Positions 1-64,000 of a stretch of 64,000 nt of DNA are shown here, one piece after another. The position numbers and the translations under genes are program-made. The first letter of the stretch is position 1; every line of letters starts with the position of its first letter. The notes under the pieces are model-generated. The model was not told the DNA's origin, searched no databases, and saw only the letters and a list, made by a program, of their open reading frames with translations. The DNA comes from Fragilariopsis cylindrus CCMP1102. Lineage: Eukaryota; Bacillariophyta; Bacillariophyceae; Bacillariales; Bacillariaceae. The stretch covers positions 1 to 64,000 of the forward strand of contig FMBT01000456.1 of the NCBI GenBank assembly GCA_900095095.1. The letters run 5' to 3'.

Positions 1-688
1 TAATTCATTGTTGTTGACTACTCCAATAATATCTTGATTATTCTGATTCTGACTCTTATTCTGAATAATGTTACCGGTCGTATTAGTATTGGTATTAGTA
101 TTATTAGCAGCGCCTACTAAATCTCCACCTAAATCGGAACCATCCTCGTTATCGTCCCCGCCCATCGAAAAACTACCTAAACTATTTACCGATAATGATC
201 GAGGCCTTGTTTGAGCATCGGTAGCTTGAGCAGCTTGAGCTACCGCAGTATTTCATGTTCGTGTCAACAACAACGCCATTATTATTATTATTATTATGAT
301 TATTATTATCATGATGATGCTGTTCTGATCCTGCTGTTGCAGCAACACGTATCGGATCAGAAGATAGAGAATCATTATTTTTGTTGTTGTTGTTGTTGTT
401 GTTGTTGTCAATGCTGCTGTTGTTGTTAATAGGTCCCTTGTAATCTCGACCGAGGCCGCTTCCATCGCCGATGGTATTGTTATTGTTATTGTTATTGTTA
501 TTGCTGCTGCCAGGGTGAGTATTGTGATGATTCATTTGTTGGACCACCATCGTCTGAGTAGATGATGTGTTTTCTTCTTCTATTCCAGTAGTTGCGTGTT
601 GTTGGTGTTGTTCCCGGGGGGCGGCTGTTCCACCCTCTGTCACCGTACTATCAGGAGTAGCGGGTAAGGATGTCGTCACTTTCTCCAT
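1..688 (-). CDS. Asn-rich low-complexity protein, N-terminal part, runs off the window
   Basis: Unrecognised protein starting at the ATG at 688. The first 60 residues are Ser/Thr/Gln-rich, followed by long Asn, His and Asp runs encoded by AAT/AAC microsatellites (about 270-530). No domain is visible, and such tracts are common in intrinsically disordered regulators. The first frame closes at 182, but the next frame, entered by dropping one A at 251-253, reads on without a stop to base 1 as coherent protein (Ala/Gln-rich, then RPRSLSVNSLGSFSMGG, then Gly/Asp/Asn-rich). I therefore take the gene as continuous with one apparent extra base, not as ending at 182. The C-terminus lies outside the window. 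The repeats make this region prone to sequencing slippage. Confidence 0.55.
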
Positions 689-1848
689 CCTTTTCCTTTT
701 CCTTTTGTTCTTGTTTTCTTACTTGTAAATAATACTAGTCTGTAGTTGTTTATTGCATTGTTGAAAAGTATATGCATTATGTTGTTAGCATTTATTTGTG
801 TCGTTCTTCTCACCAACTTCGACTTGGCTTAGTTAGATGCATTGTACGTACAGTAGGTCCTACCTTTTTGCAGTAGCCTGGGATCTTCGCTCCTCTGACA
901 CATAATGATGTCACAGCGCGCCACAAATATTACTTAAGCATCATTGCTAGCATAATCACGCGCGCCCGCATACTCTTTAAAAACTTTTAGTGCTCTTCGC
1001 TTTGGTCAAGGCCAGAGCTCCTCCGTTCTACTTTTTTGTTTGTTTTCCTCTAAACTTTAGTTGAGAGATATGAAAGGGTTCATTATTGACTTCAAAACAT
1101 TATCATGTAGGTAAAGTATGTGGTATGGTATGGTATAATGATGATGATAATGATGCGATGATGTTGGTTCACAACAGTATTACGATATACTACAACAACA
1201 ATTATACCACCATATTCTGTCTGACACGGTTCCAACAATTTACTATGACACAAATTAATATGATATAATATAAGAAACAATGCAGCTGTTTGAACTCTTT
1301 TTGCTCCATCAAATACTCTCATTCAAGTTATTTTGTGAAGGTAAATGTCGTTCTTGCTAGTATTAGTTATCTAACTTATTACAGTACTATCTATTACCTT
1401 ACCTATTACTAATCGTACTCAAAGTACCGTATGAAATAATGATTGTAATTTTCTGTCTTCATAGCGAAAATATAGTAGTGCGGGTTTGGACTCTCACCTA
1501 ATTCTACGGCTTATTTGATATTGAGACTGTTAATTAAATTTTGATCGCAAAACCTTTCTTCAAATAAAGCCTTCTTTTTGATTGATTGATTGATTCGTCG
1601 TGACAGCAATTGAACATCGACATTGTTTCGCTTTCCGCCTTTATCACTTTCCTGTGTAACTTTTCAACACAAGATTTTCATTGCATGTCAATGTCATAGT
1701 AACACTTAGTTTACCTAACTTACTCCTACAGTAGTACAGTTCCCGTCGCATCAACAGATCATTAAAATAATAACCAAAACAAGCCAAGCCAAACCAAACC
1801 AAACCAAACAAAACAAAACAAAACAAATAACCAAAAGTCGTGTAAAGT
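689..1848. other. Intergenic, no gene recognised
   Basis: About 1.16 kb between the divergent Asn-rich gene and the MFS transporter. It holds a short GATT/ATTG microsatellite (1580-1597) and an AACC/AAAC purine-rich tract (1783-1828) that ends just before the transporter start and may form its 5' leader. Small open frames here show no protein character. Confidence 0.5.
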
Positions 1849-3414
1849 TTGCAAATGTCGACGCCGACGAACAACGAAAGGTGCACTTATCACACACATG
1901 AGGGTGAGCATCATGGGGACTTCAATAAACAATCTGTGAGGGTTACGAAATCCACTGTTATTTTTGCTCTTTGTGCAGCACTCAACTCCTGCAACCTGGG
2001 ATATGACATCGGTGTTAGCACTCACGCGGGAGGTCTCATCCAACGTGACCTTGGATTGACTGATATGCAACGGCAATTATTTGTGGGCTCGCTCAACTTC
2101 TGGTCCATTTTTGGCAGTATGACATCGCATTGGATTTGTGATGCATATGGTCGTCGACGATCATTTCAAGTGGCTGCTCTTACCTTCATCGTGGGGCTAT
2201 CAATAATGTCTGCTGCTAGTTCATTTGCTGTATTAATGGTGGGACGGTTCTTTCTTGGGATTGGAGTCGGGTTTGGATTAGCGATCGACCCATTGTACAT
2301 ATCTGAGATGACACCAGCTGCACATCGTGGAGAATTAGTCACCTGGTCTGAGTTAGCGATTAATGTTGGTATTGTGCTGGGATTTCTTTCGGGTATTGTA
2401 TTTTACGACGTTGATGATAAACTTGAATGGAGACTGATGTTTTTGATGGGATGTATACTTCCTGTTGTACTTATTGTCGTTGCTCAATTTGTAATGGCTG
2501 AGTCGCCAAGATGGCTAGTAAGTAAAGGTCGAGATGAAGAAGCTAAAGTCATTCTGAGAATGATTTATCCTGAAGATTTTGATATAGACCCTATTGCGCT
2601 AGACATTAAGGAGGCAATGGAAAGAGAGAGGATTGCCGAAGATGCGGTCGGATGGCGAATGATATTATTTCCTACGCCAGCGATTAGAAGAATGCTTGTA
2701 GTCGGTATAGGCGTTGCTATAAGTCAGCAGGCAGTCGGTATAGACGCAATTCAGTACTATCTTTTGGACGTTCTTCAGCAGTCCGGTATCGAATCCGAAA
2801 AGGGGCAACTCGGTGTTCTTATGATTCTTGGAGTACTGAAACTTGTGTTTGTTGCTATTGGATCAAAACTGGTCGATCGTTGTGGACGCAAATCTTTGCT
2901 ATACTGCAGTTGCATAGGGATGTGTGGGGCTTGTATTTTGACTAGTTTCTCATTTATCGGAGATAAAGATAGCGGTGCATTTGCGATCGTTGGACTTTCG
3001 CTGTACCTTTCTTTTTTCAGTATTGGAATGGGACCAGTTGCATGGCTTGTTCCGTCTGAAATCTTTGCAACTAGCATTCGAGCAAAGGCAATGTCTATTG
3101 CTACGGTTTCCAATAGAATTGTTGCTACACTCATGGCATCCACTTTTCTATCTACTGCTAATGCCATGGGATGGGGACCATTCTTTCTTATGCTGGCTGG
3201 GATCTCCGTTGTTGTATTCATATTCGCTTTCTTTTATATACCCGAGACAAAAGGACGTAGTTTGGAGGACATGTCGGTATTTTTTGCTGAAATCACAGGT
3301 GATATTTCTATTCTCGACGCAGAGAAGAAAATTATTGCCGACCGTGATAGGGGTGCACTAGAAATTAAAGAACTTCAGCGACAAGAAGTATCACCAGTAG
3401 GAGAACTTACATAA
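1849..3414 (+). CDS. MFS sugar-porter family transporter
   Basis: Intronless 521-residue membrane transporter of the major facilitator superfamily, sugar porter branch; it should move a hexose, polyol or inositol across a membrane. Family signatures are in the expected order: the loop 2-3 motif GRRRS (about residue 101), ESPRWL after TM6 (about 218), a second GRKS loop motif after TM8 (about 345), the TM10 stretch GPVAWLVPSEIF, and PETKGRSLE at the end of TM12 (about 465). Twelve hydrophobic segments fit. The cytosolic N-terminal 35 residues carry no obvious signal peptide, so plasma membrane or endomembrane is more likely than plastid. The substrate cannot be read from sequence. The 3' end of the gene has been tandemly duplicated (see 3337-3530). 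Confidence 0.92.
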   Translation: MQMSTPTNNERCTYHTHEGEHHGDFNKQSVRVTKSTVIFALCAALNSCNLGYDIGVSTHAGGLIQRDLGLTDMQRQLFVGSLNFWSIFGSMTSHWICDAYGRRRSFQVAALTFIVGLSIMSAASSFAVLMVGRFFLGIGVGFGLAIDPLYISEMTPAAHRGELVTWSELAINVGIVLGFLSGIVFYDVDDKLEWRLMFLMGCILPVVLIVVAQFVMAESPRWLVSKGRDEEAKVILRMIYPEDFDIDPIALDIKEAMERERIAEDAVGWRMILFPTPAIRRMLVVGIGVAISQQAVGIDAIQYYLLDVLQQSGIESEKGQLGVLMILGVLKLVFVAIGSKLVDRCGRKSLLYCSCIGMCGACILTSFSFIGDKDSGAFAIVGLSLYLSFFSIGMGPVAWLVPSEIFATSIRAKAMSIATVSNRIVATLMASTFLSTANAMGWGPFFLMLAGISVVVFIFAFFYIPETKGRSLEDMSVFFAEITGDISILDAEKKIIADRDRGALEIKELQRQEVSPVGELT

Positions 3415-3530
3415 GAGATCATATAGAGAACAGCGGTCGTAATAGCGGTGCACTACAAGTAGATATGAAACACCTTCAATGACAAGAAGTATCACCAGTG
3501 GAGAACTTACATAGAGATAATATATAGAAC
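3337..3530 (+). repeat. Imperfect tandem duplication of the transporter 3' end, about 95 bp x 2
   Basis: Copy 1 (about 3337-3431) covers the last 26 codons, the stop and the first UTR bases of the MFS gene. Copy 2 (about 3432-3530) follows directly. Shared blocks include GGTGCACTA, GACAAGAAGTATCACCAGT and GGAGAACTTACATA. Copy 2 has in-frame changes and no longer codes for anything. Confidence 0.8.
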
Positions 3531-3959
3531 ATTTGATGGCAGGATAAATGTGATGCTGTAAATGATAGGACTAAACATACACTAAAAAACTGTTATAATA
3601 ATGGAAAAAACTTCAAAGTAGAGTATTCTACTAGGTAGGAGCCAATGAATTTTTAATTCCAAGGGAAGCTATAAAGCTTTCCTTTTAAGATGCAGCAATG
3701 ATGAGCTCGCTCAATATGATGTATTTTATACTACTATTATAACCAGCTATATTATAGAAGTACAGTAGAATCAAAATTCGGCACGTGTCGTGCAATGGTA
3801 CTTGTATAGTCCTTTAGGCTTCCGGAAGATTTTTGATTTCTTACTAGTACTCTTCGAAGAAAGTAGCACAGCTCATCAAAGCGAGACAACTCACTCCGAT
3901 AATGAGATAACAATTGATTGTAACAAAAACAAATTCGAACTACATTTCGTTGAAGTAGT
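3531..3959. other. Intergenic, no feature recognised
   Basis: AT-rich spacer between the transporter and the MAPR gene, both on the plus strand. It must contain the 3' end of the first and the promoter of the second. Nothing else is visible. Confidence 0.5.
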
Positions 3960-5057
3960 ATGAGTGTGAATGGATTATTGAATGATCTTTCACTGTGGAT
4001 CGATAATCTAACTGGTTTTCGCGGAAGTTCGGGGGTAAGTGACTATTGACAGATGATGAATGAATTGAATGAAGCGTTGTTCGTCAACTAACGAAAAACT
4101 AATTTCTATTTCTTTACAGTATATTTTAATTTTACTTCTAGTATTGATTGGTTATAAAGTAATGAATAGTTCGAACGAGCCAACGAAGGTGAAAGAAGAG
4201 GAGGGGGAGGAGAAAGAAATCGATCCTCCCAGGAATTTCACACAAAAGCAACTCATATACTTTGACGGAAAGAAAGACGAGAAGACCAAAGAGGAGAAAC
4301 CGGTTTATCTTTCTGTCAATGGTATAGTATTTGATGTTTCTGATGGTAGAACTTTTTATGGTCCCGATGGTCCGTATGAAAACTTTGCAGGGCATGAATG
4401 CGGTGTAGCATTAGCAAAAATGAGTTTTGAGACTGAACATTTAGATGATTTGAAAGGTTGTAAAGATCTGAACTTTGGAGAAAAAGAGGAACTTGATGGA
4501 TGGGTTGAAAAATTCACCTACTACAGGCATTATCCTGTAAAAGGGCGTTTAATTGCTGAAGATGATTTGAATTCTTTAGCAGACCGAATATTAACTACTG
4601 ATGATCTGTCGAAATACACTGGAGATGATGGAGAAGAAATCCCCGAGGGATATGCGGCTCCTCCGATCTACATAGGTGCTGGTGATAAAGTTTTCGATGC
4701 ATCATTCGGTGGTGCAGAGTTTTATGGTAAGCTAAATGAAAATTAACTGAGTATTATTTTAATGCATATAATTTACGTCAGGGTTGTATGAATATGTATC
4801 ATACTAAGAAAAATTTCCTTTATTTGTTTTGTTCTGTTTCTTCAGGAGCGAAAGGTGGGTATTCACGTTTTGCAGGGAGAGATATTTCTCGGGCTTTGGC
4901 AAAAATGAGTTTTAGTCCAGAAGATTTAGAAAGTTCGAGTGTTGAAGATCTTGATGAAAAACAGAAAAAGATTCTTAATGATTGGGTCAAAACTTACGAA
5001 GAAAAAAAATGCTATCCAATTATTGGACGATTGGGCAAAACAAATTATGAAGAATGA
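3960..5057 (+). CDS. Membrane-associated protein with two MAPR (cytochrome b5-like) domains, PGRMC-like
   Basis: Three exons: 3960-4034, 4120-4726 and 4846-5057 (introns GTAAGT..CAG and GTAAGC..CAG), giving 297 residues. I chose 3960 because the upstream exon ends in a clean GTAAGT donor and joins in frame to the membrane segment YILILLLVLIGYKVM (residues 26-40); the ATG at 4069 lies inside intron 1. An acidic linker follows, then two MAPR domains. Domain 1 has FYGPDGPYENFAG with the Tyr that binds heme in PGRMC1. Domain 2 has FYGAKGGYSRFAG with the same Tyr, and intron 2 splits this motif. Both end in the WxxxxxY(P/C)xxGRL pattern. By family it should bind heme and act in sterol or P450-related redox biology at the ER. 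Two domains in one chain are unusual, since PGRMC1 and yeast Dap1 have one. Confidence 0.88.
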
Positions 5058-5326
5058 TGAATTGTTTGTTAACTGAACTGACTTGAGTCTATTATAGTTT
5101 ATTCTTAATAATATCGCTAATCTGCCTAGAAGAAATGGCATTTCACTTTATTTAGTTCATATATTTTAAGCAATTTTTGTGATTCATTCAACATTCAACT
5201 CACACCAGTTTTAAAAGAATCAGTTAGCTCAGAACGACTGATCATGTATTCGTCCATTCTTTTGGTATAAATTTCATATATTTCACTCCATTTTCTATAT
5301 AATTTTAGGTAAGCATGGATATTATT

Positions 5327-6067
5327 TTACTCTTTTTCCAGAGAAGTTCGGCAATATGGACAGAAATCTTTGGTAAGCAGCCACTGGTCTACACATTCTT
5401 GATGGAAGCAGTGACGACATGGTAGCTGTCTCAAATCCTCGCCTGTACAGTATTCTTCCTGACAAATTAAGCATTTAGTATCACATTGATTTGTATTCGT
5501 CTTGTTATTAATTTTTTCACGATCAAATTTAATAATAGGTAACGTGTCAATGGTTTTTTGTGCCCGTCGTGCCCATCTTTCTGTTTTGACGTCCCCGATT
5601 CGTTCACCGAGTTGCAGCATCGCCTCATACGACATACCACTAATGTCCTGTCCATTATCTTCTTCGGTATCATTAATTGTGTTTGCTTCTTGTTCATCAT
5701 CATCCATCGCTATTTGAAAAGCAGCTAAATCTTCTTCTGAAAACTGATCCTGGTTGTGACGTAAATAATCCATATGGGCTGCGTATGCTCCCATAGCTTC
5801 TTCGGCCATCATAGCTCGTGCGAGTTCAATAGATTCCTCTTCTTCACGCGCAGCACGCTGTTCAGCAGTAAGCACATCCTCTTCTTCATCAGCTTGTCTC
5901 GATGGTGAAGACTGTCCATTTGTGTTGATCCCTGAATCCTCCCTTGTTTCGTTGTAATTGGGTGGCGTTCCAAGAGTTTGTTCCTCTTGATTACTACTAC
6001 GAACACAATCCTTTGATTGTGTCGTGCTATGGCTTGCGTTTGTCGTCGTGTATGTTGGTGAATCCAT
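5327..6067 (-). CDS. RING-H2 finger protein, probable E3 ubiquitin ligase
   Basis: Intronless, 246 residues. The C-terminal 45 residues form a complete RING-H2 finger: CLICQEEY, LPCRHCFHQECVDQW, then FCPYC, with eight zinc ligands in C-C-C-H-H-C-C-C order and the Trp after the sixth ligand that contacts E2 enzymes. The rest is acidic, Glu/Asp/Gln-rich and probably disordered (residues 1-190). No transmembrane segment is visible, so it is probably cytosolic or nuclear. It faces a UBE2K-like E2 gene across a 487-bp divergent promoter region. Confidence 0.9.
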   Translation of the reverse strand: MDSPTYTTTNASHSTTQSKDCVRSSNQEEQTLGTPPNYNETREDSGINTNGQSSPSRQADEEEDVLTAEQRAAREEEESIELARAMMAEEAMGAYAAHMDYLRHNQDQFSEEDLAAFQIAMDDDEQEANTINDTEEDNGQDISGMSYEAMLQLGERIGDVKTERWARRAQKTIDTLPIIKFDREKINNKTNTNQCDTKCLICQEEYCTGEDLRQLPCRHCFHQECVDQWLLTKDFCPYCRTSLEKE

Positions 6068-6554
6068 TGTTACGTGTTGGTTCTTTTTTTGTCAAGTTTG
6101 TATGTTCCTATTTTTAATTTTATGTCGATCTTTAAATTCGTTTGCTTCGCTACTTTATCGATGATATATGCCGTTGACATGCTTTTCGCGGAATGCAATT
6201 CTGAAGGAATGATGAGAGTTAAATCGTGGAGATACAGTATGAAGAATCTGTTTTCTGTTGTGACCTGTCCGACTCACTCTTAACGGATTTGCGAGCGAGG
6301 CGGACGACGAGCGACCTTCAATCACCCCCAAATTTTTCAAACATACTCCTCCCCTTTCCGTCTCGAAGTCATCTCCACAGAAAAGTTTTTTTTTTAAATG
6401 TCAGAAACTCTCGGCTTTCCTTAATATTATCCATGACAAATAATTATGCTAGTGTATTTCACATAGTAAAACAGCTCTTACAAGTTTTTCCATTGAAAGA
6501 AACACTCCAATAATCCATTTTTACGCTGAAGTACCGAGACTTTTTTTTGTTGAG
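6068..6554. promoter_or_regulatory. Divergent promoter region between E3 and E2 ubiquitin genes
   Basis: 487 bp with no convincing coding frame separate the two opposite start codons, so both promoters must lie here. I could not pick out a defined core element. Short T tracts (6383-6392 and 6541-6548) lie on the E2 side. Confidence 0.5.
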
Positions 6555-7482
6555 ATGTCACCAAATGGCCGTTTGACTAAAGAACTGAACGAGGTTGGCA
6601 AGGTTGATCCAACATCGGGCGTACGAGCTGTTGCAGTTATTGGTAGCAATTCTCGCGAACTTAAAGGAACAATAAATGGTCCAACCGGAACATGTTACGA
6701 AGGAGGTGTATTCAAAATTGACATATCAATTCCTAAACAGTATCCTTTTGAACCTCCCAAAATGAAATTTACGACTAAAATCTGGCATCCAAATATCTCA
6801 TCACAAACTGGTGCAATCTGTCTTGTACGTTCAATGATGTATCGCGATTGGTTGCATCGGCGGCAGTATGTTTCGTCTGTCGAGAATTTTTTTTTTAATT
6901 CTATCGACGTCTAATGTTGTTTCTTTTTTTAATAATCTCAATGAATTTTCTTTTTCTATTTGTAAAGGATATCTTGAAAGACCAATGGAGCCCGGTAAGT
7001 TTTGAATCAATATATAATCTGTAATCATGCGAAGTAATGTGTACTTTTGCACCAATGCTGAGACTTATTTCTTTAGAACAATTCTCTGCGCATATTGAAT
7101 ATTGTTATGACTTAGTCTAATAACTTTGACTTTGATTTAAATTTGAATATATACATAAATATAAATGATGAATTTCATTAATATTACTAATAATCAGGCA
7201 CTTACAATCAAGACAGCACTACTGTCGCTACAAGCATTGTTAACATCCCCGGAGCCTAGTGATCCCCAGGATGCGGAAGTCGCGAAAATGTACATCTCTG
7301 ATAGGAAGAAATTTGAGAAAACGGCAAAATTCTGGACCGATTCGTATGCAAAGGCTATCGACGAGGAAGAGATAATTAATCGTATTAAGGAAATGGGATT
7401 TGATAGGGAAAGCGCCAAAAATGCATTAGAAAAACATGAATATGATGAGAGTGCAGCTGTTAATGAATTACTTGGCATGTGA
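6555..7482 (+). CDS. UBE2K: Ubiquitin-conjugating enzyme E2 with C-terminal UBA, UBE2K/Ubc1 type
   Basis: Three exons: 6555-6824, a 27-nt microexon 6968-6994, and 7198-7482. They join to 193 residues, close to human UBE2K (200). The UBC core has PFEPPKMKF, the IWHPNIS element and the active-site Cys in TGAICL; the microexon encodes DILKDQWSP, which completes the expected core sequence, and exon 3 continues with ALTIKTALLSLQALLTSPEPSDPQDAEVA-type residues. The last 40 residues form a UBA domain (IINRIKEMGFDRESAKNAL). This E2 class builds Lys48-linked ubiquitin chains. Splice sites are GTACGT..AAG and GTAAGT..CAG. Without the microexon the protein would be in frame but lose nine core residues. 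The neighbouring divergent gene is a RING E3. Confidence 0.93.
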
Positions 7483-7928
7483 AAGTATTTGCGTGTATTT
7501 TAGCCAGAAGAACTGCAGGGAATCAACGATTCAATTAAACAACTACGTATGACTACAATTTACTGCGCTGCCAACCAACACTTCGAAGTATTTCTAATAA
7601 AATACTCGTGTAGTATATATTTTATTGCGTTGTGTGATAATGTACATAGACTCTCCATAATAGACAGGACAAATAAGTTACGTGCCATTGATCGAAAAGA
7701 AAAACGAAAAATCTAAGTGAGAAGTATAACCGATCCTAGCAAAAATTTAATCTACACTTTATTTTATATAGACAAAAATATATTTATGAATTGTCCTCCT
7801 CAAGAAAAAAATAAGACATACTTGTAATCAATAGTCGTCTATTAATGTGATATTTGAGTCAGTCCTTCAATACTGTTCCTTACTCGAATATATATGATAG
7901 GTTATTTATTTATTTATTTATAGCACAA
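7483..7928. other. Intergenic between convergent genes
   Basis: AT-rich spacer joining the 3' ends of the E2 gene and the DUF2358 gene. A short TTTA repeat occurs at 7906-7921. No gene is seen. Confidence 0.5.
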
Positions 7929-8850
7929 TCATAATTTAACACGCCCCTTTCTGAAAATCTGTTTCACTCCCTCAAGGGGATCAATACTCCATGACTCTTC
8001 ATGTCTTGTGATAAGAAAAGTTGTAGGATCAATTTCATATAGCACGCCCCATGGCCATGCAAGTACGGGTTTCCATGGGAGGTTTAGTTCTAATTTAACC
8101 ATTATCTTCGTTTCAACGACCGGTATTTTTGCTTGTTCCGAATTGTTATCACTATTATCATTATAAACGACGGGAGAATTATATTTTATAACTCTCGCAT
8201 CATATTTTGTAATAAAACTTCCTAAATTTTGTACTTTTTGGATCGAAAACAGTTCGAAATTAATATATAATAACAATAAATGGAAAAATTTAAAACAATA
8301 CGGCGCATTATCATAGGTATTTTAACTTACAATTCTCTACGAATCGATCTCGTCCAGAAAAACTAACAAATGGATCAGCAAATACACAATCCTTATCGTA
8401 AATTTGTTCATCTACAATACCACTCAAAAAATAAGACCGATCGTTGTCGTCATTGATTCTTTGTATAGTCTCATCCAACGATGATGGTGGCGGCAATGCT
8501 CCTGTTGCTGCTGAAGATGAAGTTTCTTGTTCATTTTCGGCTGTGTCTGTAGACGACGAAGATCCAAATGTATTACCAAACCACTCAACGACGTACCAAG
8601 AAGATTTTGTTGCAATATTCATGTCTTTTTTGGTTCCGGTAGAGTCAGAGCCGTTTTCTTCATCATCATTTTTGCTACCATTACACTGGAAAGTACTTTT
8701 CAATTTGCGACCTTGGAAAAGATGATGGTGGGCGTTAATAATATCATTACTACGGCAACAATGATTGGTTGGACTTGTAAAAGCTGAACAATCAAGTGCT
8801 GCAGAAACCGCCAGAATCGCAAATAATACAATATTCAGAAAAATGCTCAT
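7929..8850 (-). CDS. Plastid-type DUF2358 (SnoaL-like fold) protein
   Basis: Two exons, 8331-8850 and 7929-8233, joined across a 97-nt intron (GTAAGT..AAG), give 274 residues. The N-terminus is a signal peptide (residues 1-20, ILAVSAALDC) followed by CSAF-TSP, close to the diatom ASAF-type plastid cleavage motif. After a low-complexity linker comes a DUF2358-like region: YFLSGIVDEQIYDKDCVF, ADPFVSFSGRDRF, then after the splice NLQNLGSFITKYDARV and LNLPWKPVLAWPWG. This family is found in plants, algae and cyanobacteria and is predicted to have a SnoaL/NTF2-like fold; its function is unknown. The join restores the expected FxxN..L pattern, which supports the splice choice. Confidence 0.8.
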
Positions 8851-9701
8851 ATTGCCTACTATGATATTCTTATTTATACTCTATTGTTTCTTCAGTCTGC
8901 GACAACTTTCCAATGAATCAATAATAATCAGGAGCTTGCCGAATGAATGAATCGTTAAAGTGAATGAATCATCTTTTTTCAAAAATTGTTTGATGAAAAA
9001 AAGATTTCATTGCAGCAAAAGATACTATTAGTAGATATACGGGGGCGCGAGGCTTTTTGTTTCGGGGGCAACAATACTATTATAAAGTGAATTGAGTTCA
9101 GAAGTACTTAAACAGCAACCATTATTGATCTACCATACAACCTGCTATTACCCATTTTAAAAGGGTTTGCACTATTGGTAGGTCTAGCACTCATTGAATC
9201 TTTATATTGCGCACTAAACAAGCTATGCAGTACGTAGTAGTGTTGGAGTTGCTGATTGAACAAAGTAAGCCAATTTAAAAAAATGAGCCAAACAAATGAA
9301 GAACTTTGAGCTAGCTAGCAGCTTGAAGGAAGATGAATTAATGAAGGATTCTTATAAAATAGCATTCAGTTACAGTATCAATAAGGATCATGACAAAAGA
9401 CTTTCTTCTAAAGGAAGAGTTATCATGGGAATATATCAAACTGAAGGAGATTAAATTACCCCCAAAAATTGATTCAGCTGGTTTATTATTATCAGGGTCA
9501 CTAAATTCAACAATAGATGCGACGTATGGTGATGACTACCATAGATTCCCACAGTGTCTCGGGCAAAATCGTGGGTCTTATATATAATCATTTATTACTT
9601 TTGCTCTATATACATAAATAAATATATACGGTAATGATACTAAGACAACATCCCTGTATTCGGGTAAGATTTCAAACCCGATCATGTCGTACTGGATTCC
9701 G
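8851..9701. other. Intergenic, no gene recognised
   Basis: 851 bp between two minus-strand genes, holding the promoter of the DUF2358 gene and the 3' end of the next. A 65-codon frame at 9390-9587 has no recognisable character and no splice partners. Confidence 0.5.
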
Positions 9702-10289
9702 TTATACACTTTTCCTTTTTTTCTTCGCTTCCTTCTTAATTTTCTTTGCTTTTTTCGCTTCTTTTTTTTCTTTCTTTTGTTCTTTTTTGATCTTTTTCAT
9801 CTCCTTCTTCTGATTCTTATCCTCATTGTTGCTGTTTCCAGAATCAGTAGATTCGAATATCTTATCTATTTCATCCCCGCTATCGGCTATGTTTGGCTGC
9901 TGAGAACTTTGATCGTTGTCGTCGTTATTTGCTTCGACTTTGACTTTGATTTTTACATCGTCATTGGCATTGGCATCGTTATCGTCATCTACGTCTATGT
10001 TAACAACTTCTTTTTGTTCTACCCACGCGGGGATAGGATTGCGTTCCGTGTGATCGTCGTTAAGAACTGAATTTGATATTTTTCTTAAATCGTTCCAACT
10101 TAATCGTAGTACTGTTTGATCTTTCTCATCCACAAACTTTGTAGAAAGTTGTTTCTTCTTATCCTTCATTAAAAATTTCGACATATAGTCGAATAGTGTG
10201 TTTGCATCGGTGACTGGTTCAGAAGAAATTTCACGGTAAAATTTCAATTGATTCGCATCAAGATCTTCTGCGTTATCTGCTAGGCTCAT
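9702..10289 (-). CDS. Hypothetical acidic/Lys-tailed protein
   Basis: Intronless, 195 residues, not recognised. Residues 1-95 look folded (TDANTLFDYMSKFLMKD, LRLSWNDLRKISNSVLND). Residues 96-160 are Asp/Asn-rich and residues 160-195 are almost entirely Lys/Glu/Ala (KKEMKKIKKEQKKEKKEAKK), a charged helix that may act as a nuclear or nucleolar targeting and RNA-binding tail. It is divergent from the D-glutamate cyclase-like gene. The function should be left open. Confidence 0.7.
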   Translation of the reverse strand: MSLADNAEDLDANQLKFYREISSEPVTDANTLFDYMSKFLMKDKKKQLSTKFVDEKDQTVLRLSWNDLRKISNSVLNDDHTERNPIPAWVEQKEVVNIDVDDDNDANANDDVKIKVKVEANNDDNDQSSQQPNIADSGDEIDKIFESTDSGNSNNEDKNQKKEMKKIKKEQKKEKKEAKKAKKIKKEAKKKRKSV

Positions 10290-10673
10290 GATATATGGGT
10301 GAGGAAATAAGTATTAATATTAATCGTGATGGATTTCGAGTCAATGTTTCGTCTACTGTGCTTGCGCTTTTGTTGATTCTACTTGTATCAGGATTGTGCT
10401 TTGATAGAGGCAATGCAGAAATGGAATTTCGAAGTTAACAACGAGAAAATTAAATAATAGAGCGTAAACCTGTTTTTTTTTATTGTTGGACTTGAAACAG
10501 CGCGCCCACGATCACGGTCGAAGGACAGTTCGATTTTCAAAATCGTTGATCTGAATGAATCGTGATGTGGATGAGATCTTCTATTTTTTTCTTCACATGA
10601 TAATAGAATCACATGATTACAGTTCATAATTCATAATCAATACGATAGAAAACATCCGAATCCATAGATAAGA
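10290..10673. promoter_or_regulatory. Divergent promoter region
   Basis: 384 bp between the opposite starts at 10289 and 10674. It contains a T-rich run near 10470-10480 and no convincing frame. It should carry both promoters. Confidence 0.4.
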
Positions 10674-11889
10674 ATGTCTTCCTCTACCACTACTCCAAGC
10701 AATATTCATGAAAAAATCCAGGCGATTATCGGTACCGATGCTGGTGATCGTGGAATGAAAAGTTTGATCGTTCCTGGTGATCTTGAAAAAGCAGCAGAAA
10801 CTCTCGGAAGGTTACGTCCACCATCCAATGTTTTGGTATTATCAGGATTTCCGTGTTGTGTGAATGAAAGTCCGCCTACAGAAACTGATGGACCACCCGG
10901 TACATTTGCAATTGCCAGAGCTGCTGCTGCTTTTGGTCACATTGTGACTGTTGTAACTGATGATTGTAATAAGGGTAAGCAAAGTAGCTCAGACGACTTC
11001 ATATGACGATATTGATCTACGGTACAATAAATATCAACTGACGATCGATGAAGGATTAAGCAATAGCGATTATCCAGAAGAAAGAAATTTGACGTCGTAC
11101 CGTAGAAGATTTCCATCATGGCAAATACATCAAGATCTATTTTTTTATTCTTGTGCTCAACCTTTTCCTACCTTTTTTTGTTTGTTTTTGAAACATTCGT
11201 ATCGATACCGTAGCTGTCTTTGCGGCTGCCTTAAATGGGCTTTCGTTACCAGAAAATTGCGGAAAAATTTCAGTGGAGACTTTTCCTTCGACTTTTGAAA
11301 TCTGCGACGAGGAACGATTTAGAAAATTTGCAAAATATGCGATTTATTAATATCATGTGAAAGAGCTGGACCAGGTCGAGATGGGAAATGCTATACGATG
11401 AGAGAGATCGATATGAACGAAAAAGGACTGATTGCACCTCTTCATCGGTTTGTCGAAGAAGTTGATTGTAAAATGATATCAATTGGAGATGGTGGAAATG
11501 AGCTTGGTATGGGTAAGGTTATTGACAAAATTATTAACAATCCAAAAATCTCAAATGGACAAAAAATAGGATGTGTCGTTCCTGCTGATTTTCTTATCGC
11601 AGCAAGTGTCTCTAATTGGGGAGGGTACGCTCTAGCAGCTGCATCAGCAATGGTCCATGTGGATGAATTGAATAATAATGAAACTGACTCAGTACCAAAA
11701 TGGGTTGATAGATGTTTACCCACAAATGAAGACGAAATAGCATTGCTAGATCGATGTGTCGCTGTAGGATGTAGAGATGGAGTTAGTGGAAAGATGGAAA
11801 GTACGGTTGATGGTATGCCTTTAGAAACTAGCTTACAGTGTCTACAGGATATTCGCAAGGCTGTCCTCTCAAATACAACTCACGATTGA
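10674..11889 (+). CDS. D-glutamate cyclase-like protein (DUF4392 domain)
   Basis: Exon 1 (10674-10974) encodes SLIVPGDLEKAAETLGRL, LVLSGFPC and a conserved TDGPPG loop followed by GHIVTVVTDDCNK. A 239-nt intron (GTAAGC..GTAG) leads to exon 2 (11214-11889) beginning AVFAAALNGLSLP. Exon 2 then has the family block CERAGPGRDGKCYTMR, IAPLHRF and ISIGDGGNELGMG. This matches the DUF4392/D-glutamate cyclase C-terminal family, whose human member (DGLUCY) converts D-glutamate to 5-oxo-D-proline in mitochondria. No clear targeting peptide is present. The frame changes once within exon 2: adding one A to the run at 11332-11335 makes RKFAK-ICDLLISCERAG continuous. I regard the gene as intact in life and the base as probably missing from the consensus. 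Confidence 0.8.
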
Positions 11890-12176
11890 CAAAGGTGATG
11901 ACGACTGCTGTTACTAGGCTGTATATATTATCTGATTAGATTTGATTATTCGAAATGACAACTTTCATCACTTTTACGATGATACCATGTAGATAATAAG
12001 TGTGAGAGTGCTCTGCACTTGTATCTAGCTATCACATAATTTTTATTCAATTGGCTACCGGTGGCATTTTATGTCCTCGTATATATTTGTATGATTTATT
12101 TGAAATTCAAAAAATTCAAGATCTAACTGCCGAAGTTTTTTCAAATCAATGGTTGGCAAGTTTAATATTTCTAAAA

Positions 12177-12963
12177 TTAGAAATGCTGGCTTCTTTGCGT
12201 ATGGATTAGATGTGACTTATAAGCGTGAAGAAATACCGTATCCTCGCTCGGAATGGCTTCCCATCTAGCGCTTAGATCTTTGTGGAGCAAAAGCGTTGTA
12301 TTGCAATCTGCGTCCAAGAGAACAGCGGCCGTGCCTTAGCTGTACAGTTGTAAAATCTAATCAGTGTATCGGCCGTAGAAACCATGGCGTTATAATGACT
12401 AAAGTACGATTCTTTTGCGTTGTCATCGATACCAAAAGATATGATATGAAGTCGAGATAGCGACGTACGGATTTGCGCTTCTGTCTTATCACTAATGAAC
12501 CTTTTCAGGAAAGTTTGATCCATTGAATGTGGGCCAAGAATAGTTTAAATCTGGGGGCTACGACCATGTTTTGGATCGGTATAACGACAAAGCTGGACGA
12601 TGACATACTTATCTGTGAGATAAGGAATACTCAAATAAACAGCCGAGTTTACTTGTGCGTTTTCAAGCAAGAACAAAGAAAACAATAAATGGACTGCGAT
12701 CGTGGACTTCGGATATCGAGATCTTTTTCCGAATCCACGCCACTATCTGTCTCTTGTCAACGAAGTGATGTGTTAAGAAATATTGGATAAGCCTCCGCAG
12801 CAATAAGGCTTTAGTAAAAGGATTCGAGTTTCCATCAAAGATGAATTGTCGGATAGTATAACAAGCCATCTCCAGTAACGGATGTAGAGTCGAACTCTTC
12901 AATTTCAAAAGTAAGATCGACATCAAGCTCCCTCCGAGTAGGTAAAAGGGTGTCGTCGTCCAT
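12177..12963 (-). CDS. Hypothetical protein with several frame breaks
   Basis: A coherent but unrecognised protein can be followed on the minus strand from the ATG at 12963 (MDDDTLLPTRRELDVDLTF) to a stop at 12177. Coherent pieces include NPFTKALLLRRLIQYFLTHH, VNSAVYLSIPYLTDKYVIVQ, MDQTFLKRFISDKTEAQIRT and GTAAVLLDADCNTTLLLHKD. They lie in different frames, requiring at least three single-base changes, one of them a missing A in the AA at 12336-12337. It could be a real gene of about 255 residues in poorly resolved sequence or a young pseudogene. No domain was recognised and no introns are needed. Confidence 0.4.
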
Positions 12964-13337
12964 GGTAGTAAAAATATGTTGTTGTTGTACTGTATGTTGT
13001 ATGTTGTATGTTGTATCATTTTCAGGTTTTTGTATGTGACAAAGTACTCGTGATTGATTTGATCACGGACTTCGAAGAAGCCCTTTATTATCGAATCAAA
13101 ATCGTCCGTAGATATCTCGTGACATCTCTTCTAGCGATAACTATTGCTCCAGGTTAATATACAAGCAACGGCTAATAATATAAGCCAATCAATCAATAAC
13201 TACACGTGTATCGTATCTACTACTGCTGTTACTAACGTCACACGCATCATGTAAATCTTAAACTCATGAAAATCACAACTCTCCTTTTTCTTCTTCTTCG
13301 TATAGCCTTAAAGCTTTCCTAAAGAAGTACAGTAACA
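12964..13337. promoter_or_regulatory. Divergent intergenic region
   Basis: 374 bp between the unknown minus-strand gene and the J-domain gene. It has a TGTTGTATG-type short repeat at 12978-13016 and no gene. Confidence 0.4.
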
Positions 13338-14334
13338 ATGAAGATGATTTCGAGGCAAACACAGCAGATGCAGCTGTTATCCCTTATCTTGTTGGTGATC
13401 GTAGAGTTCACTTTTGCATTTCAAATAACAAGGTATTCTCTGACAACGCCCTTGTCGTCGTCGTCGCCAGTAATAAGGTCTTCATCGAGAATTAATATGG
13501 CTAGTAAAAGCGAAGCAATAGAAGAACCACATTTTCTTCTAGAAGAGTTTTCAACATCAACAGGTGAAATTATGTACGTGAACTAGAACTATACATACGT
13601 TTGTATTGTACATTGTACTCGTGCTGATGATTTATATAATAAATAATACCTGCTCGTGCTCACTCTTGTTTCTCCTGTGTTTCATTTCATTATTGATTGA
13701 TTGATTCGATTTATTCTTATTAATTTATAGAAATCCATATCAAGTACTCAAAGTTCCAAGAGATGCCGAAAAGAAGGAGATCAAGGATGCATACAGGAAA
13801 CTCTCTAAACGGTATCACCCTGACGGAGTAAGGTTTCGTGAAGTACTGCCAGGAAAATGGTGAGTGCAATTTTTTGTTGGGCGAAATGGACAAATTGTGC
13901 GCATGCATGTATGTCTGTCTCTGTAGATGTATGTCTCTATATTGAGCTAGTAATATAAAGAAAGAAAAGATATTTTCGAAAGTAGTTCGTTTTCGTTGGT
14001 GTTCATTGTCCTCTATCATGGGATTCTCATCATTTTTGTTTTTGGTTCGTTTTAATTTGGTTCCAATAACAGTGATAATCACGATGATGTTCGAGATGAG
14101 TGGGAGCGAATACTACTATCATATGAAATTTTGTCTGATAAGAGAAGTAGGCAGCGGTATAATAGACACGAATTTGTAGCTGATCCAGGAGCTGCAATGC
14201 AACGAGCAGCTATGGGAGCTGCAACAAGCGGCGTTACTAATATAGGGAAGGGTATTTTTAGTATGGGAGCTTCAGCTTTGAATCTTATTATTGGTGATGA
14301 TCAACAGAGCAAAGATAAAGATAATGTCAAATAG
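13338..14334 (+). CDS. J-domain (DnaJ-like) protein with N-terminal signal sequence
   Basis: Three exons: 13338-13573, 13731-13859 and 14073-14334 (introns GTACGT..TAG and GTGAGT..CAG), total 208 residues. The start gives a hydrophobic signal segment ([16 protein letters not shown], residues 14-29) followed by a Ser/Thr-rich stretch, as in diatom plastid or ER precursors. Exon 2 carries the J-domain core: [27 protein letters not shown] and the invariant HPD. Exon 3 supplies helix IV ([20 protein letters not shown]). J-domains stimulate Hsp70 ATPase through HPD. There is no Gly/Phe or zinc region, so it is type III. A small-residue C-terminal segment ([20 protein letters not shown]) may be membrane-interacting. 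The destination is probably plastid or endomembrane, by inference only. Confidence 0.88.
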
Positions 14335-14755
14335 TATATTGATTGTACCACCTATCTGTAAAAATGTTTCATTAATATTCGATTTTGTTCCCTTGTTTTA
14401 TCTCTATAGTAGCACACATTCCATTGTCAATCATTTTCTCAAAGACATAGTTGTTTATTAATGGAACATCATGATATGCATCCTATTTTATCAATAGTTA
14501 TTGTTCTAAGAACATAACTGCGTCACTTGTACTCTACAACTGAATTAAAGCCCATGTCTACTCAACCCATATACCCACACTACTCCAACACTCGAAAAGC
14601 CCAACAATAATTGCACTCATTCAAATGGACATGATGTAACACAAAATGGAACGGATAACTCACTTGGGTAACCAAAACATGCAAATCTAGAAGTAAGGGA
14701 GGAAAGTAATGACCGTTGGGATCTAGTAGTCCAATGTGCAAAGTACTAGATATAT

Positions 14756-14792
<37 letters not shown>

Positions 14793-15108
14793 GACTAATA
14801 CAGTCTATGTTATTAAATGAAGTACAGTACCTGAATGAATGAATCAATCAATGAATGAATCCATCATTGAACTCACACGTCTGTACGTCGGTCCTCGTGA
14901 AAAATGTACAGTTATTTGTGAATGATATGAGTTTCAGTTTAAAGTTGGGTTGTATGTGATGTTTTTAGAAGAAAATGTGATGTTTGTTTGTGTTTTGTGA
15001 TTTTTGTAGTGCATTTCCTATCGAGAATCAAACAATGATTTCATTGTACCATAGAAGAACATTCCTTCTTGCTTCGTTGATACTGTAATTGATATACGCA
15101 CAACAGGC
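14335..15108. other. Intergenic with AT and GAAT microsatellites
   Basis: 774 bp between two plus-strand genes. It contains a (TA)n tract at about 14750-14790 and a GAAT/CAAT-type repeat at 14831-14870. No gene is recognised. Confidence 0.55.
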
Positions 15109-16673
15109 GTGATAAACAGAAAGAGCACTTGTTCTTATCGTTTTCTTTCGTCCTTGTTTTATACCAAGATGATGACGGGGATCTTCCTACTCTTGTGGGG
15201 CAGCTCTACTAGAAGCAGTAGAATAGCAGCTATTGGAGTCACCACAGTTCATGGCTTTACGTCTCCCGCTGCCAGTATATCGTCACGTATGTCAAGACTT
15301 CGTCATGTGAATACCAATTCAATCATGCGCGCATTTACCACAAACGGCAACAATTCTACATCAACAGTCGATGTCGATTCTTCTACCTCCGCTGACATAA
15401 CCAAGAATGCTAAAAGAATCGAGAAACGAAAGCAAAAGGACAAGAGGCAGGCTAGTGCGGCAAAACGTAGTAAATTTATTGGACTAGCGAAGGCGGTTGA
15501 TCGAGGCTCCTTTCCAACGTATCAGCCCGGAGGATCTAGTGGTGACATATTTGTTGCTAAATCAGGTCTACCGGTCGATATTTCTTCAACTGGAGGAGGT
15601 AACTTTTTACAGTTCTAGGAATTGAAAGTTCGTGCGATGATACAGGTGCGGCTGTGGTACGCTCAGATGGGGTTATCCTTGGTGAATCCCTTGCCTCTCA
15701 AGCTCATATCCATGAAGAATGGGGAGGAATAGTTCCAGGTCTTGCCAAAACAGCTCACGAAGAAAATATAGACAGGGTCGTAAACGATGCCCTACAGCAA
15801 GCTCAAATAACGTTGGAAGAAATCGATGCAATTGGTGTGACGGTGGGTCCTGGTCTTGAGATTTGTCTTAGAGTTGGATGTGAAAAAGCTATACAGCTAG
15901 CAACAGAATATGATAAACCATTTGTTGGTATTCATCACCTCGAGGCACATATTCTTATGGCTCGAATAGAAAATCCGGAGCTACTTCAATTCCCTTTCCT
16001 AGCACTTTTAACTTCTGGTGGTCACTGCCAATTACTTAAATGTCTAGGTATCGGTCGGTATGAAATTATTGGAGGAACTTTAGACGATTCGCTTGGGGAA
16101 TGTTATGACAAGACAGCACGTCTATTGGGTCTACCTGTGGGTGGAGGCGGTGGTCCAGCTTTGGAGGCTCTAGCGAAAGAGGGCAATGCAACATCAATAC
16201 CTCTAACTATTCCATTGCATAGAAGGCATGATTGCGATTTCAGTTATGCTGGACTGAAAACAAATATACGGAGAGCAGCAGAAGGTCTAGCAATTGATAG
16301 AAATGTTACATCTGTCTTGGATCTTTCTCGGAAAGATAAAGCTGATCTAGCAGCTTCGTTCCAAAATACCGCAATCATCCACCTGGAGCAGCGCCTAGAA
16401 CGAGCGATAAAAATGATGGAAAAGGAAGATATAAGTAGTCTAGCTGTTGTGGGAGGAGTGGCGGCAAACCAAGAACTTAGGAGTCGATTAAACGCTGTAT
16501 GCGAACATAGAAATTGGAACATGGTAGTACCTCCGGCTAGATTGTGCACCGATCAAGGAGCTATGGCATCGTGGGCAGCAATAGAAAGATTAAAGATAGG
16601 GAGTTCTGACGACCCGTCGAATCAAACCGTGTATGCAAGATATCCGTTTTCGTCTTATCCGAATATCTCTTAA
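15109..16673 (+). CDS. tRNA N6-adenosine threonylcarbamoyltransferase, organellar TsaD/Qri7/OSGEPL1 type
   Basis: Transfers the threonylcarbamoyl group to A37 of ANN-decoding tRNAs (t6A). The N-terminal 120 residues are an organelle presequence: a hydrophobic segment MTGIFLLLWG, then VHGF-TSP resembling the diatom plastid cleavage motif, then Ser/Lys-rich sequence. The catalytic domain follows: VLGIESSCDDTG, GITVGPGLEICLRVG-type core, metal-binding HHLEAHI with two His, LDDSLGECYDKTARLLGLP, the Gly-rich VGGGGGP loop, DFSYAGLKTN and VVGGVAANQELR. The frame changes between FVAKSGLP..GGGNF and TVLGIESS at 15599-15612. Either one T is missing from the T5 run at 15604-15608, or a 14-nt (or 47- or 71-nt) phase-1 intron ends at 15612. 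Organellar rather than cytosolic by its presequence; plastid versus mitochondrion is unresolved. Confidence 0.9.
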
Positions 16674-16768
16674 TATAGTTCAAAAGTATGTACATATATA
16701 TAATATAATATAATATAATGTAACAGCAAGTACGGTGTAGTAATAAGTTGTCGTTTCAAATTGTAGGA

Positions 16769-17104
16769 CTATTTGTTAGCGTAGGCTTTTTTTTTCCTCG
16801 TAATTTTAGACTTATGCATTAACGCCCGAAGAGCGCTCTCAACTATATTTACTTCATTAGCTAAACTTGATTCCCTCAAAGCGCGTTCTGCAACTTCCTC
16901 TGTAACTTCCAGTTCTGAAACTATCAAATCGACATCTTCTTTTGAGACAGTTATAGCTGCGAGAGCGGCTGATTCATGATCTGTTTCTCCGTTAGAGGTT
17001 GAAAGGGCACTAATCGCATTTGCCGCTGCAGACTCATCGATTTCGTCGTCTTTCACCACATCTGTAACACTGTCAAGCTGTTTTGCCTCTGCTTCTGCAT
17101 CCAT
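16769..17104 (-). CDS. HYPK-like UBA protein, probable NatA cofactor
   Basis: Intronless, 111 residues. The last 50 residues match the HYPK/NAC-type UBA domain: TVSKEDVDLIVSELEVTEEV, then AERALRES and IVESALRALM, then a short basic tail (KITRKKKAYANK). The first 60 residues are acidic and Ala/Ser-rich. HYPK binds the NatA N-terminal acetyltransferase at the ribosome and has chaperone activity. The NACalpha UBA is the main alternative, but the NAC beta-barrel domain is absent. Convergent with TsaD, with only about 95 bp between stops. Confidence 0.75.
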   Translation of the reverse strand: MDAEAEAKQLDSVTDVVKDDEIDESAAANAISALSTSNGETDHESAALAAITVSKEDVDLIVSELEVTEEVAERALRESSLANEVNIVESALRALMHKSKITRKKKAYANK

Positions 17105-17809
17105 CTTTCTTATTTCGTTGTATATCGAGTAGTAGGTTAGTGATAGGAAGTTGGGTTCTAATATTTCTCGCTTTTTCTAGTCGGTAGGCACGGGGAACAG
17201 CAATTACTTGTTGTATGCAATGGAATTTGTCCTCGTCGTCAATAGTCAATTTTAGTGTTTGGTTTTTTGTGTTGGTTTGTTGTTTGGTGAGTTATGATTG
17301 AGGGCAAGAAAGGACTAAATAAGCCCTCGAATATTTTGGTAGCAGTAATAGTGGCTGGAAACTTATCGTTTTATATTTAGTTTGGATCTATTCTTTAAGG
17401 TTCTAAACTTTAATTTAGATCACTGATTTACTATGCGATATATATGGATATGGATTTATTAATCTAGCTAATTTCTTTGTAGATATGTATAGCTTAACGA
17501 TAATTTATTAATTAATTATTCTGCTTCAATTCTGTTTGCTTACGTTACTGTATTATTTGTTGATGAACCGATTGCCACCTCTCTAAATTTTTTTCCTATT
17601 ACTATTTTTGTCTTTTGTGACATACTAGACGTTGTTGCCGTCTTAGCACAATCTACTCAAGTACTATATAACGAGTAGTCGAATGAAAAGATCCTGACAA
17701 ATGTATATTTAATTTATTTTCTTTATTTCTTAATATTTAGAATGCTAGATTTTCTATTTTTTATCTTCAAATGATTTCTTTTTCTTTTCTCTGTTTAGGA
17801 TTTCATTTT
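17105..17809. other. Intergenic, AT-rich, no gene recognised
   Basis: 705 bp between the HYPK-like start and the 3' end of the giant gene, both on the minus strand. T-rich stretches near 17700-17800 fit a 3' UTR of the giant gene. No coding signal. Confidence 0.5.
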
Positions 17810-20800
17810 TTACCCCTTCGGATTTACATAGCCACCTCCTGCTGGAGTAACATTTTTCGAATTTGTATCACTGTATTCCTTGAGAAAAAAGCGTGAACTT
17901 TTTAAATCAAATCCTTTTTCTCGTGGTGGATCACTACCACTAACGAAACCGATCAAATTCAAAGTATTGAAAACCCATATGCTACCTTGCCGTCCCCCTG
18001 AACCACTGTCATCCCAGATCTTTGCCAGATAACCACTAGGTTTGCACCAGTCTCGCGGAACGCAACGCATACAAGTTACATCTGGCTGTTTGTCTGTTTT
18101 ACTCCCAACGAAACCAACGGCAACAAACTCGTCACCAGGAGGCACGGGCTCCCAGGCATAAAATGGATTACTACCATGTGTTACACTCCAAGCTAGACGA
18201 AAACGTGCTGGATATGGCATGTATTTATCCATAACATGAGGTAACCAGCTACTACCTCCAACCCAACTACCAGTGGTGTCAGTTACCTCAATACACAGTC
18301 TATCCTTACCATCACGATTTGGATTGTCATACCCAGAACCCGCAAAGTGTCCAAGCGAAAAAGAATCTTTATTTTGACGGAATGCACCACTTTGAATAAC
18401 AGGCTCCCATATACTGATTTTCTGCCGTGACATACTGCCTTGGCTGTTCCATATCATATTGAACTTGGTGATTTTCTTGACCTTAACTTTCACTGCTGCA
18501 AGAACTGGAGGAGGAATATTAACAATCTTCTTCTCTTTGTCATTCGATGGCATCGGTGGCAACGGCATACCATTATTGAAGGCTGCAGCATTGGTAGACA
18601 TTGTACCGTCGTCTTCAAAGCCTACGGCTGCTTTGAACTCGTCAAGATTAATAAATCCGTCACGATCTTTATCAAGCTCCTTCATAAATCCAAGAAGAAG
18701 AACTTGGTCTAGCGGCAATCCGAGCCATGTTAGTCCGAGTTTAAGATCTTCATAGTTCAACAAGCCATCACGATCACGATCAATTGCATTAAAGCAGTCT
18801 CTCGGATACATTCCTCTTGCTTTCAACATAGCTGTAATTCTTCCTGCAGCTATTTTGTAGTTCAGCATATGATGCTCATCAGCAGTAATGAAGACCTTTG
18901 ATAAAGCAGAGGTGGAAGGATCCTTTTGTTTTCGGCGACGGTTACTTCGAATTTCGACAAAGTAATTATAACGCATCTCCAGATCGTTATCTTGAATCGC
19001 TCGAAGAAGTAGACTGACCTCGCGAGGCTGATAATTGAGAGAACTGTCCATAAATCGAAAACAGGCCTTGGCCGTGGAATCTTGGAAACTCTTGGCTTGA
19101 TTGTAACCAAAGGTTGAATCCAGAAGAGTTCTGTCCGTCCTCAAGGCTACAGCACAATCCTTTCCAGGAATCAATGGCATAGCGCTCTGTTGGTGCATCA
19201 CGGCACGCATACATTCAGCCTCAAACAACGATAGTGCAACATAGTATCGACCTGACTGGATACGATGATACAGTCGTTGTTCAAGTAGTCTTTTTAAATC
19301 TTCAAAAGTGACTGGTCGATTTGCAAATTCTGGCATTTGCTGGAAAAACTTATCCCCCTCTTCGCCATCGACATCGACATCAACTGCTTTCAAAACTTCT
19401 TTCAGTTCAGCAAAGGAAATTGTTCCTGAACTATTATTATCAGCGCTGGAGAACGCCCTCTTCAGCATCTTCTCCTGGGTTTTAGATAGAGCCTTGCCTG
19501 ATGCAGCAACTTCTTGCGTAGATCCCTGGAAGGAATAAAATCCATTGTCACAATAATATTTTTCAGACGACGATGTGTCTTACTGTTCCAAGCCTTGTCA
19601 TAATAGTTCTTCGAAAGGTACAAGTAATCCGGAAATTTCATTGAAACACCCTTCGAAAAAAGATAGTTCTTCACCGAAAATTCACTTGCTGGGTAGAAGT
19701 AACTTTGCCACGATTTGATATCTTTTCCGTCCTTCTTCAATTTCCATTTTCCGTGATCATCTGAAAAGGGTAGGGAAAGTGATTCAACCTGCCAAGGATC
19801 GGGATTCTCTCCATCACGAGAATATTTTTTCTTTTTTGGATACTCTTCTACGACTTCCTCCTCTTCTTCCTCCTCCTCTTCTTCTTCTTCCTCTTCTTCT
19901 TCCTCCTCCTTAAAATTGAGAAAAAAACAGAAAACGTAAGATACACACACATTCACATTCATATTTTTCGATTTCCGATGACGTACATGTAAATAAACAA
20001 GATACAATACAGTCCAGCTAAAATACAAAATACGTACCTGCTCTTTGAGAACTTCTTCTTCTGATACTTGCTCTTTACCCAAATTTGCATCTTGGTCCTC
20101 GTCTCCGACTTCCTCAATTATGGGACCTGCAGATCGATTTTTGTTAAGTCCTTCTGAATTTACTAACACCATCAATATTTTGTCAACCACAGCCTTGTCA
20201 TAATCATTCACAATAAAATCCTTTCTTTGGATCACGCTGTTGCGCAATTGGTCTGACAGAGGCACAGTTAAAGGTATACTATTCTGCACAGTGAAGTCTA
20301 GACGTTCTGTGAGAATGTCAATTGATTTCTGTAGTTTATCAATGCCAACTAATTTCAGTCTTGTAGAAGACCCTCCGGAATTGGGCAATACAAGGGTCTT
20401 GATTGCTTCCAAATCATCTTCAAAAAGGCTTTTTGATCCCTTCAGCCATGCTTCGAAACCTGATGTTGCGGCATCTTTTTGAGCCCCCGCAGATGACTTT
20501 GTACTGGCAGTTGCAAATTCTTTCATTCGCGTTGAAAAGGCAAGCTGAGTCAATTCTCGATAATTGGCTGTGAGAGTCTTGTACGCTCGTTTCCTGGTAA
20601 CGTTATCGATACTCTGCTGACAAAGCATTTTAAACTGCATGTTCTCACTCTTCATTCCGTTTACCGTAAGCCATGCCGAAACATTTACCAAGAGTTGTCG
20701 TCCACTCCCGGCAGCCTGGATTGAAGGAGCGGCTGAAAGAGGGTTTGCTAAACTTAGAAGGTCCGAAGCATAACCACCAGAAAGAGGTGGTGTTGTTTGT

Positions 20801-23800
20801 TGTAGTAGAGGGTTCCCCTGTGGTTTCTTGGTCAACTTGGCTATCTGATCGTTGATCAATCTCATTACTTCGGGGATAATAAATAATTCAACAGTCTGAC
20901 CTTTTCCAATGCCCCTCATTCTAAATGCACCTTGAGCATAGTCTCTAAACGTCATGTCCTTCCCGAGTGTCAACACAGCTCTAGCGTCAATGCATTGGTG
21001 GATATCCATTCCAGTAGTGTGGATTTGATCATAAAACGAAAAACGTCTGTGCGGAGGTATTCCAGATTGGTTCAGCCTCACAACATTCATCCCATGCCTC
21101 ATCAGAATCATCTTTCTATCGTTGTGGTCGAGAAAAACAACTCCATCAAATTCCTCGGAGAGACCATTTGCCATGAGATATTTTGCGACATCGAAGTTGC
21201 TCATTCCAGTAATCAGTGCGCCACAATCTAGAAGCACGTGGAACGAAGGCTTCGCCTTTAAAATATCATCTAGCAACTTCGATGCATTCCAGTCTGATCC
21301 CAACGTTCGACTTGAAACAATGGATTCACTTGTCAGGAAAGCAAGGATTTTACCATCCGCACCTTCTTCGTATTGGCACTGACCAAGTTCTTCAGGTAAC
21401 AGGTCACTCGGGGTTCCACTAAAGCCAAGTCGCTTACTGAACAGCATCTCACCACCTAAATCTTGACCCGAAGCACTGATCTTTTCGTGGTGATGCTCCA
21501 TTGTCAGAGGAAACACAAATTGATCAAGATAGTACTCTATTACCTGCGGTTGGTCCATCAGAAGTTTATATGTGATACTCATGTGGTTTTCGTCCTTCAG
21601 ATCAATTAAATGAAGCGGCCAAATATCATCAGATCCTCGACCTCCTCCTCTTCCGATGGGACCGACAGCATATGCTTCAGGATCAGCAGGTCCGAGGCCA
21701 CCAGTGTCCTCTCCCTCTCTTGGTCCACGAACTTTACCTCCTGCAGCCTCTACCCAATTCTTGTATCGAACAGCTGCTGGACGTTTGTGATATGGTCCAA
21801 ATTCTGCATCAAGCTTTTCTCGTAGCTCAAGTATAACATTTTCAAAATCTGCCATTCTCATATTTTCGTATCTATATCCCATGATGGTCAACCCTATCAC
21901 AATATCAGGGTGCGAAAATTGACTAGCTCGACTTGGGATATCTTTCCCGATAAAAGGAATTGCTGCTAACCGGCGCGCAAGAGAGACATTCGCCTCTCCA
22001 CTATTCCTCAGGTCTTGTTTTGACAGTAGACCAAATGAAACTCTATTGATCTTACTCAGACAATGTGGTACAAAGTTTTGGAGGAGATCGTGGCTGAGGT
22101 TCAACATTTTCATGTACTCGTCATCTAACGCAACTTGGACAGCAGATGCCGCTTGGCGGTCTTTCAATGGACCATTCATCAAGTACGAAAGCAAATGCTT
22201 GTCTTCAACTGACGGAAGCCTTTTGTTTCTCAAGTAAACTAATTGCCATCTGGCAAGAAGAGGTTTTAATCTCTTGTGGTAGAAACCACGATTGAGCAAG
22301 ACCAAGTGCGGTGTTTGTTGCATGTACTTGCTCGCGATACCTTCTAGAATAACATTCGATATTTCTTCGAGGATAGATATTGCTTCTCTGCTATCTTTGA
22401 AGGCGACTGACATTTTTCGTTGCGTGTGATAGAAAACAGCATCAAGAATATGCCACTGGATGTCCCAGCGAAGACCGACCCCAAGTTTCGATCTTGAATA
22501 GTCAATTGGGTCCTTCAAACCGATTGGCCAATTCAGTTCACTCTTCAATGGGTGCAATATAAGATCTACTTCGTCAAGAAGCAAAATACCGGTTCGGAAT
22601 AACTTTAAGATCTCTGTACAGTAGTACACGTCTTCAGGATTTACCTGAGTTTCAACAATTTCAGACTGGTCGCGGAAACGCCGGGCAATTGCCGACAGCG
22701 AGAAGTTTCCAAAAACACCGTTGCTTTGAGGTTGTCTCGTGCCACCTCTCCCAAACTTCGCTTCTTCGAGTACCTTCATCATCTCTACAAATTTCAGCTG
22801 GAACGATTTGATACTGGTAGGTGTTGCAATGATCACTGCACGACTATCTCGAGCCTTACAGAGCTTCAAGTATAGATCCTTTGTGATAGGTGTTCCTCTA
22901 TTGAAAGTAAATGTGAAGATTGGTTTTCTAACCACAGCTGCAAACTTCTCCCTCATCACACTCCTGGAAAAATCAAGCAAAGCGTGTGGAACAACCTGCG
23001 TAACCAGGGACTTTCCATCTGCAAGCATCAACGCAAGCAATGGTGTGACAACGGTAGTTTTTCCTGCCCCCATGATCATTTGATGGCACATAGATTGGTT
23101 GTTGTCTCGTAGAGACTCGAGGAATTTGTTAACAAGAATAACTTGACTTTTACGCAGTAGAATGGAATAAGTAAATTCAAATACGAGGAATCTCGGATCA
23201 AACTCAATGAAATTTGGATTGGACGCATTTACTTTCATAAAATGCCTTTCGTTCGTGATATCCGTAGCAACTTTTTGGGATTGAAGCTTGATTTCTTGGC
23301 ACATTCGACCACGTTGGCCTGCGTCATTATTTGATTGCTTGACACCTCTCACGAGATTCATGAGTTTCGTCAGACTGTGGGATTTGTGACGAGAAACAAA
23401 ACAAAAAACCGTTAGAAACAATGATTTCATTGCCAATAATATGCTATACGTAACAATTCCTTTATCAAATACATACCTCGTGAGGGCTCGATGAGTTTGA
23501 CTAATTCTAATTGAAGTGAGCATCGCGACAATCGTAAGACTAGTTACCGTCTTGTAAGCAACTCCCGACATATAAGGGTTTAAAGATCGGATATCATGAT
23601 CAGCCGTAGTGGATAGGATAGATGCAACCAACAACTCAAACCAAGCTGCAGGTTCTCTTTCGCTCACCTGTCCTAGTCTGAACCGAAGAAAGTTGATCTC
23701 TCCATTCGGTCCAGTGGAATTTGGTGTATCGCTTCTCTCGTCACTTGTTGCAATCGCTAAGGCACGGTTCATAAGATTCCATAGAGATTTCCTGTCAAAT

Positions 23801-26800
23801 GCCATGGCCTGGTTAAGTCCCTTGATGAGACTATTCACTTGACCCACTGCAGTACTTAGCGCTGATGGGTTCGTGTGGAAGGAATCGACTTCTCTCGGGG
23901 TGAATCCAATGAGGATAGGATTTTTTTCTGAATTTGCTTTTTGAGAGTATTTTAGCACATCTGTGGCCACCCGCGTCATTGTGGCCTGTGAACAATGCGT
24001 CTGTGACGCTTTATCACCAGAAACATCGAATGGGATAGCACCGGAAACAGCTGGCAACCCTATTTCATATCGAGATAAGTAACTGACGTATTTTTCAAGT
24101 TTCATTGGTGCTAAAGGCCTCGTAGCAAAGGCTTGAAGCTGCTTGAGAGGAATACTGACAGCTGCACAATTTTGAATGTCCAAATAGAAGGTAGATCGAG
24201 AGTAGTCAGTAATTCTGGGCACCACCCAAAGTCTATGCTGAGAATATGATTCTGGACGAGTCAAGATCATAGCTGTTCGTGGAATGGATTCCTTGAGAGT
24301 CGGAGAATTGTTCATCATTTTTTGTACCCCCTCTTGCTTCAAAAAGACGTGAAGTTGCTCAAGAAGACGACTAACGGCATCTTTTCCCTGAAACATTCCT
24401 TTTATTTTGTTCATTCCGATATCGATTTGAAACTTAGGAATATTAGGGTGGCCTGCTATATTCGGGTTTTCAGCGAGAATCCGAAGAATTGACATTTCTG
24501 CTGATCCATTCTTGAAGTCCGAAGGTGGCAAAAGACGAAACAAGACACGCCCCCAATTATGTGGCCTATCACTTGGATTTAATTTGAACGCTACAGTATT
24601 AGTCAGAAGATCATACATAAGCGGAAACCCATATCTCGATGAAGATAATTCTATACCGGAATTCAAAGCAGAGTTAATAAATGTAAGTGCTCGTAGTCCA
24701 CCATACGCAACTTGTTCCTGAATATTTAAAAAAGTGACGAACAGAGGAAGAATAAGAAAGGTAATATCCGTGATCTTACAACATTGTATAACATCAACAA
24801 CGAAAACTTACTTCTTCCGGTCTCATGTAGGCTGCACCGAATACCTTTGAAGAAATCATGGATTTCTTGGGATTATTGATAATTGTCATATCAGGACCAC
24901 GATCGAAATTTTCGACAGTGGGTGGTCTCTCGGTCCCTAGCTTAACAGTAAGACTCTTGTTGTCCGGGAGAGTTGCCAAACTACTAACAGCAGTTACAAA
25001 AGCTTTGCGATTCAGAAGAGTCAGCGAAAGTCTTCCTCTAGCGTCTGGCTTGCATAGTTGCAAGAGTAGCATTTCTTCTTCGGTTGTTAATCTACATGCT
25101 GAAGAAACGAACACATGCTTCTTCGCATATTCCTCCATTTCTTCTGCAACATTCCAAGGACACTTCATTGTTGATTCCTCTCCTAGACCAACAGTCACTA
25201 CCGAGAGTTTCAATCGACAGGCATGTGCGTCAGGATGATAATCATTACCTAGAAATTCGAGCTGGTTGAATATTTGTTGCTACAGTTGAATATATAGTAC
25301 GTGTAAAGTGTGAGTAAATGGACGATCGATTGAGCGGAACCAAGCACTTTGAAATGCAGTAACTGATAACTTACCTCTTCTGGTGTCAATTCCTCACTGA
25401 CGCAAGATTCCATCATTTTGTATACATTCTGATAAGATCCTGTGATAAAATGCATCAACATTAAATACAAAGATGATGAAAGTGATGGAGTCACCAAGAA
25501 AGATCTCGAATTATGGATAGGATAAAGATAGCACCGAACTTCACCTATGTTATCGATCCATTCTTGATTTCTGCGATCCAACAGAACTTGAACGGACAAG
25601 CGAGATCCATCCGTGTGCAACCTACGCGGCAGAGCACAACCAGGCATCAAAATAAACAAATCGTTCTCAGCATTCTGCAGAACAATGAAATGTGAAACAT
25701 CACCAAGCAGAGTCTCGGCCATTTCTCGTGACTCGCTAGAAGTTGCAACGAACAATCCGTCATAATCATTGCTATAAATTCTGAACTCTTTTTGGCCGTC
25801 AGCATTTGTGAATTCTCCCGGCTTAAACGACAAATTTACTCGCGGTAGCTCAATATAGTCAATGGAGGCATGTGAATGAGCCGACTGCACCGTGGACTTG
25901 CTCCAAACAAGTACATGCGCAAGGTTGTCCAGTCTTGACAGCATCATTCCTACTCTCTTGAGCAAAGAAGAAGGAGGAGCTGATACAACATTTAGAAGAG
26001 TTAGGGCCGGACGATTGGGATCAATGGATTCAATCAACGGATCCGAATTCAACACGGGAATTAATTGCACCAATGCCTCGGCTTCAGTATTACAGAAGCC
26101 TGTTGTATCGTTTCCAGGATCTTTACTCAACGTTATTTTCAATCTAGTCGACGATTGGTCCCCATCATTACTCAGTGGATCGTCATTATCTTCTTCTTCA
26201 TCTTCACTCCGTGCTTTTACTTTCTCGTATCCAATGATATTATCGTTTTCGCTCTGCCAAAATACATACTTGTCGACGAGAGAACTAGGGAGCAAACCAG
26301 CTACGAATCTTTCTGGTAGATAAGTTTGCGTTCCCATTTCAGAACTTAATGCTCTTGTAACAACCAGTGACGGAGAAGGATCAACTGTAGTCATCGGCAC
26401 TCCAGCAGACATTGCAAGTATACCACCTACGCGATCTGGATACGGTTCTCCATTCTGCACCTCATGCAAAGAAGTTGACAAGTTAGAGGTATACTCAACA
26501 GCTCGTAGATGCCTTCGTCCATGTTCCACGACATTGAAAACAGTGATTGCAGGAGGGTGCTGCCATACAACAACCTCTTTCAAAGTGTGCGTAGAGATTG
26601 AATCAGTGTTCTTCTTGTTTTCGATCCATCCCGTGAGGACAACGTAAGGTTCGTCAGAAAAATCTTTGTTAGACATGTACAGGGTAACATTTGGTAGTAT
26701 CAAAGGCAGTTTGTCCTTTAAGATATCAGCAATCCAGCTTTCTCCACCCTTCAAAGAAGGAAACTTTCTAGCATACTTTGGGTGTTTGAATTCTTTCAGC

Positions 26801-29800
26801 TCATGATGATTTCTCTGATCAGGCCCCCACGATTGTACATCGTATCGACGACCAACAAGACGCCACCAGTAGCGATTCGTAGTATGCATAACTTCAGCAC
26901 AAGCAACATCTCTCACACCGTCTAGAGCCGTCTGTTTTGTCGCTATAAAATCACGGTCCTCCATGATATTAGGATCAAGTAAGGTCATTTTGTGATTTTG
27001 GAGCGTAAAGTCACTAAGTTGTACATTAACTTCGATTCCAACCGCTTTTGTTGTGACATACAACATCCACTGCTCATAGCTCTGTCCGGGTTTAGGGACT
27101 CGATAGGAACCGTCGCGAAGCTTGACGTCTTCTGTGTCTGGAACGAATCTTCCATAACAAGTCATATGGCCTATGCTCTGCCAATGTCTTTGTTTCATTT
27201 CAGAATCATTGATATCCCTACCACCGGTTCCTGTTGCAATTCGAACAACAGACTCCAATGCCTTATCCCCCTTCTCCTTGTTCTCTCGAATGAACCTCAA
27301 AATATTATATCGATGTTTCTGAATAGTATCGAAAATTTCGGACTGAGCGATTTGAATAGATGGCGGGGGTTGCGTTGGATTATTTTTGTCTTGGAGGTCG
27401 TCATACACCTTATTACTGAAACGAAGATTGATCGTAAGGAAAACCTGCGAAGAAACGATGATCGATACAGCGCGGTAATCTAGATCGTGATATTCGTAGT
27501 TTTTGAATACATACAACAGATGTGCATGGACGAGGCAGGCTGCATCGATATCCTTTGCCTTTGCTTTATTTCTTGAGGGATCGATCCAATATTCAAGTAC
27601 CGGTATCGCATGGGAATCAAGCATCGCCCGAATCTTCATCAGTGCAGCCTGTATCTTAACCTTGTCTAATGATTCTAATCCACGGGGTCTTGGTTGTCCA
27701 GGAACACATTTATTTAGAGCGTACTTCAGGTACCCTTCGATCCTCACTGCAAGACGAATAGCGTAAAGAATCAGAGGACCAGAAGATGATTTTTTGGTGT
27801 ACTTTCCAACATCCATGTCAAGTGCTCTCTCTAAAATTTTCACAACACAAGACGTCACCACGTCTGGAGACTTGGCGATCTCGTTGAAGAGAGTACCATG
27901 TGCTGTAGCGAGTAATGCTTCAAGCCGATCGAAATCCTTTACTGGAATCTCGTTGATAACATCGATGAAGTCTGCGGGCTTCCATCTACCAGGTTCGAAA
28001 AGTGCTGCGTCGACAATCATTTGTAGAGATTTTGTTCGTAATGCCGATAGCCGTCCAGGATCGCCATTTGCGAAAAAATCCAAGATGAGTGGGATTCTAA
28101 TGTATGGAACAGTTAAGAATTGAACAAACTTTTCAGAGTCGGATGGAGAAAGAACGTGACCAAACGTGGGTAGCTCTTTGTTATCGAGATGCAAGATATC
28201 ATCTTCAGTTCGAACTGATACGTTTTTGGCCCTGAGAAAATTGAAAGAAAAAAATGGATAGGTTAAAGTTAAGTTAGTTCTGTGATACAAATAAAGATCA
28301 GATTACAGCCTAGTAATATGTTTGTTGTCAAATACACACCGTTTGCTCAAAAACTTATCGCCACATGAATTCACGACGGTAGTTGGATCTGCTGCCGACA
28401 AGCGCGAACGAACAGCTTTCTGTTTACTGCTAAAAAGAGTCATGAAACCCTTGAATTGCGTTGCAGATGCTGTTTCTGTAGCCACAACATCGACAACTCC
28501 TGAGCGTGGTCCTCAAAAGCTCCTACCTGATAATAACGTCTCGGATCGTCCTTGTCCTGCTTCGCTAGGCGTTTCACAGTCCAATGCAGCGTAGCATCAG
28601 ATGGTAGCCAGGTCTTGTTCTTTGGAACATCCTCTGCCGTCGGTGACTTGCCAGAAACCGCATGTTTGAAGTGGAATACAATGTCGCGAAAATATTCAAA
28701 TTCGGGCAGTACTTCCAAAATCGAGCCGTTCTTTCCTGAAATCAAATTTGCGGTATGATTGGCTAAAGCTTCGTCCGTGGCAGGGAATGGACGAACAAGT
28801 GCAAGCTGTATAGAAAGCTGTGTCGCAAGAACTACGTCACCCTCTGTCGGTGTCATACTGTTGTCAAAGTTTAAGATTGTATTGCGTTTAACTCCATGTT
28901 CATTGAATGTCATTTCCCGTAAATAATCCAGGCATCTAAAACGTAGAGAGCATAAATTTGGATCATAGATGGGAAGATTTGACCCCAAAGTATCAAAGGA
29001 GCCAGCTTCGATCGCAAATGCCTGCGTAGGTCCCTCACATAATCCAGAATAATGAAGGGCGAATACAGATGGATCATCCACAGCCTTGACACGGCAAATA
29101 GCATCCGCGATACATGCCCCACAAGCAAAAGTGATAGATCGAATTGCCACAAGACCTCGAGATTGTTGAACACAGACCGTGGCAGCAGAGTAAATTCGAC
29201 ATATACGTCGAATTAGAAAGAGCAAGTTCAATTGTGTCTCCCTTCTCATCCCAACCTTTCTCCAAAAACAATATGTAGGATCTGAGTTCGGCATAGGTAA
29301 CATTACTGTCAACGCATACTGAGCAGCCGATGCAGCAAAAGCGGGGGCATTCTTTATCAAACGACGTTGTTGAAGTAGTAAACTACACGCATCTGCTACC
29401 CGTTGCAACGATGAAGACGCAGCAGCGTAATCGGTTGCCGTGTGAGGTAACTTTTCATCAGTAAGCACCGCCGGAATTAGAATAGGATCAGGTCTCGGTT
29501 CGCCCATTAATCTTTTAACAACATTTTCGTAGTCATCACGACGCAGTCTTCCAAACAGGGGATATGCAGCCGACCCAGCGTCAGTCCGCAATGACTTTAT
29601 GCTCCCCTTTGAAAAATCATCACTCATAGCCGACTTAGATAACCCATGGCTGTATTGATCCATGGACTTTGAGGCTGTTACACCGAGCTTCTTGTGCATT
29701 TTATCCAAAAGATCCCAAGTACTGGACATGGATTGACCAAGTGAACCATCTCCTACCGTGGAAACATCCATTGTCGAGGCAAAATTCGCAAGGTTTCTTC

Positions 29801-31988
29801 CCGTCAATTTCAAGATTCGAGTATCCTCCGGATCCATGGAAGACGAAGGCGCCAATTCAATTTCGGCATAGGCCAAATCGACAGCTGCATTCATTAACAA
29901 TAAGGTGGAATATTTTGATGACCTCCTTCCACTTTGTGGTGTAGTGGTCATAGCCAATCTGGCAAGTGGGTGGAATGATGAAGACGCAATCGGATCAGGA
30001 ATTTCCAAGTAATCCGCTGGACCTTGGTCGAAATTAGATCTAAGGGGCTGCGAATTCAAGCTAGGCAGAAGTTTCGTGTACAAAAATTCAGCTGTGTTGT
30101 TCTTGCTCGGGTAGACTTGCATTCTGAAAAGGATGGTCCAGAAGGTAGAGTCCAACAATCGACGGGAAGGGATATTCCAGACGGTTAGTGCAAGTTGCTT
30201 GAGTTGTCGACCAGTTTCTGAGTCAAATGTAGATGGGTGATACTGTAATCCGTCTTTACCCGTATTACAGACAGTAAAGCTAAAATGGCCACCGCCACAA
30301 TTCCGAACAATATACAGACATAGATGGTGATAATCTGGTTGCTGCCAACCACCAGGGACGACTAACTGTTGATTTTCCTGAAGGTTCTCAATCAATGAAA
30401 CGAAAACATTTAAAAAGTTCAAAAAAAGCCCATCAAGGGCCTCTCCTGAAGCCCCGGCTGAGTGAGGCAACAGCGATATTAGCTTCACACAAGCCTCACA
30501 TGCCATGTGGTTCCATTTCAGAAAGGCGAGAGGACCAGCCTGTGGCTTATCAGTAGAAGTATCACTTTTGCCGCGCAAGAGTGCAAAGCGTCCCACTCCT
30601 TTCCTCGTAGCTTCTTCTGATTGTGCAACGACATGACAAACAAAACTCAGAGCCTTAGCAAGCTGTTGATAGGCCGCATTACGATCAGCCAATTGCTCTG
30701 CAGTGAGTGGGAACCGTCTAACGTATGTCTCCAGATCCATTAGAGCCCAAAATGGAGGTACGCGAAATATTGGAGAAAATTTACGCGTTGGCAAGCCCCC
30801 TGTTGTTCCCGCAAGATAGTCAAAAGGGTTAAAGGATGGTTCAATGCCGACGCCACCAGTACCAGCCGCAGAAAGACCAACTTCGATTTCTCCCGATCCA
30901 TTCGTTGATTGGAGGAGTGCCACTCCACTCGCACCAATTCCACTAGGAGCTGTTTGTAGTTGTTCTTGCTCCCTTTTCAATTCTTCCTTTTCCTTTCGCA
31001 TCTGCGCCTTGATACTAGCTTCTTCCTTTTCTCTAATCTTCTTTGCCTCTTTTTCCCCCTTCGATAATTTGATTGGTTTTGCAGAAGTTGCAGGATTAGT
31101 ATGCATGGGCATGGGTGATTTCGACCGTTCCCGAAGTGATTCCTGTGAAGACTGCTGCTGCTGCTGCTTCTGTGGGGGAGTCGGAGGTTTCGACCTACCC
31201 ACCATTGGAATGGGCGACTTCGATTGCTGTCGCGAAACATTGACGGGTGTGGGTGTTTGCGACGTAGAAGAGGTTACAGAAGACGTCTGCGAAGAATTAT
31301 TCATTGATGGAGATATCTTTGACTGTAACTGATCTCGTTGGTTCGCAGCAGGAATCGCGGCTGCACTTATACTTTGGTTCATACTACCAGGTCCAGACAT
31401 TGATGGTGTTTGACTCATACTCATACTCATATTATTACCAGAGATTGGTGGTGGTTGTGAAATATTTTGTTGAATAGTGGGAGCAGGTGCTGGTGTCGAC
31501 AGTCCCAAATTTGGCAATCCTGCAAAAGGATCGGCAGACTGAGAAAATGACTGCTGCTGTTGCTGGGGTACCTGAAAGCTTTGCGTTATTCCTTGCGCTC
31601 CATATGCCGTAGGTTGTGGCTGCTGACCATATACGGAAGCTCCCTGCTGAAAGGATGGAGCTGCACCAGCAACAGGGAAACTCGCTTGCTGTTGCTGCTG
31701 TTGCCGCTGCTTGACCGATGATGGAGCAAAGGACGTACTTTGCATTCGTTGTTGCATCGACATAGACGAGTTAAGCTGAGGAGCAGCTTGAGGAGGAGCA
31801 GCTGCTGCCAAGGCAGTTACGTACGTGGGTGGGAACCAACCTTCCTTGCCATTGTATGATCCCCACCACCAAGCCCCGGTCTGATTGGCTTTCGCATTTA
31901 GGGTTGCTCCCTTTGGGAAAGAGATTTGAGATTGTCGAGCATCTCCTTGGAATGGGTGCTTAGCTAGAAAAGTAATAGGTTGTGACAT
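17810..31988 (-). CDS. Giant SH3 / DUF3638-DUF3645 ATPase / EF-hand / Vps62-like protein (4489 aa, 8 exons)
   Basis: Exons 28527-31988, 28340-28449, 25375-28231, 24812-25261, 23477-24717, 20038-23374, 19584-19908 and 17810-19497 join in frame to 13470 nt. The two short junctions (introns 28450-28526 and 19498-19583) are my least certain choices. Order: SH3 (residues 5-60, WWWGSYNGKEGWFPPTYV); Gln/Pro/Ser linker with a charged coiled coil (to about 390); a large helical region; HPDAHACRLKLSVVT; the DUF3638 P-loop MGAGKTTVVTP (about 2806) and LLLDEVD Walker B-like box; DUF3645 with GFSGTPS and TFRDYAQGAFRMRGIGKGQ, resembling helicase motifs III and VI; poly-Glu tract; EF-hand loops DNNSSGTISFAE, DRDRDGLLNYED and DKDRDGFINLDE; and a Vps62/DUF946-like end (SIWEPVI, FVAVGFVGS). 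Known family members have unknown roles. Calcium-regulated ATPase or membrane-contact function is inference. No frame breaks in 13.5 kb. Confidence 0.85.
19909..20037 (-). other. In-frame 129-nt intron before the poly-Glu tract of the giant gene
   Basis: GTACGT donor at 20037 and TTTTAAG acceptor at 19909. Its length is a multiple of three and it has no stop, so retention would insert 43 hydrophobic residues ahead of an 18-residue Glu run. Confidence 0.75.
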
Positions 31989-32770
31989 ATTAATAATTTT
32001 CTATCCAATCCAATCAAAAGATAAGATGAACGCGTCTATCCCCGTTTCCGTGAATTGATTCGATTTCTCTTTTTTTCCGTCGCTGCTGCTGATTTTTATA
32101 TATTTCTAGTCGGCTTGTCACTTGTCACGATTTGGTTTTCCTCCAAGGTAAGACCTGCAACTACGCACAACGAGAAGCGGGTCGTCGTCGTCTCTCTCTC
32201 TCTGGAACTACTACCTCCGTTGCTCCACTTCTTTCTTGATTGTTATATGAATATTTTGATTTATTGACGATACTTGTATTGGATTTAAAACACGAAAGGA
32301 TGTCGAACGAAATGTCGAAATGCCGAATGCCTTTAGATGTCGTTGTGGATCTTTCACGTCGTTTGTTTTTATACAGCCACAGTAAGTACCTCTTCACTTC
32401 TTCGTTACTTATGGTACACGTACTAGATATGTTGTGGGTGATGCACGAACCAATTTGAACTTGTTCGCTTGATTATTCAAAATTGCACTTGACACGATCG
32501 ACTCAACGGATCTAAGGTGTTCATCAGTCACAACTAATTTTTTTAACCTACCGTGACTCAATGGCGCGACTGGATTACCTCACTTACTGTGCTTTTTTAT
32601 TTGAGATCAACCAAGTGAAAAGAAAAAAGAAGGACGAAAAGACAGAAAGACAACATAAGACAGGAGAGAGAGAGAGAAAGAGAGGCAGAGGCAAAAAGAA
32701 TTAGCAGGAGGATATAATTGGAACAGAAATAAACGAAAGGAAGACATTACACACTAGTCCTACCTTTATC
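31989..32770. promoter_or_regulatory. Divergent promoter region, giant gene / PTPA
   Basis: 782 bp between opposite starts. A CT-rich stretch near 32191-32202 and a GA-rich purine tract at about 32662-32692, just upstream of the PTPA start, are the only marked features. Short open frames here lack protein character. Confidence 0.5.
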
Positions 32771-33952
32771 ATGGATGAGGTTCTGCCGTTACCCCGACGA
32801 AGTATCTTCAATGATGTCGATATGAGAAATTTTATGCAATCACAAACGAAAGTCGAATTAATGAATTTTGTCAAGTCAATGGGAAACGCATGTGCTTCTG
32901 GAGGAGGTTCTCCTTTTGATCCATCTCAACCTCTGAAGAATTTACCTCCAGCCATGGCGTGTCTACATGGATCACTGCTAGAAATGGTTTCATGGGTCGA
33001 CGACTTTCCTCCAGAAACTGCGAGTAGTGGTGGCACTATAAGTATACGTTTTGGTAATCCTTCATATAAACTGTGGCACGAACGTCTTGTGGAACGATCG
33101 GATGCGATTATTACTACAATCTTACAAACTAGGGATAGTTCGGACGATCTAACTCCAGAACTTGCCTGTCAGCGTGGGAAAGATGCCGCATCGGGATCCC
33201 TTCAGCCTAAAGGCGACAGCTCTGTCAATCAGGTTTCGTGTTATTTACATGGGTCTTTCGGGAATGAAATAAGATTAGATTATGGAACTGGTCACGAATC
33301 GTCGTTTTTGGTTTTACTATTGATTCTTTCCAAAGTTAAATGCATGGGAGAAATACCTTCCTTGGTTACCATGAGAGCTGTCACTTTATCTATATTTGAT
33401 CAATACTTAAAAGTCACACGTCGATTGCAGGTAGATTATAGATTAGAACCAGCAGGGTCTCACGGCGTATGGGGATTAGACGATTACCACTGCCTTCCGT
33501 TATACTTTGGAGCCTGCCAATTGCAAGGCGTTGATCCAGCAGGCGTAACCTCACAAGAACTTCTTGAACCTAAATGTATCATGGACGAACACACGATACG
33601 TGAATATGGAGACTCATACATGTACTTTGGATGCATTCGATATATTCAAGAGATTAAAAAAGGTGCTCCATTTTTTGAAGCATCCCCTATGCTGTATGAT
33701 ATTTCACAAACTCTTCCTTCTTGGGACAAAGTAGCAAGGGGACTTATTCGATTATATGAAGGTGAAGTATTAGATAAGAGAGTGGTTGTTCAACACTTCA
33801 TCTTTTCAAAGTTATTCCCCTGTACATGGACTCCGTCACGATCATCTGAAAGAATAGCACCTACACAGAATTTCCGTACAATTATCCAGAACTCAGGTAG
33901 CAAAGATTCCGTCATACCTCATCAAACAAGAGCACCATGGGCTAAAGATTGA
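32771..33952 (+). CDS. PTPA: Serine/threonine protein phosphatase 2A activator (PTPA)
   Basis: Intronless, 393 residues, typical length. Conserved PTPA blocks appear in order: ISIRFGNPSYKLWHERL (about residue 95), the ATP/Mg-site loop LDYGTGHESSFL (about 175), GSHGVWGLDDYHCLPLYFGA (about 235) and the KKGAPFFEASPMLYDIS block (about 300). PTPA is a peptidyl-prolyl isomerase that loads metal into PP2A catalytic subunits and restores Ser/Thr phosphatase activity; it acts in cytosol and nucleus. The C-terminal 45 residues (SRSSERIAPTQ onward) are a poorly conserved tail. Shares its upstream region with the giant SH3/ATPase gene and is convergent with CLU. Confidence 0.95.
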   Translation: MDEVLPLPRRSIFNDVDMRNFMQSQTKVELMNFVKSMGNACASGGGSPFDPSQPLKNLPPAMACLHGSLLEMVSWVDDFPPETASSGGTISIRFGNPSYKLWHERLVERSDAIITTILQTRDSSDDLTPELACQRGKDAASGSLQPKGDSSVNQVSCYLHGSFGNEIRLDYGTGHESSFLVLLLILSKVKCMGEIPSLVTMRAVTLSIFDQYLKVTRRLQVDYRLEPAGSHGVWGLDDYHCLPLYFGACQLQGVDPAGVTSQELLEPKCIMDEHTIREYGDSYMYFGCIRYIQEIKKGAPFFEASPMLYDISQTLPSWDKVARGLIRLYEGEVLDKRVVVQHFIFSKLFPCTWTPSRSSERIAPTQNFRTIIQNSGSKDSVIPHQTRAPWAKD

Positions 33953-34063
33953 TTGGTGATGTGATGTAGATATAGGTAGAAATAGACAGGAGTGAACTGC
34001 CGTCGAGAAATAGTCCAGTTCTCTCGAAAAATAATCACTACTATATAGACTATACTATATGCG

Positions 34064-34092
34064 AAATATATATATATATATATATATATATA
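34064..34092. repeat. (TA)n microsatellite
   Basis: About 14 TA units in the 3' spacer between PTPA and CLU. Confidence 0.9.
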
Positions 34093-34173
34093 GTAATCAA
34101 TTCTATTCTGTAGCATTTAATTGTAGAAATCTAGTCATCGTGGACATATTATTATGACTTAACTAGCGGCTTG

Positions 34174-37100
34174 TTATTTTTTTCCTTTCTTTTTCTTATT
34201 TTTCTTTTTGCGCTTCTTCACCTCTTCTGCGACTTCTTCTGTAATCATTTCGAAGGCAATAGCTTCTGCCGCATCCTCCTCTTTCTGCTTCTTCTGCTTA
34301 TCGACCACCAAAGTACCGTGTGCAACGGCAGCTCGCGCGAAGTTGTTCAAAGCCTGATCACTCTGTTTAGCAAGCGTATGATTTTCGCCCAGAAGAACGG
34401 AAAACAATTGATAAGCACGTTTTTCATTGACAACTGCTAACTTAAAATTACCAACTCCCGCGAGTACAAGTGCAGAGCTTTTAGATATCATCGCCTCTAA
34501 CAATCGATCACACGAGTCTAATGAAGTGGCTTTCTGGTAGAATCGAAGAGCCGTCTCGAGATCATTCATTCCATGGTAAACAGTTCCTATTTTATGATAG
34601 GCATTCGGAAGCTCCAGATGATTTTTTCCTCCAATTAATTCCATCAAGTAAATTGCAGCTTTGATGTGTTTGATTGCTTTGGAAGCCTCACCGGCAGCCA
34701 AAAGGCACTGGAACATCACAAAGTGAAGATTAATCACATCGGGAGAGTCGAAACCAGAAATCTGAGTTTGAAAACCGAGAGCCCGTCCTGCATTTGCAGC
34801 GGCAACAGCAGGTTCTCCGGCATCGTATAAAATTGATCCCATGAGATCAATGCATCTTACGACACCCGGATGAGCGGGAGTATCGCAAACCCTTTGGTAT
34901 AACATAGCTGCTTCTTGGGCAAAATCTAATGCCCTAGATAACATCTTTTTGTTATGATACACGTGCGCAGACTCTAGCGTGGCTCTAGCATCAGGAAGAG
35001 AAATATGAAGTGCGGGGAGCCCAGTAGTCGGGGCGACACCGCATGCAACAAAACCTTCGCTGTGCGCTGCAGCATGCTTCATAAGAGGAACGATGTCAAT
35101 TATGTCAAGAGCTGAAATTGGGTACGACGAAACAACGGGGCCTCCTGAGCCTGAATCACTGCAAAGACATTTCGAGCCGACGTCATAGTTCTTTGCTGCC
35201 ATGCGAATCCCGTTTCGCTGACAAACCCGGCGCAATAATGGAATATAAGGCGTTCGATCATTAGGAACGACCCTATTGAAAATAGTAAGGCTGTATCGAA
35301 AACGACGTCCAATTTCGTCTTCAATTTCAGTCCAGACATCACGGCGGCTTCGGAGAGGGATATTAGTAACGACATCTTGGCCGGTTTGAAAAATGTTAAT
35401 CCGCTAAGTTCATCTTCATTAGGTTCATTCATTCCTAATTTGTTCATTCTCTTTTCTGTCTGAGCAGCTGTTTCTTCGCCTTCTGAAACAAGAGCACACA
35501 AGAAGGATGCGACAAGTTGCGATAGGCTACCAACATTTGCGCAGTTAGTGAAGCTCAGTAACGGTCAAGGACATGTTTGGCTGCGCGAGCTACCATTTCG
35601 CACTCCAATAACTCGAGCCAAAACAATGGCATCTTTCTGCGATCTAATTTCGAAACTTGGTTATTTTTGAAGCTATTTAACTGCATACGGTCTTTTTCTT
35701 CTTCCATCTGTGCAAGTTTCGCAAGTCGACCCAGATATCTACAATTGATACCTCTCTGATGAATAAAGTCAGTTAAGCTTTTGCCGTCATGCGGTACTGT
35801 ATGAACAGTAGCCAGACGAATCTCACGTGTGACACCAGGGATGATATTATCCCAAAGATATTCTGCTGCATTTCGAACCATCTCTTCATCTTTCTTGATC
35901 TGCTCGAATGCATCATTATCAATGCCTTCAAGAGTTTGAATTTCAGGAAGAAAGACGTTTACATTGAATCGTAATGAGTTCAGATAAGCAATATCATCTT
36001 TTGACATATCTTTCTTTCCAGCAGAATCAGTCTCAGCGGGTTTGTCTTCTTTAGACTTGTCGTTGTCGTCGGCAGTAGAATCCTTCTCCTTCTTCTCTTG
36101 AACATATTTTGCCATTTTCATTTGCGCATAGTTTGATACAAGTTCGCTGCGAAGAACGGCAAGAGTCCATTCCTCATCGTAAAGATTTTCAGGGATTCGA
36201 GCATTACTCACGAAAGCTTCGTTAGTTTCTAAATGAGAATCCCATTTTCCAGTTCCGCCATCGTTTTTGGGTACCCAATTCGCATCACGAGGGGTTAGCC
36301 GTGTCATATCTAGGACATACTTTCGCTGATCACTTCCACGAATTCCTTTTGCCTCAAGCGGAGCACACAAGTCAATTGTTGGACTAAGGCTATCATTCGT
36401 TTCATCATCGACAGGTTTGTCATTCCCATTCCCAACAAATAGTGGAGATGCACGCTTTGCATCTTCGATCTCAGCAATACGTTTGGGTGTTAGCGGTTGT
36501 CTTGGCATGGGACGAGTTGCTATCATGAATCCTTTTCCGAGGGTATTCTCAAAAAGCTCGTGCATCTCCTCATCCCAAACTAAAGGGACTCCCGTCTCAA
36601 CTGCTCCGTACAGTAATGTGTGCGTCTTTTCTCCACTTAAAATTCCCGGCAATATACTCTGACAAACAAACCTTGACCCAAGATAATCGACTACAACAGT
36701 AGCTAGTGTATGCAGACCAGTCCGTTCCATACGATGTAGTGCTCCAAGACAATGAAGATCACGAGAGGCTGACTTGCGAGCTGCTTTATCTCCTTTTGCA
36801 ACCTTGAAGGTTTCAAGTCCAGCATCGACAGCACGGGAGAAAAAAATGTTATTGTGCAAAAATACCTGCGATCGCAAAGGTTCGTTGGGATTCATCGGTG
36901 TTACCTGACCGTCACTGATTGCCTTTACTCCTAGTAGTATTGCCTCTCCAAAATCAGTCAAGACCTTATTTAACACTCTGAGAAGAACAATGAATGGTCA
37001 GTTATGCAAGAAATGATAAGGAGAGAGAGAAAAAAACCCGGTACAAATGTATAGATAACAATAGACGTACCTAGCGCGTTCAATCCTTTCCAACAAACTT

Positions 37101-38989
37101 CCCATGGGCATTTCTCGAGCAACTTGAAGTTCCTCATTCCAATCGCGAAGAGATCCACCCCGGACATCTACACCAAATGAATTCGAAATATCATCCTCGG
37201 CCTTTGCAGGACTGTACACATGTTCGCAATTCCTGTTCCAGGAATTTTCCGCTTCGGATTGAACTCGAGGGACGGGTACAAGCCATGAAGGGATTTGAAT
37301 GAGAGCATCGATACCTTCCGATGCTGCTGCGACCGATGCTTTTTTATATCCTGGAAAGTCTCCACGGATCGCAACACGAAAGAATGAATGGAACGGACCA
37401 TCCTCATTAATTTTTGCCATGAGTTCGTTACGAATTTCCGATGCTTCAAGTGCCTCATTCCAAGAATCACAAAATGATTTGGAGTGCAGAAGTAAACAAT
37501 CTAATAATTCATGGGAGAAACAGGGTGTCGCTGCAGGAGAAGGATTGAATTTATAGTCTCCTTTTGTTAACGTCGACCTATTCACATAGAAACCTAAGGA
37601 GGTAGCTGAGATACTGACAAGTTCTCCATCAGGTAAAGTGACCTCCAGATATGCAAGATCGCCGATGAATTGACGATACTGTGGAGGCGGATGAAAGCCA
37701 CTATAACAAATATTACAAACAACTCTTGTTTTTTCCTCAATCTCGTTCAATCGAGGAATGATTTGTTTCATCAACTGTTCAGTAGAGATATCATCTGTAT
37801 ATCCTCCTTCTGTTAATAAATTATTTGTATTTGCGTTTGTATTCGAATTCCTTTTCTTTCCATTCTTCTTTTTATTCTTCGTCGTCGTACTTTTCTCTTT
37901 CGTCGAACCAGTACAAGTATCCGAAGAATCGTTTAAGTACAAGGTTGGATCTTCGCCACAAGCGTAGTAAAAGAATTTTTTTAGATCATATATATCTGGA
38001 GACAATGATTTTCCTGCTGGGAATACAGGCATATCCTTCGGTGGAGCTTTTATGGATTCTTTTTCTTGTTTTTGTTTTGGTACAACGCTTTTTTCTTCTT
38101 CTGTACCTCCTTCTTCTTTGTTTTCGACAGGAGAGTTTTTCTCATCATCTCCATTTTCGCTTTTCGTTTCTTTTTCGCTTGACGGCGTTGACTCGGTTTC
38201 ATCGCTACTATCACTAGCACTGCCACCACCACCACTCTCGTCGAGTGTAATAGAGTTTGGTGCATTACCGTCCAGTAATGATCTCAATCTGACAATGTGA
38301 TCACGAATTAAGGCGATATCATATCGTTCTAATACAATTCGAAAGCCGGACCCATCTTTTAATCCATTATTTTCTTCACCATCGTCATGAGCCACTAATG
38401 CTGATAAATCTCCAAACTCATCTAAGACCATCTCCTCAACTTCAACCTTAACCTCTTTATCGTCTGATGTTGTTGTTTTGTTGTTCGCGGAATCATCATT
38501 TAACTCTAAACCATCCTGTAAAAACGACTTAACTACTACACGGGTTGAAATAACAGAATCTAATCCAGTATATGGAGACGCACCTGTAGGAAGAGACAAT
38601 ATTGTTGACGACGACGACGACGACGATGATGATTTTGCTGATGTCACACCATTCTCGAGAACGAATCGATAATTCGTAAGATGAGAATATCCACGAATTT
38701 CACTTAATGCAGCCCTGATAGATTGAACAGGTTCCTCTGGTCGAATTGGTGGAAGCGGAATAACATCATCCATTTCATTATTACGGCGACCTTCCTTCTT
38801 CTGCTTCTTTTGCTGCAAAGGAGGCAAAATCACCAGATTTTTGAATACCAGGTCCTGCTGGTTGACAACATCATCGTCGACGTCGTCGACATCAACAGTC
38901 TTCGCCAGTGCTTTTTCGTCGTCCTCTGCTTTGACTAACATTGACTCTGCGATGACGGCTGTATCTGCTCGTACATCCGTATCCACCAT
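34174..38989 (-). CDS. CLUH: Clustered mitochondria protein homologue (CLU/CLUH)
   Basis: Cytosolic mRNA-binding protein of the CLU family, which controls mitochondrial distribution and translation of nuclear-encoded mitochondrial proteins. Exon 1 (37071-38989) has an acidic N-terminus, the CLU-N signature RAALSEIRGYSHLTNYRFVL and VRLRSLLDG, then the start of the CLU domain (DWNEELQVAREMP, LLERIERAR). A 93-nt intron leads to exon 2 (36977 downward) with the rest of the CLU domain, the segment WTEIEDEIGRRFRYSL, and four or five TPR-like repeats (AYHKIGTVYHGMNDLETALR) ending in a Lys-rich tail (KKRKKKNKKKKGKK). Exon 2 shows two frame changes that each vanish with one extra base: at 35560-35561 (HVLDR-LLSFTNCANVGS) and in the A5 run at 35389-35393 (LTFF-QTGQDVV). 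The coding capacity otherwise is full length. Confidence 0.9.
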
Positions 38990-39504
38990 TTTCGTTGGAA
39001 CTCACAACTTAGATTATACAATACACAGATTAAACTCGAGTATTGACAAACTAATTTATGCCACCGATAATGAATGGGAATCAAAGAAGTTTTTTTGTTT
39101 TTGTTTTTGTTTCGTTTTTTTGACTCACTCAGTAATTCTGTTCTAAAGTACAAATAAATCTGTTAATTGGCGAACACATCGTTTGTTGCCTCTCAAAATG
39201 TGAGGCGCGTTTCACATATCAATGAGAAAAGGAAAATGCTCAGGAAACCATCAGAATTTGAAATTACAGATTTTGGACGGACCTAATGGTAGTCGGGTTA
39301 GTTTAGTCACGCGGTCGCGCGGGCAGACCATATTTGCCTCATAACCCATCACTGATTTTCGAATTTAAAATTATGTTATACAATATTTATTTTTATTTAT
39401 TTTAAATTTACATAACTAAGTTACTAGTACCGGTACAGTTAGTTTATCTTTGATACGCAGAAACATCATTCTACAGTATCATTGCTCATCGGCTCAATGA
39501 CACC
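38990..39504. promoter_or_regulatory. Divergent promoter region, CLU / RNase Z
   Basis: 515 bp between opposite starts. A GC-rich patch (CGCGGTCGCGCGGGCAGACC, 39311-39330) stands out in AT-rich surroundings. No gene is seen. Confidence 0.45.
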
Positions 39505-42454
39505 ATGACGAGCTGCGTGAGAGTACTTTCTATTCAAGCTTTGGATTCATTTTCATCGATCTTATTGGTATCGCCCAATGGGTACGTAACATAACTGTTG
39601 TAACTGTCGTCGTAATGTCATACAAGACATGATCACACTTCACTATTTACTCTGTATGTAATTGTAATACTTACACGGTTCGAATTCTTTTTTGTTCTTT
39701 TTTTCTGTTTCGGTTACCTTTTTCTTATATATAATAAAAAAATTAAGAAAAAAAACTCTCGTAAATTGTGGAGATGGTTGTCAACGTATATTCTTAGAAT
39801 TCGGACAAAAAGTATCGACTGTTGACCGGATTTGTCTTACCCACTTGGGACATGAAACAATCGGTGGTTTGCCTGGAATGATACTAACATCATCTGATGT
39901 AATCAAGCAGGCTACAGAAAAATCTAAGAGTATGCTTAAAAGTAAGATAAGCTCAGGAGGAGGAGGAGTTGTTGTACAAAAACAACAAGGCAAACAACGA
40001 CAACCACCACCACCAGGTCCAGGGCTTACAATAGTTGGTCCTAACGGTACACAAAAGTTTCTTCGATCCCTTCGACATTTCATGAGACGAGACTCATTCC
40101 GAATAGAAGTTCAAGAGGGTGCTTACAACCAAAGTGCAACCAAGTGTGATACAAACGGCAATAATAATAACAATAATAATAACAACAACAAGCAAAAACG
40201 AGGTGGGAAAGGAGATATTAAAAACAGCAACCATACTGATGATGATAGTTCTTTTCTCGTTCAGTCCATTGCAGCGTATACAACAAAATCCGATAATTCG
40301 ACAACCGATTCTACAATAATTCAGTCCAAGAAACGTCCTCGCACAACCGAAGAAACAGAAGAAAATCGTACTATATTAACATCGCAGCAGCAACAGCAAC
40401 AGCAACAATCAACATCATATCACCACAAAAACGAACAGCAGTGTCATAAAAATCATTCCAATCAAGTTTTATCTTTCCTTTTTACCACACCACCCATTGC
40501 AGGAAAATTTTTAATTGAAAAGGCTAAAGCATTGGGGATACCTAAGGGTCCACTATATAGACGACTTAAAGCGGGGGAAACTATTACCTTTCCCAATCCT
40601 TCTTCGTCAGATAAAACTGTCACCGTAGAAAGCCATCAGGTTGTTGAGCCTAGCAGTCCCGGCGTTGTTGTTGCTGTTTTATGCTATCCTAGTCTTGATG
40701 TTCTCAACCAGCTGCAAAAATCAAACGAGATGAAACAATTTCAGCGACAAGAGCAACAACAACAAGGAAAAGACAACATCACCACTGATGATCAGAATCA
40801 CGACAAGAGACCTGTACTGGAACTAATTGTTCACATGACATCGCGAGAAATATTTGAATCTAATACTTGTAGTACATGGAGGAAATCCTATTATGGAAGC
40901 TGTGTTCGACACTTATTTGTCCGCACCGAGACAGCTACAGGTATTGATCGAGTAGTGACTCCCCCTTGCGATGATAGTGAGTCATTAATGTCACCATTTC
41001 ATTCTGCACATTCGGGTGCTCAACTACGATCTATGGTGTGTCCTTACGTGTATAGATCCCCATTACAAGAAAACGATTTCGAAAATAGATTAACGATAGA
41101 TACTAATCGACAAGAACAAACAATAATTCCTCCTGGTATTGAGATTGAACGTGAAGAAACAACAAAAGATGAGGAGTCCAATGTAGTTTATGCCGTACCT
41201 CTTCTAGAGTATGTCTTACTCCCACGTCCAAAACGTGGATTTCAAAATGGTGATGCGTGTAACCAACACCGGAAAGAATTGAAGAACGATGCCCAAGTTT
41301 TGCTAAATACGTCGGGTTGTCTAGATCGGGCAAATCAACTACTAGAGAATGATCGTGTAGATAATAAGAGTCATTGTACCGGTGGTGAGATTTTGTTTAC
41401 GGGTACAGGTTCAGCTGTTCCGTGTAAGCACCGTAATGTGTCTGGAATTTATGTACGAATGGAAAATGGCAATTCTATGCTACTTGATACCGGAGAAGGA
41501 ACGATAGGACAATTATTACGAGCTAAGCAACAACAGAAGCATCGAGGGATAGGTGAAGAAAGTCTGGCAACTGTTCTAAAGAATATCAAGGCAGTTTGGA
41601 TAAGCCATCCACATGCGGATCATCATTTGGGTATAATTCGGTTGTTAGAAGAGAGAAAGAGGCTTGTTTCCGATAGTGATCCAATTGTGTTAATTGCTCC
41701 TCCTAATCTTTTATATTTTCTAAAAGAATACGAATTGATCGAACCACGAGTGGTTGGTAGTTACATGTTCCTCGATTGTCGAACTCTAACAACCAACAGC
41801 AACAACGATCGAAAAACATCTCCCAAACATCATGAAACGCTAGCGCTACAACGGCTAAAGGATGATCTAGGAATACATTCGTGCACATCGATTCCCGTAG
41901 CCCATTGTGCCCATTCGTTTGCTGTTGTATTTCACGGTACAGCCTTTGGTTCATTGGCATATAGTGGTGATTGCCGTCCAAGTGAAAATTTTGCAAAGAT
42001 TGCATATAATGCAGATTTACTGATTCATGAGGCGACCTTTGCCAATGGATTGGAGGCTGATGCGGTTGTTAAGAGACATTGTACTGTGGAGAAGCATTGC
42101 GTATAGCGACAAAAATGAATGCCAAGACGACCGTGTTGACTCATTTTTCTCAACGTTATCCCAAGATTCCTGAACTTGATTTTGGTATATCGAATACATT
42201 TTCTAGCAGTACGACGACAACGACGACGACAGACAATGCCTTTCTTTGCCATCTGGTATGAAAGTTATCCCCGCTTTCGATTTCATGGTATTACACCAAC
42301 CAATATTGCTTCTGCAGCTATGCTTACACCTGCATTACAATTATTATATCCTGACGATTCTGATGATGCGATGGGAGATGATACCATGGAAAAGTCCGAG
42401 GCACAAGCCGCACTGGAGGTACCTGGTTTATTTGCTCAGAGTGAACTCCTCTAA
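39505..42454 (+). CDS. ELAC2: Long-form ribonuclease Z (tRNase Z, ELAC2 type)
   Basis: Cleaves the 3' trailer from pre-tRNAs. A short exon 1 (39505-39581, MTSCVRVLSIQALDSFSSIL) joins after a 166-nt intron to exon 2 from 39748, giving SPNGKKTLVNCGDGCQRIF, the start of the N-terminal inactive beta-lactamase half (LTHLGHETIGGLPGM). A Gln/Asn-rich linker follows, then the C-terminal catalytic half: GTGSAVPCKHRNVSG, LDTGEGTIGQL, the metal motif SHPHADHHLGI, GSLAYSGDCRPS, LLIHEATF and LTHFSQRYPKIP. The frame changes three times near the end: at 42088-42089 (one G missing gives KRHCTVGEALRIA), about 42241-42247, and about 42289-42293. The three together restore the original frame, ending ..VPGLFAQSELL at 42454. 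Convergent with the ECH1-type gene. Confidence 0.9.
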
Positions 42455-42572
42455 ATTCTGTAGTAATCATTCTTCCACAGCGAAAAGTCAATTCAGTTGA
42501 AGTATCTTTATTCTATACGATGAAGCTGAAGCAGATATGATAATAAAATAAAAATGAAAACACCACTATTCT

Positions 42573-42593
42573 ACACACACACACACACACACG
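42573..42593. repeat. (CA)n microsatellite
   Basis: About ten CA units between the convergent RNase Z and ECH1-type genes. Confidence 0.9.
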
Positions 42594-42629
42594 ATTCGAT
42601 TATTTCTATTATGTTGTGCTCTTTTTATA

Positions 42630-43571
42630 TTACAGCTTGCTTAACTTAGGTATTCTAGAGAACCTAACGGTCTTCTTTTGTTTGGACGACATCATTGCCG
42701 TAGGAATATCGTCTGTCATTATTGCGCAAGTATTATGTGTCGCGATGTGATTAAGGCCCTCTGAAACACTGTGATCTCTTGAGTATACTAAAGATCTTTT
42801 TGTTCCCATGACAGCTATAGGACTATTAGCTGCAATTACTCTTGCCAATTTTACCGCATCGACCATGATTGTATCACTATTAGAACAAATTCGTGAAACG
42901 AATCCTATTCTTAATGCCTCCTGTGCTGAAAACATTTCTCCTGTAAAGCAAAGTTCTCGTACACGTGAATCATTACCAGTTATCTTTGGTAATCGTTGCA
43001 GTGTTCCAACATCGGCTGCCAAACCGATCTTAACTTCCCTAACTGAAAATTGGGCCGTTTTTGTACATAAGCGTATATCACAAACAGAAGCAATATCAAT
43101 TCCAGCTCCGATGCAACTTCCTTGGATGGCAGCAATGACTGGTACCGGACATTCTTCGATTGCAGTAAAACAGCGTTGCATATCTAGTATTTTTGGTAAA
43201 AATGCCATACCCTTTCGTGCAACATCATCGTTAGGATCATCTGATGAAACCATCATCAATGTAGGATCAGAGATATCAATACCAGATGTAAATGCCATTG
43301 TACCTGCTCCTGTTAATATAACTGCACGACAATCATCACCTATTCGACCCAAGGTCGAAAATACTTCACCAATTTCACGCCACATGATTCGATTAATTGC
43401 ATTCCGTTTACGAATACGATTTAACGTAACCACCACAATATGTGGTGAGTGTTCTTGTTCTTGTTCTTGTTGATGAGACGATTCATATTCATCGTCACCA
43501 CAGGCAACAATCTCAATTTTTAGATGTGAAAAATTCTTTGAAAGAGTTGGGTGGGATAAAAATGACGACAT
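42630..43571 (-). CDS. ECH1: Peroxisomal delta(3,5)-delta(2,4)-dienoyl-CoA isomerase (ECH1 type)
   Basis: Intronless, 313 residues, crotonase superfamily. It isomerises 3,5-dienoyl-CoA to 2,4-dienoyl-CoA in beta-oxidation of odd-position unsaturated fatty acids. ECH1-type catalytic acids are all present: the Asp in SVCDIRLC, the Glu in REVKIG and the Asp in LAADVGTLQRLP. Oxyanion-hole segments are FTSGIDISD and QGSCIGAGID. The C-terminus is SKL, the canonical PTS1 import signal, and no mitochondrial presequence is visible, so peroxisomal location is well supported. Convergent with RNase Z; upstream lies the inverted-repeat element at 43755-44924. Confidence 0.93.
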   Translation of the reverse strand: MSSFLSHPTLSKNFSHLKIEIVACGDDEYESSHQQEQEQEHSPHIVVVTLNRIRKRNAINRIMWREIGEVFSTLGRIGDDCRAVILTGAGTMAFTSGIDISDPTLMMVSSDDPNDDVARKGMAFLPKILDMQRCFTAIEECPVPVIAAIQGSCIGAGIDIASVCDIRLCTKTAQFSVREVKIGLAADVGTLQRLPKITGNDSRVRELCFTGEMFSAQEALRIGFVSRICSNSDTIMVDAVKLARVIAANSPIAVMGTKRSLVYSRDHSVSEGLNHIATHNTCAIMTDDIPTAMMSSKQKKTVRFSRIPKLSKL

Positions 43572-43668
43572 TCTGTATTATTAGTATAGTAATATTATCT
43601 TCGTTCTTCGTTGTATGCTCAAAGTTTGAACTAAGCTATCGTAACTTTATTTGGTGACTTGCTTGACA

Positions 43669-43690
43669 ATTGTACAATTAATTGTACAAT
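43669..43690. promoter_or_regulatory. 22-bp perfect palindrome upstream of ECH1-type gene
   Basis: Two copies of the self-complementary ATTGTACAAT separated by TA, together forming a perfect 22-bp palindrome about 100 bp upstream of the ECH1-type start. It could be a dimeric factor site or a cruciform-prone insertion scar. Confidence 0.45.
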
Positions 43691-43861
43691 ACGGTACCGG
43701 TATTACATCAATAGTCTTGTGATTAGAATTCAGTGTACAGTAGAATATTTTTTTAACTTTTTCCTGCCGCGGCCCTATTTTCTGATTTTCGCGCATGAAA
43801 ATAAAAATAATTTACCTCACAAATTACTAGTAATGTCATTAAAATTGCAATTTCTTGATCA

Positions 43862-43884
43862 TTGACCATGTTATACATGGTCAA
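43862..43884. repeat. Perfect hairpin, 10-bp arms
   Basis: TTGACCATGT and its complement ACATGGTCAA separated by TAT, just inside the left end of the element. Confidence 0.7.
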
Positions 43885-44049
43885 TATACATCATTCAAAG
43901 ACCATTATGAGAAATCTCAACCATCATAGAGCTCCAATGAGGTCTATAGTACATGTATTTGATGTTAATATCATTTAATTTTCTACACTACTCCTGTAGT
44001 ACTGTAGTACTGCTATTTTTATGACATTATAGAAACCCATATTATTTCA

Positions 44050-44825
44050 AATTTATTTTCCATGGTAAAATCCAAATTTGCTCTAACTACATCAATAACG
44101 GGACCTAACCAATAATCCAAATATTTAGCAGGCCACAATACTACTCCTAAAAGAGATCGAGAAAGTGTTAGCCCTCGAGGACATGGACCAATGGAGATAG
44201 GGGACCCGGAAGTGCGCATAAGGATCTATCAATTTTCGTTCCAAAATCCAACTCCCATTGCCACCACTAAATTTGCTCCAACTACGTCAATTATTGGACC
44301 CAACCAATAGACCAAAGATGTAGAAGGATATAATAATACTTCAAAAAGAATAACGTTGAGTTGTACGTCCCAGGAAACGGATCCAAAGGAGTTACAGGAC
44401 CCGACAGCGCGCATATGGATAAATCGATTTTCGCTCAAAAAACCTCCCCCCATGGTAACCCCCAAACTGGCTCTAACTACATCAATAACGGGACCTATCC
44501 AATAATCCAAATATGTAGCAGGCCATCGAACTACTTAAAATAGATCCCGACAAAGTGGTATCTCCCAGGGAAAGGATCCAATAGAGTTAGCGGATCATAC
44601 AAAATTTTGGTTAGAATTGAAATAAATTATTTTTACCACCAGGAGGATGGTTTGGCTTGCGCGATGACGCCATTATATCCTATCCCTGAGCGCTACCACT
44701 TTGTCAGACTCTTTTGAAGTAGTATTACATCCTTCTACATATTCGGTTTTTTGAATAGGTCCACTTATTGATGTAGTTAGAGCCAGTTTGGGGGTTACCA
44801 TGGGAGGAGGATTTTCATCTATATT
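44050..44825. repeat. 195-bp unit: three direct tandem copies and one inverted partial copy
   Basis: The marker CTCTAACTACATCAATAACG-like block starts at 44081, 44276 and 44471, an exact 195-bp period (65 codons), and recurs inverted at 44773-44782. On the minus strand the three direct copies encode YWLGPVIDVVRANL, YWLGPIIDVVGANL and YWIGPVIDVVRASL, with several of the base differences at third codon positions. The frames are not continuous across all units, so this is not a working gene. The peptide weakly resembles the last helix of aquaporins (YW-GP-I). Captured, amplified exon sequence is one reading. Confidence 0.7.
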
Positions 44826-44924
44826 TTTTAAGATAAAATGCTAGCATTTTGCGCTGTTATTTTTTTTAATATTAAGCGCGCAAAAAAATTGTAAACTTTT
44901 GTAAACACGCGGCAGGAAAAAGTT

Positions 44925-45282
44925 TGCGATCTGAAATCCGATGATTCGATTGATTGATTCATTCATTTGATTGAATCACGAGGGCCTTTCGACCTTAAGT
45001 AAAAATTAAAAAATGTGAGAAACATACAGTCACTGAAAGAAGAGTACGTGCGCCTACCGTTAATGATGATTATTCTATGTTTGTGAAACAACACAATTCT
45101 TGTCAACCATCATCGAAAATATCTTCACAATCTCACAGATCAGACATCAAACAACACTGTTCACGGAAAGAGAGAATGAAGTGGAGCATATTATACGCTT
45201 TGAAGACAACCTCTTCCTTTATGCTGCTGACTCGAGATGTTCTGTAGATCGTAAATGATATAAACAACAGCACGAAACAAGA
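44925..45282. promoter_or_regulatory. Upstream region of the phosphatase fusion gene
   Basis: 358 bp with a GATT/CATT short repeat at 44941-44975. No gene. It should hold the promoter of the gene starting at 45283. Confidence 0.4.
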
Positions 45283-46269
45283 ATGAAACAAAATTTTCTA
45301 TTAGTCTCCCCATCAGACATTGATGGTGCTTTTTGTTCGAAAAAGCGACAACGTCAGAAGTCTTTAATAACGTGTAATAGTCGATATGTCGAAGATAAAA
45401 CAATCACATTTCGTGCTGCTTCTACTATCATCCTTATATTAACATCAAATTTACTGATGATGAGTCAGGGGTTTGTTGGGACGAGTCCGTCATTCATCCT
45501 TCGGCCTCGTTCGACGTCTTTTTCTGGAACGACAACAACAGCAATGAAATTCCCCTCCGATGGCGATAGTGACGACGACAACGATGATGATGATGAGACA
45601 TTACCGTCAGTACTACCACCTGATACATCATCGATACTGGAAAAGGACATATCGAAACGACTGTCTTCGGTAAATAGTCCCGTCTCTGCTACTGGTCTTC
45701 CACAACCAACAAAAACAATATTGAGAGAGGAAAACGTTCCAGTCTCTTCCTTATTGCCACCACCAATAAATATAGACTCAAAGGAAGGAAATTCTAAGGA
45801 TAGTAAAATAAATATGAAAGATGATAAAGCTTCTCAAGCTGTATCCTCCTGGGAGGACTTTTTGTCATCGCCATCATCATCATCATCATCATCGTCAACG
45901 GGAAGGAGAGAAACAAATCTTCAAAAGGAAAAAAAAAGCCGGACGGAAAAAACAGAGTCTGAAAATACTTCTTCGAATGGTAACGCAAACGGAAAAATTT
46001 CTTCGGACGATGTCGTTAAAGATTTATTACCTTCCATAGCCGATTTGTTTCCATCAGATCTATTTACTACAAAGCCAGATAGTGATCAGTTGTCAGAAAG
46101 AGGATCGACGATGTCTGATAATATCGACAACAAAGATAATATCCGCGCTTCTTCGACATCCACTTTGAATGGTGTATTACCAGTCAGTGACCTATTCTAT
46201 AGGTCCGCACAATCTATGACTGATATTAATGATAATGCTAACCAGAACAACAACGACGACGACAATAAT

Positions 46270-46307
<38 letters not shown>

Positions 46308-48374
46308 ATACGGGGATCGATCTCAGCGGGATGACGAAGAACTTCCCTTTTCAGCTGAACAATCCGATCAATTGACCACATCACTTAATAGAATAAAAAT
46401 ACGTCGTAATAGTGCAAGATCAAAAGGATTTACAGCCGCTGGAACAAATACTAATAATAATAATACGAATTCTACCGCAACTGTTCCTAACAGCAGCAAA
46501 CCGTCAAAGAGGAGAAAGTTACAACGTAGAGGAATGGAAATGCTAGTAGGAGGAGTTCCAATCAATGCAGATCCTCCACAAAGATGTGTCGAATTAACGT
46601 ACCAACACGATAAGAGTGTTAATTGGAACGAGGTGATAGCAACGAATACTCGTGACTTTGGACCGATGTATTATGGTCCTAGTGTCACTGAACTATCAAA
46701 AGAAGAACAAGGACTGTACTGCGAATTTTTTGTCAATTCGACTTTGAAATGGAACGTCTGTCCGAAAGATCTTAGATCTATCTTGAACAAAAATGATGTT
46801 TCCACCGACGACGAAGAAGATAGTTCTACAGTCGAAAACGATGAGAAAATATACGAAAGTAACAATAATCGAATAACAGATCCTGGCACGATAAAGGAAT
46901 CATTTAAAAAAGCATCCATATTGGTTGAAGACGGACCCTTGAGCGTGGATTCCAACGTCGAAGAACTAAGTGGTGAAGTACTATTTTCGATGGGTCTTTC
47001 TAAAGAAGAACTGGAATCTAGCGGAAATGTTGTGTTGGAGCGGGTTCTTGCAACAGGGATATCAACCTCTGCACAGTCCACAGGGTTTGAGGTCGTCATT
47101 TCCAAGCTACGCTTATCCGATCAAGGAGACGGAACGACACTGATTTCTGCAGAGTTCACTCTTACGATAGAAAATAATGAATCGATGAATTTTGCAGAAT
47201 CCAAGAGAAGTGCAATCAGATAAATTCTTTTCTGGCGCAAGCATTAGATGACGGTGATATGCAACTTGCAATGGCAGCTGCTGCAAAGAAAGAATTGGAG
47301 TGGCCCGAAGAGCTTCGGAACCGAATAGTAGAGGAATTTCTTTTTGATGACGACGATGGAGATGGTCCCTCGGAAGAGGGTAATACAGCAGGCGAAGATC
47401 TTGTTATAGCCGTTTCCGAGACGAACCAAGAATTGACAATAGATTCTTTAACAATAGATTCTTTACTGAATGATCTAAACTACGAAGTTCAAGGATTCAA
47501 AAGAGATCAATCCGATATACCATTTGGCATGCCAGGGAGTCCAGTCTACGCTAAGGATGATATCTTTCTCGGAGGAGGTAATGATGGAGTGTTCTGGAAT
47601 TACGCAGCAGACAACGCTGCGAATGCACCATATCAAGGGAAGCTTGGTCTACGGTTGGTGGATGCTGTCGAAGAAAAAGCTAAACAGAGACATCCACGCG
47701 TAATTGCAATTGGCGATGTCCATGGCTGTATAGACGAGCTCCAAGACCTTCTTCGAGAATGCAATTATGGACCCGGTGACATCGTAGTATTCCTTGGGGA
47801 TTTGGTCAGTAAAGGTCCCGATAGCATGGCAGTTGTTCAAATGGCACGTGAAATTGGTGCGCTCGGCGTTCGTGGTAATCATGACTTTGAGGTGGTCCGA
47901 TGGCATCAGGCGATTAAGTCAGGTGTTGATCCACCTGTGGTTGGCTCAGAACACTATCATATTGCAAATTGTCTTTCGAAGGCTGATATGAAATGGATGT
48001 ATAGTTTACCTTGGTACATATCAAGCCCAGATTTAGGCGCCTTGTTCGTCCACGCAGGATTTGTTTCTGGAATCCGTCTCGCTAAACAAAATCCTCGTTT
48101 GATGATGAACATGAGAAGCATCCTTCCTGATGGTACTGTCACATCAAAGTTTTTTAATAATTGGCCTTGGGCTAGACTTTGGGATGGCCCACAGACAGTT
48201 CTGTTTGGTCACGATGCAGATCGAGGGCTTCAACAATATGAACATGCTATAGGGTTAGATACGGGCTGTGTCTACGGTGGTAGGTTAACAGCATGTATCC
48301 TTCCAGAGAAGAGACTTGTTAGTGTTAACGCAAAGCGTGAGTACTTCAAATATCGCAGAAAACATTATGACTAA
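45283..48374 (+). CDS. Plastid-type protein fused to an ApaH-like metallophosphatase
   Basis: About 1020 residues. The N-terminus has a hydrophobic segment (ASTIILILTSNLLMMSQGF) followed by VGTSPSF, like a diatom plastid presequence, though preceded by about 45 extra residues, so a later ATG may be the true start. Residues 90-420 are Ser/Asn/Asp low-complexity with an (AAT)n-encoded Asn run. A conserved but unrecognised domain follows (ADPPQRCVELTYQHDKSVNW onward), ending QALDDGDMQLAMAAAAKKE. The C-terminal 270 residues are an ApaH-like phosphatase: IGDVHGC, FLGDLVSKGPDS, RGNHDFE, FVHAGF and LFGHDADRG are the five metal and catalytic motifs. The frame changes once at 47214-47215 (one A missing), with only 35 bp between the first stop and the next ATG, so I treat it as one gene. 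Two adjacent genes remain possible. Confidence 0.7.
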
Positions 48375-48981
48375 TTTTAATAATGCGATAATAAGTTGCC
48401 CTTTCAATCATTAACCACAAAATTATGACTAGTTTTAGTTACTTATGTAGAAAGTTTACTTTCAATGGCTTGAAACCCAGAAATATATTGATGTAGCATG
48501 GGAATCCACTTCTGCATTCTGTTATCTTAGCCCAGAAATGTTACCAGAGGATCAAGATATTCAATACTATACTTTACATACTTACTTTACTTGCTTACTA
48601 GTAGCAGTGTTGATTATACGACTACTGTATTGAATATTATTGATGTTCGCGCGTAATTTTAGTCGCGCTATATCCTCTTCGACCCTCCTACTGTCCTACT
48701 ACCGGTATTACGAAAGATCCGAAAGATTATATATGAATATTACGGCAATAACAAAACAAAGATGTATGTGTTGTTCAAATCCATCATACTTTCAAACATC
48801 ATACTTGTATCGTACCTGGTATGTTCAAAAAGAATAAAGATGTGTGTGACACTTCTGTTGTGGCAAAAATCCTTCGAATACGTTGAAAGAGACATCAACA
48901 GCCTCAAAAAGTTATAGTTGCTGATACAGGATTATCATCATCGATCACGTTGGAGGAGGACGAAAAAAGGGAGAAATAAAA
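48375..48981. other. Intergenic, no gene recognised
   Basis: 607 bp between plus-strand genes. A 65-codon frame at 48640-48837 has no domain character. A purine-rich stretch (48950-48978) precedes the next start. Confidence 0.5.
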
Positions 48982-50148
48982 ATGACAAAAACTACTAACG
49001 ACAATGCTGATATCGAACAGTCTCATCTTGATTGGACAAAGAAACAAGGGTGTATTTTGACGTGTGGTGGTAAGGCCGAAAGTTTTTATACTGCAGAACG
49101 TGGTTTTCCATTCGTAGAGACGGACCTTCCACATTATCATCTACTTAAAGGAGATACTCATTCTACCTTTAAAGATTTTAGAAGTTCGAAATTGCCATGT
49201 TCGTTGATCGCTGGTGCTTGGAATAGACCGTTATTTACTGGTGGTTGGAAACATTCGTCCGACAAGGAGGAATATGTTTATAACATTCAAACGAATAATC
49301 TATTCATCGATTTCCGTGTACCAAGATCTAGGGAGCTTGTTCTTACATCCAAAGCAACTTCTCTAGATGAATTGAATCCATATGAACTCCGACTTTATGC
49401 TCGACAGCATATTTTTGCTGGTTATACCGTCCTTGATAATGAAAAGAATCGACCTGTTGCTACACGTCATCATTGTATTGACTGGAACTTTGTTGGTGTT
49501 TCCCGACCACGTCCCAATAAGTGGTGGATCGAAGTCAATGATGATGATAACTCTGCCTGGAAGGAATATGCTTACGCCACGGATGATAATGGTCAACATT
49601 ACTATCTCGAGAAATGGGAACGACTTGAAGGGGGAATGCCAGAACCTCGATTGGCACTCAAAATATCTCCATCTCAAAAGCGTAAATCGTCCTCTATGAA
49701 TAAAATAGAGGATAAGGAGGAGGACGAAAAATGTCACGTACAAGAAGATAATGGAATCTTCGTTCTAGTAGGCGACCACTTCAATTACGTAACAAGTCGA
49801 AAATTTTCTGGTAGTGAGCGATCCTATAACAACAAAACAAGTTTAGTTGATCTTGTAGATGAGGCTGTTGCTAATGGAGATCTGATAACGGCGCGTTCAT
49901 ATCTTAGTATCGAGGGAGGACATGGAAGAGTATCCAATAAATGGAAACTAGACTGCGCAATCCCATCCTGGAATGAAGGGAAGGATATACAATCCGTGGG
50001 GGATGGCTGCTTCGTAGTTACAGGTACCGATATTCTCTCCTGTAGCGTGGTTTGGAAGGGGTATAATTGGGACGTGTTTGACTGTAGCTTTGAAAGCGTC
50101 GATGAATTAAAAGTGTTTCTGGCAAAAAATACGACGAATGAAGAATAA
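48982..50148 (+). CDS. Hypothetical conserved-looking soluble protein
   Basis: Intronless, 388 residues; not recognised. It is rich in Trp and aromatic residues with beta-type patterning: LIAGAWNRPLFTGGWKHSSD, VYNIQTNNLFIDFRVPRSRE, LRLYARQHIFAGYTVLD, HHCIDWNFVGV and RPNKWWIEV. A Lys/Glu/Asp linker (about residues 235-255) divides it from a second half (IFVLVGDHFNYVTSRKFSG, VVTGTDILSCSVVWKGYNWD). Two barrel-like halves would suit an HRI1- or lipocalin-like fold, but that is a guess from pattern only. No signal peptide or membrane segment. Confidence 0.75.
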   Translation: MTKTTNDNADIEQSHLDWTKKQGCILTCGGKAESFYTAERGFPFVETDLPHYHLLKGDTHSTFKDFRSSKLPCSLIAGAWNRPLFTGGWKHSSDKEEYVYNIQTNNLFIDFRVPRSRELVLTSKATSLDELNPYELRLYARQHIFAGYTVLDNEKNRPVATRHHCIDWNFVGVSRPRPNKWWIEVNDDDNSAWKEYAYATDDNGQHYYLEKWERLEGGMPEPRLALKISPSQKRKSSSMNKIEDKEEDEKCHVQEDNGIFVLVGDHFNYVTSRKFSGSERSYNNKTSLVDLVDEAVANGDLITARSYLSIEGGHGRVSNKWKLDCAIPSWNEGKDIQSVGDGCFVVTGTDILSCSVVWKGYNWDVFDCSFESVDELKVFLAKNTTNEE

Positions 50149-50717
50149 ATAGATAGATATAAAGTAAGCCTAATACAATATATATATATATATAGATATA
50201 TATATATATATATATATAAATATAAATATGTACATACATATGGTTTTCATCTACACAGTGTATATCAAATATGACAAGAGCTACATTGTTTAAGTTTTTC
50301 ATAGCTAATTAATATCATTGATTTTAAGTTTCATCATAAATTTTGAATAATAAAAAAGCATGATTACTCCTGGCTTGAGAACATGACAAATTAAAGTGCA
50401 TGATACCATACTTTTATTCAGTTATCTTGTACTTAAGCACGATGTATTTAGTACTATATCGAAGACTTCCAAAAAATCAGGTCAGTTCAATAGTTGTGTT
50501 ATCTGTCATGTTGGGGAAGTTTTTTGCCTAGTCAAATCTTCCCCCAAATTGAAAATCATCGACGACATCAACAAGCGGTAATGCATCTACAAAATCTTAC
50601 AACTTTTCACTCTTTATCAATTATTATCGATGTTGACAACCAAAATCTCATTCTATTATTACGAAGATACGAAGAAAGTACCAATATCAAACTCGAGCTT
50701 GTCATACAGTCGCCACG
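50149..50717. other. Intergenic with (TA)n microsatellite
   Basis: 569 bp between plus-strand genes. A TA-rich microsatellite spans about 50177-50219. No gene is recognised. Confidence 0.55.
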
Positions 50718-53700
50718 ATGATTGTCGTATTTGTCATTGATACTTCCCCTTCAATGGGTAAGCATCTTGTGGACAATAACAGTCTTGGCAGCAATGGAAA
50801 TACAAGTAGCATGTCGCGATTAGATCTCGCCAAAATGGCTGTGGAAAAAGTGGTAACCGGATTGAAAAAGAGAGTGCATGAGCACAATTCAAACCTGCAG
50901 CAGCTCCCGCCTAAACTTCAAGAGTCCTTTCATAATATTGGGTTGGGATTTACTCAAAAAGATGATTTTTTGCTGTTAACGACGGCACCACAATCGACGG
51001 CGATTTGTGGTGCGGGAGGTAGGCTGTTGGTAGGATTCGGGGCTGATCATTATGCGGGGAATACTTCGGGAATATCGGGAACAGCAGAGAATCCGGTAAT
51101 GGAGCAACCGGTAATATCACATGGAATCGACAGCTTTCAAAGAGAATTGAAGCGCATCAAAGCAAATCAACACCACAAAAATCAGAAAGAAGGATCATCG
51201 TCAAAACAATTTCCAGAAGATGGAGGTGGAATTATAGGACTCAACGCAGCGCTGTCTGCCGGTCTTCAAATGCTATCAAGATATCGCTTACAATTCAAGG
51301 CTACCGAAAACTTTGCAATGGGGCGATTGCCATCTGCAGCAATCTTGAATCCAAGTATGGGAGGAGCTGCTACACATGCATTACAACCAGCATGCATGAT
51401 AATAATCACTGACGGTGCTTGTTTAAGGTCATCAGCGTCCGAAGGTGGAGGAGCCCTCAAACTTCAACCTTCTACATTGTTACGGGAATTTTATCAAGAA
51501 CCGTTTCGTTGGGATCAGCGAATATTTTGTTTAGGAGTGGGAGGAAAAGAATCAACTTCATCTACCCAATATTTGCATCCTCATTTGCGAGCACTTTGTG
51601 AGGTAACAGGTGGGAGTCATATGATGTTGCGATCGGCAAATAAGCTCTCCCACCTATCCGACCTTCTGGTTAATCTCATGGCACCTGCTAGACCACGAGA
51701 TTTGCCAATAAAAGATCCCATTTCATTCCCCTCAGGAAATCAGCAGCAAAAGCAGCAACAAGAACAAAACTCTTTTTCTATAACAAAGGGTACGTTTGTG
51801 AATGGTGGACCAGTGGTATGTTTCCAAGCACTGGAACCTGATATGAATTCGGGCAAAGCAGCAGCCAAACACCGAGCGGTTATATCTTACGTACCAATTA
51901 GTCTATGTGACACATTGTCATCGACTTCCATTCCTGGAGTTTTTCCTGGAGATACCGGTATGTTTCAGCCCCCCGTTTGGTGTATTCCAGAATCTTTTTT
52001 CCCTAACAAAAAGCTAGACACTTTACCGCCACGTCCAGCTCAACCGCACCTATTATTTTCGAGATTCCCATCCCGACTGGGATCAAAATGCTTCGAACCA
52101 TCTACTGCAATGAAAGCATTAACTCGTCTTGATCAACTCGTTTTGATGAATTTGAAATTCATTACACCATCGGGAACTTTCAGCAGTAATCAACAATCGC
52201 GATTTTTGAAACGAGATGTATATGTTTGTGAATGGATTTCAGTGGAGGGAAAAGGAGCGGAAGCACCGAACAGCTCTCAGACTGCTGAGTATTTTCCAGT
52301 ACTAGTATCTGGGGCAGGAAGGCCCACTCTCAGTGATGGGGAGGGTAATTTTTTGTCAGTTGGAATTCTACATGTTCCACCTCGAACATCGACGACAACG
52401 TTTTCCTCCCACTCATCAGCAGACCGATTGTCGACGCTCACTCTTCTACCGCCAGAACCTCATGTTTTACTTCCTTTGCTCATCCGGGCTGCAGAAGCCG
52501 AACACCGTGTCTTGAAAAAGGCTACATCGCTGACTGAAAACAAAGACTCGACATCAGCCGGATTGATCCACAAACAAGCGTTGGCAGCCTCTCGATCAGT
52601 CCATCTAGATGAAAGTTGGAGGAACGAGTTCAGAGCATATCTATTCCGATTGCCTCCGTATTATCAAACTGCATTGAAACGTAGTTTACGAGGTGTTCTA
52701 CCGTCGAGTGCGCATTCTCTATTGAATACAGATGGTTCAGAAGGGGCACTTTCGTCACAGTGTTTCTCGAAGATCTGTTTGCAGAAAATCCGCAACGCAG
52801 AACAAATAGCTAAAACTACTAATGAAAGACTGGAATATCAGGAGATAGAGTTGAGGCGGCGAGGGGTGCCCATTCTTGACGTACCGAGTCGGCCCGATCA
52901 AAACCACCAGCATCAAATGTCATCTAGGGGAAATAATACCACGAAGAGTACAAAGAATATTCTTCCGACGATCAAATATGGACAGTATGATCCTAGATGT
53001 CCAGTTGAAAGTTACCTAACCGCGTTGCGACAGATGCCAGCTCCTTGGAGGATTTCGTCAACTGTGGGGTCTGGTATTACTACAAATTCAAGTGCGATAG
53101 ATGAAGGAGACGGTACCAAAGAAAAGATAAGAAAACATAACGCATTGGATGTCATAGGCGATTTGCCCGGGAACTGCCTCATGGCATATTATGAATCGAG
53201 AAGAAGATGGATCTTTGGCGGTTCTGGTTTATCAACACGGGGGCTGCATATAGATGGCGTCAGTAACGATGGTAGTAATGTTCAGCACTGTGATTTTAAG
53301 AAAGACAAACTAAAAGAATCATTGCTTTCATTTGCTGGAGTTGGCGTATCCGAATTAAATGCAACTACTACAGCCAAGATGGGTGACTACCGGGAACGAC
53401 TTCTTTGGTCACGTGCACCAGTTGTAGGCTATGGTGCGAATGATTGCACGGGAGTAGCAGCAACAACTTCACAGACAGGCGCCCCCGTTTGGTCTGTGGA
53501 TGATGATGCGATGCCAATCGCATTCTTCGATGAAAGGACTGGTGAATTCGTTGATTCAGTCCAAGCTCGCTTACGCTCGCGGCTATTTGTCAATTTTGGA
53601 AATCGTAAGATATAAAATGATTGTGGTTTAGAATTGATTTCTTGAATCATCTAAAAATCTCATCATATCTTGTTTTTGTTATGTTTATGTTTATTCTCCT

Positions 53701-54521
53701 ATCATTTAGCTTACAAGGATAAAAGAGCAAACTCAATTATTCCCGGAGCGTATTTGAATCAACGACCCAAAAAAGGAACCGACGAAAACGATGTTGGAGG
53801 ACCAATGACACCTCCTACGTCCCCTCCCCACGACACATTTTCTGCATCAGAGGGTGAAGGCGAAGGCGAAGCTGTTTTTGCCGGAAAGCCTATCTCTAGA
53901 GGGGGCTCACGAAAATCAACCATGAAAAGTGAAGATATGCAGGATGAAAAACCACATGCAAAAAGACAAAAGATATCTTCAGAAAATCTTTCTGGACAGT
54001 CTCCTTCCCCACCGGTCGCTGAAGGTAAAGCAGAAGGAATGGCAAACGTACAACGAGGTAAACTTGATAAATCAAAAGATGAAAGACAGTCTACTTCTCA
54101 GCCACCTCCACCCCCCCCTCCTCGACAATCTTCGGGTAAGCAGCAGCCCCGTCCTCCTTCTCGACCACAACCGCAACCACCGAAGCCTGCTGTTCCTCCT
54201 CCAGCACCTCCACCGAAGCCCGTCGTTCGTACGAAACCACGACCGCCGCCCCCACCAACTCACAAACCACCACCTCCTCGTCCTCCAAACTCAATAAGAC
54301 CTCCTCCACCCCCTTCTAAACTAGAGCAACACATCAAACAAAGCGCACCAGTACTACAAGGCGCACACAGTACTGACAGTCTGGATTTGCAAACACCTGA
54401 TATAAAACCAAATGTAAATTTACCTCCAGGTTGGATTTGTACGTGGTCTAAAAGCCAAAAACGCTGGTATTTTTTCAATACTAAAAACAATAAGAGTGTG
54501 TGGCAGTGGCCTCCTCCATAG
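50718..54521 (+). CDS. INTS6: Integrator subunit 6-like protein with C-terminal WW domain
   Basis: Two exons, 50718-53604 and 53710-54521 (intron GTAAGA..TTTAG, 105 nt), encode 1232 residues. The N-terminus is a von Willebrand A domain with the MIDAS motif FVIDTSPSMG, IIITDGA, and the INTS6-specific run EPFRWDQRIF followed by ALCEVTGGSHMM. The exon junction reads LFVNFGNPYKDKRA, matching the NFGNPF element of INTS6. Exon 2 then has a poly-Pro region (about residues 1095-1180) and ends in a WW domain (LPPGWICTWSKSQKRWYFFN, SVWQWPP) within the last 40 residues. INTS6 sits in the phosphatase module of Integrator, which attenuates RNA polymerase II and processes snRNAs. I know of no WW domain in animal INTS6, so this tail is notable. 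Convergent with RPC3. Confidence 0.88.
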
Positions 54522-54591
54522 TTAATAGCTAAATTCAAGGGACAGTATAGGATATAGACTAATGATAATTCTCATTTTTAATAAACGATAT

Positions 54592-56721
54592 CTAATAGTC
54601 ATTCAATACCATTAAAGTTTCATCAAGTTGTATGGCAGCATTGTCTAATCGTTCCAGTCCTTGGCAAAACCTAGAAAACATTAACTTGTCCAATTCGTTT
54701 TCATTTTCCAATTCATTTTCTGCCTCTCTCGCCCTTTCAATCCAATCCTTACCGACTTCAACTTCGTGTTGCCGTCGCAATCTTATGTTACATAAAGCTA
54801 TGCAGACATTATCAGCTGCATTACGCGTACATCGTGGCCGAGAATACCCCCACAAGTAGATCATACTGTTTGGGTTGTGCTGCTTTCCCTGATTGACGTT
54901 GAAAAGGTCAATATACCTATCTCTGTACAATCGGTGGAGCAATTCGCGGGTATCCTTTGCGGGGACCATGGCAGATTCAGCAACCTGAAGTTAAGTTAAA
55001 GGTAACACCAGAGAAAATCAATGTGAGGATGATAGGATACTTTGTAGAATTAATGCATTATGAATTACTTGTATTATCACAAACGTGTTCTTACCTGATC
55101 AGACTCCATAAATCCATGCATACGGAGAACAGGAATGATTCGCGCTGCGATCTCACCATGACTATCAGATATGATCTGTACACGAGTACATCAAGGAGAA
55201 ATACAGACAATAGTTAGTGACAGAAAGGACGATTTCATACACCATACAGTAATTGTTGATTACGCTTGTTTACGTGTATGCTTATTACTCACTTGATGTA
55301 CAATCCGGTCACGCAAGTATTCCACCAATCTTCTGGTCTGTATTTGAAACTTAGAATGTGCCGGTTGTCCCGGGGCTACTTCGACTTGTTCAACTACAAC
55401 TGGATCGTGTACATGTGACAATTCGACTAACGTTTTATGAATATTGAGAACAACACCACCCTCTCTTTTTTCATAATTCTGAATGACAGCTTTTGGTAGA
55501 TATTTGAGTATCTTCTCGATGCTAAAATTGTGAATGGCCTCAAAGTCTGATATTGGGACAGCAGAACTGGTGTTGTTGTCGTCGTTGCTGCTGCCGTCGC
55601 TATTTTTACTACTTGTCTTCATAACAGCATTTCCGTATCGTTGTGCAGCTGCAAATTTGAGTGCTGCGGTTACAATTGATCCCGACGATTGAATTTTGTG
55701 GTTGTACCGTTCCGCCACCAGCCATCCCAAACTTACGGCCCGTAATTGCTCGTGAAACATGTTAATATTGACTCTCCAAATCGCCTTTGCAGGTATATTT
55801 TTGTATGGACCATTCCGTAGAAGAGATACAACAGCAGGATCTTCGTCGTCGTCATCGTTGTTGTGTGTTCCGTCGCCTGTTGTTTCGGTTTTCACAGTAG
55901 TATTGGTAAATCCTAAAGATTCTTCTGTGAGTTCGGCTTCCACTTCATCATCCTCTTTGTCCATGTCCTTTACTACAGGCACCAATTCAAGAAATCCACC
56001 CCGAGTCAGTCGTAGAAATGTTTCAAGGACAGACTGCCGACTGGTGTATCGATGATCCGACCTAGTACTTGATTGATCATTATTTTCGTTCACATCTTGC
56101 TGTTGTTGTTGAAGTTGTTCTACAGTCAAAACAATTGCCTGAACCGTTCTAGCTCGACCTTGGACCAAGAGTGTTTCTACCAATGTAGCTGCAGTCTCAT
56201 CCAGTGCCTTTTTAATAAATTCGACGAGGCGTGGGTAGCGGGGGAAGAGTCGAGCTCGATCTGCATCAATTTCGTACGTGTGAACTGTTTTAGACTTGCT
56301 ACCAGTATGATTGCCTTTTTTATGCTGACGGATGTTGTTGTCCTCTCTTTTACAATGACAATCGAATGTTGGATCATAGTCAAAAGCGAAGCTCTTACAG
56401 ATGCATGTGTTGGACGATCTCCATTATTGCTCTTACTTTTAAGGTAGATGCACGCAGCTTACCCAATCGCATAATTTCATGGCGTTCATCGGACCGGTGT
56501 ACACTAATATAAGCCTTGGTTTCGATGGTGGCTATAATTTGTAAAAGGGTAGAGCCACCTTTCCGCGAAATCAAGGCATCTGCTACAAGTTGAACTGTAG
56601 GTCCAAAGTAATCTCTTATACAATTGGAGGCCAGCGTGATGGTAGGTTCATGAGGAATTGACGATAGAGGTGATGTGGACGTAAATCTGGCAAATTGATT
56701 ACTATTTCTGTTATCGGTCAT
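54592..56721 (-). CDS. POLR3C: DNA-directed RNA polymerase III subunit RPC3 (C82/POLR3C)
   Basis: Four exons: 56399-56721, 55293-56298, 55095-55175 and 54592-54984, introns 100, 117 and 110 nt, total 600 residues. The N-terminal winged helix reads ASNCIRDYFGPTVQLVADAL and VRAIMEIVQHMHL, and the splice to KSKTVHTYEIDADRARLFPR continues the expected RPC3 sequence (RYP). Later blocks are KAIWRVNINMFHEQLRA, the 27-residue exon 3 (SDSHGEIAARIIPVLRMHGF) and exon 4 ESAMVPAKDTRELLHRLYRD with YLWGYSRPR near the end. RPC3 forms the RPC3/6/7 subcomplex needed for Pol III initiation with TFIIIB. An Asp/Gln/Thr-rich insertion lies between winged helices (about 55850-56110). Convergent with the INTS6-like gene (70 bp apart). 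Confidence 0.9.
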
Positions 56722-57191
56722 GATGGTAAGCGATAATTTAATATCCCGAAGGATGGGAGATAGATATGCGGAACGTTAAGGGGAAAGAGGCTGAAGTCGA
56801 TGAATAGTTAGCTAGCTTGTACGCAGTATTTGTATGTCGTTCATTCTTATGATCTATGGCTGTGTGCTTGTCATTGTCAAATTGTAAATTGTAGATTGAA
56901 ATTAAAAATGTAAATCACAAATACCATTTTTGTGGTGTTCGCGAGAATCAATGAAAACAAGCATTAAGTCCCGCGGCGCGCTGTTGTATTCGAGTCGTGA
57001 GTATTATGTCGTTGGAATACCGTTGTTGACCGTTACAGGTTCACTAATGAACTTTGAAAAAATGAGAAACAACAATCCATCACAATACATAATCTTTTCC
57101 CATTACATTTCTATCTTGATAAGTTCTAGTTTTGATTCCCAATTTTCGCCCCTCAAAGTAACTAGAAACAATCGATTAGTAAAGAATAATA
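56722..57191. promoter_or_regulatory. Divergent promoter region, RPC3 / membrane protein
   Basis: 470 bp between opposite starts. No coding signal and no defined core motif that I could recognise. Confidence 0.4.
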
Positions 57192-58513
57192 ATGACAATG
57201 CAGATAATGAACTCTATATTCCCTTTCGTTGTTGCGTTTGCTTTGGGTGTCGTTACCACTCCTGCGATGGCGACGGAAAATAATGATCCATCTGTAAGTT
57301 GAGCGGGGTTTGTCAAATCAATCATCTCTGTGTTTTGCGTGTACATTTTTGTGATATTCCTTATCATTTGTCCTCATTCCTTTCATTCCTTTGATCCCTC
57401 TGATCCTTTCCGTCACTATAATGTTAACATTGCATACTTCATTCAGATCTACAAAACAACTGCGTTGTTTGAAATTGAATTCACGGCAGGAAGTGAATTT
57501 TCGACAGAGGATATCTACCACATAGAAGAAGCGAGTTCCTTGTACTTGAATGAATTACTGATGAACGAAGAATCTCTGCCGTTTGTTGAGCAACCAGATA
57601 GTATTATTGATGTGAATGTTGATGTCCAAACGCAAGAAGTGAACGGAAACGAAATCTCTCTAGAATCCGAGGTGACTGTCATTCATTATGGAAATGTAGG
57701 AATTATTGATCTGGCGGCACTTTTCACGTTTCTTGTAAATAGAAACAACACAGATTCACGATTTGTTTACCTTGATTATCTTTTTCAACCAGATGCAACT
57801 ATCGAACTCATTTCCTTTGATTTTGTTAGCGAATCTATCACCATGGCAAGCAACATCACGGCGATGTCCGATATGGAAATGCAAAATTCAAAATACACGG
57901 GTAATGAGAAAACACTTCTTATCGTAACAACCTTTCTTTCTATTACTCTTTTTGGTATGTCAGCCATTCTCATTTGGGTCGGAGGAGGATGGTTGATGCT
58001 TCGGAAAAAAGTTCAAGTTCTACTTCTCCGTGATGAAGAGCTCACACGCATGACGCAAAATCATCATCGAGGTCATATTCAATCCAAACCAACGGCAGAA
58101 ACAGAAGGAGGGGACGAGGAAGACCCCGACAATAGTCGTTCGAATGAAAGTCAGTCACATCTGACAAATCCCTCTGGAATGCTAGGCGTCAATAATCACT
58201 GTGATAATGGTTCATCAGAGAGAGGAGGACCATGTCTATTTATGGGCTTGGAGAAAGGACTCCTGCAAAAATTGGTGACACATCAGACGATGTCGACACA
58301 CCCATGAGCGTGATGAGCACTTATAGCAATTATTCGGATACAGGACGTGCTCCTATGGGAATTATGTCAATGCGGAAGCTGGTTCCATCAACTCAATTTC
58401 TGGAGTCTCAACACGACCAAGACCAAGACTCAGATTCATATTCAGATCATGACCAAGATGAAACAATGGAAGTGGAACAGAGTTTTGCTGGGATGAAAAA
58501 GCTAGAATATTGA
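57192..58513 (+). CDS. Single-pass membrane protein, unknown family
   Basis: Exon 1 (57192-57293) encodes a signal peptide (SIFPFVVAFALGVVTTPAMA) and joins through a 153-nt intron (GTAAGT..CAG) to exon 2 at 57447 (IYKTTALFEIEFTAGSEF). The roughly 180-residue lumenal or extracellular part is acidic. A single transmembrane segment follows (LLIVTTFLSITLFGMSAILI), then a basic, disordered cytoplasmic tail. The frame changes at 58230-58231: one extra C makes SSERGGP-MSIYGLGERTPAK continuous and the tail ends at 58513 with MEVEQSFAGMKKLEY. Type I topology is predicted. This looks like a secreted-pathway receptor- or adhesion-type protein, but no family is recognised. Confidence 0.75.
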
Positions 58514-58547
58514 ATCTAGATCGTAGAAACGGAAAGAAATTCGATCA

Positions 58548-61500
58548 TTAAAACTGTATAATACTATTATTTCGCTTAGGTAGAAGACATTTGTTTATGT
58601 TTTTTTCGTACGCATTCTTCCACAGTTCTGTATAGAATGTATACCATACGTTATGCAACAGGAAAGCACTCCTTTCATTATCATTATCATTATCATTTGC
58701 CCATGCTGGAGCTTCTCCCGGTACAGAATTTCCTCCAAAGAACTCGTCTACAGCACGTAAATCTCGGAGCATCAGTAACGATGCTAACGAGCAATGACTA
58801 ATTTGAGACCATTGACGACACGACCTCTCTCCTGCTTCGATTGGGTCTCGAACATATATCTTCCCTTTTGAGTTTGTATCACAAAACTTCGTTCGAGGTG
58901 AGCAATGGATGTAGCTTACGATCAATCGACTCACATTCTCTCACTCTACATACGTCAAGAGATCAAGAGATCCCGGGGTTTCGTCGGACACATTCAATAC
59001 ACGAATGTTTAGGTTACTTTCGTGAACGGGTAACCAAGTTAGTTTGGGTAGTAAAAAAGTACCATCAGTAAGATAGATACCTGATTCTACCCATACTTTG
59101 ACACAAACAGGCGGCATATTACTGTTCTGGTCGTTCTGCGTTGGATGCCATATCAAAGTAAACCTCTCGTTCTTGGTTGCCTGTGAAAAATGAGAGAAAA
59201 TTTAGGATATATTCTTCGTATCGATTTCTTTACCACTGATTTAATGATGATCTCAATAATTAATTTTCTTACCTCTATGATATCAGACAAAACTTCCTGC
59301 CCAAGTCTTTTCCATTACGACCCAGTCCAAAACTTCTGGAATCAAGTATATTCAGAGCCTCTCTTCGTTTTGGATTCGTCTCATTACCTACAGAACTCTC
59401 TCGTCGAGCCATAGCCACCCTAGGACCACATTTCATAGTACGCTCTCTAGCATCTTCGGGATCGCTATCATAGTATAACAGCTCGGAATCGTCGACATCT
59501 TGAAATTTACTCTTCTTACTGTTCCATTTTTCTTTTCTATTATTGATAGCGTCAAAGGAACTAATTGTTTGTAGAAATGTCATATTTTTCGTGTCAGCGG
59601 CTTTAAAAGTCATCTGTTTTCTTAAATTCTTGAGGCGTATCGCTTTCCCATCAGCATTTCTTGCTCTGTTGTGAGGTCGTCTATCTTTCAATTCTTTGCC
59701 TGTAGTAGGTTTACTGCCGCTACATTCCAGAGATCATTGACAGACAAAGTTCACTCATATTTGTGTTGTTACTCAAGAATCCAGAAATGTATTCTTCCGC
59801 CACTACTTTTTGATGTTTACCATCAACGTACAAATCTTCTTTGAATTTTTGTTTTAGTTCGAATATTCCGGTCATAGAATCAGCGAAGTCCTTCAAGGTT
59901 ACAGTACAGACATCGTCTGCACACCAAGGGCCTGTAACTGGATTTGTACAAGTAGCTGCTAGATCTGCTAGATCTCCATCTTCTACGGCGGCAAGAGCTT
60001 GTGATTGACATCCTTCTATTGGATTACGACATCCTCCTATTGGATTACAAGCAAAAGACTCATATCGGGTAGAATCTGCGATCCCATCCATCGAAATCGT
60101 CTTCTATCTAACGTTGCCTGATGACGCACTTTGCGCTCCAACTCTCTAGGGGATCGTGATCGTGACTTTTTTTGTTAATAAGTAGCTTGGTACTACTGAT
60201 CCCTGAAGACGAATGTGGTCGAATCTTCCTTCTATAATGGTATCTTTCTTCGCCAAGGTCTTGCAACTATATACATCGTTCTTTTCAATCCTCGCGTTGG
60301 GTCTACGCGTCGATTTGTTAATCGATTGTTTCTTCGTTATCATCAGTTTGTTGACAAAATCATCATGCACCTTCATGTCAATGTTTTCCTCCCTAGTATA
60401 TTCTCCTCGGAATTTTCTATATCTCTTATACCCTCATCGTTGCGGCTATCATTAGCATGTTCTTTGTTTTCCATAGAGTTATTATTAAATTAGTCGGCCT
60501 AGATGGCTTTTATTTTTCGTATTGAATTCGGAAAAAGAATTCTCTGTCTCGTAACATTTGTCGATTTCTGCTGGGTACTGGTCCTGAAGACGTTTTTGTT
60601 TCGCTGTTCAGAACGGATTTTGTGATCTATATTAGGCTGAACTTTTCTGGTGCGACTAGATTTAGAATGCATTCCCGGATCAATGAGGCTTCGAATGGCC
60701 AGTACAACGGTGTCTCGTTCAGCTAGCGATTGCGCCAAAAATGTAAACTTATTCGATTCACCACCATATTTTTCATCTTCACGACGAAGTAAGTTTTATC
60801 GGACGAACCAAGATTATCTTCCATTTTCTCTGCTGCTGTTTCACTTCCCACTCTCGAAATATGCCGAACTTTTATCTTTATATCTCCTCGGTTGAGTATA
60901 GAACTGTCGTTTTCGCTTTCTTCCTCATCCCTGGAACGCATACGAATACGAAGGTACGATTTATCGGAATTAGTCGATAGATTTACAGGCAGCCTGTTGC
61001 TTCCACCATTATTTAGCCACGTCTATGAACAAGGTCACAGAACAAGGAAAGGAAAGGGAGATATGATGAGTATACAAATACATACTTTGAATCCCGAATC
61101 AAAAGAACAAGAACAAGAGGAAAGGGAATTTTTGTTTGTATTGAATTGAATGTATAATATTATTATATTTACTCACCAGATTAAAGCCATATTCGAGTTT
61201 TTTCGTTAGTATGGAAGAAGATTTATGTCCATGTGACGTAAGAGGTTGACTTCGATGTTGTCGTGGTTTTAATTTATCATAAGTATGCCTTGAAACTGGA
61301 TTAAGCATGGAAGAAGAAGCTGCTGGGGTTCCTGGTTTTGTCATCGATGATGATGATTGTTGTTGGTTTGTTGAAGACATGGAAGTCAAACCACGAGAAG
61401 ATCGTGATCGCGATCGTGATGGTGATCGCGAAGATGGTCGATTGCTCAATGACGTTTGTTGTGCTAGGAACATGGTTCTGTCTTTGGATGGCGATTTGCT

Positions 61501-61722
61501 TCTTCTTTTTGACGTCGACGACGAGGACTTTTGTTTCCTCGGGGTTGCATTATATTCTTCATCTGGAATCTGAAGTATTGACTCATACTCTGAGATACCA
61601 GTGATACCGCCACAAAGATTCATTGTATGTATGTGATATGTAGATGTAGATACAATAGGAGAGATAATAAAATCTTCAGAGATAGTTGTCGAGTCAAATT
61701 CTATGTTTACTGAGGGAGTCAA
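58548..61722 (-). CDS. Unknown multi-exon locus with many frame breaks (possibly two genes)
   Basis: Exon 1 (61177-61722) encodes a Ser/Arg-rich N-terminus (SRSPSRSRSRSSRGLTS) and splices (GTGAGT..ATAG, 154 nt) to TWLNNGGSNRLPVNLSTNSD from 61022. Coherent pieces then run to 59273: NKFTFLAQSLAERDTVVLAI; DMKVHDDFVNKLMITKK; SRSRSPRELERKVRHQ; a Cys-containing stretch (RYESFACNPIGGCRNPIEGC); and KAIRLKNLRKQMTF. They need at least six single-base changes, mostly one missing base in A or T runs. Two clean final exons follow: 58950-59180 (FTLIWHPTQNDQNSNMPP, VCVKVWVESGIYL) and 58548-58886 (KIYVRDPIEAGERSCRQW). Stops in all frames near 60485-60505 leave open a boundary between two genes. No family recognised. 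Confidence 0.5.
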
Positions 61723-62681
61723 GTCAACTAACTAACTGACTGCAAGCAGAATGCTTTGGTGTTACTGAATGGAATGATTGATTCTACGTAGTTTGTGTTG
61801 ATTATTGTCGCGTATACTAGTAGTAGTGTTTGGTGGTATTCTCCTGTATATATGTATTGTGCTGTGTAATGAATGAAGATCAATCAATGATGCATTATTT
61901 ATGTGATAAATATTAGTTGATCGCAAAAAAAAGTATTTTAGCGATCTTCGTCCTCGGTACGCTCGGTAGCAGTACACGTCTGAACTTTTACAAACGTGTA
62001 CCATAAAGAGCTGGAACTTGTATTTAGTTGCGTCGCGCACATTTTAAAAACAAATGATAATCCGAAAGGAATGAGGTTTCGATGACGTGTTAACCTCCCT
62101 CAGCTAAGTCGGCTTTTTGGAAGCGAATGCAAATCAAAATCAATCCGTGAATGCATTGAAGAATCTTCGCTCCTTCTCATCGACCACGATCAAATCAGAA
62201 TCAATCTTGGCCAGTTCTGATTGCAAGCGCGCCAAGGTTTGAATTCTCAGAACACTTATTTGTATGCGAAACCGATGCATACAAGTGAATCAAAGAAGTG
62301 ATCAAAATCATGACGAAACAGAAGGAATCTTCAATCAGAAGATTTGCATGCGTTGACATGTCAAGTAGAGCAATGCTTTCTTCATGCCGACTCGATTCGT
62401 TACTCGATTCGAATGCTTTTTCTTCTGTCAATCAAGAGAACATACAGTATTTTATACTAGTACGTTACTACACTTTCGCACAACGAGCACATCATTCATT
62501 ATTCTCATTCCTATCTCTTTTAATTCAATTTCTGTTCTTCCAACTGTAATAAAAAACCCTGAACTCTGAACTGACAGCGACTCTAATTTTGCGCTTTATA
62601 CTGTATCCTCTTTAGCGAAAACAAGAATTAATTTTCTCCATACTCTTGGTTTTGTGATTGACAAATAAACACAGTTGAAAA
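61723..62681. other. Intergenic, no gene recognised
   Basis: 959 bp between divergent starts. A 76-codon minus-strand frame at 62201-62431 contains a hydrophobic segment but no support for being a gene. Otherwise AT-rich with nothing marked. Confidence 0.45.
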
Positions 62682-63753
62682 ATGAATCCGATTTCCATTG
62701 ATAACGACGAACTAACATCATCATCATTGATTGTTAGTGACGATAACGATGACTCCGACTTCGTTCTTGTTTCAATTTCGGAACAAAACAAAGACTATAG
62801 AAACGCAAATGTTGTTGTTGTTGATAACGACGACGACGATGATGATATTGTGATAATGAATATGATGATGACTCGTATGACTATTGCGAAGATGCTTGTT
62901 CCATACTTTCAGATAACGAGCAAGAAAAGGAAGGAGACTATGACTATGAGTCTGACTCGTTGTCGTCATGTAGCCTTGAAATATCATCATCTACGAAAGG
63001 AGGTCTCAAAGATTCGATTCTTACTGTTGTATCAGTACTGATGAAGGACCTAGATGAGGCTCACGAGGCAGCAAAATTGGCTCAGATCACAGACACAGAT
63101 CTTGACACGACAGAAGAACCGGAAAATAATAGTCAAGAATTAGAATCAAATTTTGCAGTAGAATCAAAGGAAGATGAAGCGGAAGAAGATTTAGAAATGC
63201 CTACTGTTGAGGAAGTTTCTGGTAAAGAGAAATCCCTCTCTATTTCTTCTTCGAATTGAAAAGTAAAAGCGACTCGTCGTCGAATGTAACAACTTTATGT
63301 TTGTCATCCTCCCAGATTCAAGAAAAGAAGGAAGGGAAAGAAGACGCTTTCATGTCGCATAATGTCCCTGTCGTATCTTTCGAGATCGTAAAGATTAGTA
63401 GTAGTAGTGTTGATAACTATGTTCCTACTACCAGTCGAATATCCAATAAAAAGCTTCGAAAGAAATTAAAATTAATGAAGAAGGCACAAGCTGCCGCAAC
63501 TGCAGCTCAAAAGATTTCAGACAAGAAATACCAGAAGGAGCAGGCGGCATCAGCGCCAAACTCGTCCTCCTCCTCCTCTTTCTCCAAGACATTCCTACAA
63601 CGGTCGTCGTCGAATTCCAAGAAATATGCCTTGATGCCATCACGTTGTGCATCGAAAAAAGTTGCTAACATTGCCGTATCCTGTGCGTTAGAGTCGATGT
63701 CGAACTACAGGAACGACATATTTCGCCAAGATAACCAAACTACTGGTTCCTGA
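62682..63753 (+). CDS. Hypothetical Ser/Asp/Lys-rich disordered protein
   Basis: About 356 residues, unrecognised. The N-terminal 90 residues are Asp-rich (SDDNDDSDFVLVSI, then DNEYDDDSYDYCEDACSILS). A middle helix-like part follows (GLKDSILTVVSVLMKDLDEA), then an acidic stretch, then a basic helix (NKKLRKKLKLMKKAQAAATA) and a Ser-rich C-terminus ending CALESMSNYRNDIF. The frame changes twice, each as if one T were missing, at 62848-62849 and 63256-63257; with both, the protein reads through from 62682 to 63753. Charge-patterned disorder suggests a nuclear or scaffold role, but nothing firm. Confidence 0.55.
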
Positions 63754-64000
63754 AAACCAACAGCGGCAATTGCAATAGAAAAAGAAGAATCGTGGAGCAC
63801 AAATAACAAAACACCCAGTCTTATGATTCTATGCGTTTTTGTGCCATGCTTTCTTTCCTTCTACTTCTACTTACAATCAACAATAATTTATGTCTCAAAT
63901 TCTAAAATAAACAATCAAGAATGGCATTCAAAACGATTTTGTGTGATTTCTTGCTACCGATCCGATCCGAACTCATTCGAGCGAAAACTTTACTACAATG
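63754..64000. other. Downstream spacer to window end
   Basis: 247 bp with no gene visible. It probably holds the 3' UTR of the preceding gene and the start of the next intergenic region. Confidence 0.4.

Follow-up and report, generated by a model that had tools for sequence, protein, structure and literature searches.

DUF3638 has been described as widespread in eukaryotic proteins, with its molecular mechanism undefined (PMC12615304), and no function was given in the literature passages on the family that were consulted. A gene encoding a giant protein with DUF3638 and DUF3645 was analyzed in a window of 64,000 nucleotides (the whole stretch of DNA, contig FMBT01000456.1 of Fragilariopsis cylindrus CCMP1102). 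In a sequence-only reading of this DNA, the gene had been put forward as an undescribed machine. The literature passages indeed give the family no function, but the family itself is already described; on comparison with bacterial relatives and the other member found in this genome, the protein appears to be a new domain combination in a known, uncharacterized family.

Gene structure

Large open frames were confirmed on the minus strand between 31988 and 17810. In a gene model derived from the sequence, seven predicted exons separated by GT..AG introns were joined into a single 4,534-residue frame, which starts with the ATG at 31988 and whose stop ends at 17810. The following features were assigned, all on the minus strand:

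31988-28527 (-): exon 1, residues 1-1154, with SH3 domain, low-complexity linker and conserved N-terminal segment (open frame and gene model)
31970-31818 (-): SH3 domain, residues 7-57 (phmmer; Pfam just under cut-off)
30398-30207 (-): conserved N-terminal segment PGGW...HH...F.F.V.NTG, residues 531-594, common to giant bacterial proteins
28526-28450 (-): putative intron 1, doubtful
28449-28340 (-): exon 2 (gene model)
28231-25375 (-): exon 3 (gene model), with a weak match of residues 1984-2144 to the bacterial relative L025 (E 0.011)
25279-24812 (-): exon 4 (gene model)
24717-20038 (-): exon 5, entire ATPase-like core in a single frame (open frame and gene model)
23196-22774 (-): DUF3638, with motif I QMIMGAGKT at 23082-23056
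22584-22555 (-): motif II, LLLDEVDLIL (seven-sequence alignment)
21978-21886 (-): DUF3645 (Pfam)
21432-21403 (-): candidate motif III, RLGFSGTPSD (alignment; SecA profile comparison)
21036-21001 (-): candidate motif V, FYDQIHTTGMDI (by eye, without statistical support)
20940-20896 (-): candidate motif VI, YAQGAFRMRGIGKGQ (by eye, without statistical support)
19908-19584 (-): exon 6, starting with 18 glutamate codons
19512-17810 (-): exon 7, EF-hands and Vps62-like end
19441-18638 (-): three EF-hand loops, at 19441-19406, 18781-18746 and 18673-18638
18493-18008 (-): Vps62 (PF06101) segment, the sole match found in this genome

Two of the six junctions are uncertain. At 28526-28450, the 77-nt piece has a GC content of 49%, versus 29-38% in the other five introns, and lacks a pyrimidine tract; because of this exon-like composition and the missing tract, it may represent an assembly frameshift instead of an intron. 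At 19583-19513, the frame is held only if the obvious TTCCAG is passed over for an acceptor 13 bases further downstream. The single in-frame coding sequence claimed earlier was thus recovered by predicted splicing, but with these two junctions in doubt. The eight exons and 4,489 residues given at that time differ from the present seven and 4,534. A loose scan yielded 63 extra in-frame cuts, two of them of 135 nt (near residues 351 and 3417), and adding one such intron would lead to the earlier figures.

First lobe of the core

As the sequence-only reading had stated, both DUF3638 (PF12340; 90.6 bits, cut-off 31) and DUF3645 (PF12359; 44.7 bits, cut-off 25) are present, and its P-loop, DEVD and SGTPS boxes and QGAFRMRGIGKGQ segment were all located in the protein (MGAGKT at residues 2848-2853, DEVD at 3014-3017, FSGTPS at 3398-3403 and QGAFRMRGIGKGQ at 3561-3573). 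In an alignment of seven sequences inspected by eye, the relatives being 18-25% identical to the window protein, GxGK and DExD are invariant (7/7).

Profiles were compared using hhalign, following removal of 2 of 31 rows for RecQ, 5 of 30 for RecG and none of 31 for SecA. The first lobe matched SecA (E 2.6e-6), RecG (3.4e-6) and RecQ (9e-5); with the whole core, values were 2.9e-5, 2.4e-5 and 7e-4, versus 0.47, 0.26 and 0.55 for the respective reversed profiles. Motifs I (Walker A) and II (DExx) were thus found in an SF2-like first lobe by profile, with Pfam matches staying below cut-off. Such matches, to ResIII or DEAD, were obtained for five of the seven sequences (ResIII: window protein 9.7e-4; DEAD: L012 1.1e-4 and L025 3.9e-5; either family: L023 1.5e-3 and L024 0.027), while the other two, L001 and L026, gave no helicase-family match in Pfam. 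An HMM of the core matched all 31 SecA proteins at E ≤0.0025, in a small search set and chiefly through the Walker A region. When eight E. coli SF1/SF2 proteins were compared with the first lobe, UvrB and RhlE scored under an ABC-transporter control, which indicates that P-loop proteins in general share some of the signal. These comparisons give good support to the DUF3638 part as the nucleotide-binding first lobe of a P-loop ATPase of the SF2 class.

A specific kinship with SecA was considered and dropped, since RecG scores the same. In NCBIfam, none of the models, that of the SecA family included, was matched by the core up to E 1. Sequence searches found no relatives of the core in the PDB; one of them returned three chance-level matches (best E 0.54). 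Among 11 loci encoding giant SecA-like proteins, considered as a bridge, only L066 fitted the DUF3638 model well (E 2.9e-5; next 0.03).

Putative second lobe

The region spanning FSGTPS to QGAFRMRG is inferred to form the second lobe. Among the six rows reaching this half, [ST]GT and QxxxRxR were seen by eye in 6/6, GxD in 5/6 and HTxGxD in 4/6. The SGTPS box, earlier proposed as motif III, aligned with the GMTGT of SecA, but in the third-ranked alignment only (E 0.19). By eye, QGAFRMRG is a candidate motif VI carrying the QxxxRxR of the aligned rows; profile and motif searches remained at noise level. In hhalign, with 14 controls set beside eight E. coli SF1/SF2 proteins, two of the controls (XerC and NusA) came out on top; against the SecA, RecG and RecQ family profiles, nothing rose above noise; and with an HMM of motifs V-VI searched against 236 proteins and their reversals, no helicase stood out. 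The likeness by eye to the DEAD-box motif V-VI consensus was not borne out by these tests. AlphaFold2 models were unusable, both for the core with L012 as second row (pLDDT 30.5) and for the second lobe alone (pLDDT 34.8). Consequently, the profile check against SF2 helicases that had been suggested for the core was positive for the first lobe and null for the second, and the proposed helicase-fold ATPase is upheld by profiles in its first half, with its second half lacking statistical support.

N-terminal segment and relatives

The core aligned with the giant proteins of bacterial genome G018 over 652 columns (E 9.6e-30, score 262), whereas the reversed window protein scored 26 at best; the similarity therefore exceeds chance and, at the level of sequence comparison, establishes homology between the core and giant single-frame bacterial proteins. 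The segment at residues 531-594, without a Pfam match above cut-off, was matched to giant bacterial proteins using hhalign at E 2.1e-6 (17.6 bits, versus 1.2 bits for the best of 300 shuffles) and at E 0.0013 against the G018 sequences alone. It offers a second, independent handle on the family. With L025, four of six alternative alignments were collinear (E 0.011, 0.027, 0.093 and 0.39) and two were not.

In phmmer, the window protein scored 142-150 bits with G018 proteins versus 83 bits with its paralogue. Close kinship with the G018 proteins was nevertheless dropped as a claim because the window protein is left unplaced in the tree, in which the paralogue L001 groups with the bacterial L012 (96/96); when the tree is restricted to the first part, neither the window protein nor L001 is resolved. 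No relatives were found on viral contigs or plasmids, and none was confirmed at protein level on genome contigs. A DNA pattern in the latter was found at six loci, the family being present in the genome of one of the six. In the phylum of Xenorhabdus, 0 of 398 genomes gave a match, which does not show absence.

Accessory domains

The SH3 domain, three EF-hand loops and Vps62-like C-terminus of the sequence-only reading were confirmed. The best phmmer match of residues 7-57 was to the solved SH3 of Rho GEF 7 (E 6.4e-10), and in Pfam the domain fell below both cut-offs (SH3_2, 21.1 bits versus 21.8; SH3_1, 20.4 versus 22.9). EF-hand_1 was matched in three stretches (61.5 bits), corresponding to 12-residue loops with acidic ligands, the second ending on D, not E. 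Vps62 scored 27.6 bits (cut-off 22.1). Going by the domain names, partners rich in proline would be bound by the SH3 domain, which would thereby recruit the protein; the EF-hands would tie activity or docking to calcium, and the Vps62-like end would locate the protein at membranes. The calcium control and SH3/Vps62 anchoring suggested earlier are likewise inferences.

Proposed function and alternatives

The locus probably represents one gene, encoding a giant DUF3638/DUF3645 member with an SF2-class first lobe and acting as a putative two-lobed, ATP-driven motor. Binding and hydrolysis of ATP would open and close the two lobes, and by this motion a polymer would be pulled step by step or remodelled. 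By a weak step, plain duplex unwinding appears less likely than action on a protein or ribonucleoprotein substrate, given that no accessory domain of helicases was recognized and that the sequence surrounding the SGT box is most SecA-like.

It is unlikely that the core is a P-loop protein homologous in its first lobe only, with a second half of another fold, serving as switch or scaffold and not as translocase. The second-lobe searches without signal would agree with this, but SGT, GxD and QxxxRxR occur in motif order among sequences as diverged as those aligned, and L026 carries QQSIGRHRPG at the place of motif VI (by eye). We consider it distinctly unlikely that two adjacent genes were merged in the model: A (31988-28440), with SH3 domain, N-terminal segment and its own TGA, and B, starting from an ATG at 28443 that overlaps the stop of A, with core, EF-hands and Vps62. 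Frame 1 does continue to a stop, where the overlap reads ATGA, and the GC content of junction 28526-28450 resembles that of an exon. A eukaryotic mRNA end and the start of the next mRNA, however, do not fit within such an overlap, and in a bacterial relative the N-terminal segment and the core lie in one frame of 3,940 residues, in the same order as in the window protein, which favours one gene.

A cysteine-peptidase-like enzyme, acting for instance on ubiquitin-type substrates unfolded by the ATPase, is very unlikely, as is its proposed active site of H-N-Q-C order, in which His and Asn would come from residues 531-594 and Cys from a downstream SGLC. H and N are conserved in the P-G-[WY]..H..N-x-G segment, and by eye Q-x4-C follows in L024, L030 and L025 and SGLC in the window protein (residues 981-984). 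Against this, the window protein has a His at the place of the oxyanion Gln of its relatives, about 300 additional residues precede the Cys, the stretch containing it was not aligned by profile and Pfam matches up to E 10 include no peptidase family. Weak Pfam matches were SAC9_GBDL_1st over residues 531-594 (E 0.036; 14 bits, cut-off 30) and SCC3_C (E 0.1). A full combination, namely a calcium-gated, SH3/Vps62-tethered, ATP-driven translocase or unfoldase of polypeptides that also contains a hitherto unrecognized cysteine-peptidase-like domain, from a family of giant machines common to this eukaryote and a small-genome bacterial phylum, is highly improbable. For the putative two-lobed motor, the link to SF2 motors by profile evidence opens the DUF3638 family to testing, for example at K2852 and E3015.

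Comparison with known systems

SecA (TIGR00963) resembles the window protein in its first-lobe profile, and its GMTGT box aligned weakly with GFSGT (E 0.19); it differs in that RecG fits equally well, NCBIfam does not match the core and the alignments are limited to short blocks. RecG, RecQ and other SF2 helicases share the Walker A region and the residues preceding it, whereas the second lobe of the window protein has no match in them. Giant bacterial proteins of a single phylum (G005, G018, G021 and G031) share the core, and those of G018 and G021 also the N-terminal segment in the same order; SH3, EF-hand and Vps62 were unmatched at E 0.01 in L024 and L026, both scanned whole. With the DUF3638/DUF3645 family, the window protein has in common both domains over cut-off, in order, within a very large protein; it is 24% identical to the other member in this genome and appears to be set apart by the addition of SH3, EF-hands and Vps62.

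Gene model and domains

The component domains of the giant predicted gene product, which belongs to a family not yet studied, are firm. DUF3638, DUF3645 and Vps62 all exceeded their Pfam cut-offs, three EF-hands were found with Pfam, and the SH3 domain at the protein start scored slightly below its Pfam cut-off (best E 6.4e-10 by sequence search); every domain named in the sequence-only reading was thus recovered. Searching the whole assembly (67.9 Mb, 818 contigs) gave no second Vps62 match and one further DUF3638 gene (contig C411), 24% identical to the window core. Downstream of that gene, at L004 3561-9055, are frames that resemble by eye the integrase and reverse transcriptase of retroelements.

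Long open frames on the minus strand of the window (32000-28440, 28302-25249, 25279-24794, 24807-19462 and 19579-17810) were united by GT..AG introns, resulting in a single predicted frame of 7 exons and 4,534 residues, from the ATG at 31988 to 17810.

Predicted exons of the gene model
31988-28527, minus strand, exon 1
28449-28340, minus strand, exon 2
28231-25375, minus strand, exon 3
25279-24812, minus strand, exon 4
24717-20038, minus strand, exon 5
19908-19584, minus strand, exon 6
19512-17810, minus strand, exon 7

Two of the six predicted junctions are doubtful: 28526-28450, because its GC content is 49% (29-38% in the five other introns), and the last, because keeping the frame requires an acceptor 13 bases 3' of the obvious site. 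Eight exons and 4,489 residues had been proposed earlier; one extra in-frame 135-nt intron would reconcile both models, and a loose scan of ours gave 63 additional in-frame candidates, including two 135-nt cuts. Just 3' of the doubtful first junction, ATGA (28443-28440) overlaps the stop of frame 1 with an ATG of the next frame. A GAG/GAA repeat (19908-19855) encoding 18 glutamates opens exon 6 directly at the splice acceptor. Elsewhere in the window, the frame at 15603-16673 resembles by eye a TsaD-type tRNA-modification protein.

In the text available, a Tetrahymena proteogenomics paper terms the DUF3638 mechanism undefined (PMC12615304); the other mentions, likewise in partial text, were gene or family lists of two fungi and a microsporidia figure legend, and one publication alone also named DUF3645. 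PF12340 was not mentioned in a text search covering few subscription journals.

Bacterial relatives and the N-terminal segment

A DNA pattern search of named genomes returned six loci, the family being present in the genome of one (L012, 'Bacterium isolate M30B43'). Within its phylum, DUF3638 matched in 7 of 74 genomes at E <=1e-3, two above cut-off; a scan of the Xenorhabdus phylum (398 genomes) gave no match, which is not proof of absence. Three bacterial DUF3638 frames measured 3,540, 3,802 and 3,940 residues. Their genomic contexts look bacterial: purH, purM and purN, each exceeding its cut-off, neighbour the gene in genome G021, and one of four scanned proteins on the G018 contig matched (NodU, under its cut-off). 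Genome G018 carries the giant DUF3638 protein twice (L024 and L023/L030; core identity 74%), the second copy being divided between two contigs. Among the matches listed, genomes of this phylum (G033:C22, G039:C6, G038:C1 and others) contain open frames of ~2,300-7,000 residues matching the SecA model at 29-95 bits, in addition to ordinary secA genes.

A profile built from L024, L030 and L025 (three bacterial sequences, two from one genome) matched residues 531-594 at E 2.1e-6, with 17.6 bits against 1.2 in the best of 300 shuffles; the G018 sequences alone gave E 0.0013. Of the 74 genomes, two gave a match to the segment: G018, with two copies, and G021; with Pfam nothing exceeded cut-off (nearest SAC9_GBDL_1st, 14 bits against 30). 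The bacterial proteins carry Q-x4-C downstream, an order which we take to be reminiscent of some cysteine peptidases. This possible likeness is a lead only, since the Cys stretch of the window did not align with the bacterial proteins. The best evidence for a single gene comprising exons 1 and 5 is that the segment precedes the core in the window and in the 3,940-residue bacterial frame alike.

ATPase-like core

The core alignment comprised seven sequences (18-25% identity to the window), six extending into the second half. There, [ST]GT and QxxxRxR occurred in 6/6 rows, GxD in 5/6 and HTxGxD in 4/6, ordered as in helicases. Sequence tests of this lobe against SF1/SF2 proteins, family profiles and a motif model gave no signal, except one weak, third-ranked alignment pairing the window FSGT with SecA GMTGT (E 0.19). 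AlphaFold models of the core and of the second lobe alone were too poor to use. Of the helicase-fold core suggested earlier, the first lobe is well supported by profiles, and a RecA/SF2-type second lobe is a candidate.

In that lobe, GxGK and DExD were invariant across all seven sequences, five of which gave DEAD or ResIII matches under cut-off. Six of eight single E. coli SF1/SF2 proteins ranked above all 14 controls, UvrB and RhlE falling under an ABC-transporter control. Using hhalign, the whole core matched SecA (31 rows), RecG (25 rows) and RecQ (29 rows) at E 2.9e-5, 2.4e-5 and 7e-4, against 0.47, 0.26 and 0.55 for the reversed profiles. Profile and single-sequence comparisons together argue for an SF2-type ATPase in the first lobe, a well-supported assignment. 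A specifically SecA-like lobe was rejected: the first lobe alone resembles SecA (E 2.6e-6) and RecG (E 3.4e-6), and also RecQ (E 9e-5).
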